Positions 1 through 64,000 of a DNA stretch of 64,000 nucleotides are shown here, in pieces. The DNA is from Alkalimarinus sediminis (GTDB lineage: Bacteria; Pseudomonadota; Gammaproteobacteria; Pseudomonadales; Oleiphilaceae). The translations under genes and the position numbers were made by a program. The notes below the pieces were generated by a model. The model saw nothing but the letters and a program-made list of their open reading frames with translations. It was not told the DNA's origin and did not search any database. How positions within the stretch are numbered: position 1 is the first letter of the stretch; each line of letters begins with the position of its first letter. Location: assembly GCF_026427595.1 (NCBI RefSeq), contig NZ_CP101527.1, positions 629,001-693,000 of the forward strand, in the 5' to 3' direction.

Positions 1-51
1 GATGGCCGCTTGATAGTGAGTGGTAAGGTGAAGGTTGATAGCGATGAGTGA
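1..51 (+). CDS. Possible 3' end of an unidentified gene (partial)
   Basis: Frame 1 is open from the first base to a TGA at 49-51 and would encode the C-terminus DGRLIVSGKVKVDSDE. The peptide looks like a charged, beta-type protein end, but 16 residues are too few to identify a family. An open frame of this length is also expected by chance. It is listed only because a gene would be expected to end near here upstream of adk. Confidence 0.25.
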   Translation, partial: DGRLIVSGKVKVDSDE

Positions 52-58
52 ATATCAG

Positions 59-93
59 CCTTGAACCTTGAACCTTGAACCTTGAACCTTGAA
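59..93. repeat. Five tandem copies of the heptamer CCTTGAA
   Basis: Five perfect copies of the 7-bp unit CCTTGAA lie directly after the possible gene end at 51 and before the adk promoter region. The unit length is not a multiple of three and no gene crosses it, so it is an intergenic microsatellite. It could vary in copy number between strains. Confidence 0.85.
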
Positions 94-115
94 TCGCCTC
101 CTTTTCCCCTTGCTG

Positions 116-145
116 TTGCCTTTTCTTACTCCAACTTCGTATAAT
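116..145 (+). promoter_or_regulatory. Candidate sigma-70 promoter for adk
   Basis: A consensus -10 hexamer TATAAT lies at 140-145. A TTGCCT hexamer at 116-121 sits 18 bp upstream, a good -35 match. Transcription would start near 152 and leave a leader of about 325 nt before adk. The leader contains the inverted repeat at 221-252. The promoter is predicted from sequence only; a closer promoter for adk is possible. Confidence 0.4.
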
Positions 146-220
146 GTCCGGCTCGCTATAACGGGTGTTCGGAAGAATAGGGTTCCAATTGAACGATTCA
201 CATGGCGTAACTAATTGATA

Positions 221-252
221 ATTCATCGAATTGGCGATGCCTTTCGATGAAT
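221..252 (+). other. 10-bp perfect inverted repeat in the adk leader
   Basis: ATTCATCGAA at 221-230 and its exact reverse complement TTCGATGAAT at 243-252 flank a 12-nt loop. No T-run follows, so it is not a standard terminator. It lies in the long untranslated stretch between the candidate promoter and adk and could be an RNA hairpin or a protein-binding palindrome. The rest of 146-477 shows no gene or tRNA that I can recognise. Confidence 0.5.
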
Positions 253-456
253 ATAAAGGCTTACAGCTGTAAATTGCTAGTCTGTGTTGATAAGTTGAAG
301 TGCTTAAACCGTTTAGGTCTTTCAATACAAGGTCGTATTGTTAGGGTTGAGTCTTTTTATCACAATGTATGGATACCGCGAAAACACTAGATTGGCCATT
401 AGCAAGACTGTAAAGCCGAAACGTATTTTTGATTAAATTTGAACTATTTTTTATAA

Positions 457-1134
<678 letters not shown>

Positions 1135-1189
1135 TTTCGCCAGGGTTGATAACACCTGAGGGGAGCTTTTCTAGCATCCCTCTAAAAGG

Positions 1190-1220
1190 GCTGTATCCGA
1201 AATCGGTGCAGCTTTTTTTT
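1190..1220 (+). terminator. Rho-independent terminator after adk
   Basis: GCTG at 1190-1193 pairs with CAGC at 1209-1212, and CCG at 1197-1199 pairs with CGG at 1204-1206 across a small internal loop. Eight T residues follow at 1213-1220. The position 55 bp after the adk stop fits a terminator. It ends about 20 bp before tsaB, so some read-through into tsaB is possible. Confidence 0.6.
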
Positions 1221-1241
1221 TGAATCAAAGAGAGTGTGATA

Positions 1242-1958
1242 ATGGCTTGTATACTTGGTCTTGATACTTCTTCTGAAGGCTGTTCTGCCGCACTAATCAA
1301 AGATGGTCAAGTGACCTCTGTTTACGAAGTGGTACCGCGTGACCATACGCGTAAAATTATTCCGATGATTCAACAAGTGCTCAAAGATAGCGATACCAAG
1401 CCAGAACAGCTTGATGCTATTGCATTTGGCAGAGGGCCAGGATCGTTTACGGGGTTACGTATTGCAGCAGGTGTGACGCAAGGTTTAGCCTATGGCTTGG
1501 ATGTTAAGGTTATCCCTGTTTCGACTTTAGAGGCGATGGCCCTTGAAGCGTTTGTTTTAGAGGGGCATCAGCGAGTGGCGACAGCTATTGATGCTCGCAT
1601 GGATGAAGTCTACTGGGGAGCATTTAAAGTCACTGAAAGTGGTGTGGTAGCACTTCAGTCTGAGCGCGTGTGCAAGCCAGAGCAGGTTTCACTGGCTGAA
1701 GATGATGCTAGCGACTCCTCATTTGCCGGAGTTGGTAGCGGCTGGTTGTTTGGCAAACGTATGCCCGAAAAGGTTCAGACCCTCGTATCGATAGGTGATC
1801 AAGCGCTTACAGCAAAAGCTGAATATATTGTCCGGATTGCAGATAGTAAGTATCGTGAGGCTAATGGTGTTTCAGATGAAATCGTTTCAGCTGAGCAAGC
1901 GATCCCGGTTTATTTGCGAGATACCGTTACTTGGAAAAAATTGCCAGGTCGAGAGTAG
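1242..1958 (+). CDS. tsaB: tRNA threonylcarbamoyladenosine biosynthesis protein TsaB
   Basis: TsaB is the non-catalytic ASKHA-fold partner that binds TsaD and TsaE to make N6-threonylcarbamoyladenosine at position 37 of ANN-decoding tRNAs. The 238-residue length is typical. The N-terminal ILGLDTSSEGCSAAL and the FGRGPGSFTGLRIAAGVTQGLA segment near residues 66-88 are family signatures. The frame also has a GTG at 1236, but the ATG at 1242 is preferred: AAAGAGAG lies at a normal ribosome-binding distance and the protein then starts MACILGLD. No partner tsa genes are nearby. Confidence 0.93.
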   Translation: MACILGLDTSSEGCSAALIKDGQVTSVYEVVPRDHTRKIIPMIQQVLKDSDTKPEQLDAIAFGRGPGSFTGLRIAAGVTQGLAYGLDVKVIPVSTLEAMALEAFVLEGHQRVATAIDARMDEVYWGAFKVTESGVVALQSERVCKPEQVSLAEDDASDSSFAGVGSGWLFGKRMPEKVQTLVSIGDQALTAKAEYIVRIADSKYREANGVSDEIVSAEQAIPVYLRDTVTWKKLPGRE

Positions 1959-1980
1959 TTAACTAATTTTTAGTGTCTAT

Positions 1981-2214
1981 GTTACTGTTCACTTCGAAGT
2001 TACTGTTCATTTGCAAGATGCTGCTCATTTGCAAGATGCTGCTCATTTGCAAGATGCTGCTCATTTCCAAGGTACTGTTGATTTCCAAGATGCTGTTGAT
2101 TTCCAAGGTACTGTTGATTTCCAAGATGCTGTTCATTTCTAAGATGCTGTTCATTTCTAAGATGCTGTTCATTTCTAAGATGCTGTTCATTTCCAAAATA
2201 CTATTCGTTTCCAA
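1981..2214. repeat. Array of thirteen 18-bp tandem repeats
   Basis: Thirteen diverged 18-bp units run from 1981 to 2214, with variants such as GATGCTGTTCATTTCCAA and GATGCTGCTCATTTGCAA. The array runs straight into GATACTGTCATTCCCGCG at 2215, where the palindromic element arm begins in register with the repeat. Because 18 is a multiple of three, long frames open on both strands with monotonous repeats. These are artefacts of the array, not genes. The 377-bp gap between tsaB and uppP is otherwise empty. Confidence 0.9.
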
Positions 2215-2220
2215 GATACT

Positions 2221-2247
2221 GTCATTCCCGCGAAGGCGGGAATCCAC
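2221..2247. repeat. Half copy of the palindromic element (copy 1)
   Basis: The sequence starts GTCATTCCCGCGAAGGCGGG and contains the short palindrome CCCGCGAAGGCGGG. The same arm recurs at 4527 and 7539 with its inverted partner. Here only the left arm is present. This sequence type is a widespread dispersed repeat in proteobacterial genomes. The copy lies in the tsaB-uppP gap, 89 bp before uppP. Confidence 0.85.
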
Positions 2248-2335
2248 TATCATGATGCAACTTAAAAAGCTGGATACTTGTCTTAGTACGGGTGACAAGG
2301 CTATAAAGATTAAAAAGATCGCTTAAGGAACAAAA

Positions 2336-3136
2336 ATGGATTGGTTTCAAACGTTAGCGCTTGCGCTTATTCAGGGGTTAACTGAGTTTTTACCCGTATC
2401 AAGTTCTGCGCACTTGATATTGCCTTCTCAAGTTCTAGGGTGGGCTGACCAAGGCTTGGCATTTGATGTAGCTGTTCATGTGGGGACGTTGTTAGCAGTA
2501 GTGCTCTATTTTCGTCGAGATGTGATTAGCCTGACTCAATCATGGCTTGGCAGTGTGGTAAAACGGCAACATAGTGATGAGAGTCGTTTAGCGTGGCTGA
2601 TTATTCTTGCGACCATTCCCGCAGGTGTTGCGGGTCTTTTGCTTGATGACTTTATCGAGGCTAATTTGCGCTCTGCCGCAGTCATTGCCACAACAACGGT
2701 ATTGTTTGGTTTGGTGTTGTGGTGGTCTGACTTTAAAGGTAGTCGCAGTCGTGCGTTAACCACTATTAATTGGAAAGACGCTCTAGTGATTGGATTCTCG
2801 CAGGCGTTGGCGCTAATCCCCGGCACATCTCGTTCGGGTATTACGATGACTGCAGCACTGCTGATCGGCTTTAGTCGAGATGCAGCGGCTCGTTACTCTT
2901 TTTTACTATCGATCCCACTGATTGCTGCAGCCGGATTACTTAAAGGTCTTGAACTAGCTGAAACCGGCACAGATGCACAGTGGACAATGGTCGGCGTCGG
3001 CACTGTTGCTGCATTTTTGAGCGCCTATGCCTGCATTCATCTATTTTTGAGCTTTCTAGAGCGGATAGGTTTTACACCGTTTGTCATTTATCGACTTTTA
3101 CTAGGCGCAGTTTTAGGTTTATATTTACTGATGTAA
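2336..3136 (+). CDS. uppP: Undecaprenyl-diphosphatase UppP (BacA)
   Basis: This integral membrane enzyme removes a phosphate from undecaprenyl pyrophosphate, recycling the lipid carrier for peptidoglycan and other envelope glycans. Overexpression of homologues gives bacitracin resistance. The 266-residue protein is of normal length and hydrophobic throughout, with about eight membrane segments. Both family motifs are present: [13 protein letters not shown] near residues 16-28, containing the catalytic glutamate, and [10 protein letters not shown] near residues 162-171, containing the catalytic arginine. The ATG follows AAGGAACAAAA. It appears to be a single-gene unit downstream of the repeat array. 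Confidence 0.96.
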
Positions 3137-3249
3137 TGTGACAGTTTAGCTATACCATGAGATAGCTTTACATGCTTCAGCCCGCATAAGGCGATGGTGT
3201 AAAGTGGTTGTTAAGACGTAAAAACAAATAAAAATGACGGTAGCATTGG

Positions 3250-3582
3250 GTGGATATAAATAACGCGATTATCCCGGTAACGATAAACCGACCTCAGCCC
3301 GAGGGGGTTAACCCCCGCCTGCCGCAAAGTAATGAGTTGTCGGGTGAAGTAGCTCGAGAGCGCCGCTCAGACCGAGTTAATCGTGACACCATTGACCCAG
3401 CAGAATTACAGCGTCGCGTTGAGCAGAAACAGGCCACTCAAGCTATTGATGTGACCCGCTCTCAATCTCCTGAGTCTTTGCCATTAAACACTCAGCAAGC
3501 ACTTAATACCTATCAGCAGACCGAAGTTGCAGCACAAGAGTTTGAGGGTGGTGTGTTAGTTGGTATTGACCTGTTTGCTTAG
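3250..3582 (+). CDS. Conserved-looking small hypothetical protein
   Basis: I do not recognise this 110-residue protein. It is hydrophilic, rich in Gln, Arg, Pro and Asn, and lacks a signal peptide and membrane segments. The middle (RVEQKQATQAI) could form a short helix. The end, LNTYQQTEVAAQEFEGGVLVGIDLFA, looks ordered and ends exactly at the stop, which is unlike random translation. The start is a GTG at 3250; no ATG is available in frame. It ends 14 bp before rsmJ and is probably cotranscribed with it. Pseudomonads carry similarly placed small proteins ending in a VGVD-like motif, but I cannot assign a function. Confidence 0.65.
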   Translation: MDINNAIIPVTINRPQPEGVNPRLPQSNELSGEVARERRSDRVNRDTIDPAELQRRVEQKQATQAIDVTRSQSPESLPLNTQQALNTYQQTEVAAQEFEGGVLVGIDLFA

Positions 3583-3596
3583 ATGAAAGCCTATAA

Positions 3597-4421
3597 ATGA
3601 ATCCTATCAATATAAAAGAGTCTTTGGCTGTATCTGTTAGTGGGTGCGGTAATGAGGCAGTCGCGTCTGATTTTGCTCAGCGCCTAGGCTTAGAAATGCT
3701 AGGGGAGGTGAAACCCTCAAAAGAGCGCCGATTTCCTTTTTTAATGGTCTATGATCAATATGGCCCCTCATTAGTTGAGACTGGAAAAGGCGCACCAGGG
3801 CCCGTAAGGGCAGACTTTGTGTCTGGCAAGGTTGATCATCGACGTAAGTTCGGTGGCGGCAAAGGCCAGCTTATTGCGAAGGCCGTAGGCTTAAAGTCTG
3901 GCATTACTCCTCATGTTCTAGATGGAACTGCAGGGTTAGGAAGAGATGCATTTGTTTTAGCTAGTCTAGGCTGCGAAGTGACGCTTTTAGAGCGATCCCC
4001 TGTCGTAGCTGAACTTCTATCAGCAGGGCTCGAACAGGCCCGTTTATCGTATGATGTTGCGCCTATAATTGCGCTGATGACGATGATTAGTGCAGATAGC
4101 ATTGAGTGGCTAACGACTCAGGCTGAAGCTGTGGCTGATGTAATCTATCTTGACCCCATGTTTCCTGACCGTGATAAGTCGTCGTTAGTTAAAAAAGAGA
4201 TGCGATTGTTTAAACCGTTAGTGGGTGGTGATTTAGATGCATCCGCATTACTTAAAGCGGCACTAGAGAAAGCTCGATACCGCGTAGTGGTTAAACGCCC
4301 CCGTAAAGCGCCTGAAATAGAGGGTGTTAAGCCTACGTTAAAGCTCGAAGGCAAAAGTAGTCGCTATGATATTTATACGTTGAAATCGCTGGAAGGGTTG
4401 AGAGGAGCGTTGTCAGACTGA
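3597..4421 (+). CDS. rsmJ: 16S rRNA (guanine-1516-N2)-methyltransferase RsmJ
   Basis: RsmJ (YhiQ) uses S-adenosylmethionine to methylate G1516 of 16S rRNA. The 274-residue protein contains the SAM-binding motif [27 protein letters not shown] at about residues 103-129. The catalytic-type motif [15 protein letters not shown] is near residue 181. The family signature [19 protein letters not shown] lies upstream of the Rossmann core, as expected. The ATG at 3597 overlaps nothing and follows the small gene by 14 bp. It is somewhat longer than the roughly 250-residue E. coli enzyme because of its N-terminus. Confidence 0.95.
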
Positions 4422-4526
4422 TCCATAAGTATTTAAGTGGAGGGCACGGTTTTAGTTGTCGTTCCCGTTTCTCATCTCTTTACCCGCTGTTATTTCAGCG
4501 ACCACTCATCATTCTCACGCGTATTT

Positions 4527-4595
4527 GTCATTCCCGCGAAGGCGGGAATCCACTGTCTTCTGAGGAGCATGGATCCCCGCCTTCGCGGGGATGAC
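4527..4595. repeat. Palindromic element, full copy (copy 2)
   Basis: The left arm GTCATTCCCGCGAAGGCGGG at 4527 is followed by AATCCAC and a spacer. The inverted right arm, ATGGATCCCCGCCTTCGCGGGGATGAC in two parts, ends at 4595. The arms are near-perfect inverted repeats, so the unit could fold as a long hairpin or act like a small non-autonomous element. The right end GGGATGACCTGA is partly repeated at 4612-4623. It lies between convergent rsmJ and plsB. The open frame across it is not a gene. Confidence 0.88.
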
Positions 4596-4654
4596 CTGAT
4601 GGGGGTATGCAGGGATGACCTGACGGGCTGCACATGGAGATAACAATAATAACT

Positions 4655-7138
4655 TTAACTTAGCGTCGTCACCTGCAATACACCCTGTCTCATCTCTGCG
4701 TTTAATACGAGTTTGGCATCCTCTACTACGCCTGCTAGTTTTTCGCTGTAAATTAACTTCCCGGCTTCGTCTTCGGTGATAATACCGTTCTCTTTTAAGT
4801 TAGAGATAAAGTGCCTAAATAGTGTTTTATCGAAGAACTCTGGTGCATTAAGGCCGTAAAGAATAGACATGCGTTGAGCCATTTGCGTACTTTGCTCTTC
4901 AAGCTCAGCCGCATCTAATACGCCAGGTCCTTGATTACGCAATACCGCGATGCTGATGTAGTAGCGCTCGATAGTTTGAATAATAAATCGAGCCAGTACG
5001 CTTAGTAACACGAAATTTGCAGAGCCAGTGCTCGGGCGGCAAAGGCTATCACCTTCTACATGCAACATATCATTATTGATCAGAACATCTATCCACTGTT
5101 CTGCTACTTCAGAAATCTCTTCTTTGCTCCAATGAATGAATAGCTCTGCTTTGATATAGGGGTAGATGGAGCGTACTAAAAATACGACTTTCTCTCGCTT
5201 CATCATGGGGTTGTTTTGGAACAGGCTGGCAATAAGTGCTGGCACTGCGTACAGGTGAAGAATATTGTTGCGGTAATAAGTCATCAACGTGGCGTTATTA
5301 CCTTCAAGTGTAATGATGTCACCTAGGTTCTGCTTCTGTCTGGAGACTAATCCCATCTCTTCTGCATACTCTAGCCAGTCTTTACCACAACCCTCTGGAT
5401 AAGACATGTGGGGGCTATATGGCATCTGCTTTAACAGATTGCTAAAGGTATCCATCTGGCTAGCTAAGATCTTTTCATCCATTGCCTGCTTGGCGGTAGA
5501 TAGCAGTATTAACCCCGTCATATTGATAGGGTTGATAGAGGATGCATCGTTAATTCGAGTCACGATCTCATCTGCAAGCTCATTCACTACATGGTTAAGC
5601 CATTTGGGGCGATACTCAGCGTCATAGGCTTGATCTTTCCAGTGAGGCTGCTGTTCATCTAAAAACTTGCTCAAGAATATGGGGTCGCCAAAGTTAACAT
5701 TGACCTTACCAAATGACTTTCGAAGGTTAGATAGAGACCTGAACAGCCCGAATACGGACTCTTTCTCTTTCTTTTTGCCTCGTAACTCACCCAAGTAGGT
5801 GCGTCCTTCGAGTACTTTTTCATAACCTACATAAACCGGAACGAATGCTATAGGCTTGCTGCTGTTGCGGAGAAAGCTTCGAACTGTCATCGCTATCATG
5901 CCAGGGCGTGGCTGAAGAGTTCTTCCGGTGCGGCTACGGCCGCCTTCAACAAAGTACTCAACTGAATAGCCTTTCGAGAACATTTGATAGAGATACTCAT
6001 TAAAGATAGCAGCATACAGTTTATTATCTTTAAAACTGCGACGCATAAAGAAGGCTCCACCACGGCGAAGCAGTGGCCCTACAATCGGCATGTTGAGGTT
6101 AATTCCCGCTGCAATATGGGGCACCATAACTCCATGCTTATACAAAACGTATGAGAGCAGCAGATAATCGATATGGCTTCTGTGGCATGGTACATAGACC
6201 ACAGCATTCTCTTTTGCTATCTCTTGTACGGTTTCAATATTACGAATATTGACGCCGTTATATATTTTGTTCCAAACCCATGAGAGTAACCGAGATAAAA
6301 AGCGAATAACGGTCATCGAGAGGTTAGCTGCAATTTCATCACCATATTTAATGGCGCGAGCTTTTACCTTTTCTGGGGAGATGCCTTCTTCTTTGGCTGT
6401 CTCGCGAATAACATCTTTTACTACAGTGCTATGGATTAGGGAGTGCACCAAGGTGCGGCGGTGAGATAAATCTGGCCCTAGAATTGCCTGACGAGTGCGG
6501 CGAAAGTGTACTCGTAATATTCTAGCTAACTTACGAGTGGCGATCTCTTCGTGATTCTCTGTCTCGCTGCTGGTCTCGTCAACAATGCTCTTTAATGAGA
6601 TAGGTTTGCTGAACTGAACAAATGTTCTTCGCCCATGTACCAAGATAATTAAAAATTTCTGCAGCCGACCTGCAACCGACCAGCTATCTGACAGCAACAT
6701 TTTAAACATGGATTTTTGTTTTTCTGGTTCACGCCCCCAGAGCAACGATACAGGTACAATTTGCACGTCAAGGTCTGAATTTAAAGTTGCTTCATGCACC
6801 ATATGCTTGAGACGTTGAGTGACCGTTGGACTCTGGCGTTTGCGAAACCATTGCCCCTGTCGTGAATATAAAAAGAAAAAAGAACGACGAATGCCTTTCC
6901 CGCCAATAGGAAGAGGCGCTTGTGATGAGGGTAGACCAGCAGCAAGACACTCTTGCTCCAGTACCAGACGACTAGAAAACGAGCTGTATTGCAATACATA
7001 GCAGACTGGCTTGTCGGGGTCGAGTTGCAAAAAGTCTTTTTCGTTACCTACAACTTCGGTTTTTACCCAGAAAAAAAGTATTTTTCTTAAAATAGTAAAG
7101 AAAAAGGAGCTTAATCCTAAAAAGTGGCTCATAGTCAT
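4655..7138 (-). CDS. plsB: Glycerol-3-phosphate 1-O-acyltransferase PlsB
   Basis: PlsB transfers an acyl chain from acyl-ACP or acyl-CoA to sn-glycerol 3-phosphate, the first step of phospholipid synthesis, at the inner membrane. The 827 residues match the E. coli-type enzyme (about 807). Acyltransferase motif I, HRSHID, has its catalytic pair at His319 and Asp324. Motif II is GGAFFMRRSFK, motif III is VEGGRSRTGR, and motif IV is AFVPVYVGYEKV. The start MTM at 7138 is preceded by a weak ribosome-binding site. The gene stands alone, convergent with rsmJ. In an organism that also carries a fatty acyl-CoA reductase, PlsB would compete for the same acyl pool; that link is inference. Confidence 0.97.
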   Translation of the reverse strand: MTMSHFLGLSSFFFTILRKILFFWVKTEVVGNEKDFLQLDPDKPVCYVLQYSSFSSRLVLEQECLAAGLPSSQAPLPIGGKGIRRSFFFLYSRQGQWFRKRQSPTVTQRLKHMVHEATLNSDLDVQIVPVSLLWGREPEKQKSMFKMLLSDSWSVAGRLQKFLIILVHGRRTFVQFSKPISLKSIVDETSSETENHEEIATRKLARILRVHFRRTRQAILGPDLSHRRTLVHSLIHSTVVKDVIRETAKEEGISPEKVKARAIKYGDEIAANLSMTVIRFLSRLLSWVWNKIYNGVNIRNIETVQEIAKENAVVYVPCHRSHIDYLLLSYVLYKHGVMVPHIAAGINLNMPIVGPLLRRGGAFFMRRSFKDNKLYAAIFNEYLYQMFSKGYSVEYFVEGGRSRTGRTLQPRPGMIAMTVRSFLRNSSKPIAFVPVYVGYEKVLEGRTYLGELRGKKKEKESVFGLFRSLSNLRKSFGKVNVNFGDPIFLSKFLDEQQPHWKDQAYDAEYRPKWLNHVVNELADEIVTRINDASSINPINMTGLILLSTAKQAMDEKILASQMDTFSNLLKQMPYSPHMSYPEGCGKDWLEYAEEMGLVSRQKQNLGDIITLEGNNATLMTYYRNNILHLYAVPALIASLFQNNPMMKREKVVFLVRSIYPYIKAELFIHWSKEEISEVAEQWIDVLINNDMLHVEGDSLCRPSTGSANFVLLSVLARFIIQTIERYYISIAVLRNQGPGVLDAAELEEQSTQMAQRMSILYGLNAPEFFDKTLFRHFISNLKENGIITEDEAGKLIYSEKLAGVVEDAKLVLNAEMRQGVLQVTTLS

Positions 7139-7444
7139 ATCTTTAAGTAGCTAAACAATAGTAAGTAAGTTTATCTGTTAACGTTAAAGAGAGTAAAGCT
7201 CAAACCTTCCAATATCATTACCAAAAAGTATAAGAGATATTTCTGTTTGTCTGTGAATCGATCTATTTAACTGCTTGAAAAGCATATAAACTGCTCATAT
7301 ATTCTGAGTGTTGGATGGTCGACAGTCAGACAGGTTATACAAATTACTTGTAGTAATTTTAGCTAATTGCTCGCAGGGGCTCTTATTTAGCGCTTATTTA
7401 GGGGGGCAGACCGCTTATTTGAAGTGATTCTGGCCGATTGCTTA

Positions 7445-7536
7445 TTGTCATTCTGGCTCATAGATAATTGTCATTTTGGCTCATAGCTAATTGTCATTCT
7501 GGCTCATAGATAATTGTCATTCTGGCTCATAGATAA
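7445..7536. repeat. Four 23-bp tandem repeats left of element copy 3
   Basis: Four units beginning TTGTCATTCTGGCTCATAG occupy 7445-7536. The second unit carries two substitutions. A fifth partial unit continues as TTGTCATTCCCGCG at 7537, the left arm of the palindromic element. The shared TTGTCATT suggests the array arose by duplication at the border of the element. The stretch 7139-7444, upstream of the array, is AT-rich and shows no gene. Confidence 0.88.
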
Positions 7537-7538
7537 TT

Positions 7539-7607
7539 GTCATTCCCGCGAAGGCGGGAATCCACTCTTTTCTATGAGGCATGGATCCCCGCCTTCGCGG
7601 AGATGAC
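7539..7607. repeat. Palindromic element, full copy (copy 3)
   Basis: The left arm GTCATTCCCGCGAAGGCGGG begins at 7539 and the inverted right arm CCCGCCTTCGCGGAGATGAC ends at 7607. Organisation and spacer match the copy at 4527-4595. This copy is bordered by tandem arrays on both sides: 23-bp units on the left and 21-bp units on the right. Confidence 0.88.
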
Positions 7608-7808
7608 GGTTAGGCGCTCGGAGATGACGGCTAGGCGCTCGGAGATGACGGTTAGGCGCTCGGAGATGACGGTTAGGCGCTCGGAGATGACGGTTAGGCG
7701 CTCGGAGATGATGGTTAGGCGCCCGGGAATGGCAGTTAGGCGCTCGGGGATGACATTATGCGTCCGGGAATGACAGTCAGGTGCGCAGGAAAGGCGGTTA
7801 GGGGCTTG
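7601..7808. repeat. About ten 21-bp tandem repeats right of element copy 3
   Basis: Units of 21 bp beginning AGATGACGGTTAGGCGCTCG start at 7601 inside the right end of the element. The first five or six are nearly identical; later ones diverge and one unit is 20 bp. A 21-bp period is seven codons, so one frame reads as repeats of MTVRRSE. This is an array artefact and not a gene. The decay of identity away from the element fits growth from its border. Confidence 0.88.
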
Positions 7809-7873
7809 TTAGGTTGTTGGCAATCTTTTTGAATCATATATAAAAATAGTCAAGAGGGAGTTATTCACTCGTC

Positions 7874-8800
7874 ATGATCCAGATTTCAGAATTAACTCGA
7901 AAATTTGGTCCGTTTACCGCTGTTAATAAGGTCAGCTTTGACGTTAAGCCAGGTGAAGTACTTGGCTTTTTAGGTCCTAACGGCGCAGGTAAATCAACCA
8001 CCATGAAGATGATTACTGGGTTCTTAACGCCTACCACCGGAGAGGTGTCGGTAATGGGGCAAGATGTAACTAAGAACCCCTTGGATGCTCAAAAGCAAAT
8101 GGGCTACTTGCCAGAAGGTGCACCCTCTTATGGTGATATGACTGTTCTGAATTTCCTGAGGTTTATCGGCAAGGTTCGTGGCTTCAAGGGGGATGAGCTT
8201 GAGCAGCGTATCAATAAGGTTGTCAGTCAGGTGGCGCTTTCTGGGGTGTTAAATCAGCGTATTGAGACATTATCTAAAGGGTTTAAACGTCGAGTTGGCA
8301 TTGCTCAAGCCATAATACATGATCCACAAGTACTCATTCTCGATGAGCCTACAGACGGTCTTGATCCCAACCAGAAACACCAAGTCAGAGAGCTGATCAG
8401 AAATCTTGCCAAAGATAAAATTGTGATCATTTCAACCCATATTCTTGAAGAAGTGAGTGCTGTATGTAGTCGAGCACTGATTATCGCCTCTGGCAGTATC
8501 GTCTTTGATGGTACCCCTGCTGAATTAGCTGCTAAATCAAAATTCCATAATGCGGTCTCGGTTAAGTTTACGCATGCTTACGAGGTGAAACAAAAACTTG
8601 AGTCCTTAGTCAATGTGTATCGCATTGAATGTGACGAAGAGAGTGGCTTGATTACCGTATTCCCCGAGGCGGGTAAAACGGTGCTCAAGCAAGTTAATGA
8701 GCTTATTCATGCACAAGATTGGGAGGTAGAGGAATTGCATGTTGAAAAAGGGCGGCTTGATGATGTGTTCCGTCAGGTCACTGTAGGGGAGGTTGCATGA
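7874..8800 (+). CDS. ABC transporter ATP-binding protein, GldA type
   Basis: This is the ATPase of an ABC-2 type exporter. Walker A LGPNGAGKST is at residues 33-42 and Walker B VLILDEPTDGLD follows near residue 155. The H-loop is in IISTHIL. The signature reads LSKGFKRRVGIAQA, the usual variant in this subfamily instead of LSGGQ. The 308-residue length includes a C-terminal domain of about 90 residues after the nucleotide-binding domain, as in GldA and NosF-like proteins. Its stop overlaps the permease start (ATGA), so the two are translationally coupled. The substrate is unknown; outside Bacteroidetes such systems are not tied to gliding. Confidence 0.9.
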   Translation: MIQISELTRKFGPFTAVNKVSFDVKPGEVLGFLGPNGAGKSTTMKMITGFLTPTTGEVSVMGQDVTKNPLDAQKQMGYLPEGAPSYGDMTVLNFLRFIGKVRGFKGDELEQRINKVVSQVALSGVLNQRIETLSKGFKRRVGIAQAIIHDPQVLILDEPTDGLDPNQKHQVRELIRNLAKDKIVIISTHILEEVSAVCSRALIIASGSIVFDGTPAELAAKSKFHNAVSVKFTHAYEVKQKLESLVNVYRIECDEESGLITVFPEAGKTVLKQVNELIHAQDWEVEELHVEKGRLDDVFRQVTVGEVA

Positions 8801-9531
8801 TGGGTACAGGGATAATTATGAGACGGGAGTTGGCGAGCTATTTTACAACCCCGCTAGCGTACATTTTTATTGTTATATTTTTGATGATGTCGGGAGTTTT
8901 TACGTTTTATCTCGGACGTTTTTTTGAACGAGGCCAGGCCGACTTAATCTCGTTCTTTAACTTTATACCTTGGCTCTATCTTATTTTAGTGCCCGCTATC
9001 GCGATGCGCTTGTGGTCTGAAGAGCGCAAGAGCGGCACAATCGAGCTGTTGATGACGTTGCCAGTCACCGTGGTACAGGCTGTTTTAGGTAAGTTCCTAG
9101 CGGCATGGTTGTTTATTGGTGTGGCGTTATTGTTGACCTTCCCGGTATGGGTCACGGTTAATTATCTCGGGGAGCCTGATAACGGCGTTATTTTGGCGAG
9201 CTATTTGGGTAGCTGGCTAATGGCAGGAGGCTTTCTAGCGATCGGCTCTTGTGTCTCGGCGACAACTAAAAGCCAAGTGGTGGCGTTTATACTGACCTTG
9301 GTTATCTGCTTTCTCTTTGTGGCGGCAGGTTTCCCGATGGTGTTGGATGCGTTTACCGAATGGGCACCACTATGGATGATTGATGGTATATCCTCGTTGA
9401 GCTTTTTAACCCACTTTGATGCAATTTCAAGGGGAGTGATTGATCTGCGTGATCTGCTTTATTTCTTAATTATGACGGTGTGTTGGCTAACGGCCACGAC
9501 AATTGTTATCAACATTAAAAAAGCAGATTAG
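8797..9531 (+). CDS. ABC transporter permease, GldF type
   Basis: The 244-residue protein is an ABC-2 family membrane subunit with about six hydrophobic segments. The N-terminal RRELASYFTTPLAYIFIVIFLMMSG and the central RLWSEERKSGTIELLMTLPV are the conserved features of GldF/NosY-type permeases; the latter probably contacts the ATPase. It overlaps the ATPase gene by 4 bp and ends 17 bp before the GldG-like gene. A second in-frame ATG at 8800 is an equally possible start. Confidence 0.9.
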   Translation: MMGTGIIMRRELASYFTTPLAYIFIVIFLMMSGVFTFYLGRFFERGQADLISFFNFIPWLYLILVPAIAMRLWSEERKSGTIELLMTLPVTVVQAVLGKFLAAWLFIGVALLLTFPVWVTVNYLGEPDNGVILASYLGSWLMAGGFLAIGSCVSATTKSQVVAFILTLVICFLFVAAGFPMVLDAFTEWAPLWMIDGISSLSFLTHFDAISRGVIDLRDLLYFLIMTVCWLTATTIVINIKKAD

Positions 9532-9548
9532 GGGAGGGAGTTAGATCA

Positions 9549-11453
9549 ATGAAAAATATGATGCATTCGAAAACTGGCCTGATTGTTATTCTTGCCATCT
9601 TTATAGTGTTCTCATTGCTAAGTGCTCGACTGTTTAATGGTGTTCGCATTGACCTAACCGAGGGCCAGCTCTACACACTGACAGATGAAACACAGAAAAT
9701 ACTGAGTGAGTTAGAGTCGACAGTTACGTTGAAGCTGTACTTTTCTGAGAAGGCTACTGCAGAGCTACCGGGGTTGAGAACCTATGCTCATCGTATAAAG
9801 GAGTTACTCGAGGAGTATGAAAACCTGGCTGATGGCAAGCTAAAGGTTGCTTTCGTTGACCCGATTCCTTTCTCCGAAGAAGAAGATGAAGCCTCTGCCG
9901 CAGGGCTACAGGGAGTACCAGTAGGTATTCGCGGCGATGAGATATATTTTGGTTTGGTTGGCACTAATGACAATGATGGCGAGGAGGTTATTAGTTTTTT
10001 TCAGCCGGATAAAGAGCAGTTTGTTGAGTATGAGCTTACCAAGTTGATTTATAACTTGTCTAACCCAGAGCTACCAGTAGTGGGTATCGTTAGTGGCATT
10101 AACATCAATGGCGGTTTCGATTATATGACTCGCCAACGCCAACCTGCTTGGGTGGTGATGCAGCAGATGGAAGACCTGTTTGATGTTCGGCCACTTGCAG
10201 ATGATATAGATGAGATCGATGCTGAAATTGATATTCTGCTATTGGTTCATCCTAAAAACCTCTCTCAGCAGATGCTTTTTGCGATTGATCAGTTTGTCAT
10301 GAAAGGTGGCCGTGCGCTGATATTTGTTGACCCATTTGCGGAAGCAGATCAGCCGCCAGCACCTATGGCCGCCACTGCGAGTCGCCGCTCAGACTTGGCT
10401 CCATTATTGAGTAAATGGGGAGTAACGCTAGAAGATGGGCACATTGTTGGTGATTTTGCTAACTCTCTCGTGGTTAATATGGGTGGAGGAAGAAACCCTG
10501 TTAGGCATATAGGGCTGCTAGGGCTCGATGCAAATGGATTTAATAATAACGACGTAGTCATGGCCGGTTTAGAGAGCATTAACCTCGCATCAGTAGGGAT
10601 TTTGAAATCACTCGAAGGTGCAACGACCACCATAATGCCATTGATTCAGTCTAGCACTGAGTCGCAACCCTTAGCGGCAAGCTTGCTAAATGAACTACAA
10701 AACCCAGAAGCCTTGATGGAGTCTTTCGCGCCAACAGGTGAGCAGTATACATTGGCAGCCAGGATCACCGGGCCCGCTAATTCTGCGTTTCCAAAAGGCG
10801 TAGAGATAGAGGAACAAGAAGCGGTGGCAGAAGAGCCTGATGCTGGAGCAGCTGATGCTGAGCCTGTTAAGGTAAAACGCCTGCTCGTGCCTGAGGTGGT
10901 GAAGAGTGACAATATCAATGTAATTGTGGTGGCCGATACTGATGTGTTAACCGACCGGTTATGGGTTCAAGTTCAGCAATTTTTTGGTCAGAGAGTGATT
11001 TCACCTTGGGCTGATAATGCAGGCTTTTTGGTCAACGCCCTAGAAAATCTTGCAGGGAATGAAGACCTGATTAACATCCGCAGTCGTGGTCGTTTTTCAA
11101 GACCTTTTACCAAGGTAGAAGAGTTGCGCAGACATGCAGAAGAGCAGTTTTTGGCGCAGCAGCAAGTACTGCAAGACAGGTTGCAAGAGACAGAGGCGAA
11201 ACTGCTTGAACTAGAGCAAATGCGCGGCGATGGAGATAGCGCGATACTCTCTGAAGAGCAAGAGTTGGAACTGGCTCGCTTTCAAGATGAAAAAATTAAG
11301 ATCAGAAAAGAGCTTCGAGATGTTCAGCATCAACTCGATCGAGATATTGAGTCGTTGGGGGCAGAGTTAAAAATGATCAATATTTTTCTGGTACCGTTAC
11401 TTTTAACATTGTTATTAGTGCTTATGAGGTTTATCAGAAAGCGTGTTGCCTAG
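9549..11453 (+). CDS. GldG-family ABC transporter auxiliary protein
   Basis: The 634-residue protein begins with one membrane segment (about residues 10-30). A large extracytoplasmic region follows, related to GldG and to the DUF4350/ABC-type uncharacterised transport domain. A coiled-coil-prone stretch of about residues 530-605 and a C-terminal membrane segment with RFIRKRVA at the end complete it. LTEGQLYTLTDETQKIL near residue 37 is the recognisable family opening. A low-complexity acidic stretch (EEQEAVAEEPDAGAADAEP) lies near residues 420-440. It closes the three-gene exporter operon, and its last codons overlap the murI start. Confidence 0.85.
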   Translation: MKNMMHSKTGLIVILAIFIVFSLLSARLFNGVRIDLTEGQLYTLTDETQKILSELESTVTLKLYFSEKATAELPGLRTYAHRIKELLEEYENLADGKLKVAFVDPIPFSEEEDEASAAGLQGVPVGIRGDEIYFGLVGTNDNDGEEVISFFQPDKEQFVEYELTKLIYNLSNPELPVVGIVSGININGGFDYMTRQRQPAWVVMQQMEDLFDVRPLADDIDEIDAEIDILLLVHPKNLSQQMLFAIDQFVMKGGRALIFVDPFAEADQPPAPMAATASRRSDLAPLLSKWGVTLEDGHIVGDFANSLVVNMGGGRNPVRHIGLLGLDANGFNNNDVVMAGLESINLASVGILKSLEGATTTIMPLIQSSTESQPLAASLLNELQNPEALMESFAPTGEQYTLAARITGPANSAFPKGVEIEEQEAVAEEPDAGAADAEPVKVKRLLVPEVVKSDNINVIVVADTDVLTDRLWVQVQQFFGQRVISPWADNAGFLVNALENLAGNEDLINIRSRGRFSRPFTKVEELRRHAEEQFLAQQQVLQDRLQETEAKLLELEQMRGDGDSAILSEEQELELARFQDEKIKIRKELRDVQHQLDRDIESLGAELKMINIFLVPLLLTLLLVLMRFIRKRVA

Positions 11454-12288
11454 TAGTATTAACGAGGCCGCCCAGCGGCCTCCTACCGTACTTGTTTTTG
11501 ACTCAGGTGTCGGTGGTTTAAGTATTTGTCAGTCAATCCTTTCGCATTGTTTAGGTGTTCGTATTATCTATGTCGCTGACAATGCGTCATTCCCCTATGG
11601 TACTAAGTCAGAAGATTACCTTCGTCATCGCATTGCGACGGTTTTAAGAGTCCAATGTGAGCAATATCAGCCTGATATACTAGTGATCGCCTGTAATACA
11701 GCTAGTACGTTGGTGCTGTCTGACTTAAGAGGGATGCTAAATATCCCTGTTGTTGGCGTGGTGCCCGCCATTAAACCCGCAGCAGAATCGACACAAACAG
11801 GGGCTATTGGCTTGCTGGCCACGTCTGCTACGGTTCAACGGCACTATACTGACCAGCTCGTTGCTGATTTTGCAGCCCATTGCGATGTTATACGAGTCGG
11901 GAGTAGCCGATTGGTTGAGATGGCAGAGCAGTATTTAAGGGGAGGAGAGGTAAATAACAGCGAGTTAACGGATATATTAGCCGCATTCTTTTGCCCCACC
12001 CTAAATCGTCCAGTTGATAAAATTGTACTGGGGTGTACTCACTTTCCGTTACTAAGGTCTCAGCTTGAGCGGTGTACCCCGCAACCCATAGTGTGGATTG
12101 ACTCAGGAAATGCCATTGCTAAGCGAATTAAGGGGGTATTTGATTCGCTAGATATAGCATTAGATGTTTCTATAGCGCCTATTCATCACATCAGGTTTAC
12201 GGGGGCAGCCAAGGCTAATGAGGCGTTCTATCAACGACTTACGCAGCTTGGCTTTCAAAATTTTGAAATAGAAGAGCAGATTAGCTAG
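11443..12288 (+). CDS. murI: Glutamate racemase
   Basis: MurI converts L-glutamate to D-glutamate for peptidoglycan. The 281-residue protein has the N-terminal VFDSGVGGLS motif with the substrate-binding Asp-Ser. The two catalytic cysteines lie in VIACNTAS (about residue 86) and LGCTHFPLL (about residue 200). The start is a GTG at 11443 overlapping the GldG-like gene by 11 bp; a TTG at 11446 is an alternative. No ATG is available before the conserved VFDSG. Coupling to the exporter operon suggests shared transcription but not necessarily shared function. Confidence 0.93.
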   Translation: MLPSSINEAAQRPPTVLVFDSGVGGLSICQSILSHCLGVRIIYVADNASFPYGTKSEDYLRHRIATVLRVQCEQYQPDILVIACNTASTLVLSDLRGMLNIPVVGVVPAIKPAAESTQTGAIGLLATSATVQRHYTDQLVADFAAHCDVIRVGSSRLVEMAEQYLRGGEVNNSELTDILAAFFCPTLNRPVDKIVLGCTHFPLLRSQLERCTPQPIVWIDSGNAIAKRIKGVFDSLDIALDVSIAPIHHIRFTGAAKANEAFYQRLTQLGFQNFEIEEQIS

Positions 12289-12470
12289 CCTCTATTCTGC
12301 TATTGTTAAAGTGTATAGCTGTTTTAAACGGCTGATTATTATAACGACTATCTAACAAAAACGACCATATTACGGGGCTTTAAGGGAAAACGCTTATAGC
12401 CATATAGAGCATTGCGGATGATACTACCATCCATGACGTTCTGAATTTTAAAAATAGCTTGGGGATAAAA

Positions 12471-13256
12471 ATGAACAAATGGGTTTTGGGGGTAGTATTC
12501 GGTATTACTGCGCTAATCGTGGCAGGTTGCGCAAATTTTGGCAGCTTTGGGAGAGTCATTAATGTAGGGATGGCTACCAATTATGCTCCGTTGGCGTTTG
12601 AAAAAGATGGCCAATTGCAAGGTATGGAAGTTGATTTCGCCAATGCGTTAGGGGAGTCGCTGAATGCCTCGGTTAATATTAAGGCCTACTCATGGGAGGC
12701 TTTGCTTGAGGCGTTAAATAATGGCGAAATTGATGTAGTGATGTCAGGTGTATCGATTACTGAGAAGCGTCAAAGCATGATGCTATTTACAGAGCCTTAT
12801 ATGGAAATCGGCCAAATGGCGATCATCAGAACGGAAGATGCGGGGCATTTGGCTAACAAAGCTCAATTAATGTCGGGAGATTATAGAGTCGGTTATTCGC
12901 GCAACACCACAGGTCAGAAGTTTGTGACAGAGCAGCTAAAAAATGCTGAGCAGCTTGGTTTTGCCAACACCAAAGAGGGTGTCGAAGCATTAGTAAACAA
13001 ACAAATTGACTACTTTATTCATGATGCGCCTACTGTCTGGCAGTTAACTAGCTCTTACCCAACTGATGATCGGTTGTTTGGTCTTTACGCACCGTTAACT
13101 GATGAGTATTTGGCTTGGGCGGTTAAAACTGATAACGAAACGCTTCAGCAAGAGTTAAATACGGTGCTAAATACCTGGAAAGAGAATGGTTTTTTGCAAA
13201 GAACACTGAGTAAGTGGATACCTGTATCGGTTGTGTTATCTAAGCCGGGTGAGTAG
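12471..13256 (+). CDS. Solute-binding lipoprotein, family 3 (amino-acid type)
   Basis: The 261-residue protein has a lipoprotein signal peptide ending in VAGC, with the lipid-modified Cys at about residue 19, so it should be anchored in the periplasm. The mature part is a family 3 periplasmic binding domain. Typical motifs are TNYAPLAFEKDGQLQGMEVDFANAL, IDVVMSGVSITEKR and FTEPY. The last matches binding proteins for polar amino acids and also cyclohexadienyl-dehydratase-like relatives. A TTG at 12459 extends the frame, but the ATG at 12471 follows GGGGAT and starts the signal peptide. No permease or ATPase is adjacent, so the partner transporter or a sensor role is unknown. Confidence 0.85.
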   Translation: MNKWVLGVVFGITALIVAGCANFGSFGRVINVGMATNYAPLAFEKDGQLQGMEVDFANALGESLNASVNIKAYSWEALLEALNNGEIDVVMSGVSITEKRQSMMLFTEPYMEIGQMAIIRTEDAGHLANKAQLMSGDYRVGYSRNTTGQKFVTEQLKNAEQLGFANTKEGVEALVNKQIDYFIHDAPTVWQLTSSYPTDDRLFGLYAPLTDEYLAWAVKTDNETLQQELNTVLNTWKENGFLQRTLSKWIPVSVVLSKPGE

Positions 13257-13301
13257 TGTCTAAGCTGGGTGAATAGTCATTTAGGTGTTTCGTACTGGCA
13301 T

Positions 13302-13330
13302 AAAAAAAGGCGGAAGTTTCCGCCTTTAAT
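13302..13330. terminator. Strong bidirectional terminator hairpin
   Basis: AAAGGCGGAA and TTCCGCCTTT form a perfect stem with a two-base loop at about 13306-13327. It is flanked by A residues on the left and a short T-run on the right. The position between the solute-binding gene (plus) and the DUF2156 gene (minus) suits termination from both sides. Confidence 0.8.
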
Positions 13331-13416
13331 AGATCTACTATCTTATTGCTTTTAGTATTTCGATAGCTCTGTTTTAATCGCTTTTATTGTCTTTTTGGTG
13401 CTTGGTTAGTAGCGCC

Positions 13417-14424
13417 TTAGATGACTTTGGTTAGCTTGAATATAGAGATGAATGCCCGTAGCGGTAATACGCCTTTGTGTGCACAATAGGTCTTCTCAAT
13501 ATCACCTCTAAAGCGACTTTTGGTAAAGACCAACCCCTTAAAGTTATAGAGGGAGTTACCTTTCTCGTACACTAGATTGCTGATTCTGCGTAATATTTTA
13601 GACTCTTGAGGTTCTATCTCATCGGCTAGCATTAACGGTATTAAGCCTAGGTCGAGGTAGGGGACACCTTCTTCTTTGAATACTTCCATTGCATGAGCCA
13701 TTAGTGTGTAAAAAATGCCTTGCTTAAAGTCGGCATTGGCACGAGAGATATTTGGCACATAGCTGATGATTTTGTTGTTATGGTATATCGGATCAAAGTA
13801 GACAAAGCCCACTGCCTTGTCGCCTTCATAGGCGTAGAAATGGCGCTCATTTTCTTTGTAGTCCATTTTCATCGGGCGAATCAAGAAGCTGATTTCGTTA
13901 CTCTTACATTTACGCGTTTTAATCCAGGCATCTGAAATTTCACGGGTGTGGTCATCACTAAAGCGTTCTTTAACCGTAATACCGGCTTTTTTAGCTTGGT
14001 TTATCGCTGTACGAAGAACCTGCTTCTTTTTACCCGATAGTGACCACTTTTTAAGGTCTATTGTTGATTCAGAACCGAACTGAGTGCCGTAAAGCCCAAA
14101 TTTGTTATGCAGAATATCCACTACAGGTTTACTGATTTGAATATAGCTAGCATTAGGGAATTTGTTGTGGAATGCGGTCACAATCAGTTCAAAGTCTTTT
14201 TTGTCTGCAACAGGGTCGGACAACACGAAGGTTGCCCCCCACTGCTTCATGTACCCGATATAGCCAACGTTTGGGATGTCAAAGTACTGCATACCAGGTT
14301 GTAGCGTAGAAAACGACTGAGAATGAGAGCCATACTTTTTAAGGTACTCAACTCTTTCTGAGAACGTAAATGTATTGTCACTCGCAATATTTAATCCGTG
14401 ATGGACTAATGCTTGATTATTCAT
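13417..14424 (-). CDS. DUF2156 (LPG synthase C-terminal-like) GNAT protein
   Basis: The 335-residue protein resembles the DUF2156 family, the two-lobed GNAT fold of the catalytic domain of phosphatidylglycerol lysyltransferases. Supporting features are VGYIGYMKQWGATFVLSDPVADKKDF in the first half, FYAYEGDKAVGFVYFDP and ISYVPNISR near the middle, and YLDLGLIPL in the second half. No membrane segments are seen, so it is a soluble stand-alone form. The start at 14424 is supported by GGAGAC. The methyltransferase lies upstream on the same strand. An AAAAAAAC repeat tract sits 38 bp upstream of its start codon. The acyl or aminoacyl donor and the acceptor are unknown. Confidence 0.75.
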   Translation of the reverse strand: MNNQALVHHGLNIASDNTFTFSERVEYLKKYGSHSQSFSTLQPGMQYFDIPNVGYIGYMKQWGATFVLSDPVADKKDFELIVTAFHNKFPNASYIQISKPVVDILHNKFGLYGTQFGSESTIDLKKWSLSGKKKQVLRTAINQAKKAGITVKERFSDDHTREISDAWIKTRKCKSNEISFLIRPMKMDYKENERHFYAYEGDKAVGFVYFDPIYHNNKIISYVPNISRANADFKQGIFYTLMAHAMEVFKEEGVPYLDLGLIPLMLADEIEPQESKILRRISNLVYEKGNSLYNFKGLVFTKSRFRGDIEKTYCAHKGVLPLRAFISIFKLTKVI

Positions 14425-14462
14425 TTCAGTGTCTCCTATCGGGTTCTTCTATTTTTATTTTT

Positions 14463-14524
14463 GTTTTTTTGTTTTTTTGTTTTTTTGTTTTTTTGTTTTT
14501 TTGTTTTTTTGTTTTTTTGTTTTT
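14463..14524. repeat. GTTTTTTT microsatellite upstream of the DUF2156 gene
   Basis: Seven consecutive 8-bp units GTTTTTTT (AAAAAAAC on the coding strand), followed by a shorter remnant, lie between the methyltransferase stop and the DUF2156 start. Each unit contains a run of seven T, a slippage-prone structure. Copy-number change would alter the distance between any local promoter and the ribosome-binding site, or the leader length in a cotranscript. Confidence 0.95.
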
Positions 14525-14558
14525 GCTGGTTTTTTATTATTTGTTTTTATTTTTCTAA

Positions 14559-15212
14559 TCAGGCCTGCTTCTGACCCATAATGGACCAATAGCAATTTAG
14601 GCCTAAAAATCTAAACTGCTTTTTGTCTTTTATCGTAAGACCAAGCTCTTTCATTATTTCGGGGTAGTTATAGATGTTATGCATTGCATTGTTGGCAACA
14701 ACCCAGAAAATCGATACGGCGCCATACCAATAGGCTTTTTGCAATGTTCTATTGATAATATTGCCTGACGGATACTCAAAATCACCAATCACTACGTTTG
14801 CTTTCGGCTTAGCGCACTTCATTAGGTGACGAAGAATCTCGAGCATCATCTCTTCGCTGAATACATTTAAGAAAAAGTTGGCAATAACCATGTCGTATTG
14901 CTCGAACTCTTCAAACTTTAAGATATCGCTGTGAATTTGTCTGATATCCAAGTTGTCTGGGTGCTTGTCAACGGCTTCTTTAAACTTGCGAAGCATTGTT
15001 TCTGACAGGTCAACGACTGTAACGTCCGCGCCTAGTTCAGCTGCTTTGATGGCATCTTTACCATGACCTACACCGGCAATTAAAATTTTGTCGCCTGGTT
15101 TTACGTGCTCTGTATCTAGCATCGCTCTTTTGCAATTATGGATAGATTCTCCACCATAAATGCTACTTAGGAAGTCATACGCGGGACCAATAAACTTATA
15201 TCTGTCTTTCAT
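14559..15212 (-). CDS. Class I SAM-dependent methyltransferase
   Basis: The 217-residue protein has a Rossmann methyltransferase core. Motif I is KILIAGVGHGKDAIKAAELGADVTVVDLS at about residues 43-71, and QYDMVIANFFLNVFSE follows near residue 105. The overall organisation resembles UbiE/small-molecule methyltransferases, but there is no specific substrate signature. The hydrophobic C-terminal part (YWYGAVSIFWVVANNAMHN) could contact a membrane or lipid substrate. It is the first gene of a probable two-gene unit with the DUF2156 gene 134 bp downstream. A 16-bp palindrome lies 66 bp upstream. Confidence 0.8.
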   Translation of the reverse strand: MKDRYKFIGPAYDFLSSIYGGESIHNCKRAMLDTEHVKPGDKILIAGVGHGKDAIKAAELGADVTVVDLSETMLRKFKEAVDKHPDNLDIRQIHSDILKFEEFEQYDMVIANFFLNVFSEEMMLEILRHLMKCAKPKANVVIGDFEYPSGNIINRTLQKAYWYGAVSIFWVVANNAMHNIYNYPEIMKELGLTIKDKKQFRFLGLNCYWSIMGQKQA

Positions 15213-15277
15213 GCTTAATCTCTTATTGTTTTACTGCAAGTCCATCGCATTTAATGTGATGTTGTATTTTCGCCTTT

Positions 15278-15293
15278 TCAGTTTTAAAACTGA
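15278..15293. promoter_or_regulatory. Perfect 16-bp palindrome upstream of the methyltransferase gene
   Basis: TCAGTTTTAAAACTGA is its own reverse complement and lies 66 bp upstream of the methyltransferase start. Position and symmetry suggest binding by a dimeric repressor, but I do not recognise the operator. The surrounding gap 15213-15710 shows no convincing gene. Confidence 0.45.
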
Positions 15294-15319
15294 TCAGCGT
15301 TTGATGGAATCATGGTAAA

Positions 15320-15413
15320 GAAGCACCCCTCTAAAAGCTGTGAGGTAACACTCATTTTTGTTTGCAAAAGTTAACAAAACGTAAAATATCGTTAAAAAAA
15401 TGGGTGCTTTTTT
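15320..15413 (+). other. Long-loop inverted repeat followed by a T-run
   Basis: AAGCACCC at 15320-15327 pairs with GGGTGCTT near 15402-15409, followed by further T residues. The 74-nt separation makes this a possible small RNA body closed by a terminator-like end rather than a simple terminator. No plus-strand gene ends here. The evidence is weak. Confidence 0.25.
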
Positions 15414-15710
15414 AGGAGTGTAGGACAAGAATTTTTGGATTGTTAGACAATCAATAATCGTGTTTAAAGTCCGCATAAATAAAGGGGTTTGGCGAAATGG
15501 CCTGATAAAAAATAGTTGTAAAAGTAAGTGTGAAATGTGCTCAGGTTAGATCAAACTGAACGGATACAATGTACCTGCAGTACAGGTTTTTTGCATTGAT
15601 GATGGAGCTGTCGAAGGTGGTAAACAGCCATGTTGATAAGCAGGTGTTAAACGGTGCCAGCCTCCCTGGCATTATATATGAATCCTTTGCGCTGCCGCAG
15701 AACTTTGCTG

Positions 15711-17882
15711 TTAGCTGGCTTTTGAGTGAGCACTGCTATTGATTAATAGAATGGTTTCATCAGCGGGTCTGGCCTTACCGAAGAAGAACCCTTGTATCTC
15801 ATGACAGCCTAAGCTTTTAAGATACTCTAGCTGATTAGCTGTTTCGACCCCTTCTGCTACGATATTGAGCTTTAGACCGTGAGCCATCGCTACAATAGCA
15901 TTAACAATACAGGCTTCGTTATCAGCGTTTTGAATATCATGGACAAACGACTGGTCAACCTTCAAGGTATGAATCGGGAGTTTATGCAGATAGTTGAGAG
16001 AAGAGTACCCAGTACCAAAGTCATCAATAGCGATAGTAATACCATGATCAGCTAACTTACTTAACTTCTGGATCATGTGCTCAAGGTCATTCATGATGAC
16101 ATTCTCTGTCAGCTCGATCTCGAGGTTTTCAGGAGGGAAGTTGTACTCTTTAAGTTGCTTAAACAGCATATTAACAAAACGGGGGTGCTCTACTTGAGAG
16201 GGCGAGAAGTTAACGGCTAAGCGAATATCGCTATGGCCGGCATCTATCCAGCTTTTGACTTCAGCACAGGCCGTTTTGAGAACCCACTCACTAATATCGA
16301 CAATTAGCTTGGTCTCTTCCGCTAGGGGAATAAACTCTGATGGGTAGATAATGCCACGCTCCGGGTGGTGCCAGCGAATCAACGCTTCTACTCCAATGAT
16401 GCCGCCGGTTGCCGCGTTTATCTGTGGTTGATAGTAAACTCTAAACTCTTTGTTATCTAACGCATTACGCATATCTCGCTCAATTTTGAGGCGGTTCGAG
16501 CTAGTGACATTCATGGTATCTGAGTAGAACTGGTAGCCGTCTTTTCCTCTGCCTTTAACGTGATACATGGCTATGTCTGCATTTTGAATAAGCTGCTCGA
16601 CATTGGTGCCTGCTTCGTCATACATGGCGATACCGACGCTCACGCCAACAAACACTTCATGTTCACCTAATATAAATGGCTCTTTAAGCACGTTAATGAC
16701 TTTGCGGGCTATTTTACGGGCATCTTCTTTTGAGGATATATCAGGCAGTAGCAGGGTGAACTCATCACCGCCAAATCGAGAAAGGGTATCACCCTCCCGT
16801 AAACAGTTTTCTAGTCGCATGGAGACTGACTGCAGCAGGCGATCTCCCATCGCATGACCCAATGTGTCGTTAACGACTTTAAAGCGGTCAAGATCTAAAA
16901 ACATCACCGCCAAGCCTTGGGTGTTTCGTTTGGCGTGAGTAATAGCCAAGCTCAACCTGTCTTTGAAAAGGGCGCGGTTAGGAAGTCGGGTTAACAGATC
17001 ATGGTATGCCTGAAAGTTAATAAACTCTTCAGCTTCTTTTCGTTCCGTGATGTCTCGAGCGGTGCCGTAAGTGCCGATAAGTTGCTTGAGACTGCTATCT
17101 GGCGCGCTTTTCAGACCTGGGGCTGTGCTCTCAATGGGGAACACCGTGACTTCAAAGAAACGCTGTGCGCGATTTTCTCCACGAGATTTCAGATGAAGTT
17201 CAATGGTTCTTGTTGTCCGGCCACTTTGTTCACTGTCTTTAAAAATGTAGCTTGCTCGTTCTACATCTTTATCGTTAATGATGGCGCCATAATGTTGGCC
17301 CAATAACTCTCTCTTATGGTAACCAAGAACAGATTCGACCTTGTTGTTGATAAAGGTAAAGCGACCTTCCCGGTCAAGCATAAAGACGATATCAGGGGAG
17401 CTATTGACGATGTAGCGATGGAGCTCTTCTGACTTTTTAAGTCGCACCTGCATCGCGTTGTGGGCTTTTTCAAGTAGCTTTTTTTGCAGTGCGTTATCAA
17501 CTGTCGCTAGGAGCTCTTCGGGAACATAGGGTTTCTTGAGGTAGTCATAAGCGCCTCGACGAAGTGCTTTGCTGACGGCAGAAAAGGAAGACTCACCACT
17601 GACCACAATAGTTGCGGTGTCGATCTGTCTTTCTGACATGAAGTCCATGACCTGATGCCCGCTAAAGTCGCCCATACGCAGATCAAGTAGAACTAGATCA
17701 TACTGTTGCTTGGCGAGTTTCACGCATGCGTTTTTACCGCCGAGAGCTATGTCTGCCTGATAGTTATTGGCAATTAGCAGCTCTTGTAGGCTCGTTAGTA
17801 GTCGCTCTTCATCATCTACGACGAGAAGGCGAGCTTTATTGATATTTATAGACAGGTCGATGTCTCTGTTTTCGGCTTTCAT
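15711..17882 (-). CDS. Response regulator with PAS, GGDEF and EAL domains
   Basis: This cytoplasmic protein of 723 residues links a phosphorelay to cyclic-di-GMP turnover. Domains in order: a receiver at about residues 15-130 with phosphoacceptor Asp67 in LVLLDLRM; PAS at about 148-280; GGDEF at about 285-445; and EAL at about 455-710. The GGDEF motif is intact, with an RxxD inhibitory site (REGD) five residues before it. EALIRW is intact and DDFGTGYSSL follows. Both cyclase and phosphodiesterase activities are therefore possible. No membrane segments are seen. The next gene upstream on the same strand encodes a histidine kinase with HDOD and GAF domains, a candidate partner. Confidence 0.93.
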   Translation of the reverse strand: MKAENRDIDLSININKARLLVVDDEERLLTSLQELLIANNYQADIALGGKNACVKLAKQQYDLVLLDLRMGDFSGHQVMDFMSERQIDTATIVVSGESSFSAVSKALRRGAYDYLKKPYVPEELLATVDNALQKKLLEKAHNAMQVRLKKSEELHRYIVNSSPDIVFMLDREGRFTFINNKVESVLGYHKRELLGQHYGAIINDKDVERASYIFKDSEQSGRTTRTIELHLKSRGENRAQRFFEVTVFPIESTAPGLKSAPDSSLKQLIGTYGTARDITERKEAEEFINFQAYHDLLTRLPNRALFKDRLSLAITHAKRNTQGLAVMFLDLDRFKVVNDTLGHAMGDRLLQSVSMRLENCLREGDTLSRFGGDEFTLLLPDISSKEDARKIARKVINVLKEPFILGEHEVFVGVSVGIAMYDEAGTNVEQLIQNADIAMYHVKGRGKDGYQFYSDTMNVTSSNRLKIERDMRNALDNKEFRVYYQPQINAATGGIIGVEALIRWHHPERGIIYPSEFIPLAEETKLIVDISEWVLKTACAEVKSWIDAGHSDIRLAVNFSPSQVEHPRFVNMLFKQLKEYNFPPENLEIELTENVIMNDLEHMIQKLSKLADHGITIAIDDFGTGYSSLNYLHKLPIHTLKVDQSFVHDIQNADNEACIVNAIVAMAHGLKLNIVAEGVETANQLEYLKSLGCHEIQGFFFGKARPADETILLINSSAHSKAS

Positions 17883-18124
17883 ACTGCTCTTATGAACTAC
17901 TCTAGTTTCATTATTATCATGAGTTGTCCTCCTTAACTTGACTATCTTCCTTTGGCTATTTGCCTCATTAGTTGTAACGCTTGGCGCTCCACAACTAACA
18001 CCCTTTTAGTTATTATCGGGGCATTACGAGTGTGACTCACATCGCCCGCTTTTTATCTATTGTTATGATCAGTCTATGTGTTGCTATAGCTTTATCGTCT
18101 GATGTAACTCAATTGTGTTTTTGG

Positions 18125-20230
18125 TTAGTCTATATTCCGTACCGGTATCAATACCTGCATCTCAGTACCTGAGTCGCTGCTACGGCAGCTAATGCTGCCA
18201 CCCATTTCTGTTATCAGGTTCTTAGTAATACTTAAACCTAGTCCAGAGTGACCTTGCCCTTTAGTGGTGGCGACTGGATGAAATAGGTTGCCTAAAACCT
18301 CGTCGGGTATGCCGGGGCCTTTATCAGCTACCATAATTTCGACATAGTCCCGACCATTTACATTAACTTTGCGAGAGGTGCTCAAACGTAGTTCTCCACC
18401 ACACTCCATTGCTTCAGAGGCATTTTTGATCAGGTTCGTTAATACCTGTCTAATATGGTTGCGATTGCCTTGTTGTCGTTTAAGCTTCTGGTCTAATGTT
18501 ACCGTACAGTTAACTGCATGACTTAAAAAGAGCGACCCTTCAAATAGTTTGCTGAGGTCTAAAATCTCTTGATTGATATCGACGCCAGGCTCCTGGTTCT
18601 GTTCATGTTGTTGCAGGTCACGCAGTCTTAAAATGATCTGCCCTGTGCGGTCAATCTCTTCTTTTAATATCTCAATCTCAGACTGTGCATCATGTTCATC
18701 GCCGAGTTTTACTGCGAGGCTCTCAAGATAGTTTCGGACGATACTCAGAGGGTTGCTCGCTTCGTGCACGACTTCGTTAATTCTCAGGTGTAACTCTTGC
18801 TCCGCAGATGAGGGAGGCGCTTCTTGGCTTGCCGAGCGCAGTTGTTCACAGGCATTTGCCGCCTCAGACGAAAAGTAGTCAAGTAAATGCAATGTGTTGG
18901 GGGTAATCTCTTTTTTAGATGAGCAGCCCATTACAAGAGCCCCTATCGTATTACCATCCACTATCATCGGTACGGCGATAATATTAGGGCTGTTCGTCAG
19001 CTTAACAAAGTGTTGATCTATTACCGGCAGAGCATCTGGAAAGAGTATCTGGCTTGCAGAGTTAATAATGGTTTTATTAACGGTTGAACATGCGATTAAA
19101 CTTCGAGAAGGCTCAAGGGGGATTGATAGTTCTGTTTCAATATTGAAATCATCAAGCGCTGAGTAGCGACGATACTTTAAACTGTCATCAGACTTGTCGA
19201 TTAGCAATACCTGTGTTCCTTTATAGCCGAAGAGCAGTTCGGCTGCTTCTTGAATACCTTGGAAAAGATGAGGTAGAGAGTCTGACTGAGCCAAATGGTT
19301 GTTGGTGGACTGCAAAAGACCTGCATTTCTAATCTGTTCGGCTAGTTCAACTTGCTTCTTTTTATCAATTTCGGTCTCCCAGTCACTATCAATATCTATG
19401 CTCAGTGACTGAGCGATTTTAACGACCTCGTTTTGAATCTGTACTACGATTTCTTTGGTTAATGCTGCTGAAAGCCCAAACATGCTTTCGGCTATTTCAA
19501 AACTAGCATTTTCTTCGAGGGCATTATCTTTACTGAGTTGACTCGATAAAAAGATTAGCTTCACTAGGTGGTGTGCGTCGAGTACCGCATTGATCGGCGA
19601 GTGATGGTAGCGAATGGCTTCTGAGGTAAATTCGCCAAGATTCCATTGCTCTATTAACCATGCTCCGACGTCAGAGTGATTTGTGAGGAATAGTTTGTTT
19701 TCAAGTTCAGTTTGATTGCTTTCGACAACCTCACTCTGAATAAGCTGGCTATATTCCTCTGGGTGGTTAGTCTCTAAAACCAGCTCACCAATGTTGTGTA
19801 ATAAACCAGTTAAATAGGCTTGCTCTGGTTGTTTGTAGCTAGTTAATGTGGCGAGAGATTTCGCCAGCAATGCACAAGATAGAGAGCGACGCCAGAAGTG
19901 CTTTAAATATTGTGTATGGGCATTGTTAAACCCTGAAAAGAACTGTTGTACCGATGCAGTAATAACGATGGTTTTGATGGTTTCGGTACCTAGTACCAAC
20001 AGTGCTCTTTCAAGTGAATTTACCTTCCCGCCTCTTGAGTAGAACGATGAGTTGGCAAGAGATATTACTCGTGCAGTTATCGCGGCATCTCGGCTGATAA
20101 TATCGGATACTTGTTGGTAATTGGCGGTGCTACTTTGGCAGGCTACCAACATATCAACCAGTATATGAGGTAGTGAGGGTAGTTTGTTTACCTTTAACTC
20201 CTCAAAAATGGCGTCCGATTTATTTGTCAT
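18125..20230 (-). CDS. HDOD-GAF sensor histidine kinase
   Basis: The 701-residue soluble protein combines three modules. HDOD covers about residues 10-215 (LPSLPHILVDML, YLTGLLHNIGELVLE, residues typical of the degenerate HD fold). A GAF-like domain covers about 315-465. A histidine kinase core covers about 475-700. The H-box is VVHEASNPLSIV with His489. The ATP lid includes NLIKNASEAM, VADKGPGIPDE and GHSGLGLSI. The HDOD protein class often responds to signalling complexes and links to motility or cyclic-di-GMP. It is divergent from the MinD/FlhG-like gene and lies upstream of the GGDEF-EAL response regulator, possibly its phosphorylation target. Confidence 0.9.
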   Translation of the reverse strand: MTNKSDAIFEELKVNKLPSLPHILVDMLVACQSSTANYQQVSDIISRDAAITARVISLANSSFYSRGGKVNSLERALLVLGTETIKTIVITASVQQFFSGFNNAHTQYLKHFWRRSLSCALLAKSLATLTSYKQPEQAYLTGLLHNIGELVLETNHPEEYSQLIQSEVVESNQTELENKLFLTNHSDVGAWLIEQWNLGEFTSEAIRYHHSPINAVLDAHHLVKLIFLSSQLSKDNALEENASFEIAESMFGLSAALTKEIVVQIQNEVVKIAQSLSIDIDSDWETEIDKKKQVELAEQIRNAGLLQSTNNHLAQSDSLPHLFQGIQEAAELLFGYKGTQVLLIDKSDDSLKYRRYSALDDFNIETELSIPLEPSRSLIACSTVNKTIINSASQILFPDALPVIDQHFVKLTNSPNIIAVPMIVDGNTIGALVMGCSSKKEITPNTLHLLDYFSSEAANACEQLRSASQEAPPSSAEQELHLRINEVVHEASNPLSIVRNYLESLAVKLGDEHDAQSEIEILKEEIDRTGQIILRLRDLQQHEQNQEPGVDINQEILDLSKLFEGSLFLSHAVNCTVTLDQKLKRQQGNRNHIRQVLTNLIKNASEAMECGGELRLSTSRKVNVNGRDYVEIMVADKGPGIPDEVLGNLFHPVATTKGQGHSGLGLSITKNLITEMGGSISCRSSDSGTEMQVLIPVRNID

Positions 20231-20517
20231 CTAATTTCACTTCTTTTCTGTTATTAAGTGGCCATCTCTTTTTATCGCTTAGAGAGGCTCTTTATTATAT
20301 TGGTGAGGCAGGGTAATGCTAATGCCACAAGTTAGACCGAATGGGTCAGTCTTATTTTAATAAAACAATGCTACTTTTGTATTACAAAGCCGTATTTTTG
20401 ATAAAAAGTGATAGGGGGTCATCAAAACTCGCTATTAAAAATTAAACACCGCGTCACATTTCTAGCTTTATATAACAATAATTTAGCTGATATTTTAGCC
20501 TGATTTTCTTTTTGTTA

Positions 20518-20544
20518 GATCATATATTAATCAAAAATATGATC
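20518..20544. promoter_or_regulatory. Inverted repeat GATCATAT...ATATGATC in a divergent promoter region
   Basis: GATCATAT at 20518-20525 and ATATGATC at 20537-20544 are exact reverse complements around an 11-bp spacer. The site lies in the AT-rich 547-bp gap (20231-20777) between the HDOD kinase gene and the MinD/FlhG-like gene. It could serve either promoter. No gene or RNA was recognised in the rest of the gap. Confidence 0.35.
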
Positions 20545-20777
20545 AGATAGTAAAGAATATTCTTTAAAAATTAAAGGTTTGTTGGTGTTTATTTAGGCAA
20601 ATTATAGGAACTACTGTGCAAAAATTGAATAAAAAATGAATTGAGAGTCATTATTTTTTGTTCTTTATCGTTAGTAATCGTTATAGAATGTACACACGTT
20701 ATAACTTTTGATTTGGGATAAGGGGTATTGATAAACCCTCTATAAAATAAGAATGAAGATCCCGGTAGTATCGATTG

Positions 20778-22367
20778 ATGACTCTAGAAAATAAAACAAC
20801 GTCAACGGCTCCTGCGTTGTCGGAAAATACCAGAAGTAAAGTTAGCAAGACACGTGTTATTACCTTTACCAGTGGCAAAGGGGGGGTAGGTAAAACCAGT
20901 GTTTCTGTTAACTTGGCGATTGCATTGGCTCGTTCAGGCTCTAAGGTTTGCTTGTTCGATGCCGATATGGGGTTGGCCAATGTCAATATTATGCTTGGCA
21001 TTACTCCTGCGTACACCCTTGAACACCTATTTACTCAAGAAAAAACCATTCAAGATATTGTGGTAGAAGGTCCCGCGGGTCTTGATATTGTGCCTGGCGC
21101 CTCTGGTTTTTCAAAGTGTGTGGATCTCGATAGTGAGCAGCAGCAGAGTCTGATAGATGCCCTGTCGTATCTTGAGCCTAAATACGATTATTTAATTATT
21201 GATACCTCCGCAGGTATATCGTCAACTGTGCTGCACTTTGTGGCCGCCGCTCAAATGGCTGCGATTGTCATTACGCCTGAGCCTACGTCCCTGACTGATG
21301 CGTTCTCGCTATTAAAAGTACTGCGTCGACGTGGTTATAAACGTCTACCGCACGTTGTGGTTAATATGGCTCAAAGCGCTGTCAAAGCTGAAAAAATCTA
21401 TCGACGTTTTGATGCAGCGGTTAAGAAGTATATAGGGCTACGAACTGAATACCTGGGTTATATCTGGATGGATGAGAGTATTCGTGCATCTGTAACGCTT
21501 CAACGACCTGTGGCATTGCTGCCTGAGCATGACCCCTCTTGTAAAAGTTTCTATCGTCTGGCTGACAGCCTTGATAGCGCCTACAGCCGTGGCAATGTGC
21601 CTAGTTTGTCGTTTACCACTTACTGGGAAAAAGTCGTTGAGCGCACCACTAAGAAGAGAGCAGAGGCTTCTGCTGCTGCACAGTTGGAGGGGAGTGCCGG
21701 CTCCCCCTCGGCTTGCAGTGTCCAAAAAGATCTTAGTCAGAAAGCTAACTACGAAGCAGGTGCGAAGAGAGTAGCGGGTAAAGACTCGCATATGACTAGT
21801 GAACCTGCCGAGCAGTTACCACATGCGGCAGTCGAAGAAGTAAGCACTAATATTGAAACACTAGATCAGTCAGCAGAGGATCAGTGGATAGATCTGCGAG
21901 TCAGGCTTAATCGGTTTCTCAACAGTGATAACACCACACCCGAGCAGGTCACCACACTCCTGTCGAGCTGTATCTATAGCTACGGCGATCGGCTGGGAGA
22001 TGCTGCAAGTGATCTATTGCATGGGCTTTTGCAGGCCATTGATCCATCAGCTTTGAGCGACGAGCATCGAAACCTTATGATACAGAACCTTGAGCGATTG
22101 AGGTTAGTACCTGAACAACGGGCTGAAAACAACAATGATTCAAGCGCATTTATAAAAGAATCAGTCGAGTCTATGTCTGAGAATAGAACGACAAAGCCAA
22201 CTGAAAACAGTGAATCTGGTGATGCAAATCTGCAGAAACATCGATATGATGAGCGTGAGTTTGGAAGCCAAGATCGATTGGTCGAGAAGATCCGCGCATC
22301 AAAAGGTAAAGTCTCGTTAGAAGACCTACTGGAATCTATTAAGTACGCATCGCTAGTTGACTCCTAA
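20778..22367 (+). CDS. MinD/FlhG-family ATPase with long C-terminal extension
   Basis: The N-terminal 270 residues form a deviant-Walker ATPase: GKGGVGKTSVSVNLAIAL with the signature lysine at about residues 34-51, LFDADMGLANVNIML, and IIDTSAGISSTVLHF. The D-G-L-A-N-V arrangement is typical of FlhG (YlxH/MinD2), which sets flagellar number or pole placement. Family members are usually 270-300 residues; this one is 529. The extra 240 residues are charged and mostly unstructured-looking, then turn helical with RASKGKVSLEDLLESIKYASL at the end. No flhF, fliA or other flagellar gene is adjacent, so a role in placing another polar machine is also possible. The ATG at 20778 is chosen over the TTG at 20775. 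Confidence 0.8.
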   Translation: MTLENKTTSTAPALSENTRSKVSKTRVITFTSGKGGVGKTSVSVNLAIALARSGSKVCLFDADMGLANVNIMLGITPAYTLEHLFTQEKTIQDIVVEGPAGLDIVPGASGFSKCVDLDSEQQQSLIDALSYLEPKYDYLIIDTSAGISSTVLHFVAAAQMAAIVITPEPTSLTDAFSLLKVLRRRGYKRLPHVVVNMAQSAVKAEKIYRRFDAAVKKYIGLRTEYLGYIWMDESIRASVTLQRPVALLPEHDPSCKSFYRLADSLDSAYSRGNVPSLSFTTYWEKVVERTTKKRAEASAAAQLEGSAGSPSACSVQKDLSQKANYEAGAKRVAGKDSHMTSEPAEQLPHAAVEEVSTNIETLDQSAEDQWIDLRVRLNRFLNSDNTTPEQVTTLLSSCIYSYGDRLGDAASDLLHGLLQAIDPSALSDEHRNLMIQNLERLRLVPEQRAENNNDSSAFIKESVESMSENRTTKPTENSESGDANLQKHRYDEREFGSQDRLVEKIRASKGKVSLEDLLESIKYASLVDS

Positions 22368-22574
22368 TGCGCAAGAACTGACTCTATAGGTGCTTGCAGA
22401 GATTCTAAAGGGGTGGGAATCGATTCTATAGCTGCAGGGTTAACTCTAACGCTACAAAAGTCGCCACCGTCTGGCTTATCGCTGCTTTACTCGCCTCTCG
22501 GTGGTTTTCATGGTGTAATCTGCATGGAGCAATCTGCGTAGAGTAAACGGGTAGCTCGTTTCAAGGAAGAGATC

Positions 22575-23450
22575 ATGATTAGAACCGAAAAACTTCATAT
22601 TTGTTCATTAGGCGAAACCCTTAAAGGTGTGCTCTTTTTGCCTAATGCTCCAACCCCCTCCAAAGCAACTCAGTGGCCAGTTGTTATTCTTTGCCACGGA
22701 GCGATTGATTATAAAGAGCGTTTTTTTGGTTTTGCTGAGTTCTTAGCTAACAATGGATATGCAGCCCTGGCGCTGGATATGCATGGACATGGTGAGAGTG
22801 GGGGGGAGAAGTTTCACGTTAAAATGGCTGAGTGGGTACCTGATATCCAGGCCGCTATTGAAGTACTGTCGTCACATAATGAGATTGATGCTTCGCGTAT
22901 GGGGGCATTAGGATTTTCATCAGGTGGCACCGCGATCCTTGAAGCAGCAGTGAAACAACTGCCTTTAAAGGTGTTGGTCACACTTGATGCAACGGTTCGC
23001 AACGTCATCCCACTTCACGAAGTGGCATTCTTTAAAGTGATGTGTGGTATTGGAAGTATAAAGCGAAAAATGATGGGGGGTGATATAAAGCTGCCCCTTT
23101 ATGATATGGCGATCAGGGTTCCGGTGGCCTGTAACCCTGATGTTAGTGATCGCTTTTTTAATGACCCCGTTTTTAAGGCCGGTTATCAGGCTTACCCTCT
23201 GCCTGGAGCGATTGAAAGTGTCGTTATCGATACGATTGAACGTGTTGATCAAATTACCGTTCCGGTCTGTGTTATTCATGGTGAAGAAGATAAAGTCGAC
23301 TCGCCTGATTCTGCCCGTCTGCTGTTTGAAAAACTCCGTTCTGAAAAACAATTGAACATAGTGGCGGATAGTGGACACATCGGTCACATGGATAACCAGA
23401 AAGAGAAAATCCACGAAATTGCCAAGAATTGGTTTGATTCTTACCTCTAA
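22575..23450 (+). CDS. Alpha/beta hydrolase (dienelactone hydrolase/S9-like)
   Basis: The 291-residue protein has the alpha/beta-hydrolase fold. HGAIDYKERF near residue 39 provides the oxyanion region and GFSSGG near residue 116 holds the nucleophilic serine. VCVIHGEEDKVDSPDSARLL supplies the acid, and DSGHIGHM supplies the catalytic histidine close to the C-terminus. No signal peptide is seen, so it is cytoplasmic. The substrate could be an ester, lactone or thioester. It lies 400 bp before the fatty acyl-CoA reductase on the same strand, and a lipid-related role is only inferred from that. Confidence 0.82.
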   Translation: MIRTEKLHICSLGETLKGVLFLPNAPTPSKATQWPVVILCHGAIDYKERFFGFAEFLANNGYAALALDMHGHGESGGEKFHVKMAEWVPDIQAAIEVLSSHNEIDASRMGALGFSSGGTAILEAAVKQLPLKVLVTLDATVRNVIPLHEVAFFKVMCGIGSIKRKMMGGDIKLPLYDMAIRVPVACNPDVSDRFFNDPVFKAGYQAYPLPGAIESVVIDTIERVDQITVPVCVIHGEEDKVDSPDSARLLFEKLRSEKQLNIVADSGHIGHMDNQKEKIHEIAKNWFDSYL

Positions 23451-23540
23451 AGCTTGTGGGTTGTTTACATAATTAAGCCCCTCTAAATTCGGTTGTTCTA
23501 CAATCTATAATTGTTCTGATAACCCCGTCCTGACTGCTCT

Positions 23541-23554
23541 GTGAGCCGGCTCAC
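23541..23554. promoter_or_regulatory. Perfect 14-bp palindrome upstream of the acyl-CoA reductase
   Basis: GTGAGCCGGCTCAC is fully self-complementary. It is 91 bp after the hydrolase stop and about 300 bp before the reductase start. It could be an operator, or a hairpin at the 3' end of the hydrolase message, although the T-run after it is interrupted. The rest of the 403-bp gap 23451-23853 shows no gene. Confidence 0.35.
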
Positions 23555-23853
23555 GATATTTTTCTGTTATTTCCATAACCCTAAAAAGTGTGTGCTAGTT
23601 CACTATTACAACTGTAACGATCTGTAAAGCTGTATATAACAATCGCATCTTAGAAGGTACTGGAAGTTTGCTCTAATTAGGCTCACACTAATGCTCCTGT
23701 TAGACAAACTGACCACCAATAATAACGCTAACAGGCTGTGTGATTGAGTCCAAATGAAGGGCATAGAAGTTGTTGAGGCGAGTTCGAATCAAACTTCGCT
23801 AAAGCATATGGTGCATAGGGAAATGCTTACAATAATATAGGCACAGGTGAGTT

Positions 23854-25437
23854 ATGGTCACGAATAAATTAGCTGTAGAAATACTCGATAACACAGGCAT
23901 ATCCGTTGTTAAATCGCTGCAAGGTAAACATGTATTAGTAACCGGTACTACCGGTTTTGTCGGCAAGGTTATAATAGAAAAGCTAATGCGAGATGTGCCT
24001 GAAATAGGTGGGATATACCTGCTTATTCGCGGTAACAAAAAGCACCCCAAAGCAGAAGATAGATTTACACATGAAATTGCCACCTCATCAGTCTTTGAAA
24101 AGATGCAGAGCGATGATCTTCAGAGATTTGAAAAGTTCTGTCATCAAAAAATACACTGTATTACCGGAGAGATTACCGAACAGCACTTCGGACTAAATAC
24201 CGCAGATTTTAATACGCTAATGACCAAAGTTGATGTAGTGATTAACTCAGCGGCAAGTGTGAATTTTAGAGAGGAGCTTGATCAAGCGCTTTCGATCAAC
24301 GCGTTGTCCCTTTATAACATTGCTGAATTTTCACGCTTGGCTGGTGATATTCCGGTTCTTCAGGTGTCTACTTGCTATGTGAACGGGTTTAATCAGGGCG
24401 ATTTGGTTGAGGACAATGTAGAGCCAACAAGCGGACTCATTCCTTATGACTCTCGCGGTTATTATAAAATTGAAGGCTTGCTTGAAGAGTTACAGAAAAA
24501 AATATCGGTATTGAACGAGCGTTTTGAAGGGCAAGAGCTAGCGGATAAGTTGATAGAGTTGGGTATTACCGAGTCAAACCGTTTTGGCTGGAATGATACT
24601 TATACCTTCACCAAGTGGATGGGGGAGCAGATATTAAGAAAGTCGCTATCAGATTCAGCCTTAACAATTCTTCGTCCTGCGATTGTTGAAAGTACGTTAA
24701 TCGGGCCCGTTCCGGGCTGGATAGAGGGTGTTAAAGTTGCGGATGCTATCTTAATGGCCTACGCCCGTGAGAAAGTTACGTTTTTCCCTGGGGACCCTGA
24801 CGGTATTATCGATATTATTCCCGCTGACTTGGTTGCTAACAGCATTATTCTGGGTGTTGCAGAATTGCTGCATAAAACGGGTGATTCGTCTGATGGTGAG
24901 TGCGTAAATCATCCCCATAGAGTTTATCAGTGCTGCAGTAGTGGCTCGAACCCTGTGACTATTGATCAAATGATTAAACTGGTTCAACAGGAGGCGGATG
25001 ACAATTATCAGCAGTATGAAAAATTATTCTATCGCAAGCCTAAACGCCCATTCATGATGGTTAGTAAACGTGTGTTTTTAAGTATGATGAGCGCTATGAA
25101 GCTACTGCTAATGGCTGTGAATAAGGTGGGTAGATGGTTTGGTCAGGATATTCAGACTAAAACGCTTAGTAATATCGAGACGGCTATGAATTTATCCACG
25201 GTGTTTTCGTTTTACTCTGAGCCAAAATACCGATTTCACAATGAGCAACTAATTGCACTGAGTCAGCGCGTTAGTGAGGCTGATCGCTCGCTATTTCCTG
25301 TTGATGCTAAATTAATAGACTGGGAACGTTATATTAGAAAAATTCATATCCCTGGTCTCAACCGTTATGCATTAAAAGAAAGGAAGGTTAAAAAGGCCAG
25401 TATCAATGTTGATGTGCATAAGAGTAAGGCGGCTTAA
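23854..25437 (+). CDS. Fatty acyl-CoA reductase, alcohol-forming (Marinobacter FAR type)
   Basis: The 527-residue protein closely resembles the NADPH-dependent Marinobacter fatty acyl-CoA reductase that makes fatty alcohols for wax esters. The Rossmann motif TGTTGFVGK is at about residues 30-38, followed by IYLLIRGNKKHP. The extended-SDR catalytic pair is Tyr250 and Lys254 in YTFTK. PGWIEGVKVADAILMAYAREKVTFFPG follows. The C-terminal FAR domain ends in LIDWERYIRKIHIPGLNRYALKERKV. These segments are family-diagnostic as I remember the Marinobacter sequence. The ATG follows AGGTGAG. A wax ester synthase is not in the window. acs lies downstream, and a terminator at 25604 separates the transcripts. 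Confidence 0.92.
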   Translation: MVTNKLAVEILDNTGISVVKSLQGKHVLVTGTTGFVGKVIIEKLMRDVPEIGGIYLLIRGNKKHPKAEDRFTHEIATSSVFEKMQSDDLQRFEKFCHQKIHCITGEITEQHFGLNTADFNTLMTKVDVVINSAASVNFREELDQALSINALSLYNIAEFSRLAGDIPVLQVSTCYVNGFNQGDLVEDNVEPTSGLIPYDSRGYYKIEGLLEELQKKISVLNERFEGQELADKLIELGITESNRFGWNDTYTFTKWMGEQILRKSLSDSALTILRPAIVESTLIGPVPGWIEGVKVADAILMAYAREKVTFFPGDPDGIIDIIPADLVANSIILGVAELLHKTGDSSDGECVNHPHRVYQCCSSGSNPVTIDQMIKLVQQEADDNYQQYEKLFYRKPKRPFMMVSKRVFLSMMSAMKLLLMAVNKVGRWFGQDIQTKTLSNIETAMNLSTVFSFYSEPKYRFHNEQLIALSQRVSEADRSLFPVDAKLIDWERYIRKIHIPGLNRYALKERKVKKASINVDVHKSKAA

Positions 25438-25456
25438 GTGGACAGCCTATATTCTT

Positions 25457-25533
25457 TTCGCGCCAACGTGGTGTTCCTACATGAAGGGTCGCATGTATAT
25501 TAAGCCTTTGTAGGAGTGGCTATTAGCCGCGAA
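25457..25533. repeat. REP-like inverted repeat, copy 1
   Basis: The left end TTCGCGCCAACGTGG and the right end TGTAGGAGTGGCTATTAGCC GCGAA are inverted relative to each other around a variable centre. A second copy with the same ends lies at 40033-40110. The TGTAGGAG...AGCCGCGAA end is a known type of dispersed palindromic repeat in Pseudomonas and related genomes. This copy sits between the reductase stop and its terminator. Confidence 0.75.
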
Positions 25534-25603
25534 GTAATGAGTGTAGACACTTGCATCGCCATTTAGCGGTATCAAGGCTACGGATGAGTCACAGGTCAAA
25601 CTA

Positions 25604-25626
25604 CCCCGCTAGTCGGGGTTTTTTTA
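25604..25626 (+). terminator. Rho-independent terminator
   Basis: CCCCG and CGGGG form a 5-bp GC stem with loop CTAGT at 25604-25618, followed by eight T residues. It lies 167 bp after the acyl-CoA reductase stop and before the acs promoter region (25627-25877), where no gene is seen. Confidence 0.8.
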
Positions 25627-25877
25627 TGTCTATTTTGAAAAATGTGATTATACTTCATAAAGATAGCGCGTTAATCAAAGGATTAAATGGCTAATAAAAC
25701 AATAAAGATTCAACAATGATTCCCTGTCGTATGTGCTGAATAGCGCGAGTTGGCTCTATACCTTGGTCTAATTTAAAACTGGCAGGTGGTAGAGTAGAAA
25801 TAGAACTATCATTTCAATACAACAAAAAATCATATGTTGACAGTCATAGTTAATGGATCAACGAAGAGGATAAAAAG

Positions 25878-27824
25878 ATGAGTGATGGTAAGGTGTATCC
25901 GGTTAAAGAGGCTGCAAAAAGTAGAGCCTTAGTCGATAAAGATCAATACATGGCAATGTATAAGGAGTCAGTGGACAACCCTGATGCGTTCTGGGGTGAA
26001 CATGGTAAAAGACTAGACTGGATTAAACCCTATACAACTGTAAAAAATACCACCTATGACCGTAACAACTTATCTATAAAGTGGTTTGAAGATGGAACGC
26101 TAAATGCCAGTGTCAACTGCCTCGATCGTCACCTTGCAGAGCGAGGAGATCAAACTGCAATTATTTTCGAAGGGGATGACCCTGCTGATTCACGCCATGT
26201 AACCTATCGAGAACTTCATCAAGAAACCTGTAAATTTGCCAATGCCCTGAAATCACAAGGGGTTAAGAAGGGCGATATCGTTACCATTTATATGCCTATG
26301 CTTGTCGAGACAGCGGTTGCTATGTTGGCTTGTGCTCGTATCGGTGCGATGCACTCAGTTGTGTTTGGCGGATTCTCTCCAGAAGCGCTAGGGGCCCGTA
26401 TTAAAGATGGCGGTGCTAAATGGGTGGTAACGGCAGACCAAGGTGTTCGAGGTGGCCGTCCGATACCACTTAAAAAGAATGTCGATGCCGCATTAAATAA
26501 CCCAGAGGTTTCAACCGTTGAAAAAGTTATCGTCGTCAAACGTACTGGCGGTGATATTCAATGGCAGGAAGATCGTGATGTCTGGTTCCACGATATTATG
26601 GCCGATGCTAGTGTCGATTGCCCACCAGAAGAGATGAGTGCAGAAGATCCACTATTCATGCTGTATACATCTGGTTCAACAGGCACGCCAAAGGGTGTAC
26701 TGCACACTACTGGAGGCTATATGGTGTATGCCTCAATGACCCATGAGTATGTATTCGACTATCAGCAAGGCGATATCTATTGGTGTACCGCAGATTTTGG
26801 TTGGATTACCGGGCACTCTTATATACTTTACGGACCGCTTGCCAATGGTGCTATTACACTGCTATTTGAAGGGGTTCCGAATTATCCGGATAGCTCTCGA
26901 ATAGGCAAGGTTGTCGATAAGCACAAGGTGAATGTTTTATATACTGCGCCAACAGCGATTCGTGCTCTTATGGCTGAGGGTGATCAGTATATGAAGCAGA
27001 GCTCGCGGGAGAGCTTGCGTCTTCTTGGTACAGTCGGTGAGCCTATTAATCCTGAAGCGTGGGAGTGGTATTACAATGTTGTTGGTGATGAGCGTTGTCC
27101 GATAGTCGATACCTGGTGGCAGACTGAAACGGGCGGTATTCTAATTTCACCATTACCAGGTGCGACTGACTTGAAACCAGGCTCTGCTACTTTGCCATTT
27201 TTTGGTGTGCAGCCTGCCTTAGTGGATAGTGATGGTAATGTTCTCGACGGTGCAACAGAAGGTAATCTGGTGATATTAGATAGCTGGCCTGGCCAGATGA
27301 GAACCGTTTACGGTGATCATGAACGCTTTATTTTGACCTATTTCAGTACTTACCCGGGCACTTATTTTACTGGTGATGGTGCGCGTCGTGATGAAGATGG
27401 TTACTACTGGATTACCGGACGTGTAGATGATGTACTCAACGTGTCAGGGCACAGAATGGGTACGGCAGAGATAGAGAGTGCGTTAGTGGCACACCCTCTT
27501 GTCGCAGAAGCGGCTGTTGTAGGCTATCCTCATGATATCAAGGGGCAGGGCATTTATGTTTATGTCACTCTTAATCATGATGCAGACCCTTCTGATGAGC
27601 TGAAAACCGAGCTGGTTCAGTGGGTTCGTAAAGAGATTGGCCCTGTTGCGTCTCCTGATTTAATTCAGTGGGCTCCTGGGCTGCCTAAAACGCGATCAGG
27701 TAAAATCATGAGACGAATTTTACGTAAGATTGCTGCAAATGAACACGATAGTCTAGGTGATACTTCGACGTTAGCAGACCCTTCTGTCGTAGAGGATTTG
27801 ATTGAATACAGGGAAAACGCCTGA
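25878..27824 (+). CDS. acs: Acetyl-CoA synthetase
   Basis: Acs activates acetate with ATP and CoA through an acetyl-adenylate. The 648-residue length is standard. The N-terminal ACAS_N domain covers about residues 30-85 ([21 protein letters not shown]). The ATP-binding motif [11 protein letters not shown] starts at residue 263. [10 protein letters not shown] is in the adenylation core, and [29 protein letters not shown] spans the hinge. The catalytic lysine is Lys609 in SGKIMRR, the same number as the acetylation-controlled lysine of Salmonella Acs. GAAGAGGAT precedes the ATG. The stop is one base before the response regulator start, so the two are cotranscribed. Confidence 0.97.
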
Positions 27825-27825
27825 T

Positions 27826-28482
27826 ATGACCTATAAGATCATTATTGCAGATGATCACCCACTGTTCCGTGCCGCCTTAAAACAGGCGGTAGGGCAGGCG
27901 GTGGATGATGTCGAGGTAATTGAGGCTGACACGATTGCTGAGTTACAGCGAGCGGTGTTAGAAAACTCCGAAGCAGACTTGGTGCTATTAGACCTCAATA
28001 TGCCTGGGGCTCATGGGTTCTCGGGGCTTGTGTTTATGCGAGGCCAGTATCCGGGGTTACCAGTAGTAATGATCTCAGGTACAGAAGATATTCAGGTCAT
28101 TCGTAAGGCAATTGATTACGGTGCGTCGGGGTTTATCCCTAAGTCTACGTCACTGCAATTGATTGCTGAGGCCATTCAGGCAGTACTTAATGGTGATGTT
28201 TGGTTGCCTGCTGATGTTCAGGGGCGTATCGATCGTCTTGATGCAGAAACCTGTGAGTTTTCTGAAAAGTTGGCCACGTTAACGCCACAGCAATTTAGAG
28301 TGCTGGGTATGTTAATGGAAGGGTTGCTGAATAAGCAAATTGCCTATGAGCTTGATGTCTCTGAAGCAACTATCAAAGCTCATATTACGGCTGTTTTTCG
28401 TAAGCTCGGTGTTCGAAACCGCACTCAGGCGGTTATCGCTGTTCAGCAGCTAGAAGTAGAACGCCCCGTCACACCTGAGTAA
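27826..28482 (+). CDS. LuxR/NarL-family response regulator (CrbR/ErdR-like)
   Basis: The 218-residue protein has a receiver with phosphoacceptor Asp56 in LVLLDLNMPG and acidic pocket IIADDHPLF near the N-terminus. A C-terminal LuxR-type helix-turn-helix follows (LTPQQFRVLGMLMEGLLNKQIAYELDVSEATIKAHITAVFRKL). The organisation and the acs-linked position match the CrbR/ErdR class, which activates acs in Vibrio and Pseudomonas under a sensor of the CrbS/MxtR type; such a sensor lies at 44831-48373. The ATG at 27826 is one base after the acs stop, with AGGGA upstream; an in-frame TTG at 27802 is less likely. The 3' end overlaps the converging diguanylate cyclase gene by 40 bp. Confidence 0.88.
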   Translation: MTYKIIIADDHPLFRAALKQAVGQAVDDVEVIEADTIAELQRAVLENSEADLVLLDLNMPGAHGFSGLVFMRGQYPGLPVVMISGTEDIQVIRKAIDYGASGFIPKSTSLQLIAEAIQAVLNGDVWLPADVQGRIDRLDAETCEFSEKLATLTPQQFRVLGMLMEGLLNKQIAYELDVSEATIKAHITAVFRKLGVRNRTQAVIAVQQLEVERPVTPE

Positions 28483-29627
28483 TCATCAGTAGCCGGTGCA
28501 CGGGCAACTTGATTTCTGCCTAGGCGCTTGGCTTCATATAATGCCAAATCAGCGCGTTTAAACAGCTCTTGAGCACTGCTCTCTTCTGACGGGTAGAGTG
28601 TTGAAACACCTAAACTAGCGGTTAAGCTTACATCACAGTCTTCACAGCTTATTGATATCTGTTCTATCTGCTTTCTTAACTTATCTGCCAGTGCCATCGC
28701 TTGGTCTTGATGGATAGTGGGCAGTAATACAGCAAACTCTTCGCCACCGACTCTCGCCAGAGTATCTATCGCTCTATTGAATTTTGCTTTTAGTGCTCTC
28801 GACATCTCTTTAAGGCACTCATCACCGACTAAATGACCGTGTAGATCGTTTACTTTTTTGAAGTGGTCAAGGTCGATGAGAATCAATGATATAGGGCTAT
28901 TGTCCCTAATCGCTCGATTAAATTCATCAGTCATTTTTTCATCGAAAAAGCGTTTGTTTTTAAGGCCTGTTAATGGGTCAAGTGTGTTGAGCTCTGCTAG
29001 TTGATCTGATTTTTCTTCGAGTTCGTACTGACTTTCAAGGGCATTAAAATACTCTCTGCGCTGAATACCAGAGATACCATAAAGTCCACATAGCAGTAGG
29101 CCGCTTAGTGCTGCATAAGAGGCCGAAAACGGGTGGCCAACCAGCAGTATGGCAATACTCGATGGTATTAGCATAGGCACTAAAAAGCAGATCAAAAAGC
29201 GCCGAGATGGGGCTAGTGATGCCAACCCTCCTGCACAGAGGCCTGCACCCGCAATCATGGTGGAGGCAATGGCATCTTGAAATGAGGCGGTCATAATAAG
29301 CTGGGCAGAGCAGAGTCCCCATGCAAGGCTCGAAATAATAACCCCGAGTAATAAGATATTTCCGTTACAGGTGTTGTGATTCTTAAACTGTATTCTGAAT
29401 GTGTATATGCAGAGTAAGCGGGTGATGGCAGATGCGCTAATGATAGCAGTGAGTATTAACGTAGTATGAATGCGAGGCTCGGCAAAGAAATACTCTGCTT
29501 TGGGGAGTATTAATGCAGCCCAAACAGCCATGTAAAAGATAACACCTGGGAAAGACCTAGTCGCTAAATCTTGATACAACTGCTGTGTTGCTATGGGAAT
29601 AAAACGCTCGTCAACATAGCGTTTCAT
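28443..29627 (-). CDS. Membrane diguanylate cyclase
   Basis: The 394-residue protein has about six hydrophobic segments in its first 200 residues, then a GGDEF domain at about residues 215-385. The active-site motif is GGEEF, a functional variant. An RxxD inhibitory site (RAID) lies five residues before it. There is no EAL domain, so it should only make cyclic-di-GMP, probably in response to a signal at or in the membrane. It is transcribed toward the response regulator gene and overlaps its last 40 bp. Residues encoded in the overlap form the non-conserved C-terminus. Confidence 0.9.
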   Translation of the reverse strand: MKRYVDERFIPIATQQLYQDLATRSFPGVIFYMAVWAALILPKAEYFFAEPRIHTTLILTAIISASAITRLLCIYTFRIQFKNHNTCNGNILLLGVIISSLAWGLCSAQLIMTASFQDAIASTMIAGAGLCAGGLASLAPSRRFLICFLVPMLIPSSIAILLVGHPFSASYAALSGLLLCGLYGISGIQRREYFNALESQYELEEKSDQLAELNTLDPLTGLKNKRFFDEKMTDEFNRAIRDNSPISLILIDLDHFKKVNDLHGHLVGDECLKEMSRALKAKFNRAIDTLARVGGEEFAVLLPTIHQDQAMALADKLRKQIEQISISCEDCDVSLTASLGVSTLYPSEESSAQELFKRADLALYEAKRLGRNQVARAPATDDYSGVTGRSTSSC

Positions 29628-29784
29628 AGGTGTACTCGTATCATAACTAGTGAGGCCTTTTTTATTTTTTTTAGCCGTATCACGGTACGTGATGGTTACC
29701 TTGCTTGTTGCTACTCTTTGGACGAGTTATTTGAGCATATTGTTTTCATGTTGCCCTTATTATTACCTATAAAATAGTAGCACT

Positions 29785-29805
29785 TTCACTTTTTCAAAAA
29801 GTGAA
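29785..29805. promoter_or_regulatory. Palindrome TTCACTTTTT-C-AAAAAGTGAA
   Basis: A 10-bp perfect inverted repeat has a single central base. A related half-palindrome, CAACTTTTTGAAAAATG, follows at about 29812-29828. The site lies about 160 bp upstream of the diguanylate cyclase start and downstream of the LysR gene. It could be an operator, or an intergenic hairpin ending LysR transcription on the minus strand. I do not recognise the binding protein. Confidence 0.4.
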
Positions 29806-29874
29806 CAGTGTCAACTTTTTGAAAAATGACGGGGTGTTTAACAATGTTTTACCGTTTTTAAATGAAACAGCCTA

Positions 29875-30771
29875 TCAATGATTTGAAGAGGCCATCAGTA
29901 TTTTATTGCGTAACCAACGGTTGGCAGGGTCCTTATCGACATTAATATGCCAGTACAAATGAACATCAATGCCTGGTAACTCAACCGGTAGTGGATAGGT
30001 TGAGATGTTGAGTACCTTGCTAAACATTTTTGCCGCAGTTTGAGGTATGGTGAGTAGCATGTCACTGCTTTCTACCACTCTACAAGCTGAGAAAAAGTGC
30101 TGACATCGTAAACCGACTCTGCGTTGTAAACCTAGCCTACCTAGCTCAAAATCCTCCATGCCTGGGCCTGACACTCGAGATGAAACCAGTACATGCTTCT
30201 GCTCTAGATAGTTAGCAATATCTAGGTGGTCGATGATGTCTGGATGGTCTTTTGCAGCAACTACCACCAATTGATCATTCTCAAGCTGTGTATGACAGAT
30301 GTTGTCACTAACCGGAAGCAGAATATCGATGGCAAAATCGATATCACCCGATGCTAGCTTATTTTCTAATTCACTCCGCCTAACTCGTGTACTGGTGAGG
30401 TCTATTAGCGGTGCTTCTCTATTGATGTGATCCATTAAATAGGGCAGGTACGATGTTTCTAATGAGTCATGCAGGCTGATTGCGTAGCGTTTTTGTGCCG
30501 AAGAGGGGTCAAACTGCCTTGATTGTTGCAGTGCTACTTGCAGTTGGTGTAGCGCTTCACGAACATCTGAAATCACATTCTTAGCCACTGCGGTTGGCAG
30601 CATTTTGTTGCTTTGTCGCACGAACAGCGGGTCATCAAAATGATCTCGCAACCTAGCTAATGAATGACTGACCGCAGGCTGGGTTAAGTTAAGTACATTT
30701 GCCGCTCGGGTTAGATTGCCCTCGGTGTAGATAGCGTCGAAAACAATAAATAGATTTAGGTCTATCCTCAT
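29875..30771 (-). CDS. LysR-family transcriptional regulator
   Basis: The 298-residue protein has the LysR helix-turn-helix at the N-terminus (MRIDLNLFIVFDAIYTEGNLTRAANVLNLTQPAVSHSLARLRDHFDDPLFVR). An effector-binding domain follows at about residues 90-295. The length is standard. It is divergent from the acyl-CoA dehydrogenase operon with a 213-bp shared upstream region, the classic LysR arrangement. It therefore probably controls that operon in response to a pathway intermediate. The effector is unknown. Confidence 0.92.
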   Translation of the reverse strand: MRIDLNLFIVFDAIYTEGNLTRAANVLNLTQPAVSHSLARLRDHFDDPLFVRQSNKMLPTAVAKNVISDVREALHQLQVALQQSRQFDPSSAQKRYAISLHDSLETSYLPYLMDHINREAPLIDLTSTRVRRSELENKLASGDIDFAIDILLPVSDNICHTQLENDQLVVVAAKDHPDIIDHLDIANYLEQKHVLVSSRVSGPGMEDFELGRLGLQRRVGLRCQHFFSACRVVESSDMLLTIPQTAAKMFSKVLNISTYPLPVELPGIDVHLYWHINVDKDPANRWLRNKILMASSNH

Positions 30772-30924
30772 AGGTGTGTCCCTGCTTTGTTCGGTTGATC
30801 AGTCGAAGAACGGTGACGGTTGAAAGTAGGGTAGCCAAATTAAACTATTAATACAAATTATAGATATTCATTATAACTATTCATTTGTTTAATTGGCTTG
30901 TCGATACTAGGATTAGGTCATCAT

Positions 30925-30942
30925 GTGAATAAATAGATTCAC
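30925..30942. promoter_or_regulatory. Operator-like palindrome upstream of the acyl-CoA dehydrogenase operon
   Basis: GTGAAT and ATTCAC flank a 6-bp centre (AAATAG) about 43 bp upstream of the dehydrogenase start. Further ATTCAT repeats lie at about 30868 and 30881. The cluster is in the divergent LysR/operon region and is a candidate binding site for the LysR protein, but a precise T-N11-A assignment is not possible by eye. Confidence 0.4.
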
Positions 30943-30984
30943 GATATAGCCTATTAATTTTAGATTAAGCCTTTGGAGGCCTTC

Positions 30985-32205
30985 ATGGATTTCAGCTTGT
31001 CAGAACGTTCGCAGGATTATTTGAATCGCGTTAAATCGTTTATGGAAAAAGAGATACTGCCTATAGAAGATGAGTACTTCCGAGAGCTGAAGTCGCTGGA
31101 GAATCCGTGGGTTGTATTGCCGATAATTGAAACCCTAAAAGAGAAGGCAAAAGCTGAAGGCCTTTGGAATATGTTTCTGCCTGTTGAAGGTTACGGCCCG
31201 GCGTTAAGCAATGCAGAGTATGCACCGATTGCTGAGCAGACTGGTCGCAGCTTTATAGCCCCTGAAATATTTAACTGTAATGCACCTGATACCGGCAACA
31301 TGGAGGTATTGGTTCATTATGGTTCAGAGCAGCAAAAAGAGCAGTGGTTGACACCTCTTCTTGAGGGCAAAATCCGGTCGGCATTTTGTATGACCGAACC
31401 AGGCGTTGCTTCTTCAGATGCTACTAACATGGCTGCAACAGCGATGGTAGAAGGGGATGAAGTTGTTCTTAATGGCACTAAATGGTGGAGCACCGGTATC
31501 GGCCACCCTGATTGCCAAGTACTGATTTTTATGGGTATCTCCAACCCAGATGCACACCGTCATCAGCGTCACTCAATGGTACTAGTACCGATGAACACAC
31601 CTGGGGTTAAGGTCGAGCGTATGCTACCTGTGTTTGGTGATCTTGATGAGCCCTACGGACATGGTGAGGTGAGCTTTACCAACGTAAGGTTGCCTAAGAG
31701 CGCCATTATTGCTGGCCCTGGTCGAGGGTTTGAGGTTGCTCAAGGGCGTTTAGGCCCTGGTCGTATTCATCACTGTATGCGAGCAATTGGTGCTGCTGAG
31801 AGAGCGTTAGATTTACTGATCAAGCGCGCGATCAGTCGTGAGGCATTTGGTCAGCCATTGGCTAAACTGGGGGGGAATCGAGATATTATCGCCAACGCCA
31901 GAATGTCGATCGAACAGGCTCGTCTGTTAACGATGAAGGCAGCATGGACTCTCGATACCAAAGGGATTATGGGGGCGATGAGCGATGTCTCGCAGATCAA
32001 AGTTGTTGCGCCTAATGTTCTGCAGACGATTGTAGATCAAGCAATACAAATTCATGGTGGCGCAGGTATGAGTGATGACTTCCCACTGACCCAATTATTC
32101 GCTTATGCACGTTGTTTACGATTGGCTGACGGGCCAGACGAAGTGCACAGATTGCTGATTTCAAAACTTGAGTTGGCAAAGTACAAGAATTTGATGAAAA
32201 AGTGA
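30985..32205 (+). CDS. Acyl-CoA dehydrogenase, ACAD10/11 type
   Basis: This FAD enzyme of about 406 residues belongs to the ACAD10/ACAD11 branch. Signatures are FCMTEPGVASSDATNM (FAD/substrate loop), WWSTGIGHPDC, FGQPLAKLGGNRDIIANARMSIEQAR and the C-terminal IHGGAGMSDDFPL with ARCLRLADGPDEVHR. The last matches mammalian ACAD11 and bacterial homologues. Those proteins act with a kinase domain, encoded here by the separate gene at 33067. The ATG at 30985 follows GGAGG at a 5-bp spacing; the TTG at 30973 would place the Shine-Dalgarno inside the gene. It is the first gene of a six-gene operon. Confidence 0.92.
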   Translation: MDFSLSERSQDYLNRVKSFMEKEILPIEDEYFRELKSLENPWVVLPIIETLKEKAKAEGLWNMFLPVEGYGPALSNAEYAPIAEQTGRSFIAPEIFNCNAPDTGNMEVLVHYGSEQQKEQWLTPLLEGKIRSAFCMTEPGVASSDATNMAATAMVEGDEVVLNGTKWWSTGIGHPDCQVLIFMGISNPDAHRHQRHSMVLVPMNTPGVKVERMLPVFGDLDEPYGHGEVSFTNVRLPKSAIIAGPGRGFEVAQGRLGPGRIHHCMRAIGAAERALDLLIKRAISREAFGQPLAKLGGNRDIIANARMSIEQARLLTMKAAWTLDTKGIMGAMSDVSQIKVVAPNVLQTIVDQAIQIHGGAGMSDDFPLTQLFAYARCLRLADGPDEVHRLLISKLELAKYKNLMKK

Positions 32206-32223
32206 TCTGAGAGTATTTAGACA

Positions 32224-33030
32224 ATGAATGACAAGAGAATATTTGTAACAGGCGGTGCGAGCGGGTTAGGAAAAGCCATCGCACTGCGCTTTGCACGAGA
32301 AGGCTTTAAAGTTTGTATTGGTGATGTTAACGATGAGCGAGGCTCAGAAGCAGAAGCCGAACTTAAAGCTATTGCACCCGATGCGTTTTATCTGTTTTGT
32401 GATGTCACCAAAATAAAGCATCTTGAGAGCGTTCGTACTGAATTAGAAGAGCGCTGGGGTGGTGTTGATGTCGTAGTGAACAACGCCGGTGTTGGTGGAA
32501 CCGCAGGGGCCATTGAAGATATCAGTCTTGCTGATTGGCAGTGGGTATTGGATGTAAATCTGATGGGGGTTGTGAGAGGTTGTAAGACCTTTACACCACT
32601 ATTTAAACAGCAGGGTAACGGTCATTTTGTCAACGTTGCGTCTGCGGCAGGCTTGCTGAGTGCGCCGATGATGAGTAGTTACAACGTGACTAAGGCTGGT
32701 GTGGTGTCGTTGTCTGAAACGTTGGTGTCAGAGCTATGCCAAGACAACATTACGACCAGTGTGGTTTGTCCTGCTTTTTTCCAAACTAATCTCACTGAGT
32801 CTATGCGCTCTCATATTGGTGGCTTGCATTCAAAAGTTAATAAGATGATGAGTCGCTCAAAGATCACCGCAGAAGATGTTGCCGATAGTATTTATCAGGC
32901 GTATGAGCATAAAGAGTTCTTCGTTGTGACCCATCCGTTTGAACGTCGTTTGTGGTATGTAAAGCGCTTCTCACCTAAAGGCTTCAACATGTTAATGCAG
33001 CGTCAAGCCAAGAAACTTTTTCGTAAGTAA
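32224..33030 (+). CDS. Short-chain dehydrogenase/reductase
   Basis: The 268-residue classical SDR has the cofactor motif GGASGLGKAIA at about residues 9-19, NNAG near residue 88, a catalytic serine in VASAAG and the YNVTK Tyr-Lys pair near residue 155. An acidic residue after beta-2 (GDVND) suggests NAD preference. The C-terminal 60 residues are longer and more basic than in typical SDRs. It is 18 bp after the acyl-CoA dehydrogenase. In the operon it could oxidise or reduce a hydroxy- or ketoacyl intermediate; that is inference. Confidence 0.88.
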   Translation: MNDKRIFVTGGASGLGKAIALRFAREGFKVCIGDVNDERGSEAEAELKAIAPDAFYLFCDVTKIKHLESVRTELEERWGGVDVVVNNAGVGGTAGAIEDISLADWQWVLDVNLMGVVRGCKTFTPLFKQQGNGHFVNVASAAGLLSAPMMSSYNVTKAGVVSLSETLVSELCQDNITTSVVCPAFFQTNLTESMRSHIGGLHSKVNKMMSRSKITAEDVADSIYQAYEHKEFFVVTHPFERRLWYVKRFSPKGFNMLMQRQAKKLFRK

Positions 33031-33066
33031 ATAGTCACGAATCACATTACTAAAATAGGGGGCGTA

Positions 33067-34131
33067 ATGTCAGTATTAGATGAAGCATCTGAAGTAAGAG
33101 AAGGTGAAACCCTTGATCTTGAAAGAGTCGATCAATACCTCAAGCAGGTACTGCCAGATTTAGAAGGTAGCGTGTCGGTAAAGCAGTTTCCCGGTGGTGC
33201 CTCTAATCTCACTTATTTATTACAGTATCATAATCGTGATTTGATATTACGTCGTCCACCGTTTGGTAATATTGCCAAGTCGGCCCATGACATGATTCGT
33301 GAATCTAATATCATGCAGTCATTACGTCCGGTCTATCCCTATGTGCCGAGTGTGATGGCGCAGTGTACTGATCACGATGTGATGGGGTGTGACTTCTATG
33401 TGATGGAGCGTTTCGTCGGCATTATTCCTCGCAAAGAGATGCCTAAAGAAGTTGCATTAAACGAAGAAGATACTCGTCGATTATGCCTCAACGTTATCGA
33501 CAAATTAGTAGAGCTTCATCAGGTTGACTATAAAGCCGCAGGCCTCGAAGGCATCGGTAAAGGCGGTGGTTATGTTAAGCGTCAAATAGATGGCTGGAGT
33601 GATCGTTACACCAAAGCCATTACTGAAGATGCGACCTCATTTGAAACAGTTATAGCCTGGCTTAAAGAGAAAATGCCAGAAGATGTTGGTACCTGCATTA
33701 TTCATAATGACTACCGCTTTGATAATGTGGTGTTAAACCCGGATAACCCGTTCGATATTATCGGTGTATTAGACTGGGAGATGGCAACCCTTGGTGATCC
33801 ACTGATGGATTTGGGTAATACCCTTGCATATTGGGTTCAGGCTGATGATGACCCACAGTTCCAGTTTATGCGTCGTCAACCGACTCACTTAAAGGGCATG
33901 TTGACGCGAGAGGAAGTAGTGGATTACTACTTAGGTAAATCAGGGTTAGAACTCGCCACGTTCGACTTTTACGAAATATATGGTTTATTCCGTTTAGCGG
34001 CCATTATTCAGCAGATCTATAACCGCTACTATCATGGATATACCAAAGACGAACGGTTTTCAGGTTTTGTACATGCGGCTAAATATCTAGAGCAGCGTTG
34101 CTTAAAATTAATCGAGAATAGTGAACTCTGA
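33067..34131 (+). CDS. ACAD10/11-type hydroxyacyl kinase (APH fold)
   Basis: The 354-residue protein has the aminoglycoside-phosphotransferase-like kinase fold of the N-terminal part of ACAD10/11. The nucleotide loop GGASNLTYLL is near residue 43, followed by LILRRPPFG. The catalytic loop is HNDYRFDNV near residue 217 and the metal-binding motif is DWEMATLGDPLMDLG. In the Pseudomonas levulinate pathway (LvaA) and in ACAD10/11, such kinases phosphorylate a 4-hydroxyacyl-CoA before phosphate elimination. Here kinase and dehydrogenase are separate genes in one operon. The stop overlaps the ATG of the histidine phosphatase gene (TGATG). Confidence 0.88.
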   Translation: MSVLDEASEVREGETLDLERVDQYLKQVLPDLEGSVSVKQFPGGASNLTYLLQYHNRDLILRRPPFGNIAKSAHDMIRESNIMQSLRPVYPYVPSVMAQCTDHDVMGCDFYVMERFVGIIPRKEMPKEVALNEEDTRRLCLNVIDKLVELHQVDYKAAGLEGIGKGGGYVKRQIDGWSDRYTKAITEDATSFETVIAWLKEKMPEDVGTCIIHNDYRFDNVVLNPDNPFDIIGVLDWEMATLGDPLMDLGNTLAYWVQADDDPQFQFMRRQPTHLKGMLTREEVVDYYLGKSGLELATFDFYEIYGLFRLAAIIQQIYNRYYHGYTKDERFSGFVHAAKYLEQRCLKLIENSEL

Positions 34132-34823
34132 TGGGCGCGATCTACTTAGTGAGGCACGGGCAGGCATCGTTTGGCAAAGCCGATTATGACAAGTTGTCTG
34201 ATAAAGGGTGCAAGCAGTCTGAAATACTGGGTGAGGCATTTGGAAAAATAGTCTCCCCCGACCGTTTTTACTCTGGCAATTTACTTCGCCATGAGCAGAC
34301 AGCAAATCACTTTATGTCAGGCTTTGGTGGTAGCAGTATCGCCACGGTGACCCACTCAGGCTTTAACGAATTTAACCATGTTGAAGTGCTAGTCAAGTAC
34401 CGTCCAGAGTGGAAAGATTTTAGTGTTATGGCGGCTGATATTGCAAAACAGCCAGTACCACAAAAAGCATTTCAGCAGGCATTTTCAGATGCCGTCATTC
34501 GCTGGGTCTCTGGCAATCATGATGACGACTATCAAGAAACATGGCGGCAATTTCAAGCTCGCTGTAATAGTGCTTTGCAGTCGGTTATAGAGCAATCATC
34601 TGAGGCCAAGAATATCGTGATATTTACCTCTGGTGGTCCCATTTCAGTCATTCTGCAACAGATACTTAAATTGGGTGATCGAGAGACGCTATCGGTTAAC
34701 GAGGTGCTAGTAAATACTGGCGTGACCAAGTTGTTGTTTTCCGGTGACCGTTTAAGCCTGTCTTACTTAAACAACCATAGCCATCTTGAAATGGCGGGCA
34801 GTAGCTGGGTGACTTACCGTTAG
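34131..34823 (+). CDS. Histidine phosphatase family protein
   Basis: The 230-residue protein has the phosphoglycerate-mutase/phosphatase fold. The active-site motif is LVRHGQASFG near residue 6, and SGNLLRHEQTA marks the second conserved arginine region. TSGGPISVILQ replaces the usual second-histidine segment VSHG, so the distal catalytic histidine is not obvious. The gene starts one base into the kinase stop, giving tight translational coupling. A phosphatase linked to an acyl kinase may remove misplaced phosphate from phosphoacyl intermediates, by analogy with the phosphatase domain of ACAD10; this is inference. Confidence 0.82.
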   Translation: MGAIYLVRHGQASFGKADYDKLSDKGCKQSEILGEAFGKIVSPDRFYSGNLLRHEQTANHFMSGFGGSSIATVTHSGFNEFNHVEVLVKYRPEWKDFSVMAADIAKQPVPQKAFQQAFSDAVIRWVSGNHDDDYQETWRQFQARCNSALQSVIEQSSEAKNIVIFTSGGPISVILQQILKLGDRETLSVNEVLVNTGVTKLLFSGDRLSLSYLNNHSHLEMAGSSWVTYR

Positions 34824-34908
34824 GCTAGTGATAGAGATTGAGCCAGCGCTTTCGCGAGGGTGACGAAGACCATATTTGAACAAACAAAGATAAAAAGGGG
34901 AGAGTTAA

Positions 34909-35673
34909 ATGAGTAACCTATTTGATTTATCAGGAAAGATCGCACTAGTAACCGGTGCCAGTCGTGGTATTGGTGAAGGTATTGCCAAGTTGTTAGCTGA
35001 ACATGGTGCCCACGTTATTATATCAAGCCGTAAAATTGAAGGTTGCCAACAGGTGGCTGATGAGATCAAAAAAGCCGGTGGTAGTGCAGAAGCGATCGCT
35101 TGCCATATCGGTGATATGGAGCAGGTTGAGTCTATCTTCAAGCAGATAGAAGAGACTCATGGAAAGTTGGATATTCTGGTTAACAATGCTGCAGCTAACC
35201 CCTATTTCGGTCATGTACTCGACACCGATCTTAGTGCGTTTCAGAAAACAGTCGATGTTAATATTCGTGGTTACTTCTTTATGTCGACCTATGGCGCGAA
35301 GCTAATGAAGAAGGGTGACGGTGGCGCAATTGTGAATGTCGCCTCTGTTAACGGTGTTATCCCTGGACCTTTCCAAGGTATCTACTCGATTACAAAAGCT
35401 GCGGTCATCTCAATGACTAAAACGTTTGCTAAAGAGTGCGCGCCTCTGAATATCAGAGTTAATGCACTGCTACCGGGTGCGACCGATACCAAGTTTGCAT
35501 CGACTATTGTAAACAACCCAGCGATATTGAAGAAAGCAATGGAGCACGTACCGATGAATCGTGTGGCAAACCCTGATGAAATGGCAGGTTCTGTGCTTTA
35601 TTTAGTGTCTGATGCCGCGAGCTATACCACCGGTACTTGTTTGAATGTGGATGGTGGTTACTTGTTGGGTTAG
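34909..35673 (+). CDS. Short-chain dehydrogenase/reductase (FabG-like)
   Basis: The 254-residue classical SDR has TGASRGIGEGIA at about residues 14-25, NNAA near residue 91, the catalytic serine in NVASVNG and YSITKAAV as the Tyr-Lys segment near residue 155. ISSRK after beta-2 suggests NADP use. The ending CLNVDGGYLLG is typical. It lies 85 bp after the phosphatase on the same strand. It probably acts on a 3-ketoacyl or hydroxyacyl substrate in the same pathway. Confidence 0.9.
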   Translation: MSNLFDLSGKIALVTGASRGIGEGIAKLLAEHGAHVIISSRKIEGCQQVADEIKKAGGSAEAIACHIGDMEQVESIFKQIEETHGKLDILVNNAAANPYFGHVLDTDLSAFQKTVDVNIRGYFFMSTYGAKLMKKGDGGAIVNVASVNGVIPGPFQGIYSITKAAVISMTKTFAKECAPLNIRVNALLPGATDTKFASTIVNNPAILKKAMEHVPMNRVANPDEMAGSVLYLVSDAASYTTGTCLNVDGGYLLG

Positions 35674-35762
35674 AGGTGCCGTTGATACGGATAGCCTTAG
35701 CTGCAATCGTTTAGTAGCGTCAGTTTTCACCGGATAGTGCAACGCAATTAGGAAGTAGAAAC

Positions 35763-36821
35763 ATGAGTCAGTCTTGGTTAATTTATGGGGCCTATGGTTA
35801 CAGTGCGCAGCTTATTGCGCAGGAAGCAAAGCGAAGAGGGCTAACGCCTATTCTGGCTGGCAGGGACGAAGCCAAGGTTAAAACCGTTGCGACACGGTTA
35901 AAATTTGATTACCGAGTATTTGACCTAAGTGATCCCCAGGCGGTTGCCGAGCAACTGGCTGATATTGCGTTGGTTATCCATTGTGCGGGTCCGTTTTCTC
36001 ATACGAGTAAACCGATGATCGAAGCCTGCATTCGTTCATCGACTCACTATTTTGATATTACCGGCGAAATCGATGTATTTGAGTATGCTCACAGTGATGT
36101 GGTGAATGGTCGAGCAAAAGCTGCGGGTATTGTGGTTTGTCCGGGTGTTGGCTTTGATGTTATCCCCACAGACTGTGTTGCTCGGGTGTTATCTGAGGCG
36201 ATGCCAGATGCAACCCATTTAACGCTAGGCTTCTCTGGCGGCTCTGCCTTGAGCCCCGGTACAGCAAAAAGCTCAGTAGAAGGGCTTGCCAATGGGAATA
36301 AAGTGCGTAGTAATGGCGAGATAGTATCGTCAGGCGTTAATACCCGCACCATTGATTTCGGAAAAGGCCCGAGAAACGCAATGAATATTGCCTGGGGTGA
36401 TGTGAGTACTGCTTTTTATTCCACGGGCATACCGAATATAGAAGTCTATATACCGGCATCTTCAAAGACTATTCGAATGGTTAAGCTAGCCGGATTATTA
36501 AAGCCAGCGCTTCGGTTGAGCTTTGTGCAGGACTTCTTGAAAAAGCAGATTGATAAAAAAGTAGCCGGCCCTGGCGAAGAGGTGAGGCGCAAGTACCGAT
36601 CTTCGGTTTGGGGGGAGGTACGCAATAGTTTAGGCGAGGTTAAAACGGCCTATCTTGAAACCCCTAATGGTTATGATGTTACAGTGCTTGGACCGTTGGC
36701 CATTGTTGAACACTTTTTGGCGGGCAACAATAGCGTTACAGGGAGCGTGACTCCTTCACTATTGATGGGGGCGGACTTTGTCTCGACACTGCCTGATACG
36801 ACTAAAATTCGAATTCAATAG
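35763..36821 (+). CDS. Saccharopine dehydrogenase-like reductase
   Basis: The 352-residue protein has an N-terminal Rossmann domain (YGAYGYSAQLIAQEAKRRGLTPILAGRDE) and CPGVGFDVIPTDCVA near residue 125. These features place it with saccharopine-dehydrogenase-like and trans-acting enoyl reductase proteins. Bacterial members are often reductases of lipids or polyketides rather than lysine enzymes. It ends the acyl operon, 89 bp after the second SDR, and converges on dnaE2. The substrate is unknown; the operon context suggests an acyl chain. Confidence 0.82.
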   Translation: MSQSWLIYGAYGYSAQLIAQEAKRRGLTPILAGRDEAKVKTVATRLKFDYRVFDLSDPQAVAEQLADIALVIHCAGPFSHTSKPMIEACIRSSTHYFDITGEIDVFEYAHSDVVNGRAKAAGIVVCPGVGFDVIPTDCVARVLSEAMPDATHLTLGFSGGSALSPGTAKSSVEGLANGNKVRSNGEIVSSGVNTRTIDFGKGPRNAMNIAWGDVSTAFYSTGIPNIEVYIPASSKTIRMVKLAGLLKPALRLSFVQDFLKKQIDKKVAGPGEEVRRKYRSSVWGEVRNSLGEVKTAYLETPNGYDVTVLGPLAIVEHFLAGNNSVTGSVTPSLLMGADFVSTLPDTTKIRIQ

Positions 36822-36854
36822 AACTTTACTGTTATTGGCTGATCATTCATTAGC

Positions 36855-39800
36855 TTACTTAAAATCCCTCGATGCAATATCGAGGGTATCAATAAGGTGG
36901 TTTAGGTTCGTTAGTTTACCCGCAATGACATGTATTACATTACCTTCTCGTTCTAAAAAACCATTTATCTTCAATAGTTTGGATGTTAGTAGCGCCTGTC
37001 TTTGATGTTTTGCAGTCGCCTGCCACACCACTACGTTAATATTGCCTGTTTCGTCTTCTAAGGTGACAAAAGTGACTCCGGTTGCAGAGCCTGGGCGCTG
37101 CCTACCGGTGACCAGACCTACCACTTCGACTAAGGCCTTATGGGGTATATTTAATAGTGCGCTGGCGCTAAGGCTTCTTGAGAGTGTAGGGTGCTGCCTT
37201 AATAGACTGACGGGGTGGCGCTCTAAGGTCAGCCCTGTGCTGGCGACGTCTTCAATAATTGTTTCGCCCTCGCTAGGCGCAGGCAGAGATATAGCCTCTG
37301 ATGGGGCGTGATCATTATCGTGTTGAAAAATCGGAGCGGGGGGTTTGAGTGCCAGAATATCCCAGCGTGCTTGATAACGGTGACCCGATAATGAACGTAG
37401 CGCGCCGGCACTGGCGAGTAACTCTAAGTGTGCGTTGGATACTCCCGATAGTCTTTTTAGTGTGGTTAATGATTGATAGCCATTATCGGGGCGGCATTTG
37501 ACAATCATTAATGCAGCTTCACGAGCCAGCCCTTTTATCAGTCGAAAACCTAATCTCAGGGATACATCTTTTTTGGCTTTGTTTGGGTGGTTGGCTGCTT
37601 CGAGGTGGTGATCCCAGTAGCTGTATTCAATGTCGATAGGCAGTAAATTAACCTGATGGCGTTTGGCGTCTTGAATGAGTTGATAGGGCGAGTAGAAACC
37701 CATCGGTTGGCTGTTTAGCAACCCACAATAAAATGCGGACGGCTCGTGACGTTTGAGCCATGAAGAGATATAGACCAACAGAGCAAAACTGGCTGCATGA
37801 GACTCAGGAAAGCCATATTCACCAAAGCCACTGATTTGTCGATAGACCCGTTCAGCAAACGCTTTTGAATGTCCTCGTGCGAGCATCCCGTTAGTGAGCT
37901 TCTCTTGAAAAGGCTTTAGTTTTCCGTTTCGCTTCCAGTTAGCCATTGCCCTGCGAAGCTGGTCTGCCTCTCCTGCGGTAAAACCAGCCGCGACCATAGC
38001 GAGTTTAATGACTTGTTCTTGAAAAATAGGCACTCCCAAGGTGCGTTCTAGTACCTCCCGCACTTCATTATTAGGGTAGTTTACGGTTTCTAGCCCCTGT
38101 CGCCTTAGCAGGTAAGGGTGAACCATATCGCCTTGAATCGGGCCGGGTCGCACAATGGCTACCTCAATCACCAGATCGTAGTAATTGGCAGGTTTGAGTC
38201 TGGGGAGCATGCTGATTTGAGCTCGCGACTCCACTTGAAAAACGCCAACGCTATCCCCTTGTTGTAGCATGGTGTAAACAGCAGGGTCTTCAGCGGGTAT
38301 ATTGCTGATCGATAGTGGTTGCTGTCTAAACGGGTTGGCCAGATCAATGGCCTTGCGAATAGCTGTTAGCATGCCCAACGCAAGAATGTCGACTTTGAGC
38401 AAACCTAGCGCTTCAAGGTCATCTTTATCCCACTGGATAATGGTCCGTTCAGGCATCGATGCGTTTTCGATAGGCACTAACTGATCAAGAGGGCCTGACG
38501 AAATGACAAAGCCCCCAACGTGCTGTGATAAGTGCCGTGGAAAGCCCCGTATGGTATCGACTAACTCAATAAAGTACTGCATTAAGTGCTGGTTAGCATT
38601 AATGATGTTTTTGTCTTCAGCTTGTTTGTGCCAGGGCTGAAGTGCATCGCGCCAGTCTATACCGCTAAGTAGCCGCTCTATTAATGTCAGGTCGATATTG
38701 AGTGCCTTACCGATGTCTCGAATAGCGCTCCTCGATCGATATGTGATGACGGTAGCGGTGAGTGCGGCTCTATCTCGACTATATTTTTGATAGATATACT
38801 GAATGACCTCTTCGCGTCGTTCATGCTCAAAATCAACATCAATATCCGGTGGTTCATTACGTTCTTTTGAGATAAAACGTTCAAATAGTAGTGTGACTTT
38901 GGTGGGGTCTACTTCGGTAATTTGCAGGCAGTAGCAGACCACTGAGTTAGCGGCAGAACCGCGCCCCTGACAAAGAATATGCTTGCTGCGTGCAAACCTT
39001 ACAATATCGTAAATGGTTAAAAAGTAGTGTTCGTAATGAAGAGCTTCGATCAGCTCAAGCTCTTTCTTAATTAACGTGGTGACTGCTTTAGGTGTACCGT
39101 TGGGGAACCGAATTTTCTCGCCGCTTTTAACTAATTGTTTAAGATAATCGATGGCGGATATGCCTGGAGGTACAAGGTCAGAAGGGTATTCATATTTTAA
39201 CTCTTCAAGTGAAAACTCACAGCGGTTAGCAATATTGAGTGTCTCTTGTAAGAGTTCTTGAGGGTATAGGTGGTGCAATTTTTTAAGTGATCGCAGGTAA
39301 CGCTCACCGTTAGAATGCAAGTGTTTTACCGCTTTGTTGATGGTTGAGCCACAGCGTATAGACGTAAGTATATCTTGAAGTTTTTGCCGCGACATAAGGT
39401 GCATGTGCACGTCACCCGCCGCGACCTTGGGCAGCGAAAAATGTAGTGATAGTTGATGAATATAAGTGCTTAAGGACTCATCTTGCTGGTTTAGTAGGCG
39501 CTCAACTAACAACCAGAGGCGCGACTTAAAATATTGAGTCAGTTGGTGGCCAGTAGCCAGGTCGCTCGATAGGCTCCCTTCAGGCCGCCACAGCGCTAAA
39601 CATTCAGATAGCCCTTGCTGCAGGTCTGTTATCTCTAAGGCATATTGGCCTTTTGCCGCGTTTCTACGACAAAGGCTAATCAGCCTGCAGAGCTGGCCGT
39701 AGGCTTTTCGGTTAGGAGCAAGTAGTACAAGCACATTGTTTTGAAAACGAAACTCACTGCCGATAATCAGTTTTAAGTTATGCTCTTTTGCGGCGACATG

Positions 39801-40004
39801 GGCTCTTACGACGCCAGCTATTGAACACTCGTCAGTAATGGCCAATGCGCTATAGCCTAAAGCAATGGCTCTTTCTACCAGCTCTTCGGGGTGTGATGCG
39901 CCACGAAGAAAAGTGAAATTACTAATGCAGTGAAGTTCTGCATAAGTTTTTGTGCTGTCGCTTTGGGGAGAGTCGGAAGCGGCTAAAACCACGGTGTGCT
40001 CCAT
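36855..40004 (-). CDS. dnaE2: Error-prone DNA polymerase DnaE2 (ImuC)
   Basis: DnaE2 is the C-family polymerase subunit of the SOS mutasome and extends over damaged DNA. The 1049-residue protein starts with a PHP domain (YAELHCISNFTFLRGASHPEELVERA at about residues 21-46). The catalytic palm has PPDIDVDFEHERREEVIQY near residue 386, and a helix-hairpin-helix and an OB-fold region (VEVVGLVTGRQRPGSATGVTFVTLEDETG) are near the C-terminus. The length matches the family and is shorter than replicative DnaE. It is the third gene of imuA-imuB-dnaE2, but a REP-like repeat sits in the 139-bp gap after imuB. A hairpin-forming sequence lies in the last codons at about 36867-36887. Confidence 0.96.
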   Translation of the reverse strand: MEHTVVLAASDSPQSDSTKTYAELHCISNFTFLRGASHPEELVERAIALGYSALAITDECSIAGVVRAHVAAKEHNLKLIIGSEFRFQNNVLVLLAPNRKAYGQLCRLISLCRRNAAKGQYALEITDLQQGLSECLALWRPEGSLSSDLATGHQLTQYFKSRLWLLVERLLNQQDESLSTYIHQLSLHFSLPKVAAGDVHMHLMSRQKLQDILTSIRCGSTINKAVKHLHSNGERYLRSLKKLHHLYPQELLQETLNIANRCEFSLEELKYEYPSDLVPPGISAIDYLKQLVKSGEKIRFPNGTPKAVTTLIKKELELIEALHYEHYFLTIYDIVRFARSKHILCQGRGSAANSVVCYCLQITEVDPTKVTLLFERFISKERNEPPDIDVDFEHERREEVIQYIYQKYSRDRAALTATVITYRSRSAIRDIGKALNIDLTLIERLLSGIDWRDALQPWHKQAEDKNIINANQHLMQYFIELVDTIRGFPRHLSQHVGGFVISSGPLDQLVPIENASMPERTIIQWDKDDLEALGLLKVDILALGMLTAIRKAIDLANPFRQQPLSISNIPAEDPAVYTMLQQGDSVGVFQVESRAQISMLPRLKPANYYDLVIEVAIVRPGPIQGDMVHPYLLRRQGLETVNYPNNEVREVLERTLGVPIFQEQVIKLAMVAAGFTAGEADQLRRAMANWKRNGKLKPFQEKLTNGMLARGHSKAFAERVYRQISGFGEYGFPESHAASFALLVYISSWLKRHEPSAFYCGLLNSQPMGFYSPYQLIQDAKRHQVNLLPIDIEYSYWDHHLEAANHPNKAKKDVSLRLGFRLIKGLAREAALMIVKCRPDNGYQSLTTLKRLSGVSNAHLELLASAGALRSLSGHRYQARWDILALKPPAPIFQHDNDHAPSEAISLPAPSEGETIIEDVASTGLTLERHPVSLLRQHPTLSRSLSASALLNIPHKALVEVVGLVTGRQRPGSATGVTFVTLEDETGNINVVVWQATAKHQRQALLTSKLLKINGFLEREGNVIHVIAGKLTNLNHLIDTLDIASRDFK

Positions 40005-40032
40005 TGAATATTAACAATATTGCCTGTCTTTT

Positions 40033-40110
40033 TTCGCGCCAAAGTGGCGCCCCTACATAAAGATACTGCCTATACTTTAGCGTTCTGTAGGAGCAGCTCT
40101 TAGCCGCGAA
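40033..40110. repeat. REP-like inverted repeat, copy 2, inside the mutasome operon
   Basis: The ends TTCGCGCCAAAGTGGCGCC and CTGTAGGAGCAGCTCTTAGC CGCGAA match those of the copy at 25457-25533. It occupies most of the imuB-dnaE2 gap. In the message, the ends could pair into a hairpin and stabilise the upstream part or reduce read-through. No LexA box was found between imuB and dnaE2. Confidence 0.75.
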
Positions 40111-40143
40111 ACGGTATAAATTAGCCACATAAGTTAGCCGTTG

Positions 40144-41622
40144 TTATGCAAACCAACCTTGTAAAAACCAACCCCCTTTGGCATCGCGAAACCCCCAACC
40201 TAATGCACCGTGAGGAAATTGAATGGTGTAATAGTCTCGTAATATGGCGTCTTGATCCCACCAACCAGATGAAATGCGCTCTGGACCGGTTAAGAACTGT
40301 AGGTTATGAGGGGTGATAGGGTACGGTGTTGAGCAGAGCCATAAGGGGCGTTTAGCGATCCACGCCGGAGTATCGGTTGGGCTAGATGATGTGTTGAGGC
40401 CGGGGCCTGATACGTTTTTTTTGAACTTTTTTGACAACGGATGAGCAGGCAGCAACTGACGTGTAGGTAATAACATCTGGGCTTTTTCTGGGCGGTGTTC
40501 CGGGTTAACCATCAGTTGAGTGATGGCATGGTCGCCTAGTCTAGCCTGTAGCTTGCTCATCAATTGTCGTAAATCAGACTGCTGATGGGTGACCTCTGTG
40601 AAAAAATCATCGCTGGTTACATCGAGTGGCGTTAGTTGATCAACTTTTAAGGTGATGGCGAGCATCGGGGCTGGAATAGTATGACGCTCGAGTCGTAAGC
40701 GACACAGTAGCATTAACTCCTCACTATGGTGTTCTTGCTGTGCTGACCTAATGATAATTTCAGTCGATGAATGTTCACGGTGTAGTAGGGTGATCGCCAG
40801 TGTATCTGTGGCCAGTTGATAGCGAGTGAGGTAGTCTGATAACTCCTGTAGTAATCGCTGCAAAGGGAATAAAACTCCGTTGATATGCTCCATTTCAGTC
40901 ACAAAGTCGAGTCGACGAAAAAAGCTATGGGGCCGTTGGTAAGGTGTTTGCGGGTCTGCTGCTTTGCCTAAAATTTTATTCAGGTAGATCGTTAGTTCTG
41001 TGCCAAAGCGCTGGGTTAACTCAGCCAGAGGGAGTGAGATTAACTGTTGTAAGGTTTTTATGCCCATGCGACGACAACGTTCTGCCGTACCGTTGGGTAG
41101 CTCCGCCTGATGTAGAGTTAGGCCAGCTATACGCGTTGCAATGTGACTCTCGTTATCGCTGCATAAACCCTGCTGATTACGAGCTAGGAGCCGTGCCCCA
41201 ATAGGGGTGGCGGCAGTCGCTAAATATAAAGTGAACCCTTGATTACTGAACTCTGCATAGAGTTGATTCCATAGCTCATTGAGACCATTAAACAGCTTTA
41301 ACATACTGCCGACTTCTAATAGCAAGCCATCTGGTGGGTAGAGCGTAATATGTGATGCATATTGATAAGCTGAGGCCGCCAACGACTCTAATGTAATCGT
41401 AGCCTGTATAGGGTCGTAAGTGGCGGCATTAAGCTCAGGCAGCAAACAATAAGCTGTACTTAACGACATACCCTCCGCAACACCTGACTTATGTGCTTCG
41501 TGATTAACCGACTTTACCAACGGTGGCGTGCCGTCAACCACGACTAAGGGCTGCGGCGATTCAAGCCCCCGCATGAGGTGATCCAGAGGGAGTTGGGGAA
41601 AGTCTAAATAAAGCCAAAGCAT
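40144..41622 (-). CDS. imuB: ImuB, inactive Y-family polymerase-like mutasome subunit
   Basis: ImuB is a catalytically dead Y-family homologue that bridges the beta clamp, ImuA and DnaE2. The 492-residue protein has the polymerase-like N-terminal domain (MLWLYLDFPQLPLD) and a little-finger-like middle. The characteristic C-terminus ends YTIQFPHGALGWGFRDAKGGWFLQGWFA. The carboxylates that coordinate metal in active Y-family enzymes are altered: the first motif reads LDFPQ, and LEVGS replaces the SIDE-type motif. These changes are normal for ImuB. It lies 9 bp after imuA. Confidence 0.92.
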   Translation of the reverse strand: MLWLYLDFPQLPLDHLMRGLESPQPLVVVDGTPPLVKSVNHEAHKSGVAEGMSLSTAYCLLPELNAATYDPIQATITLESLAASAYQYASHITLYPPDGLLLEVGSMLKLFNGLNELWNQLYAEFSNQGFTLYLATAATPIGARLLARNQQGLCSDNESHIATRIAGLTLHQAELPNGTAERCRRMGIKTLQQLISLPLAELTQRFGTELTIYLNKILGKAADPQTPYQRPHSFFRRLDFVTEMEHINGVLFPLQRLLQELSDYLTRYQLATDTLAITLLHREHSSTEIIIRSAQQEHHSEELMLLCRLRLERHTIPAPMLAITLKVDQLTPLDVTSDDFFTEVTHQQSDLRQLMSKLQARLGDHAITQLMVNPEHRPEKAQMLLPTRQLLPAHPLSKKFKKNVSGPGLNTSSSPTDTPAWIAKRPLWLCSTPYPITPHNLQFLTGPERISSGWWDQDAILRDYYTIQFPHGALGWGFRDAKGGWFLQGWFA

Positions 41623-41631
41623 CGCTAAGTC

Positions 41632-42300
41632 CTACGCTTTATTAGACCAAGGCCCTGCTATGACGTTTTGTTCATGGCAGGGTTTATGGATGTCGATAAG
41701 TTGCTGTTTAACCGCCCAACCACCTCGGCGCTTTAGAATAGACACCCCTAGTGAATCGTCTACAGGCTGTAGCTTTATTCTTAATGCGGCAGGTGTATGC
41801 TGGTTTGCGCAATTTTCTGGACGAAATAAAAATGCAATACTTTCAGTTTTTTCGGCAGCTAACTGCAAGCGCCTAATATCGTTAGGGGCAACGGTTTTAG
41901 GCCAAGCCATGGCAATACCACAGTGTGGGTTACGTAGTATTTGTTCTAGCGCCCATAATCCTTCTCGTGGTGTATCTGGGCGGATAATAACCAGCTTGGA
42001 GAGGTCAATACCATGTTGTGCAAGGGCAGGGGCATAGGGAATAAAGGGCGGATCTACCCAAAACAGATAACGACCTTGGTCGACAACGGCTTTCATTGCC
42101 GGCAGTAATAACTGCAGTTCGCCAATACCAGGGGTATCACAAAGTAACTCGGTTAACGTACCTTGTGGCCAGCCATGCCCAGGAAGAAATTGATCTAACG
42201 TACTCCAACCACTAGGAATTGCTTGAATTTGGCGGGTTTTAAATTGCCCTGCTTGCCAAACTTGCGCATTTTGAATGAGATTATTAAGGATGTTATTCAT
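41632..42300 (-). CDS. imuA: ImuA, RecA/SulA-like mutasome subunit
   Basis: ImuA is a RecA-fold accessory protein needed for damage-induced mutagenesis with ImuB and DnaE2. The 222-residue protein contains IPSGWSTLDQFLPGHGWPQGTLTELLCDTPGIGELQLLLP, the degenerate P-loop region typical of the family, and YLFWVDPPFIPYAPAL. The ATG at 42300 is preferred over the in-frame TTG at 42309. A LexA box lies 20 bp upstream of the ATG, so this operon should be part of the SOS regulon. Confidence 0.93.
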   Translation of the reverse strand: MNNILNNLIQNAQVWQAGQFKTRQIQAIPSGWSTLDQFLPGHGWPQGTLTELLCDTPGIGELQLLLPAMKAVVDQGRYLFWVDPPFIPYAPALAQHGIDLSKLVIIRPDTPREGLWALEQILRNPHCGIAMAWPKTVAPNDIRRLQLAAEKTESIAFLFRPENCANQHTPAALRIKLQPVDDSLGVSILKRRGGWAVKQQLIDIHKPCHEQNVIAGPWSNKA

Positions 42301-42320
42301 CGCAATCAACCAATAAAATA

Positions 42321-42356
42321 TACTGTTTATATGTACAGTATATTTTATTTTGGCAA
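42321..42356 (-). promoter_or_regulatory. SOS (LexA) box and imuA promoter
   Basis: CTGTTTATATGTACAG at 42323-42338 fits the CTG-N10-CAG LexA consensus and is flanked by TA on both sides. On the minus strand a TTGCCA hexamer (42356-42351) is followed, after 17 bp, by CATATA within the box. The repressor would therefore cover the -10 element. It sits just upstream of imuA and should give DNA-damage induction of the operon. Confidence 0.85.
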
Positions 42357-42444
42357 AGATGCAATGAGTACTGACCGATAAAATCAGCCAGTCAGTTACC
42401 CTGTGTTGGGGGCTATTAAGCGTCTATAACAGTGGTGGTTTGGT

Positions 42445-44697
42445 TTAGAGCACTTCAGATGTATAGCGATTAACCCAGTGAATAAAATCATCTGCGGGGA
42501 GTGGATGCGAAAGAAAGAACCCCTGCATCCCTCTGATGTTTCGCGCATTTAACGTATCGACCTGTTTCTGGTTTTCAACGCCTTCTGCAATAACGGTAAA
42601 GCCCAAATTATTGGCGAGAGCAATAATGGTATCTACGATGGCTGTGCCACCTTTGCTGTCATCCATATTGTCTATAAAGCTGCGGTCAATCTTTAGCTCA
42701 TCCACAGGGAATGAGTGGAGGTAAGATAGGGAGGAGTAGCCGGTGCCAAAATCATCAATTGAGAATTGAAAGCCTTCTAGTTTGAGTTGCTCCATTTGCG
42801 AGATGTTGTTTTCCCTATCGTTCATCAACATGCTTTCGGTAATTTCTAGCTTGAAATTCGCAGGTGATAAACCAAATGACACCAATGTTTTAAGTAAACT
42901 CTGATGAAGCTCGGTTCTAAATTGACAAGCACTGACATTAATCGCGAGTGTAAACTGCTTATCATTGATATAGCGACTGCCTAATCGCTTAAATAGTTGG
43001 CAAGCATCTCTTAATACGATGTGCTGAAGTTGGTGAATAAGCCCTGATTGCTCGGCTACAGGAATAAAGTGGAAGGGTGATATCAAGCCTTTTTCAGGGT
43101 GCTTCCAGCGAATGAGCGCTTCAGCGCCAATAATATGCCCATTGCGATCGAGTTGAGGTTGAAAGTAAGCTGAAAACTGATTTTCTTTAATTGCGCTGAT
43201 AATCTCCCGTTCAATCTGCAAGCGCTCATCAATAATGTGCTGCAATGCAGGGTCATAAAACGAGTACTGATTGCCCCCTAGTTTTTTGGCGCGATACATC
43301 GCGGTATCCGCGCGCCTCAGCACCTCATCTGCGGTAATGCCTTGTCCTTGAATCAGACTAATGCCAATACTGCCTCTGATTTTATATTCTGCGTCATCAA
43401 TCTTAAAAGGGCGTGAGAAACTATCGAGTAGTTTTGTTGCGACGGCTATTGCTTCGTTGGCTGTCACGGTTTTGTCGTCTTCGAGGGTTTCAAGAATGAC
43501 GACAAATTCATCACCACCGATACGTGCAATGGTATCGGCATCCCGTAACTCAGGTATCATACGGTTGGCGACCATCAATAAAAGCTGATCACCCACCGTA
43601 TGGCCAAGCGAATCGTTAATACGCTTGAAGTTATCCAGATCGAGAAACAGTAGCGCCCCCACCTTGTTATGCCGCACCACCTTTTCTATAAGATTTTGTA
43701 AGCGGTCATTGAGTAGCCGCCTATTGGGTAGTAGTGTTAATGGGTCAAAAAAAGCTAGTTGTTTGACCTGTTTCTCTGCTTGTTTGCGTTCGGTGATATC
43801 CCGAGCCATCCAAAGGATATGCTTTCTATCTGGTTGCTCGGGCTGGTAATTATTAATGACCGAAGTACGACCTTCAAAAACACGCTCCCCTTTTTGAACG
43901 CTCAGCTCATATTCAAAGATTTGTATTTCATTTGAGGCGAGTGTCTTCTCTATTACAGACATCATCTGTTGGGCATTAGGAGAGGGGATAATATCATTGA
44001 TATATTTGCCAATTAAATCTTCTGGAGAGGTGAATAGCAATTGGCTTTCTGAACCATAAACATCCACGTATAGCCCTTTTTGATCCATTACTATAGCAAT
44101 ATCGGGCATCACGCTCGTTAGTGCTTTTAGTTTCTCGTTACTGAGTATTAGTTGAGATGTAAGGGCTTTCTCTCGCAGGTAAGACTGCTCTTTTTCGAGC
44201 GCCAAACTGGAGAGGTGCGTAAATTTTTCAATAAGGTCTAGATGAGTACTGTTTGGTTTTTTGACCTGGGTGTAATAGATGGCAAAACTGCCTAAAACCT
44301 CATTTTTAGAGGATATAATTGGAGTTGACCAGCAGGCTCTAAGGTTGTGCTCTAAGGCAAAACTCTTATAGTTTTCCCATAGTGGGTCATGTTCGATATC
44401 GCTAACAATAATCTGCTTTTTGCTATGAGCTGCAGTGCCGCAGGAACCGACAGAAGGGCCAATGGTGACGCCGTCAATTAGTTCACAGTATGTGTGGGGT
44501 AAGCTTGGGGCTGCACCATGCCGAAGTTGTTTGCCGTCCAGAAGAAGAATTGAGCTTTTGGCGTTAGGCGAGTCAATTATATTTTCGATCTGCTCACAGA
44601 TGGTCGTGAGGCACTCTTCTAATGGCGCTGCGAGAGCAATTTGTTCAATAACGTTTTGCTGCGCTGCTAGCAAAGAAGAGAGTTGCTTTGGGTTCAT
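42445..44697 (-). CDS. GAF-PAS-GGDEF-EAL cyclic-di-GMP signalling protein
   Basis: The 750-residue soluble protein has a GAF domain at about residues 10-175 and PAS at about 190-310. GGDEF at about 315-475 has an intact GGDEF motif preceded by the I-site RDAD. EAL at about 485-740 has EALIRW, DDFGTGYSSL and IAEGVE. Both activities are possible. The GAF segment GPSVGSCGTAAHSKKQIIVSDIEHDPLWENYKSFALEHNLRACWSTPI is of the type common in such proteins. It is a single gene between the mutasome and the acetate-sensor kinase. Confidence 0.93.
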   Translation of the reverse strand: MNPKQLSSLLAAQQNVIEQIALAAPLEECLTTICEQIENIIDSPNAKSSILLLDGKQLRHGAAPSLPHTYCELIDGVTIGPSVGSCGTAAHSKKQIIVSDIEHDPLWENYKSFALEHNLRACWSTPIISSKNEVLGSFAIYYTQVKKPNSTHLDLIEKFTHLSSLALEKEQSYLREKALTSQLILSNEKLKALTSVMPDIAIVMDQKGLYVDVYGSESQLLFTSPEDLIGKYINDIIPSPNAQQMMSVIEKTLASNEIQIFEYELSVQKGERVFEGRTSVINNYQPEQPDRKHILWMARDITERKQAEKQVKQLAFFDPLTLLPNRRLLNDRLQNLIEKVVRHNKVGALLFLDLDNFKRINDSLGHTVGDQLLLMVANRMIPELRDADTIARIGGDEFVVILETLEDDKTVTANEAIAVATKLLDSFSRPFKIDDAEYKIRGSIGISLIQGQGITADEVLRRADTAMYRAKKLGGNQYSFYDPALQHIIDERLQIEREIISAIKENQFSAYFQPQLDRNGHIIGAEALIRWKHPEKGLISPFHFIPVAEQSGLIHQLQHIVLRDACQLFKRLGSRYINDKQFTLAINVSACQFRTELHQSLLKTLVSFGLSPANFKLEITESMLMNDRENNISQMEQLKLEGFQFSIDDFGTGYSSLSYLHSFPVDELKIDRSFIDNMDDSKGGTAIVDTIIALANNLGFTVIAEGVENQKQVDTLNARNIRGMQGFFLSHPLPADDFIHWVNRYTSEVL

Positions 44698-44830
44698 TGA
44701 ATTTAGGTTCCTGCTAATTCAACTCATAAAAAGGACAATTAAAAGGCGTTCTTAATGGCAGTATAGTTCAACGTTACTATAAGTCATGAAGCAAACTATA
44801 TTTTTATGCATTGAGTTAAGAGCTGCCTTA

Positions 44831-47800
44831 CTAAGGCTTGTTTGAGCTTTTAATCAGCTTGGTCATCATGGCTCTTAGTGCAGCGGGTTTTACTGGCTTA
44901 TGGAGTATTTGGTAGCCTCTTTCATGAACTTCTTCAACTAGTTCTTGTCCTGTCTGTGCTGTTACCAATACGCCAGGAATGCGATTAGTGGAGGCTGAGG
45001 TAGTAAAAAATAACTGCAGTTCATCCATGGTATCCAAACCGTTCTCGTCATTGTCTAATTGATAATCTGCCAAAATAATTTCAGGTCGTTGATGTGGGCA
45101 TTTTTGCTGAGCGTCCGCTAAGCTGCTAGCTGCGACCACTTGACACTTCCAACCCCTTAACAACGTGGCCATACCTTCTAAAATAGTGGGGTCATTATCA
45201 ATGCAAAGTACATTCAGATCTTCCAAACCACCTACTTTTCGGGTTGATACAGGTGTTTGAGTGCTGGCTTTAGGCGTAGATATGCTCTTGCCAAGAGGCA
45301 CTGTAATTGAAAAAACGCTACCTTTTCCCAGTTTAGAGCTTACTTTAATGGGGTGACCTAATATGTGACTCACTCTATCTACAATAGCGAGCCCTAGACC
45401 CAGGCCTTTTTTGTCCTGACCATGATGGGGCAGGCGCTTAAACTCTTCAAAAATCAGCTTGGTATCAGTTTCAGAGATGCCGGGGCCGGTATCCCATACT
45501 TCAATGCGAAGAAACCCTTTTAAGCGACGACAGCCCAGTAGTATTTTTCCACTGGGGGTGTAGCGAATCGCATTAGACAAGAAGTTCTGAATCACTCTGC
45601 GGAGCAATTGCGAATCAGAGCTAACGATTTGATAGCAGGGTACGGTTTTGAGCACTATATTTTGGTTTTCTGCGATTAGCGTGAACTCAGCATTGAGCTG
45701 TTTGAGTATGTCTTGAATACAAAAGTCAGTGATATGTGTTTCAAGTACCCCTGCGTCTAGTTTGGAGATGTCTAGCAAGGTGCTAAGTATCTCTTCGGCA
45801 GCGGTTAGTGAATGGTCTATATTCTCAATCAGGCTTCTGTCTTTATCTTGCTCTTGATGCTGTTGGTGTAGTGCAGAGGTAAACAGTCGAGCCGCATTTA
45901 GAGGCTGAAGCAGGTCATGACTGGCCGAGGCTAGAAAACGGGTTTTACTCTGATTAGCTTGTTCCGCCACTGATTTTGCATGTAGTAATTGATCGTTAAG
46001 CACAGAGAGTTCTTGAGTTCTCTCTTCAACCCTTTGTTCAAGGTAGGTATTGGTTTCTTTCAGTGCTTGGGTTGTCTTCCTGAGATCAGTAATATCTGCG
46101 AAGGTTGTTACAAAACCGCCACCCGGTGTTGGGTTGCCTTGAATCAGCAGTATTGAGCCGTCTGGTCGCTCACGTTCATACTCGTGAGGCGTTCCGTCTT
46201 GCATTAGCTTCAGGCGCTCTTCTATTAACGCCTCAACTTTCTCGGGTGGGAGGTTTGCCGCCATTAAGTTTAGTCTTACCAAGTCGGCAATAGGTCGACC
46301 TACCTGTACAAACCCTTTGGGGTAGTCGAACAGGCTGAGGTATCGCTGATTCCAGGCAACAATACGTTGACGCTCATCGATTACACTGACTCCCATCGAT
46401 ATGTTCTCAATCGCTGATTGCAGCAGGTCGCGGTTAAACTGCATTACTTGAGAGGCTTCATCGACGATGCTCACCACATCTTCAAGGTGCATATCACGGC
46501 CCTTAATGGTCGAATCTAGCACCACTTTGGCGGTGGATGAACCAATAGCGCTGGCGAGTTGCTTCTCGATGAATTTAAGTAAATTGGGGCTGGCATTGCG
46601 ACCTGGCGATAACTTCTCTCCGAAACGAGTTTCATAAATCATAAATACCGCATCGGCTTTTTCTGGCCCCATAAAGCGTTCGGCTAGCGCTTTTAGGTCG
46701 TCTATAGTGGCATTGCTTCTTCGCTGCTCTAGTTGTGATGCTTGATGTGAAATGTCCACTTCATGAAAGAATGCCGCGGCTTGAATTTTTTCTCGGACAC
46801 GTTGGCGGGTCAGTAGTGACACGACAACATAGAGGAAAATATTAGTCCCCAAACTCCATACGATGCCGTGAGTAATTAACTGCATCTCACTACCAAATAA
46901 CGATGTAGGGGTTAACCAACTATTGTTAAATAACCCATTCTCGATAATGTCTGCTGATATCCACCCATTACGAGCTAACGTCGGCAGAAATAGGGTATAA
47001 ACCCATATCAGAAAACCGCCAACCAAGCCGCTCACTGCACCATGGAAGTTACCTTTTCGCCACATTACGCCGCCAACTAATGCGGGGGCAAACTGACCGA
47101 CAGCGACAAACGATAATAATCCAAAGGCGGTGAGGCTGACGTCTTGCGCGGTTAATCGATAAAACCCATAAGCAAGTAACAGTAATATAACAATGGTGAC
47201 ACGGCGGATATTGAGAAACAGGCGGCTCAAATTCTGCTGTTGATTAAGCTTGATCTGAAAAAGTTTGAATATGAGAGGAATAACAATCTCATTGCAGACC
47301 ATGGTACTAAGGGTTACTGAGGATACGATAACCATCGCCGTAGCAGCCGACCCGCCACCTAAAAAGGCCAAAATGGTTAACCACTTTTGATCGGCAATAA
47401 TCGGTAGGTTGAGGACTAATGTGTCGGCGTTAACGGTGCCTTCGTCAAACATCAACCAGCCTGCGCCTGCTATAGGAAGAACAAAAGCGCTGGCAATGAT
47501 CAGATAGAGCGGCATCATGACGCGAGCGACTTGGAAGTCGTAGCGGTGATAGTTCTCGACAACTGTTACATGAAATTGTCGTGGCAAGCATATAATTGCA
47601 CACATCGAAATGATGGTTTGAGCGATAAACTCACTACTGCTAAAGCCGCCAAGGCTGAATTTCTCGAGGCCTGATGACTGGTTGATGCGGGTGAATATAT
47701 CGTCAACACCATTAAACATGCTATAGCAGACAAATAACCCTACAAATACAAACGCCACCATTTTAATAATAGATTCAAAGGCTACGGCTTGCATCATGCC

Positions 47801-48373
47801 CTGGTGGTGCTCAGTGGCATCAAGGTGTCGTGTGCCAAACACAATGGTAAATAGCGCCATTAATAACGCAATCCACCAAGCGGTATCTTTAAATAGTGAG
47901 ATATTGTCGGTGTCTTGTGTAAGGTCTCCGGTGGTTAGAATACTAAACCCCATTGAAACGGCTTTTAGCTGCAAGGCAATGTAGGGAATGATGCCAATAA
48001 CGGCGATAGTGGTGACGATAACTGCAATAGCTTGAGACTTGCCGTAGCGTGCCGCAATAAAGTCTGCAATCGATGTGGTGCTCTGCTTTTTACTAATGCG
48101 GATGATGCGGTCGATGATGGAACCAAAAAAGAAGAACGTCAGCAGGGGGCCTAAGTAAATAGGCAGGTATCCTAGCCCTTCCGTAGAGGCTCGTCCAACA
48201 GCACCATAAAATGTCCAAGAGGTAAAATATACCGCCATAGAGAGGCTGTATATCTGAGGTCGAATAAACCGGTTATTATAAAGAAACGAATGACGGTCTC
48301 CATAATAGGCGATACCGAAAAGTGCGCCAATATAGATAAACGAACAGGCGATTAGTATCCAGCCCTGAACCAT
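44831..48373 (-). CDS. Sodium/solute symporter-fused hybrid histidine kinase (CrbS/MxtR-like)
   Basis: The 1180-residue protein starts with a sodium:solute symporter domain of about 13 membrane segments (residues 1-510). A linker and a PAS domain at about 640-750 follow (SAIENISMGVSVIDERQRIVAWNQRYLSLF). A coiled coil leads into a histidine kinase with His819 in FLASASHDLLQPL, then the ATPase domain (WDTGPGISE, GLGLGLAIVDRV). A C-terminal receiver has Asp1103 in IILADYQLD. This is the architecture of CrbS and MxtR, which sense acetate or related carbon sources and act through CrbR/ErdR on acs. It is divergent from the DUF4212/symporter genes with 266 bp between them. The acs-linked regulator at 27826 is the likely partner. 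Confidence 0.92.
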   Translation of the reverse strand: MVQGWILIACSFIYIGALFGIAYYGDRHSFLYNNRFIRPQIYSLSMAVYFTSWTFYGAVGRASTEGLGYLPIYLGPLLTFFFFGSIIDRIIRISKKQSTTSIADFIAARYGKSQAIAVIVTTIAVIGIIPYIALQLKAVSMGFSILTTGDLTQDTDNISLFKDTAWWIALLMALFTIVFGTRHLDATEHHQGMMQAVAFESIIKMVAFVFVGLFVCYSMFNGVDDIFTRINQSSGLEKFSLGGFSSSEFIAQTIISMCAIICLPRQFHVTVVENYHRYDFQVARVMMPLYLIIASAFVLPIAGAGWLMFDEGTVNADTLVLNLPIIADQKWLTILAFLGGGSAATAMVIVSSVTLSTMVCNEIVIPLIFKLFQIKLNQQQNLSRLFLNIRRVTIVILLLLAYGFYRLTAQDVSLTAFGLLSFVAVGQFAPALVGGVMWRKGNFHGAVSGLVGGFLIWVYTLFLPTLARNGWISADIIENGLFNNSWLTPTSLFGSEMQLITHGIVWSLGTNIFLYVVVSLLTRQRVREKIQAAAFFHEVDISHQASQLEQRRSNATIDDLKALAERFMGPEKADAVFMIYETRFGEKLSPGRNASPNLLKFIEKQLASAIGSSTAKVVLDSTIKGRDMHLEDVVSIVDEASQVMQFNRDLLQSAIENISMGVSVIDERQRIVAWNQRYLSLFDYPKGFVQVGRPIADLVRLNLMAANLPPEKVEALIEERLKLMQDGTPHEYERERPDGSILLIQGNPTPGGGFVTTFADITDLRKTTQALKETNTYLEQRVEERTQELSVLNDQLLHAKSVAEQANQSKTRFLASASHDLLQPLNAARLFTSALHQQHQEQDKDRSLIENIDHSLTAAEEILSTLLDISKLDAGVLETHITDFCIQDILKQLNAEFTLIAENQNIVLKTVPCYQIVSSDSQLLRRVIQNFLSNAIRYTPSGKILLGCRRLKGFLRIEVWDTGPGISETDTKLIFEEFKRLPHHGQDKKGLGLGLAIVDRVSHILGHPIKVSSKLGKGSVFSITVPLGKSISTPKASTQTPVSTRKVGGLEDLNVLCIDNDPTILEGMATLLRGWKCQVVAASSLADAQQKCPHQRPEIILADYQLDNDENGLDTMDELQLFFTTSASTNRIPGVLVTAQTGQELVEEVHERGYQILHKPVKPAALRAMMTKLIKSSNKP

Positions 48374-48639
48374 TATTCGCCTCTTTATGAAAAAATATGA
48401 ACGTATACAAAATACGATAATTAAGTGTAGGTCGTTAAATTACCCTTGCTATAAAGCATAACCCTCGTCATGGAATATTCAATAGGCACAACTTCCAAAA
48501 CATCAATTAAGTCATAACTATTTGATAATATTGATAAATAATTCGATAGGCTAAAGTCTTATTTCAACTCTGGTGATTGACGCCTATCTTTACTATACCG
48601 CTACAAAAATAATAAGTGGATTAATCGTGGAGAAGTCAT

Positions 48640-48903
48640 ATGTCTGATAACAATCAAAATGCGCAAGCATACTGGAAGGAGAACGTAAAACTACTACTAA
48701 CCTTGTTGTTGGTTTGGTTTGCCGTTTCATACGGGTGCGGAATTCTTTTCGTAGATGCGTTGGATACCATTAAAATCGGTGGTTTCCCACTCGGTTTTTG
48801 GTTTGCTCAGCAGGGGTCTATCTATACCTTCGTTGTTTTAATTTTTGTATATACGGCTCGAATGAATACCCTCGACCGTAAATATGATTTTCATGAAGAA
48901 TAA
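48640..48903 (+). CDS. DUF4212 small membrane subunit of a sodium:solute symporter
   Basis: The 87-residue protein has two membrane segments (about residues 15-37 and 52-77) and the family motif WFAQQGSIYTFVVLIFVYTARMNTLDRKY. DUF4212 proteins occur next to ActP-like symporters and are thought to be their small partner. GTGGAGAAGTCAT precedes the ATG. It is 14 bp before the symporter gene. Confidence 0.93.
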   Translation: MSDNNQNAQAYWKENVKLLLTLLLVWFAVSYGCGILFVDALDTIKIGGFPLGFWFAQQGSIYTFVVLIFVYTARMNTLDRKYDFHEE

Positions 48904-48917
48904 GGGGTAGGGCGACA

Positions 48918-50693
48918 ATGGATAATCAAACACTCATATATCTATTTGTAGGCGCTACCTTTGCTCTCTACATTGGCATCGCAATCTGGTCACGTGCAGG
49001 TTCTACCAGTGACTATTATGTGGCAGGCGGTGGTGTACACCCTATTGCTAACGGTATGGCAACTGGTGCTGACTGGATGTCTGCTGCGTCATTTATCTCG
49101 ATGGCAGGTATCATCTCTTTTGTTGGTCGTGATGGTGCGGTTTACCTAATGGGGTGGACCGGTGGCTATGTACTGCTCGCAATGTGTCTTGCTCCCTATT
49201 TAAGAAAGTTTGGTAAGTTTACCGTGCCAGAGTTTATTGGTGAACGTTACTACTCTCAAGCGGCCCGAGTGGTTGCTATTATCTGTGTTATTTTTATCTC
49301 TTTCACCTATGTTGCAGGTCAAATGCGAGGCGTAGGCATCGTGTTCTCTCGTTACCTTGAAGTAGATATCAATTCGGGCGTACTTATCGGTATGGCGATT
49401 GTATTCTTCTACGCGGTACTTGGTGGAATGAAAGGGATTACCTATACGCAGGTTGCACAGTATTGTGTGATGATCTTCGCCTATATGATTCCTGCTATCT
49501 ATATCTCGATGCTGATTACCGGTAACCCCATTCCTCAGCTTGGTTTTGGCGGTACACTCAGCGGTAGCGATACCTTCTTGCTTGATAAGCTAAACGGATT
49601 ATCTCAGGAGCTAGGCTTTAACCAATACACCGCCGGTAGTAAATCCACTGTTGATATGTTTTTTATCACAATGGCTCTAATGGTGGGTACAGCTGGTCTG
49701 CCACACGTTATTGTTCGCTTCTTCACTGTACCTAAAGTAAGTGATGCACGTAAGTCTGCAGGTTACGCGTTATTGTTTATTGCGATCTTGTATACCACTG
49801 CGCCAGCTGTTGCTTCATTTGCACGAGTTAACCTACTAGAAACTGTTAGTGAAGCAGAGTACCAACAGCTACCTGAATGGTTTGAGAGTTGGGAGAATGC
49901 AGGTTTATTGGCATGGAAAGATAAAAATGGTGATGGCAAGATCCAGTATCAAGCCGGTAAGCCATTTGCGGGTAAACCATCATTTGATGGCGACGCACGA
50001 GGCGCTAGCAACGAGCGTATAGTAACCAATGAGGCGACTGATAATGCTAACGAGCTATATGTTGACCGCGATATTATGGTTCTTGCTAACCCAGAAATCG
50101 CTCAACTGCCAGGCTGGGTTATCGCGTTAATGGCCGCTGGTGGCTTGGCGGCAGCACTCTCGACAGCCGCAGGTCTACTATTGGTTATTTCAACATCAAT
50201 CTCTCACGATTTGTTGAAGAGTAACTTAATGCCGAACATTGACGAGAAGAAAGAGCTACTAGCCGCACGATTTGCCGCAGCCGCTGCAATCTGTGTTGCC
50301 GGTTACTTTGGTATTAACCCACCAGGCTTTGTGGCGCAGGTGGTCGCCTTCGCGTTCGGACTCGCCGCATCTTCATTCTTCCCAGCAATACTGATGGGTA
50401 TCTTCTATAAGAAGATGAATAAAGAGGGTGCGATTGCGGGTATGGTTTCAGGTCTGGTATTTACCTTTGCCTATATCATCTACTTCAAGTTCGTAAACCC
50501 AGCGGCAAACACACCTGATAACTGGTTCTTCGGTATTTCACCAGAAGGTATCGGTACTTTAGGCATGCTGTTGAACTTTGTAGTGGCCTATGTAGTTGCT
50601 AAGATGACTCCACCACCTCCAGAGCACATCCAGCATCTGGTAGAAGATATACGTGTTCCACGCGGTGCAGGTGCACCTGTAGCGGATCACTAA
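48918..50693 (+). CDS. ActP-like sodium:solute symporter (probable acetate uptake)
   Basis: The 591-residue protein is a sodium:solute symporter with about 13 membrane segments. YYVAGGGVHPIANGMATGADWMSAASFISMAG in the first segment pair and LPHVIVRFFTVPKVSDARKSAGYALLF in the core are family signatures. Members next to DUF4212 genes transport short carboxylates such as acetate. A soluble insert of about 90 residues after residue 310 contains DKNGDGKIQY, beginning at Asp335, which resembles a calcium-binding loop. The gene is divergent from the SSS-kinase. A strong terminator follows at 50771. Confidence 0.92.
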   Translation: MDNQTLIYLFVGATFALYIGIAIWSRAGSTSDYYVAGGGVHPIANGMATGADWMSAASFISMAGIISFVGRDGAVYLMGWTGGYVLLAMCLAPYLRKFGKFTVPEFIGERYYSQAARVVAIICVIFISFTYVAGQMRGVGIVFSRYLEVDINSGVLIGMAIVFFYAVLGGMKGITYTQVAQYCVMIFAYMIPAIYISMLITGNPIPQLGFGGTLSGSDTFLLDKLNGLSQELGFNQYTAGSKSTVDMFFITMALMVGTAGLPHVIVRFFTVPKVSDARKSAGYALLFIAILYTTAPAVASFARVNLLETVSEAEYQQLPEWFESWENAGLLAWKDKNGDGKIQYQAGKPFAGKPSFDGDARGASNERIVTNEATDNANELYVDRDIMVLANPEIAQLPGWVIALMAAGGLAAALSTAAGLLLVISTSISHDLLKSNLMPNIDEKKELLAARFAAAAAICVAGYFGINPPGFVAQVVAFAFGLAASSFFPAILMGIFYKKMNKEGAIAGMVSGLVFTFAYIIYFKFVNPAANTPDNWFFGISPEGIGTLGMLLNFVVAYVVAKMTPPPPEHIQHLVEDIRVPRGAGAPVADH

Positions 50694-50770
50694 GAGTAAG
50701 GCCTCTTGTTAAGTTAATTAAGGCTCAAGTTAGTCATCACTTAAGCTAACAACTCTAGCAAGAAACCACT

Positions 50771-50802
50771 AAGCGCTTCGGGTAACTGAAGCGCTTTTTT
50801 TG
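50771..50802 (+). terminator. Rho-independent terminator after the symporter
   Basis: AAGCGCTTC at 50771-50779 pairs with GAAGCGCTT at 50788-50796 across an 8-nt loop, and T residues follow to 50801. It lies 78 bp after the symporter stop. Confidence 0.9.
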
Positions 50803-50865
50803 TATTGGGTGTCTCTAATACTGTATTTTATACCGAATAAAACGTATCTATTTGGATAGTAATAA

Positions 50866-51324
50866 ATGATTGAGTGGCAGTGGGCGGCTTTTGGTCAGCT
50901 AATGACTGATGAGCTTTATCAGGTGCTAAGGCTTCGACAACAGGTATTTATAGTTGAACAAACCTGCATCTATGAAGATATTGATGGCTTAGATCAGGAT
51001 GCTTGGCATCTAATAGGTTGGCGAGTCGATGAGGGTGGCTCTCGTACTGTTGCAGCTTACCTCCGAGTGCTTAACCCCGGAGTCAAATATAAAGAGGCAT
51101 CAATTGGGCGAGTAATGGTTAGTCAGGCAGAGAGAGGTACAGGGTTAGGGAAGGCGTTGATGCGCCAGGCCATGACCATAATGAATGAGAAATTATTAAC
51201 CCGATCTATTAGAATATCCGCTCAGCAACACTTAGAAGCGTTTTATCTCGAGTTTGGGTTTAAGCGGGTGTCTGAACCTTATGATGAAGATGGTATTCCT
51301 CATATCGAAATGTTAAAAGTCTAA
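50866..51324 (+). CDS. ElaA-like GNAT N-acetyltransferase
   Basis: The 152-residue protein has the GNAT fold of the ElaA family. LYQVLRLRQQVFIVEQTCIYEDIDGLDQDAWHL at about residues 16-48 is the family opening. GRVMVSQAERGTGLGKALM near residue 84 is the acetyl-CoA-binding motif A, and AFYLEFGFKRVSEPYDEDGIPHIEM is near the end. The physiological substrate of ElaA is unknown. It is a short single gene before the TRIC-like gene. Confidence 0.92.
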   Translation: MIEWQWAAFGQLMTDELYQVLRLRQQVFIVEQTCIYEDIDGLDQDAWHLIGWRVDEGGSRTVAAYLRVLNPGVKYKEASIGRVMVSQAERGTGLGKALMRQAMTIMNEKLLTRSIRISAQQHLEAFYLEFGFKRVSEPYDEDGIPHIEMLKV

Positions 51325-51400
51325 TGTCGGGTGTTGCTATCCTGCCTTAGCTTTTTAATAGGCTAAAGCCTTATTATTTGATGAAGAGAGTTTGTTGATC

Positions 51401-52060
51401 ATGTCTACTATTGCGAGCACATCGTTAACGATGTCTTCATCTATTATCGCGTTCCTCGATTTTTTTGGTATCGCTGTATTCGCAATTTCAGGTGCGCTAA
51501 CGGCTGGGCATAAGCGACTCGATATTTTTGGCGTGATGGTGGTGGCACTCATTACCTGTTTGGGTGGTGGGACACTGCGAGATCTTATTCTTGATGCTCA
51601 CCCTGTGGTTTGGATTGAAAACACAAGCTACCTGTTTGCCGGTATTATTGCGGCTTTTGCTACCTTTGTAATAGCTCGATTTTACCGCATGCCAATGAGG
51701 ATGCTCGAAGTCTGTGATGCGATTGGATTGGCGTTTTTCACCATTGCCGGTATGCAAAAGGCTCAGGCTTTGGGTCATAGCCCTGAGATATCACTGTTGA
51801 TGGGGTTGATGACAGGGGTCGCAGGTGGAATATTACGAGATATTGTTTGCAATGAGATCCCTCTGATTTTCCACAAAGAGATCTATGCAACCGCTGCCAT
51901 TGTGGGTGGGGGGCTGTTTCTTGTTTTTCAATATATTGGCTTTGGCCCAGAAATATCAATGATTGTGGGTATGCTGACCATTCTAACGCTCAGACTAACA
52001 GGTATTTTTATGGGCTTATCGATGCCCGCCTTTTTGTTTAGTGATGACGAGCGAAACTAG
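51401..52060 (+). CDS. TRIC-like (UPF0126/YicG) cation channel protein
   Basis: The 219-residue membrane protein has two homologous halves. Each carries a glycine-rich motif: AISGALTAGHKRLDIFGVMVVALITCLGGGTLRDLIL and TIAGMQKAQALGHSP with GLMTGVAGGILRDIV. This repeat and about seven membrane segments define UPF0126 proteins, the bacterial counterparts of trimeric intracellular cation (TRIC) channels. The ATG at 51401 with GAAGAGAG upstream is preferred over the TTG at 51392. It converges with the exonuclease gene. Confidence 0.9.
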   Translation: MSTIASTSLTMSSSIIAFLDFFGIAVFAISGALTAGHKRLDIFGVMVVALITCLGGGTLRDLILDAHPVVWIENTSYLFAGIIAAFATFVIARFYRMPMRMLEVCDAIGLAFFTIAGMQKAQALGHSPEISLLMGLMTGVAGGILRDIVCNEIPLIFHKEIYATAAIVGGGLFLVFQYIGFGPEISMIVGMLTILTLRLTGIFMGLSMPAFLFSDDERN

Positions 52061-52072
52061 GAGCGGTGGCTA

Positions 52073-52795
52073 TTAGCGCTTCATGACACGCAGTCTTTTA
52101 TAACCTTTAACTTTCTCAGCTAATTGTGCCAGCGTATCGATGGCTTGTTTTTCTGCTTCTCTCAAAAGTATGAGCATGATCTCTGCGGTGGCTAAAGCAT
52201 CTGCTGATGCATTATGGCGGTTGCTAACGTTAAGACCAAAATGCTCTACCCAGTCATCCAGCCCTGCATTTTGCATCGAGCGACCCAGGTTAACCCCAGG
52301 AAACAGTGCCGCCGCAATATCGGCAACATCAATAAATACATGCTTCAATGGCAGCCCCATATCTCGCTTTAATGCGCGGGACAGCATGCCTTGGTCAAAG
52401 GGTGCGTGGTAAGCAAGAAATACGCATTCACCTGAGTATTTCATAAATTCTGCCAATACATCCGTTGCGGGCTCGCCGCTTGCGATCTCTTCGGGGGATA
52501 TCCCGTGAATGAGCACCGTATCGTCAACTTTATTTAACGTTCTATAAATAGTTCGTTCGAACGACTGGTTGAGTTGTATCTCATTGTTCTCAATTACAAC
52601 CGAGCCGACCGCAATAACCTGATCTTTGTGGATGTTTAGCCCGGTTGTTTCAAGGTCCATGACCACAAAGCGGGTCTCTTTTAATGGCGTAAAATCAATT
52701 GCTTGAGGGCGTGGCAGAGCATTAGCTCTTGCCTTGGCCTTAGGATCTTTTTTTAACCAGTTTAAATTGAAGAAACGCCCGCCTAAAATATTCAT
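52073..52795 (-). CDS. DEDDh 3'-5' exonuclease (DnaQ-like)
   Basis: The 240-residue protein has the exonuclease fold with VMDLETTGLN near residue 45 (first acidic pair) and IHGISPEEI. YHAPFDQGML supplies the next acidic residue, and NRHNASADALAT supplies the final His and Asp. It lies 16 bp after the cNMP/CBS/DUF294 gene on the same strand. This exonuclease-DUF294 pair is a recurrent neighbour of ActP-like symporters and acs in proteobacteria. What DNA or RNA substrate links it to acetate metabolism is not known. Confidence 0.9.
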   Translation of the reverse strand: MNILGGRFFNLNWLKKDPKAKARANALPRPQAIDFTPLKETRFVVMDLETTGLNIHKDQVIAVGSVVIENNEIQLNQSFERTIYRTLNKVDDTVLIHGISPEEIASGEPATDVLAEFMKYSGECVFLAYHAPFDQGMLSRALKRDMGLPLKHVFIDVADIAAALFPGVNLGRSMQNAGLDDWVEHFGLNVSNRHNASADALATAEIMLILLREAEKQAIDTLAQLAEKVKGYKRLRVMKR

Positions 52796-52811
52796 ATCAT
52801 GACCTTGAGTG

Positions 52812-54803
52812 TCATAAGGTGTAAGTCACTTCGAGTTTATGTTGTAGTCGCTTAGCCTGCCGGAATGCCTCACGCAATATTCGCTGATCGAGTTGGTTTA
52901 ACTGGGCAGGGGATATTCTGTTAGTGAGTTCTTTGCCGGTGCGTGATTGCTCTTGATGGTTACGCATTCTCAGTAACTGTATAAGTCCATAGGATTCGAT
53001 CCAGGCATTGGCGTCTTTATTGTCCATAACGCCGCACTTAACCAAGGCGTGAATGCGATCAATGGTGTTGGATTCGATAATCCCTTGGCCCAATGACAGA
53101 ATGCGTGCCGCATCCACAAAAGGAGTGAGCCCTTGAGTTTTTAAATCAATAGTATGCTTCTCTCCGCCTTTGGCATAGATAAAGCCTTTGAACATATTGA
53201 GTGGTGGTCGGTGATGCATCGCGCAGGCGGCCATCATTTTTTGAAACAGTGTATTTTTCTGTATGATGCCGACCACTCGTTTAAACATCTCTGTGGCAAC
53301 TTTCTCATCCCCCCATATTGGGCGCATATCGAGAAAAATACTCGACTTCAATAGGTTCTCTGGCGTATTGGTGTGTATAAAGCGGGAATACCACTCTTCC
53401 CACTCCTTTAAGCTTCTACATAGGTCAGGATTGCTGGCCATAATATTGCCTTTACACCAAGTAAAACCGCATTCGTCCAGTCGCGTATTGATCTCTTTTG
53501 CGAGTGGCAAAAGCACACTGCGGGCATCTTCATCGGTCATGCCAGGAGGCGCTTGAAACAAGATACCATTGTCTTGGTCTGTGACGAGCGTTTGTTCTTT
53601 TCGACCTTCGCTACCGAATACTAACCATGTAAAGGGGATCCCAGGGTCGCCAAATGATTGAACCGTAAGCTCTATTACTCGCACTACGGTATAGTCGTTA
53701 AGCAGTGTAATAATATGGTTGAGCTGCTGTGATGCCGCGCCATAGGCAATCATTGTGTCGATTAGTTTGGTGATATCTTCTCGAATACTGAGTAGTGTCA
53801 CAATGCTTGGTGCATTGGCGATAGATCTTGCTAAATGCACAAGGTCAACACGCTGCAGCGAAAACAGGTCTCGCTCTGATACTACGCCGGTCAGGGCGTT
53901 GTCATCGTCTACGACACAGACATGGGCGAAGTGGTGCTTTGCCATCAACAGCGCCGCTTCAAACGCTGACGCAGATGAGTGGAGAGACATCGGATCAGGG
54001 GTCATAACGCTGGATATAGGAGCCTCAAAATCATACTGGCCCTCAGCGATGACTCGTCTAACATCACGCAAGGTAAAGATGCCTTTTGGTTGTCGGCTAT
54101 CATCGGTGATGATGATGCTCCCGACATTTTTATTGTGCATCACGCCAATGGCTTTTTGTAATGGTAAGTCAGGTGTACAGACGATGGGATTGCGCACGGC
54201 TAGTTCAGCAATCGCTTGATCTAGCGAGTGCTGATTGCCGAGTGTCTCAACGGCCTTGGACTGGATTTTACGGTTAACCTGATCCAGTAAACTGCTAACC
54301 CCTCTGAGGCAGAAGTCACGAAAGATCTCACTTTCGGTAAACACATTTACAAAGTGATCCCGAGGAATTTTTAAACAAAAGGTGTCGCCTGAGGCTCTAT
54401 GGACTGTTCGAGTTGCTCGCTCACCTATCAATGCTGCGATAGGAAAGCACTCACCAGGCGATATCTCAAATGTCGCGCTAGGTGAGCGGTCAGGCTCAGT
54501 GTTTTCATTAGGAATTGAGTCTGCAGAAGAGATCGTTGTCCCGTTTATAAGTGCTCGATCTTTAATCGACTTTCGTTCACCTCTGATATGCCCCTGTTTG
54601 ACGATATAAAAATGGTCAACTATGCCCAAATCTGGGCTTAATATAATATCGCCATCTGCATAGAACGTGAGTACCGCTCGTTCAAGCAGCAATGCTGTGT
54701 GGCTTGCTTCCATTTGATTGAAGGGCGGATACTGAGTCAAAAAAGTCATTAGGGCTCGCATATTTTGTTGTACGGCAGACTTTCCTGTTTCTTCTTGAGT
54801 CAT
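52812..54803 (-). CDS. cNMP-binding, CBS-pair and DUF294 nucleotidyltransferase-like protein
   Basis: The protein of about 663 residues has a cyclic-nucleotide-binding-like domain at about residues 15-170 and two CBS motifs at about 200-320 (CTPDLPLQKAIGVMHNKNVGSIIITDD and DNALTGVVSERDLF). A DUF294 nucleotidyltransferase-like domain follows with FGSEGRKEQTLVTDQDNGI near residue 420, and a DUF294 C-terminal domain ends it. Such proteins resemble GlnD-type transferases and may modify or sense a partner. The frame extends to a TTG at 54848, but the ATG at 54803 with GAGG upstream is preferred. It is cotranscribed with the exonuclease gene. Confidence 0.9.
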   Translation of the reverse strand: MTQEETGKSAVQQNMRALMTFLTQYPPFNQMEASHTALLLERAVLTFYADGDIILSPDLGIVDHFYIVKQGHIRGERKSIKDRALINGTTISSADSIPNENTEPDRSPSATFEISPGECFPIAALIGERATRTVHRASGDTFCLKIPRDHFVNVFTESEIFRDFCLRGVSSLLDQVNRKIQSKAVETLGNQHSLDQAIAELAVRNPIVCTPDLPLQKAIGVMHNKNVGSIIITDDSRQPKGIFTLRDVRRVIAEGQYDFEAPISSVMTPDPMSLHSSASAFEAALLMAKHHFAHVCVVDDDNALTGVVSERDLFSLQRVDLVHLARSIANAPSIVTLLSIREDITKLIDTMIAYGAASQQLNHIITLLNDYTVVRVIELTVQSFGDPGIPFTWLVFGSEGRKEQTLVTDQDNGILFQAPPGMTDEDARSVLLPLAKEINTRLDECGFTWCKGNIMASNPDLCRSLKEWEEWYSRFIHTNTPENLLKSSIFLDMRPIWGDEKVATEMFKRVVGIIQKNTLFQKMMAACAMHHRPPLNMFKGFIYAKGGEKHTIDLKTQGLTPFVDAARILSLGQGIIESNTIDRIHALVKCGVMDNKDANAWIESYGLIQLLRMRNHQEQSRTGKELTNRISPAQLNQLDQRILREAFRQAKRLQHKLEVTYTL

Positions 54804-55014
54804 ATAGCCTCGAGCCTCTGGTTTATGGGCTGACGGTGGGTAACGCAATGAATTTAAAGTACTCCTATTACCTCATTAGTTTAGTTCAGAGTCCGGTGGT
54901 TTGATCTAAGACCTAGGTCTAATAATCGATAACTATTTGGAGAAAAGAAGAGAAAGTGATAACGTCCCAATTAACCAATGTTTTGTTGTTAGCTTGATAC
55001 GATTGAAGATGCTT

Positions 55015-55596
55015 ATGGCTGATAAAGATTCCGATCTGTTCTTTGAAGAGATGGGCGATGTTAAGCCCTTAAAAAGCAGAGATAAAGCCCATATCGATGC
55101 TCAGAAAGTCATTACGCCAGGTCATTTAGTCCGGAGAGTGACGGCCGTGACAGAGAAGACGGTTGATGATAACCATTTAACCTCAGCAGACCATGTTGAA
55201 ATACTCAAATCTAACGATGTTCTTGAGTATAAACAAGATGGTATACAGCATGGCGTTTATAAAAAACTGAGAATGGGGCGATATCCAGTTGAAGCGCGGC
55301 TTGACCTGCACCGAATGACTGTTGATGAGGCTAGAAAAGAAGTCTTTCGGTTTATTAACGACTGTATGCAATATGATTTGCGCACCGTTATTATTTTGCA
55401 TGGTAAGGGCGACCGCAACCCTGATAAAAAGGCACTGCTAAAGAGCTATCTGGCCAAGTGGTTACCTGAGATGGATGATGTAATGGCTTTTCATTCCGCT
55501 CAAAAGCATCATGGCGGCACGGGCGCTGTGTATGTGCTACTGAGAAAAAGTGAAAATGACCGGCAAGCCAATAGAGAACGCCACGGTTTAAGGTAG
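55015..55596 (+). CDS. Smr-domain protein (SmrA/YdaL-like)
   Basis: The 193-residue protein has an N-terminal linker (MADKDSDLFFEEMGDVKPLK) and a C-terminal Smr domain at about residues 100-180. LDLHRMTVDEARKEV contains the LDxH motif, and VIILHGKGDRNPDK contains HGKG. TGAVYVLLRKS ends the domain. Smr domains are nucleases related to the MutS2 C-terminus; single-domain forms may act in RNA or DNA processing. The frame extends upstream to 54937, but the ATG at 55015 begins the conserved segment. Confidence 0.92.
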   Translation: MADKDSDLFFEEMGDVKPLKSRDKAHIDAQKVITPGHLVRRVTAVTEKTVDDNHLTSADHVEILKSNDVLEYKQDGIQHGVYKKLRMGRYPVEARLDLHRMTVDEARKEVFRFINDCMQYDLRTVIILHGKGDRNPDKKALLKSYLAKWLPEMDDVMAFHSAQKHHGGTGAVYVLLRKSENDRQANRERHGLR

Positions 55597-55653
55597 TCGT
55601 GGCGGCTGATTCAGTTAATAGCGGTTATGTGTTCAGGCAACCTGGCAGTTACG

Positions 55654-56424
55654 TTAAGGGTATGTTCTAAGACAGTCATTGATAAAAAAGAAGAATCCTC
55701 GATAGTCTTGTCTAAAATGAGAAATATCCATTAACAGGCTGTCCCTCGTTGCAAAATAGACTGCACGTTGCCCATGATGATCTATCACTTGGCTCGCCTG
55801 AGTGAGATAGATACCAAATTGATCCAACCGTCTTACCAGTTTTGGCTCCATCGTCAAAAATACGATACTCAATTGACTCTGAATAAAAAGCGATAAAGCC
55901 GCAAGGTACAACCCTATAGTAATAAACGGAAACTTACGTTGCTGGTCGGTCATCTCTGTTGATAAATCATTAATAACACCGCGAGGTGACAGGTGCTCCC
56001 CGTGTCGTTGTCTGAACTCTTTAGGAATGACCATACGAGAAATCTCACAGTAACAACCGTATGGCAGTGTGTCTGGGTTTATTAAGTTACGATAGAAAGC
56101 TTGGCTGTAGTGTTGTTCGAAAGGGAGGAGCATTCCGCGTTTATGTGATGGTGGTATGATCAGCCTAATACTGCCCGCAGCAGTTTGAGTTGACTGTAAC
56201 CGCAATAAACATTGCAGTGAAAAACGGTCATACTCATCACGCTCACGCATTTTATGATGATAGATATCGTAGCCGAACTCTTCACAGTAGGTCTGGTAGC
56301 GCATTTTATAAATTTCATCATACTGTTCAGGCGTGCAAACCTGCTGCAACGCAAAATAATCTGCAAATAGTTGTGCCAAAGCCGGTGAACTGCTTTGTTG
56401 CCTTGGAAGGGGGGCGTGGCTCAT
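55654..56424 (-). CDS. Exosortase/PEP-CTERM-associated acyltransferase-like protein
   Basis: The 256-residue protein resembles the N-acyl-amino-acid/autoinducer-synthase-like GNAT family found with exosortase systems. Key segments are EIYKMRYQTYCEEFGYD near residue 43, GSIRLIIPP near residue 83, YCEISRMVIPKEFR near residue 126 and YFATRDSLL near the end. The first segment matches the RxxVYC-type entry of homoserine-lactone synthases. The product may be an N-acyl amino acid or a related lipid. No exosortase or PEP-CTERM substrate is in the window, so it is an orphan here. It is divergent from mtnB. Confidence 0.78.
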   Translation of the reverse strand: MSHAPLPRQQSSSPALAQLFADYFALQQVCTPEQYDEIYKMRYQTYCEEFGYDIYHHKMRERDEYDRFSLQCLLRLQSTQTAAGSIRLIIPPSHKRGMLLPFEQHYSQAFYRNLINPDTLPYGCYCEISRMVIPKEFRQRHGEHLSPRGVINDLSTEMTDQQRKFPFITIGLYLAALSLFIQSQLSIVFLTMEPKLVRRLDQFGIYLTQASQVIDHHGQRAVYFATRDSLLMDISHFRQDYRGFFFFINDCLRTYP

Positions 56425-56673
56425 CGTTGTTTTTCTCCAACCCTCAGTATGCGCTGTATAGTGTATGAAGTTCGATTACCTTTTCAGGTCGCTACTTTCA
56501 GTCTAGTGCGTGATCAATAAATATACAAAGCATCGCAGAAATCTTTCTGTCTTCCATTAAAGATCTGTTTTTTCATCAACAATGCCCAGTTATAATCAGC
56601 TCCATAGCTTTTGACGTTTAAAGGTTTAACGACGATCAAAAGTTCAACCATGTTATAGGCTTTATTTGCCTCC

Positions 56674-57312
56674 ATGAATGAGAAAGATATGTTTGATATA
56701 ACTCGATATGCCGATGCCTCTCAAAGCATCATCGATGCCGGTCGATTTCTGTACCAAAATGGTTGGTCTCCTGCCACAAGCAGTAACTACTCTGCCAGGA
56801 TCGATGAGCAACATATTGCGATTACTGTTTCAGGTAAACATAAAGGTGCTTTAACCAACGCTGATGTCATGGTCGTAAACTTGGCTGGAGAGCCGGTTCA
56901 AAGCAGTTGCCGTTCATCCGCTGAAACACTGCTGCACACGGTCATTTATGACCTCTTTTCTGATATTGGTGCTGTTTTACATACTCACTCGATGCCTGCA
57001 ACCGTATTGAGTCGTTGGTTAGAAGGTGAGAATGAGCTATGTTTAACTGATTACGAATTACAAAAAGCATTCCCAGGATATGAAAGTCATGAATCACAGT
57101 TGGTAATTCCAATATTTGAAAACACCCAAGATATTGAAGCGTTAGCGGCAGAAACGAAGGCGTACTTTAATCAGAATCCTGACCTTCCAGGTTATCTTAT
57201 TCGAGGACATGGGCTATATACCTGGGGTAAAACCATGGCGGACTGCCTTCGCCATGTTGAAGCATTCGAGTTCTTATTACAGTGTGAATTAGAGATGAAA
57301 AGGTTGCCTTAA
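56674..57312 (+). CDS. mtnB: Methylthioribulose-1-phosphate dehydratase
   Basis: MtnB dehydrates 5-methylthioribulose 1-phosphate in the methionine salvage pathway. The 212-residue protein has the class II aldolase/adducin fold with YQNGWSPATSSNYSARI near residue 26. The zinc ligands are HTHSMPATVL near residue 107 and GHGLYTWG near residue 178. A -10-like TATAAT at 56591 lies 78 bp upstream, but no clear -35 was seen. The stop overlaps the mtnD start. Confidence 0.94.
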   Translation: MNEKDMFDITRYADASQSIIDAGRFLYQNGWSPATSSNYSARIDEQHIAITVSGKHKGALTNADVMVVNLAGEPVQSSCRSSAETLLHTVIYDLFSDIGAVLHTHSMPATVLSRWLEGENELCLTDYELQKAFPGYESHESQLVIPIFENTQDIEALAAETKAYFNQNPDLPGYLIRGHGLYTWGKTMADCLRHVEAFEFLLQCELEMKRLP

Positions 57313-57881
57313 TGAGTAAATTAACGGTTTATGAGCATCACAATTTAGACACCCCTGTGTTAGTAACAGAAGATAGTGCTCAAATCGCAGATCTTTTGAA
57401 TGAGAAAGGGGTTCGGTTTGAACACTGGCCTACGCAAAAGCTCTCTGCCAATGCAGAGCAAGAAGAAATACTAGCCGCCTACGATGCAGACATATCAAGA
57501 CTGAAGGCTGAATGTGGCTTTACCACTGCTGATGTTGTGAAGTTAACCCCAGACAACCTGCAAAAAGAAGAGTTCAGAAAGAAGTTTTTGGCAGAGCATA
57601 TCCATGTAGAAGATGAAGTACGGTTTTTTGTTGAAGGGCAGGGTTTATTCTTTCTCAATATCGAATCAAAAGTCTATATAGTGCTTTGTCAGAAAAATGA
57701 CCTGATTAGCGTTCCTGATGGCACGACCCATTGGTTTGATATGGGGCCAGCACCTTCATTCACCTGTATTCGTCTGTTTACGAATCCAAAAGGTTGGGTG
57801 GCAGAGTTTACCGGTAGCGATATTGCTGACAGAGTTCCAGGCTGGGAACAGTTGATGGGAACAGTTGATGGAGACAGCTGA
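57312..57881 (+). CDS. mtnD: Acireductone dioxygenase
   Basis: MtnD oxidises acireductone to 2-keto-4-methylthiobutyrate and formate (iron form); the nickel form gives an off-pathway product. The 189-residue cupin has metal ligands in HIHVEDEVRFFVEG near residue 97 and GTTHWFDMG near residue 139. Its start overlaps the mtnB stop by one base and its stop is directly followed by the mtnC start, so the three genes form a tight operon. Confidence 0.95.
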   Translation: MSKLTVYEHHNLDTPVLVTEDSAQIADLLNEKGVRFEHWPTQKLSANAEQEEILAAYDADISRLKAECGFTTADVVKLTPDNLQKEEFRKKFLAEHIHVEDEVRFFVEGQGLFFLNIESKVYIVLCQKNDLISVPDGTTHWFDMGPAPSFTCIRLFTNPKGWVAEFTGSDIADRVPGWEQLMGTVDGDS

Positions 57882-58589
57882 ATGATCAAAGCGATTGTTA
57901 CCGATATAGAGGGTACAACCAGTTCCATTAGTTTTGTTCATGATGTGCTGTTTCCCTATGCTAAACAGCACATGGCTGACTTTGTTCGTCAAGCAGACCA
58001 ATTAAACGATATTGAGCAGCAAGAAACCGATTTGCAGCTCGACGAGGTAGCTCGCCTTGCGGAAATCCCGCGCGATGATATAGAGGGGCTGATTCAGCAG
58101 TTAATTAACTGGATTGAAGAAGATAAAAAGATCACACCGCTAAAGGCGTTGCAAGGGATGATCTGGCGACAAGGTTACCAGCAAGGTGACTTTGTAGGTC
58201 ATGTATACAAAGACGCTGCAGACTATTTAAAACGGTGGCACGATCAGGGTATAGACCTTTATGTTTACTCATCAGGCTCGGTAAGTGCTCAGAAATTAAT
58301 CTTTGGTTATACAGATTTCGGTGATTTAACGCCGCTCTTTAAGGGGTACTTTGATACCCAAATAGGTGGGAAGCGAGAGGTTGAGTCTTATCGGCATATA
58401 ATCGATAAAATCGGGTTAAAGGGCGAAGAAATTTTATTTTTGTCAGATATTGAGCAAGAGCTTGAAGCCGCCTCTCAAGCATCAATGAAAACTTGTTGGT
58501 TAATAAGGAAAAATGACTCAAAAATGTCGATTCATGAGGCTGCAAAAAGATATCTTGTTGCCAGGGATTTTAGTGAAATAGTAGTTTAA
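57882..58589 (+). CDS. mtnC: Enolase-phosphatase E1
   Basis: MtnC carries out enolisation and dephosphorylation of the diketo intermediate in methionine salvage. The 235-residue HAD-type protein starts VTDIEGTTSSISFVHDVLFPYA, which holds the nucleophilic aspartate. YVYSSGSVSAQKLIFGYTDFGDLTPLF and EEILFLSDIEQELEAA follow. It begins at the base after the mtnD stop. mtnA, mtnK and mtnN/P are not in the window, so the pathway is completed elsewhere. Confidence 0.95.
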   Translation: MIKAIVTDIEGTTSSISFVHDVLFPYAKQHMADFVRQADQLNDIEQQETDLQLDEVARLAEIPRDDIEGLIQQLINWIEEDKKITPLKALQGMIWRQGYQQGDFVGHVYKDAADYLKRWHDQGIDLYVYSSGSVSAQKLIFGYTDFGDLTPLFKGYFDTQIGGKREVESYRHIIDKIGLKGEEILFLSDIEQELEAASQASMKTCWLIRKNDSKMSIHEAAKRYLVARDFSEIVV

Positions 58590-58630
58590 GTCGATTAATT
58601 GCAGTGGTAATCGTCGAAATAGTTTGTTAA

Positions 58631-58677
58631 TCTGCCGCGCATTATTCCACTCAAAAGGATTTTGAGGGAACGGCAGA
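58631..58677 (+). promoter_or_regulatory. Nested hairpins in the leader of the T6SS cluster
   Basis: The outer arms TCTGCCG (58631-58637) and CGGCAGA (58671-58677) are exact complements. Inside them CTCAAAA (58650-58656) and TTTTGAG (58660-58666) form a second stem with a three-base loop. No T-run follows. The structure lies between mtnC and tagH, 39 bp before the tagH ATG. It may be a 5' leader element of the secretion operon or the 3' end of the mtn message. Confidence 0.45.
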
Positions 58678-58715
58678 TCAACAGCCACTCACCACACGGA
58701 CGTAGGTAGAAAAAC

Positions 58716-60095
58716 ATGGATTTGTTATTCCGGATTGAACCTATTCAATCTGAAGGTACTTCACCGCAAGACTCTTCACTATCAAACTTATCACCCGATA
58801 ATCGCTTTTCGTTTTCTCCATTGGGTGGGCTTATTGGGCGATCCTCTGAATGTGACTGGGTTTTAACAGACCCTGACAGACGCTTATCAGGCAAGCATGC
58901 CGCCATTTCCTTTGAAAATAATCGATATCAAATAACAGATCTCAGTACTAATGGGCTTTTTGTTAATAATCATAGTAAGCCGCTAGGCAAGGGAAGTACC
59001 CACGCCATTGAAAGCGGCGACCGGTTTCTAATGGGACCATTTTGTATTGTTGCTAGCATTGCCAATGCGGTGACTCGTTCAGACGTTGATCTGACTGAGA
59101 TGTTAACCGATGCAGATATTCAGCCCTCTATTGAAAGCGCACCCGTTACTGATGAGATCTCATTCGTTGAGCACGAACACCTTATTAGCTCTAGTGAGAC
59201 CACTCTGGATGATATTCTCGATTTCCCTGCGCCAATACAAGAGCAGCGTAATGAAGCGGATGCGTTGCCACCCATGCCAGAAAGCAGACAATCTAACCCC
59301 TCAACGCAAGCAATACAGACTACACAAACAAAACCTGTTGAACAAACGAATAACCCTACCCAGGCGGCTCCAATCTCTACAGCAGAGAATCGTTCTGAGC
59401 GACCTGAAAAGATACGCCCCAATACGAATACAGCATTAACGTCTAATTACGATAATGACCAAACCGCACTGTTACAATTTTTGCGTGGCGCAGGGTTAGA
59501 TGAAGACCTGCTCACACACCCTGATATTAATAAACTCATGTTCAACTTTGGCGCGTTATTGAAACGCTACACAGGTGAGTTGATGAAACTAATGGGTGAA
59601 AGAAGTAGTTATAAAAACCAGTGTCGATTAGATATGACTTTGGTAGCCCCTGAGCACAATAACCCATTGAAATACTGTGTAAATGAAGTTCAGGCACTGC
59701 GTGAAATTATTATCTCTCCTCAGCGCGAGAATCTATCGGGTGGAGAGGCTATTGAGTCTGCTATGGAAGACATTCGAGATCACTTCTCCCGTGTAGAAAA
59801 AGGTTATCAAGGGACATTATCCTCATTGATCGACTTCTTGAGTATGACCAATGGCAAGGCGGACTCTTCGACCATAACCCCTAATAAAAAGCAGCCCACA
59901 CAGAATTTATCTAATAAGCCTTGGCATTACCGTAAACGGATAAAACAGCTGCAACAAAAAACGGAACAGTTGAAAGACCCGGGGTACTACTCCGATGAGT
60001 TTTTCTCGCCACGCTTTGCCTATTTTTATCAAAACCCCGAACGTGCAGGCCTTCACCTGAATTCAGCTAAGGCTGAGGCAGAGAGTACCGATTAG
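58716..60095 (+). CDS. tagH: Type VI secretion FHA-domain protein TagH
   Basis: The 459-residue protein has an N-terminal FHA domain (about residues 20-110): GLIGRSSECDWVL, LSGKHAAISFENNRYQI and LSTNGLFVNN give the canonical Gly-Arg, Ser-His and Asn residues that bind phosphothreonine. A proline/threonine/glutamine-rich linker covers about residues 140-245. The C-terminal TagH domain contains LLQFLRGAGLDEDLL, FGALLKRYTGELM and ESAMEDIRDHFSRVEKGYQG. FHA proteins control type VI assembly after threonine phosphorylation. It is the first gene of the cluster. Confidence 0.93.
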   Translation: MDLLFRIEPIQSEGTSPQDSSLSNLSPDNRFSFSPLGGLIGRSSECDWVLTDPDRRLSGKHAAISFENNRYQITDLSTNGLFVNNHSKPLGKGSTHAIESGDRFLMGPFCIVASIANAVTRSDVDLTEMLTDADIQPSIESAPVTDEISFVEHEHLISSSETTLDDILDFPAPIQEQRNEADALPPMPESRQSNPSTQAIQTTQTKPVEQTNNPTQAAPISTAENRSERPEKIRPNTNTALTSNYDNDQTALLQFLRGAGLDEDLLTHPDINKLMFNFGALLKRYTGELMKLMGERSSYKNQCRLDMTLVAPEHNNPLKYCVNEVQALREIIISPQRENLSGGEAIESAMEDIRDHFSRVEKGYQGTLSSLIDFLSMTNGKADSSTITPNKKQPTQNLSNKPWHYRKRIKQLQQKTEQLKDPGYYSDEFFSPRFAYFYQNPERAGLHLNSAKAEAESTD

Positions 60096-60182
60096 GTTTG
60101 TGCTGGGAGTAGTATCGTGTGGCAAACCACTGAGTTTAATCACGGATTAATCGTTTTCAGGGTAATGGAGTAGGTAGACTAA

Positions 60183-60662
60183 ATGGTCATGAACTTAAAA
60201 CTTAAATTCCCAGTGTGGGCACTTGTGGGCATTATGTTATGTAGTGTGGTAAGTGGTTGTGCCAGTTGGGTTGAGTCTGATATCACGAAACTGGATATTC
60301 GTTTCACAGCATCAGGAGATTTAAACCCTGATATATCAGGTCGACCATCGCCATTGGTAGTACGCTTCTATGAGATAAAAGCCCCATCGATTTTTGAAAA
60401 CGCTGATTTTTATAGTCTATATGATTACGGTAAAGAGACTCTTGGGCCTGATTTTGTCGCAATGGAAGAGATGACACTTAAACCTGGAGAGCAACTCGAT
60501 ATGAAATTGGCGCTTCAGAATGACACTAATTATATCGCCATTTTAGGTGCTTATCGCGATATCAATAGTGCAAATTGGAAGCGTGTATTCCCTGTTTCAT
60601 TGAAGAACAAAAATAGAAAAAACATCGTATTTGCAGGCAGCAGCATAGACGTACTCGAGTAG
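60183..60662 (+). CDS. tssJ: Type VI secretion outer membrane lipoprotein TssJ
   Basis: The 159-residue protein has a lipoprotein signal ending VVSGC, with the modified cysteine at about residue 26. The TssJ transthyretin-like fold follows (DLNPDISGRPSPLVVRFYEIKAPSIFENADFYSLYDYG and NYIAILGAYRDINSANWKRVFPV). TssJ anchors the membrane complex to the outer membrane and binds TssM. It lies 87 bp after tagH and 19 bp before tssK. A second ATG at 60189 is an alternative start. Confidence 0.94.
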   Translation: MVMNLKLKFPVWALVGIMLCSVVSGCASWVESDITKLDIRFTASGDLNPDISGRPSPLVVRFYEIKAPSIFENADFYSLYDYGKETLGPDFVAMEEMTLKPGEQLDMKLALQNDTNYIAILGAYRDINSANWKRVFPVSLKNKNRKNIVFAGSSIDVLE

Positions 60663-60681
60663 ATTAATTAAGGGTTTCGCC

Positions 60682-62025
60682 ATGGATAAGGTGATCTGGA
60701 GCGAAGGCATGTTTCTTCGCCCTCAGCATTTTCAACAATTTGAACGATATATTGAAGATCAGGCGATTTCAAGAAATCGCTATGTAACCCCTTACTCTTG
60801 GGGTATTAAAAAGCTAGAAATTGATTCGTCGTTGCTGTCGCTGGGTAAGGTGGCCATAGTATATGCCGAGGGCATTTTCCCTGATGGCAGTTTGTTTAAG
60901 GTGACTTATGACCCAGCCTTTCCATTAGTCGTTCAAGTGACCAAAGGGCAAGAGAATCAACTAATCTATATGACGATTCCTCCGCAAATAAAAGGGGCAG
61001 TAGTAAGCGATGACCCCGAGCATAGTCAAGGCGTTCGTTATCGACAGAAACATCAGGATATTAGAGATAGTCATGGCATTAATAATGACCGAGTTTACCC
61101 CATCGCAACGGGGGACCTAAACGTACGGTTAGTTGCTGAAGATCAACTTGAAGACTCGTTTATCGCCCTGCCCATTGCGCAGGTAGGCTCTATTGGAGAT
61201 GACGGTGGGCTAATACTAAACCCATTATTTAGTGCGCCAGCGATTGATATGTCTGTTTATAGTGAATGTCTTTCTAGTTTGGGTGACCTCATTCTATTGG
61301 TCCAAGAAAAAGCAAAACAGTTGGCTGCCACGATCGAAAGTGGAATGAGCAATGGCGCTGGTACGGTAGTAGACCTGTTGATGTTAAAAGCACTTAATAG
61401 TTGGGGAGCAGCGCTTGCTATTTTGATCAAGCAAACGCCGCTTCACCCCTATGAACTGTTTAAGCAGCTCTCTATTTTTATTGCAGAAATTAGCACGTTT
61501 ACGCGATCAGAACGAGTGGCTGTAAAGGGTGTTGAGTATAGTCATATTGAGGCATATCAGGGGCTACTTACTCTCATAGAAAACGCTAGAGTTTTAGTTT
61601 CAACATCGTTCAAGAGTAAAGCGACATCATTACCCATACAGCGTAAGAAGTTTGGTATCAGTGTTATCGGGCTGCCTACAGAGTCGATGGTTAATGATGA
61701 GTTTATTTTGGCGATCAAGGCAGACTTATCAGCAGAGGTGATTCGTAAGCTAGTTAGCAGCAAGCTAAAAGCCGGTAGTATCGACAATATAAAAGATTTG
61801 GTTAATCTACAGCTGCCAGGGTGTATTAAGGAGCTTCTACCGGTTACCCCTCGTCAAATCCCTTACCATGCGGGTATGCATTATTTTAGGTTATTACCCG
61901 ATGCAGAGATGAAAGCGAGCATTAAGGCCTCAAATGGTATTGGGTTGCATGTATCGGGTGATGTACCAGGGTTGGCGTTAGAGTTTTGGGTTGTGCCTTC
62001 TGAGTCTGAGCAGGCGAAGAAATAG
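60682..62025 (+). CDS. tssK: Type VI secretion baseplate protein TssK
   Basis: TssK links the baseplate to the membrane complex. The 447-residue protein starts with the family signature VIWSEGMFLRPQHFQQFERYIE. Typical internal segments include LHPYELFKQL near residue 255 and a C-terminal domain with PRQIPYHAGMHYFRL and LEFWVVPSE. The length is normal. The stop is 58 bp upstream of the preferred tssL ATG. Confidence 0.95.
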   Translation: MDKVIWSEGMFLRPQHFQQFERYIEDQAISRNRYVTPYSWGIKKLEIDSSLLSLGKVAIVYAEGIFPDGSLFKVTYDPAFPLVVQVTKGQENQLIYMTIPPQIKGAVVSDDPEHSQGVRYRQKHQDIRDSHGINNDRVYPIATGDLNVRLVAEDQLEDSFIALPIAQVGSIGDDGGLILNPLFSAPAIDMSVYSECLSSLGDLILLVQEKAKQLAATIESGMSNGAGTVVDLLMLKALNSWGAALAILIKQTPLHPYELFKQLSIFIAEISTFTRSERVAVKGVEYSHIEAYQGLLTLIENARVLVSTSFKSKATSLPIQRKKFGISVIGLPTESMVNDEFILAIKADLSAEVIRKLVSSKLKAGSIDNIKDLVNLQLPGCIKELLPVTPRQIPYHAGMHYFRLLPDAEMKASIKASNGIGLHVSGDVPGLALEFWVVPSESEQAKK

Positions 62026-62083
62026 CGTTGCACTAAAAATAGATCAGAGTCTAAGGATGGACTCTGTAGGATTGATAGGAATA

Positions 62084-63127
62084 ATGGACAGTTTATATAA
62101 AGCCGAGATCGATCATAGTGTGGCAGAGATAATGCCCATAACAGGGAGTGATCGCGACGCCAGATTAGAAGTGTTATCTGAAAAAACCGTGGTACAGATT
62201 CAACCTGATATGGCGATTGAGCCTCTGAGAGACGTTGGCTCAGCAGGTATTATGGAAGAGCATAATACCTACGAAGGGTTGGATGAACAAACCGTAGTAT
62301 TAAATGCAAAACCCCAAAACAATGATTGGGGTTATAAGGCTGAAGCGGTCTCTCCCCCTGATCAACTAAACGAATACTCACCCGGCTCACAACCCGCGAG
62401 TTCACATGCAGAAGGCACTCATGAAACGGCCAATAGGCGAGTGGTGAATGAGAACTTATTAGTCAGCTGCGCCATGCCGCTAATACATCATGCGATGAGT
62501 TTAGCGAATAGTGCCGAACCTGCGGACATTAATGCTGTTAGGTCTCGTTTGATATCTGACATGGGACGGTTTCAGAATAAAGCAGAGCAGTGTATTCGTG
62601 ATCAGCGCCATATTGTGGCGGCACGCTACTTGTTGTGTTCTTTTGTTGATGAAGTGATAGCCACCACGCCGTGGGGTGTTTCTCATCGGTGGGGGGCAGA
62701 AAGCTTGTTGAGTTATTTTCATAATGAAACCTATGGTGGCGATGGTTTTTTTACCCTGCTTGAACGGGCCATGCAGCAGCCTCAGCAATATTTAGACCTG
62801 CTAGAGCTGATGTATGTCTGCCTTTCTCTTGGCTTTGCAGGCCGTTATCGCGTTGATAAAAATGGAACTACTCAACTGGAAAGTATTCGTGAATCGATGA
62901 TGACGACCATTGCCAATAACCAAGCGCCCGACAAAAGAGGGCTTGTAGTGGGAGAAATCCACCATCAGGTAGAGAAAAAGAAAAGAGCAAAATGGCTTGC
63001 GCCGGTGGTTGTAGCAATGCTGCTATTAGCCAATACAGCGGGGTATTTAATTTTCTCGAATCAGATAGAGGCGCGTATGGACACTGCCTCGGAATATGTA
63101 CTTAGTGGCATTGCGATAACCAATTAG
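62084..63127 (+). CDS. tssL: Type VI secretion protein TssL with N-terminal extension
   Basis: The 347-residue protein ends with a TssL/DotU cytoplasmic domain: ARYLLCSFVDEVIATTPWG near residue 180, then WGAESLLSYFHNETYGGDGFFTLLERAM and LLELMYVCLSLGFAGRYR. A single C-terminal membrane segment (APVVVAMLLLANTAGYLIF) near residue 315 completes it. The first 125 residues are an acidic extension with two similar motifs, EKTVVQIQP (Thr35) and EQTVVLNAKP (Thr70). TssL N-terminal phosphothreonine is recognised by an FHA protein in Agrobacterium, so these threonines are candidates here. The ATG at 62084 has TAGGA upstream; earlier in-frame starts at 61991 and 62057 are less likely. Confidence 0.9.
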   Translation: MDSLYKAEIDHSVAEIMPITGSDRDARLEVLSEKTVVQIQPDMAIEPLRDVGSAGIMEEHNTYEGLDEQTVVLNAKPQNNDWGYKAEAVSPPDQLNEYSPGSQPASSHAEGTHETANRRVVNENLLVSCAMPLIHHAMSLANSAEPADINAVRSRLISDMGRFQNKAEQCIRDQRHIVAARYLLCSFVDEVIATTPWGVSHRWGAESLLSYFHNETYGGDGFFTLLERAMQQPQQYLDLLELMYVCLSLGFAGRYRVDKNGTTQLESIRESMMTTIANNQAPDKRGLVVGEIHHQVEKKKRAKWLAPVVVAMLLLANTAGYLIFSNQIEARMDTASEYVLSGIAITN

Positions 63128-63223
63128 CCACAAACAGAAAACTCTGGAATACGGCCTACTTAAAGGTCGACTTGTATTAATTTGCTTATATAAGCAACTA
63201 GCGGATCAAATGGAATTGAACGC

Positions 63224-64000
63224 ATGAAGTGGAAGGCAATTCGTTTTTTTAGTAAAAATCGAGAAGAGAGATCATCGAATGATCTCCCTGAGATGACCCT
63301 CTCAACCAAAGCGTACCAATCACTCTTTAAGCAGCAGATCAAGGCACTGAGTGAAACCTTTGGCGAGCAAAAAATAGCCTGCTTATTTAAGCAACCTTTG
63401 CATAAAAAAACAGTCTACTGTGTTTTAGAGTCTCCTCATGCCAACCTTACCGCACTGAGTGGTCATGCTTTGGCTGATGTAACCCCTCGAGTTAAAGGGC
63501 AGGTTACCCCCTCTCAAGATGGTTTAAATAGCTCAAGCTTTCCATACAGCCGATATACATTACCCTCATGGCATAGTGATGGTTCATCGCTCTACATGTC
63601 TCTGCACTTTGAAAATGAGGTCTACACCTCTAACTATTCATTTGAAGATACACTCCTACCGTTAATGGATACATTGCTCCCACCGATGGATTCACTGCGC
63701 GGCAGGCACCGAAATCAGTGTTTGGGCGGTATTATTATTTACCTTCATCGGCATGACCTTATTTCAGAAAGTGCACCGGCTTGGTTAAGCAAAATGGCTT
63801 CGTTTGTCGGGCAAGCATCTTTAAAAGCAAAACAGAAACTGCCGGTTTATATCGTATTAGAAGGCGTCGGCAGCAGTGAAACAATCACATTTGATAACGC
63901 ATCATCGAATAGCTTAACAATGCCTATCGGTATGTTCAGGGATGATGAGACCGTATCTGCTGAACAATTTGGACAATGGTTTTCTCAGGCCCAAGGCGAA
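63224..64000 (+). CDS. TssM (IcmF)-like protein, 5' part, with degenerate P-loop
   Basis: The frame is open from the ATG at 63224 to the end of the window (259 codons, no stop). Position after tssL and the segment LGGIIIYLHRHDLISESAPAWLSKMASFVG followed by KQKLPVYIVLEGVGS match the G-domain part of TssM, where NGVLLTLS...LPVYLLFTKCD is usual. The place of the Walker A motif is occupied by CVLESPHANLTALSG, which lacks GxxxxGK. The two or three N-terminal membrane segments of TssM are absent; the protein begins with basic MKWKAIRFFSKNREERSS. It is either a divergent TssM or a separate TssM-like protein ahead of the true one. The rest of the gene is needed to decide. Confidence 0.7.
   Translation, partial: MKWKAIRFFSKNREERSSNDLPEMTLSTKAYQSLFKQQIKALSETFGEQKIACLFKQPLHKKTVYCVLESPHANLTALSGHALADVTPRVKGQVTPSQDGLNSSSFPYSRYTLPSWHSDGSSLYMSLHFENEVYTSNYSFEDTLLPLMDTLLPPMDSLRGRHRNQCLGGIIIYLHRHDLISESAPAWLSKMASFVGQASLKAKQKLPVYIVLEGVGSSETITFDNASSNSLTMPIGMFRDDETVSAEQFGQWFSQAQGE

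Follow-up and report, generated by a model that had tools for sequence, protein, structure and literature searches.

TssM of type VI secretion is often assigned the role of an energy-using switch. Three transmembrane (TM) helices are described as the textbook state of the protein (PMC4374921, PMC4632598, PMC4256274), and EAEC TssM is described with three such helices and a periplasmic domain at 386-1129 (PMC4374921). The need for the TssM NTPase is disputed. Secretion in Agrobacterium needs an ATP-driven change of TssM: PpkA phosphorylates TssL at Thr 14, this leads to a TssM change that depends on ATP binding, and Fha then binds the phosphorylated TssL (PMC3953482). In Edwardsiella tarda, on the other hand, the ATPase and Walker A motif of TssM are dispensable (PMC4632598, PMC4589678). 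IcmF3 of the P. aeruginosa H3-T6SS is described as having no Walker A motif (PMC4589678).

The window analyzed here is a stretch of 64,000 nt from the genome of Alkalimarinus sediminis (G000:C1:629001-693000), and the sequence was followed beyond it into the genome. The tssM open reading frame begins with an ATG and stays open to the window end (Table 1); the complete protein has 1130 aa, and its gene ends at genome position C1:695616. The gene order at the locus is fha, tssJ, tssK, tssL, tssM, pppA, ppkA, hcp, where pppA and ppkA were named from their position together with PP2C phosphatase and Ser/Thr kinase domains, respectively. The operon context of tssM with tssJ, tssK, and tssL has the same order in all five genomes of the genus.

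Table 1 Features of the tssM locus in window coordinates.
Feature	Position	Strand	Basis or remark
fha/tagH	58716..60095	+	TIGR03354, 199 bits
tssJ, lipoprotein	60183..60662	+	TIGR03352, 128 bits
tssK	60682..62025	+	TIGR03353, 337 bits
tssL (DotU family), 347 aa	62084..63127	+	PF09850, 184 bits; TIGR03349, 179 bits
tssL-tssM gap, 96 nt	63128..63223	+	in-frame TM hairpin would not fit
tssM, residues 1-259	63224..64000	+	TIGR03348 and Pfam profiles above cut-off
Former P-loop (G1), CVLESPHANLTALSG, residues 66-80, replacing the GPPGxGKT stretch	63419..63463	+	MAFFT alignment
Former G3 region, LPSWHSDGSSLYMSLHFENEVYTS, without DxxG	63560..63631	+	placed by eye against CDWWFTxxAVLIDTAGRYT
Former G4 region, PVYIVLEGVGS, replacing PVYxxxTKxDLxxGF	63842..63874	+	hhalign of N-domain profiles and motif counts

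Profile searches identified the protein as TssM. It matched TIGR03348 with 452.1 bits (cut-off 388.15), the match running from residue 156 on, and remained below the cut-off of the type IVB IcmF model (NF038226; 190 bits against 1000). PF14331 was found at residues 158-325 (30 bits, cut-off 25), and PF06761, PF21070, and PF06744 exceeded their cut-offs with 148, 35, and 78 bits, respectively; the periplasmic IcmF-related, helical, and C2-like domains of TssM are all present. In the genus, the window-type gene passed the TIGR03348 cut-off in four of the five genomes, and the periplasmic domains were above their cut-offs in all four full-length TssMs. The TssMs of the other four members (G001, G002, G003:C9, and G004) did not pass the PF14331 cut-off; apart from the window TssM, the only PF14331 matches in the genus were a sub-threshold hit to the G001 TssM and a hit to a second TssM of G003. 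Whole-genome searches with PF06761, PF14331, and TIGR03348 returned one match each in the window genome, all of them to this gene, which is the sole TssM of its genome. Three sequences of solved structure matched, all of EAEC TssM and over the periplasmic part only. The first-pass annotation, made from the first 259 residues, had called the product TssM-like and had left room for an unrelated family; the profiles uphold the former and speak against the latter.

Hydropathy, from which alone membrane segments were called, revealed a single segment in the window TssM (residues 383-401), where three TM helices are the usual state; we identify it as the usual third TssM helix. Ahead of this segment the best 19-residue Kyte-Doolittle mean was 1.13 (range in the five genus members, 0.84-1.18), whereas in 16 TssMs of the same order used for comparison the two N-terminal helices reached 1.59-2.85; note that this method misses some helices, with zero segments detected in one protein described below (L145). 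The former P-loop lies at residue 69 in the window TssM and at 131-148 in the 16 comparison TssMs, a shift of about the length of the hairpin. Extension past 64000, which the first-pass annotation had proposed, thus bore out its view that the N-terminal helices are absent; the protein is not free of a membrane anchor, however, its one segment lying beyond the 259 residues on which that annotation was based.

Analysis of the motifs revealed that ESPHANLT stands in the window TssM where the P-loop is expected. In a MAFFT alignment, residues 66-80 occupied the P-loop columns of the 16 comparison TssMs with no gap, in agreement with the earlier observation that the P-loop is missing, and all five genus members read VLESPHAxLxxLSG at the G1 position. 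VLESPHA is invariant in the five members, and no other invariant run in the N-domain is as long; 187 of 10,000 column shuffles reached this length. The comparison TssMs contained G1 in 16/16, G3 in 15/16 (in the form DT[AS]GR; the sixteenth reads DPDGE), and G4 in 16/16. Of the genus members, 0/5 had G1, 0/5 had G4, and the G3 place was likewise devoid of its motif. The sole DxxG-like string among the genus members, located in G002 away from the G3 place, was taken as a chance occurrence.

Alignment of the two N-domain profiles with hhalign covered residues 147-326 (E 7.4e-5, probability 62%). The P-loop half alone scored 20.2 in local alignment (E 0.014; mean 12.4, sd 2.3, and maximum 22.2 for 200 shuffled alignments) and 4.9 in global mode (E 0.36), and the match of the stretch before residue 147 to the canonical domain is only suggestive. 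The structure model of the N-domain was of poor quality (pLDDT 46), and a PDB search with this model returned no match at E<=0.001; a G-like fold is predicted for the N-domain from sequence alignment only.

Relatives of the window TssM were present in four other genomes of the genus. Full-length proteins occur in G001, G003, and G004 (57%, 65%, and 49% identity, respectively), tssM being open over 1085-1144 codons in four of the five genomes, and G002 carries a piece. The window-type N-terminus was found in all four other genomes (44-67% identity), and the N-terminal architecture is the same in five of five; the G004 copy and that of the Hahellaceae MAG BB19 gave the same BLAST figures and were counted once. 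The G002 gene (L038:9139-10665) is broken after about residue 485-500 and matches only residues 1-500, with only a chance-level match to the window TssM past the break. The 20-kb stretch around it gave no match to pppA, ppkA, or hcp, and the G002 genome gave no Hcp match.

In a scan of the family, 88 of 121 genomes had a TssM match. By hand count over these 121 genomes, 81 near-full-length matches begin at profile position 1-4. With short C-terminal fragments (frames of 73-276 aa) and the split matches in G178 and G457 set aside, the late starters were four from the genus (191, 243, 299, and 418) and G010 at a contig end. A tree built from 29 sequences, which has long branches among divergent members, grouped the four full-length genus TssMs in a single clade (100/100), and G010 branched as its sister (100/99). 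G010 alone represents its genus, and its TssM is interrupted by the contig end. A search of 390 genomes of the order with the N-domain model A1 matched only the window's own protein; this sample cannot have included the remaining members of the genus, whose sequences had served to build the model. Viral contigs gave no N-domain match, and 275 plasmid records matched, all with less than 60% identity.

The N-domain also differed in its pattern of conservation. In 15 comparison pairs, which are not independent and have periplasmic identities of 40-75%, N-domain identity was always higher than that of the periplasmic part, by 17-27 points (mean +20.1), whereas in the six genus pairs it was 0 to 6 points lower (mean difference -3.2). 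Such a pattern would be expected from the loss of a catalytic constraint with a structural one kept, and the VLESPHA run is modest evidence that the face at the old P-loop has acquired another role.

Comparison with known proteins revealed which of these features are shared. The window TssM resembles canonical TssM (EAEC, Agrobacterium) in its place after tssJ-tssK-tssL, its periplasmic domains, its last TM segment, and its size, but lacks the TM1-TM2 hairpin and G1/G3/G4. IcmF3 is likewise a T6SS IcmF/TssM protein without Walker A; however, no IcmF-related or DUF1215 domain is reported in it (PMC4589678), whereas the window TssM has all periplasmic domains, a comparison that concerns domain content. 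A type IVB IcmF (L131; NF038226, 1158 bits) also has one TM segment by hydropathy and no N-terminal hairpin, but its P-loop is kept (GRTHQGKS). L136 (L155:8628-11855, G563), encoded in a tagH-tssJ-K-L-M cluster, is a T6SS TssM without the hairpin as well, again with a P-loop (GLPDVGKS). In the tree, taken with caution at this point, it was placed on a long branch among the comparison TssMs, apart from the window clade, and its hairpin loss is probably separate from that of the genus. L145 (L156:6168-9392, G818; 679 bits) is a T6SS TssM whose tssJ-K-L-M cluster also includes tssB and tssC, the sheath genes (five ORFs scanned, all T6SS); it has neither an N-terminal hairpin by hydropathy nor a strict P-loop; its topology is unsure, and unlike the window TssM it keeps GK within GSKNSGKQ and the NKxD motif.

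A class scan gave a match in at least 97 of 369 genomes, from which 16 stretches were picked for a late, split, or low-scoring match; this sample is not random and does not gauge rarity. Seven of the 16 had a P-loop and no hairpin (L131, L135, L136, L138, L139, L140, and L144), two had a hairpin and no P-loop (L132 and L133), one had a single N-terminal segment and no P-loop (L137), and three had neither hairpin nor strict P-loop (L142, L143, and L145); the N-terminus was unreadable in the remaining three (L134 and L146 at contig edges, L141 with a late frame). L132, L133, and L137 are IcmF-family proteins below the TssM cut-off and contain none of G1, G3, and G4. L142 and L143 show the same combined loss of hairpin and G1/G3/G4 as the window TssM; among the five ORFs scanned around each was a DotU gene, the others being housekeeping genes or unassigned, with no T6SS cluster seen. 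Among the sequences examined, hairpin loss together with erasure of G1/G3/G4 in a T6SS cluster occurred only in this genus. A search of the literature, mostly of papers outside subscription, returned no report of a T6SS TssM without the hairpin. Neither hairpin loss nor P-loop loss alone is unprecedented, and the genus TssM is a new form of a known subunit, in a system whose kind is not new. The complex is unusual all the same, as in one of the two readings that the first-pass annotation had offered, and the complete gene does encode a protein with neither P-loop nor N-terminal helices.

The window genome contains the 13 core T6SS genes as well as Fha, PpkA, and PppA. tssA, B, C, E, F, G, and clpV lie together in a second T6SS cluster at about C1:2278000-2288500, VgrG is located at C1:2647074, and there is one Hcp match; the T6SS is apparently complete by its genes. 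Two threonine motifs, EKTVV and EQTVV, lie in the N-terminal extension of TssL (window 62084-62450). This extension is very variable in length among the five genus genomes, but in each of them it carries SEKT[VI]V and, as a further motif, [ED][KQ]T[VIC][VI]; both are candidate PpkA/Fha phospho-sites.

We consider it probable that the sole TssM of this apparently complete T6SS acts as a single-pass, nucleotide-independent scaffold and that the system is regulated through phosphorylation of TssL. As judged from its sequence, the protein runs from a cytoplasmic domain through one membrane segment to the full set of periplasmic domains, and the alignments indicate that colinearity with the canonical G-like domain is kept despite the loss of the motifs, with VLESPHA as a new invariant block. 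The N-domain would bind no nucleotide and would instead form a fixed contact surface through which the membrane segment and the periplasmic arm that binds TssJ are linked to TssL and the baseplate, making TssM a fixed strut of cytoplasmic scaffold, one membrane segment, and an arm reaching TssJ. Activation would proceed via phosphorylation of TssL by PpkA at the two threonine motifs and binding of Fha, not via an ATP cycle of TssM. A more demanding version, in which the T6SS works although its TssM switch has been replaced, TssM is a pseudo-NTPase with a new conserved VLESPHA surface, the machine can do without the hairpin, and PpkA/Fha, through TssL, are the only gate on assembly, seems to us evenly poised between right and wrong. 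If this version is true, the genus is a natural test of whether type VI secretion needs nucleotide cycling by TssM, and an active system would be natural evidence that both this cycle and the TM1-TM2 hairpin can be dispensed with.

The strongest rival holds that the T6SS is being lost in the genus and that TssM is degenerating in a poorly functional machine. Since secretion in Agrobacterium is reported to need an ATP-driven TssM change (PMC3953482), the system here could be impaired, and a tssM broken in one of five genomes fits weak selection; the relatively fast evolution of the N-domain and the truncated tssM and lacking Hcp match of G002 point the same way. However, the latter two occurring together would also be expected if TssM serves the machine. 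The tssA-G clusters of G003 (L068) and G004 (L071) had no clpV ORF within them, but both genomes have a ClpV match over the cut-off on another contig (G003:C11, near the second T6SS, and G004:C43), and clpV may have been replaced there. Against decay, four of the five tssM genes are open over their full length, the other three proteins remaining 49-65% identical to the window's, and all four pass the periplasmic domain cut-offs. Hcp in three genomes and TssC in four are 96-99% and 96-97% identical, respectively, to those of the window genome. We thus regard decay as unlikely.

Far less probable is a split protein, with the hairpin and NTPase functions residing on a separate small protein. A 90-aa ORF with two predicted helices does lie in the second T6SS region (L067:3946-4218), but about 1.9 kb beyond clpV with two other ORFs between, and it is probably unrelated to the T6SS. 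The tssM loci of G000, G001, G003, and G004 were scanned for small ORFs (40-150 aa) containing two segments above 1.6; the latter three loci gave none and that of G000 a single antisense frame of 48 aa, and the PF14331 matches of the genus are limited to the TssMs named above. That the gene is a duplicate or accessory tssM beside a canonical one, placed by the first-pass annotation between tssL and the true tssM, is highly improbable and was rejected for the window genome: although G003 does carry a canonical TssM in addition, encoded on a different contig in a T6SS locus of its own, the genome-wide search with the three profiles revealed no second tssM here, downstream or elsewhere, and tssM is followed by pppA, ppkA, and hcp. 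A misread start or an assembly error before 63224 was rejected as having a negligible chance of concealing the hairpin, since the tssL-tssM gap and the 10 extra open codons upstream of the start (an open frame of 1140 codons vs the 1130-aa ORF) leave no space for it, and the same architecture recurs in four other genomes.

Paired adjacent TssM-like frames were observed in three further genomes (G178:C1:691161-697781, G457:C20:12894-19519, and G692:C12:118144-124749). In each pair a frame of about 1340 aa stands next to a shorter one, about 840-860 aa long, which matches the N-terminal half only and is perhaps TagP-like.
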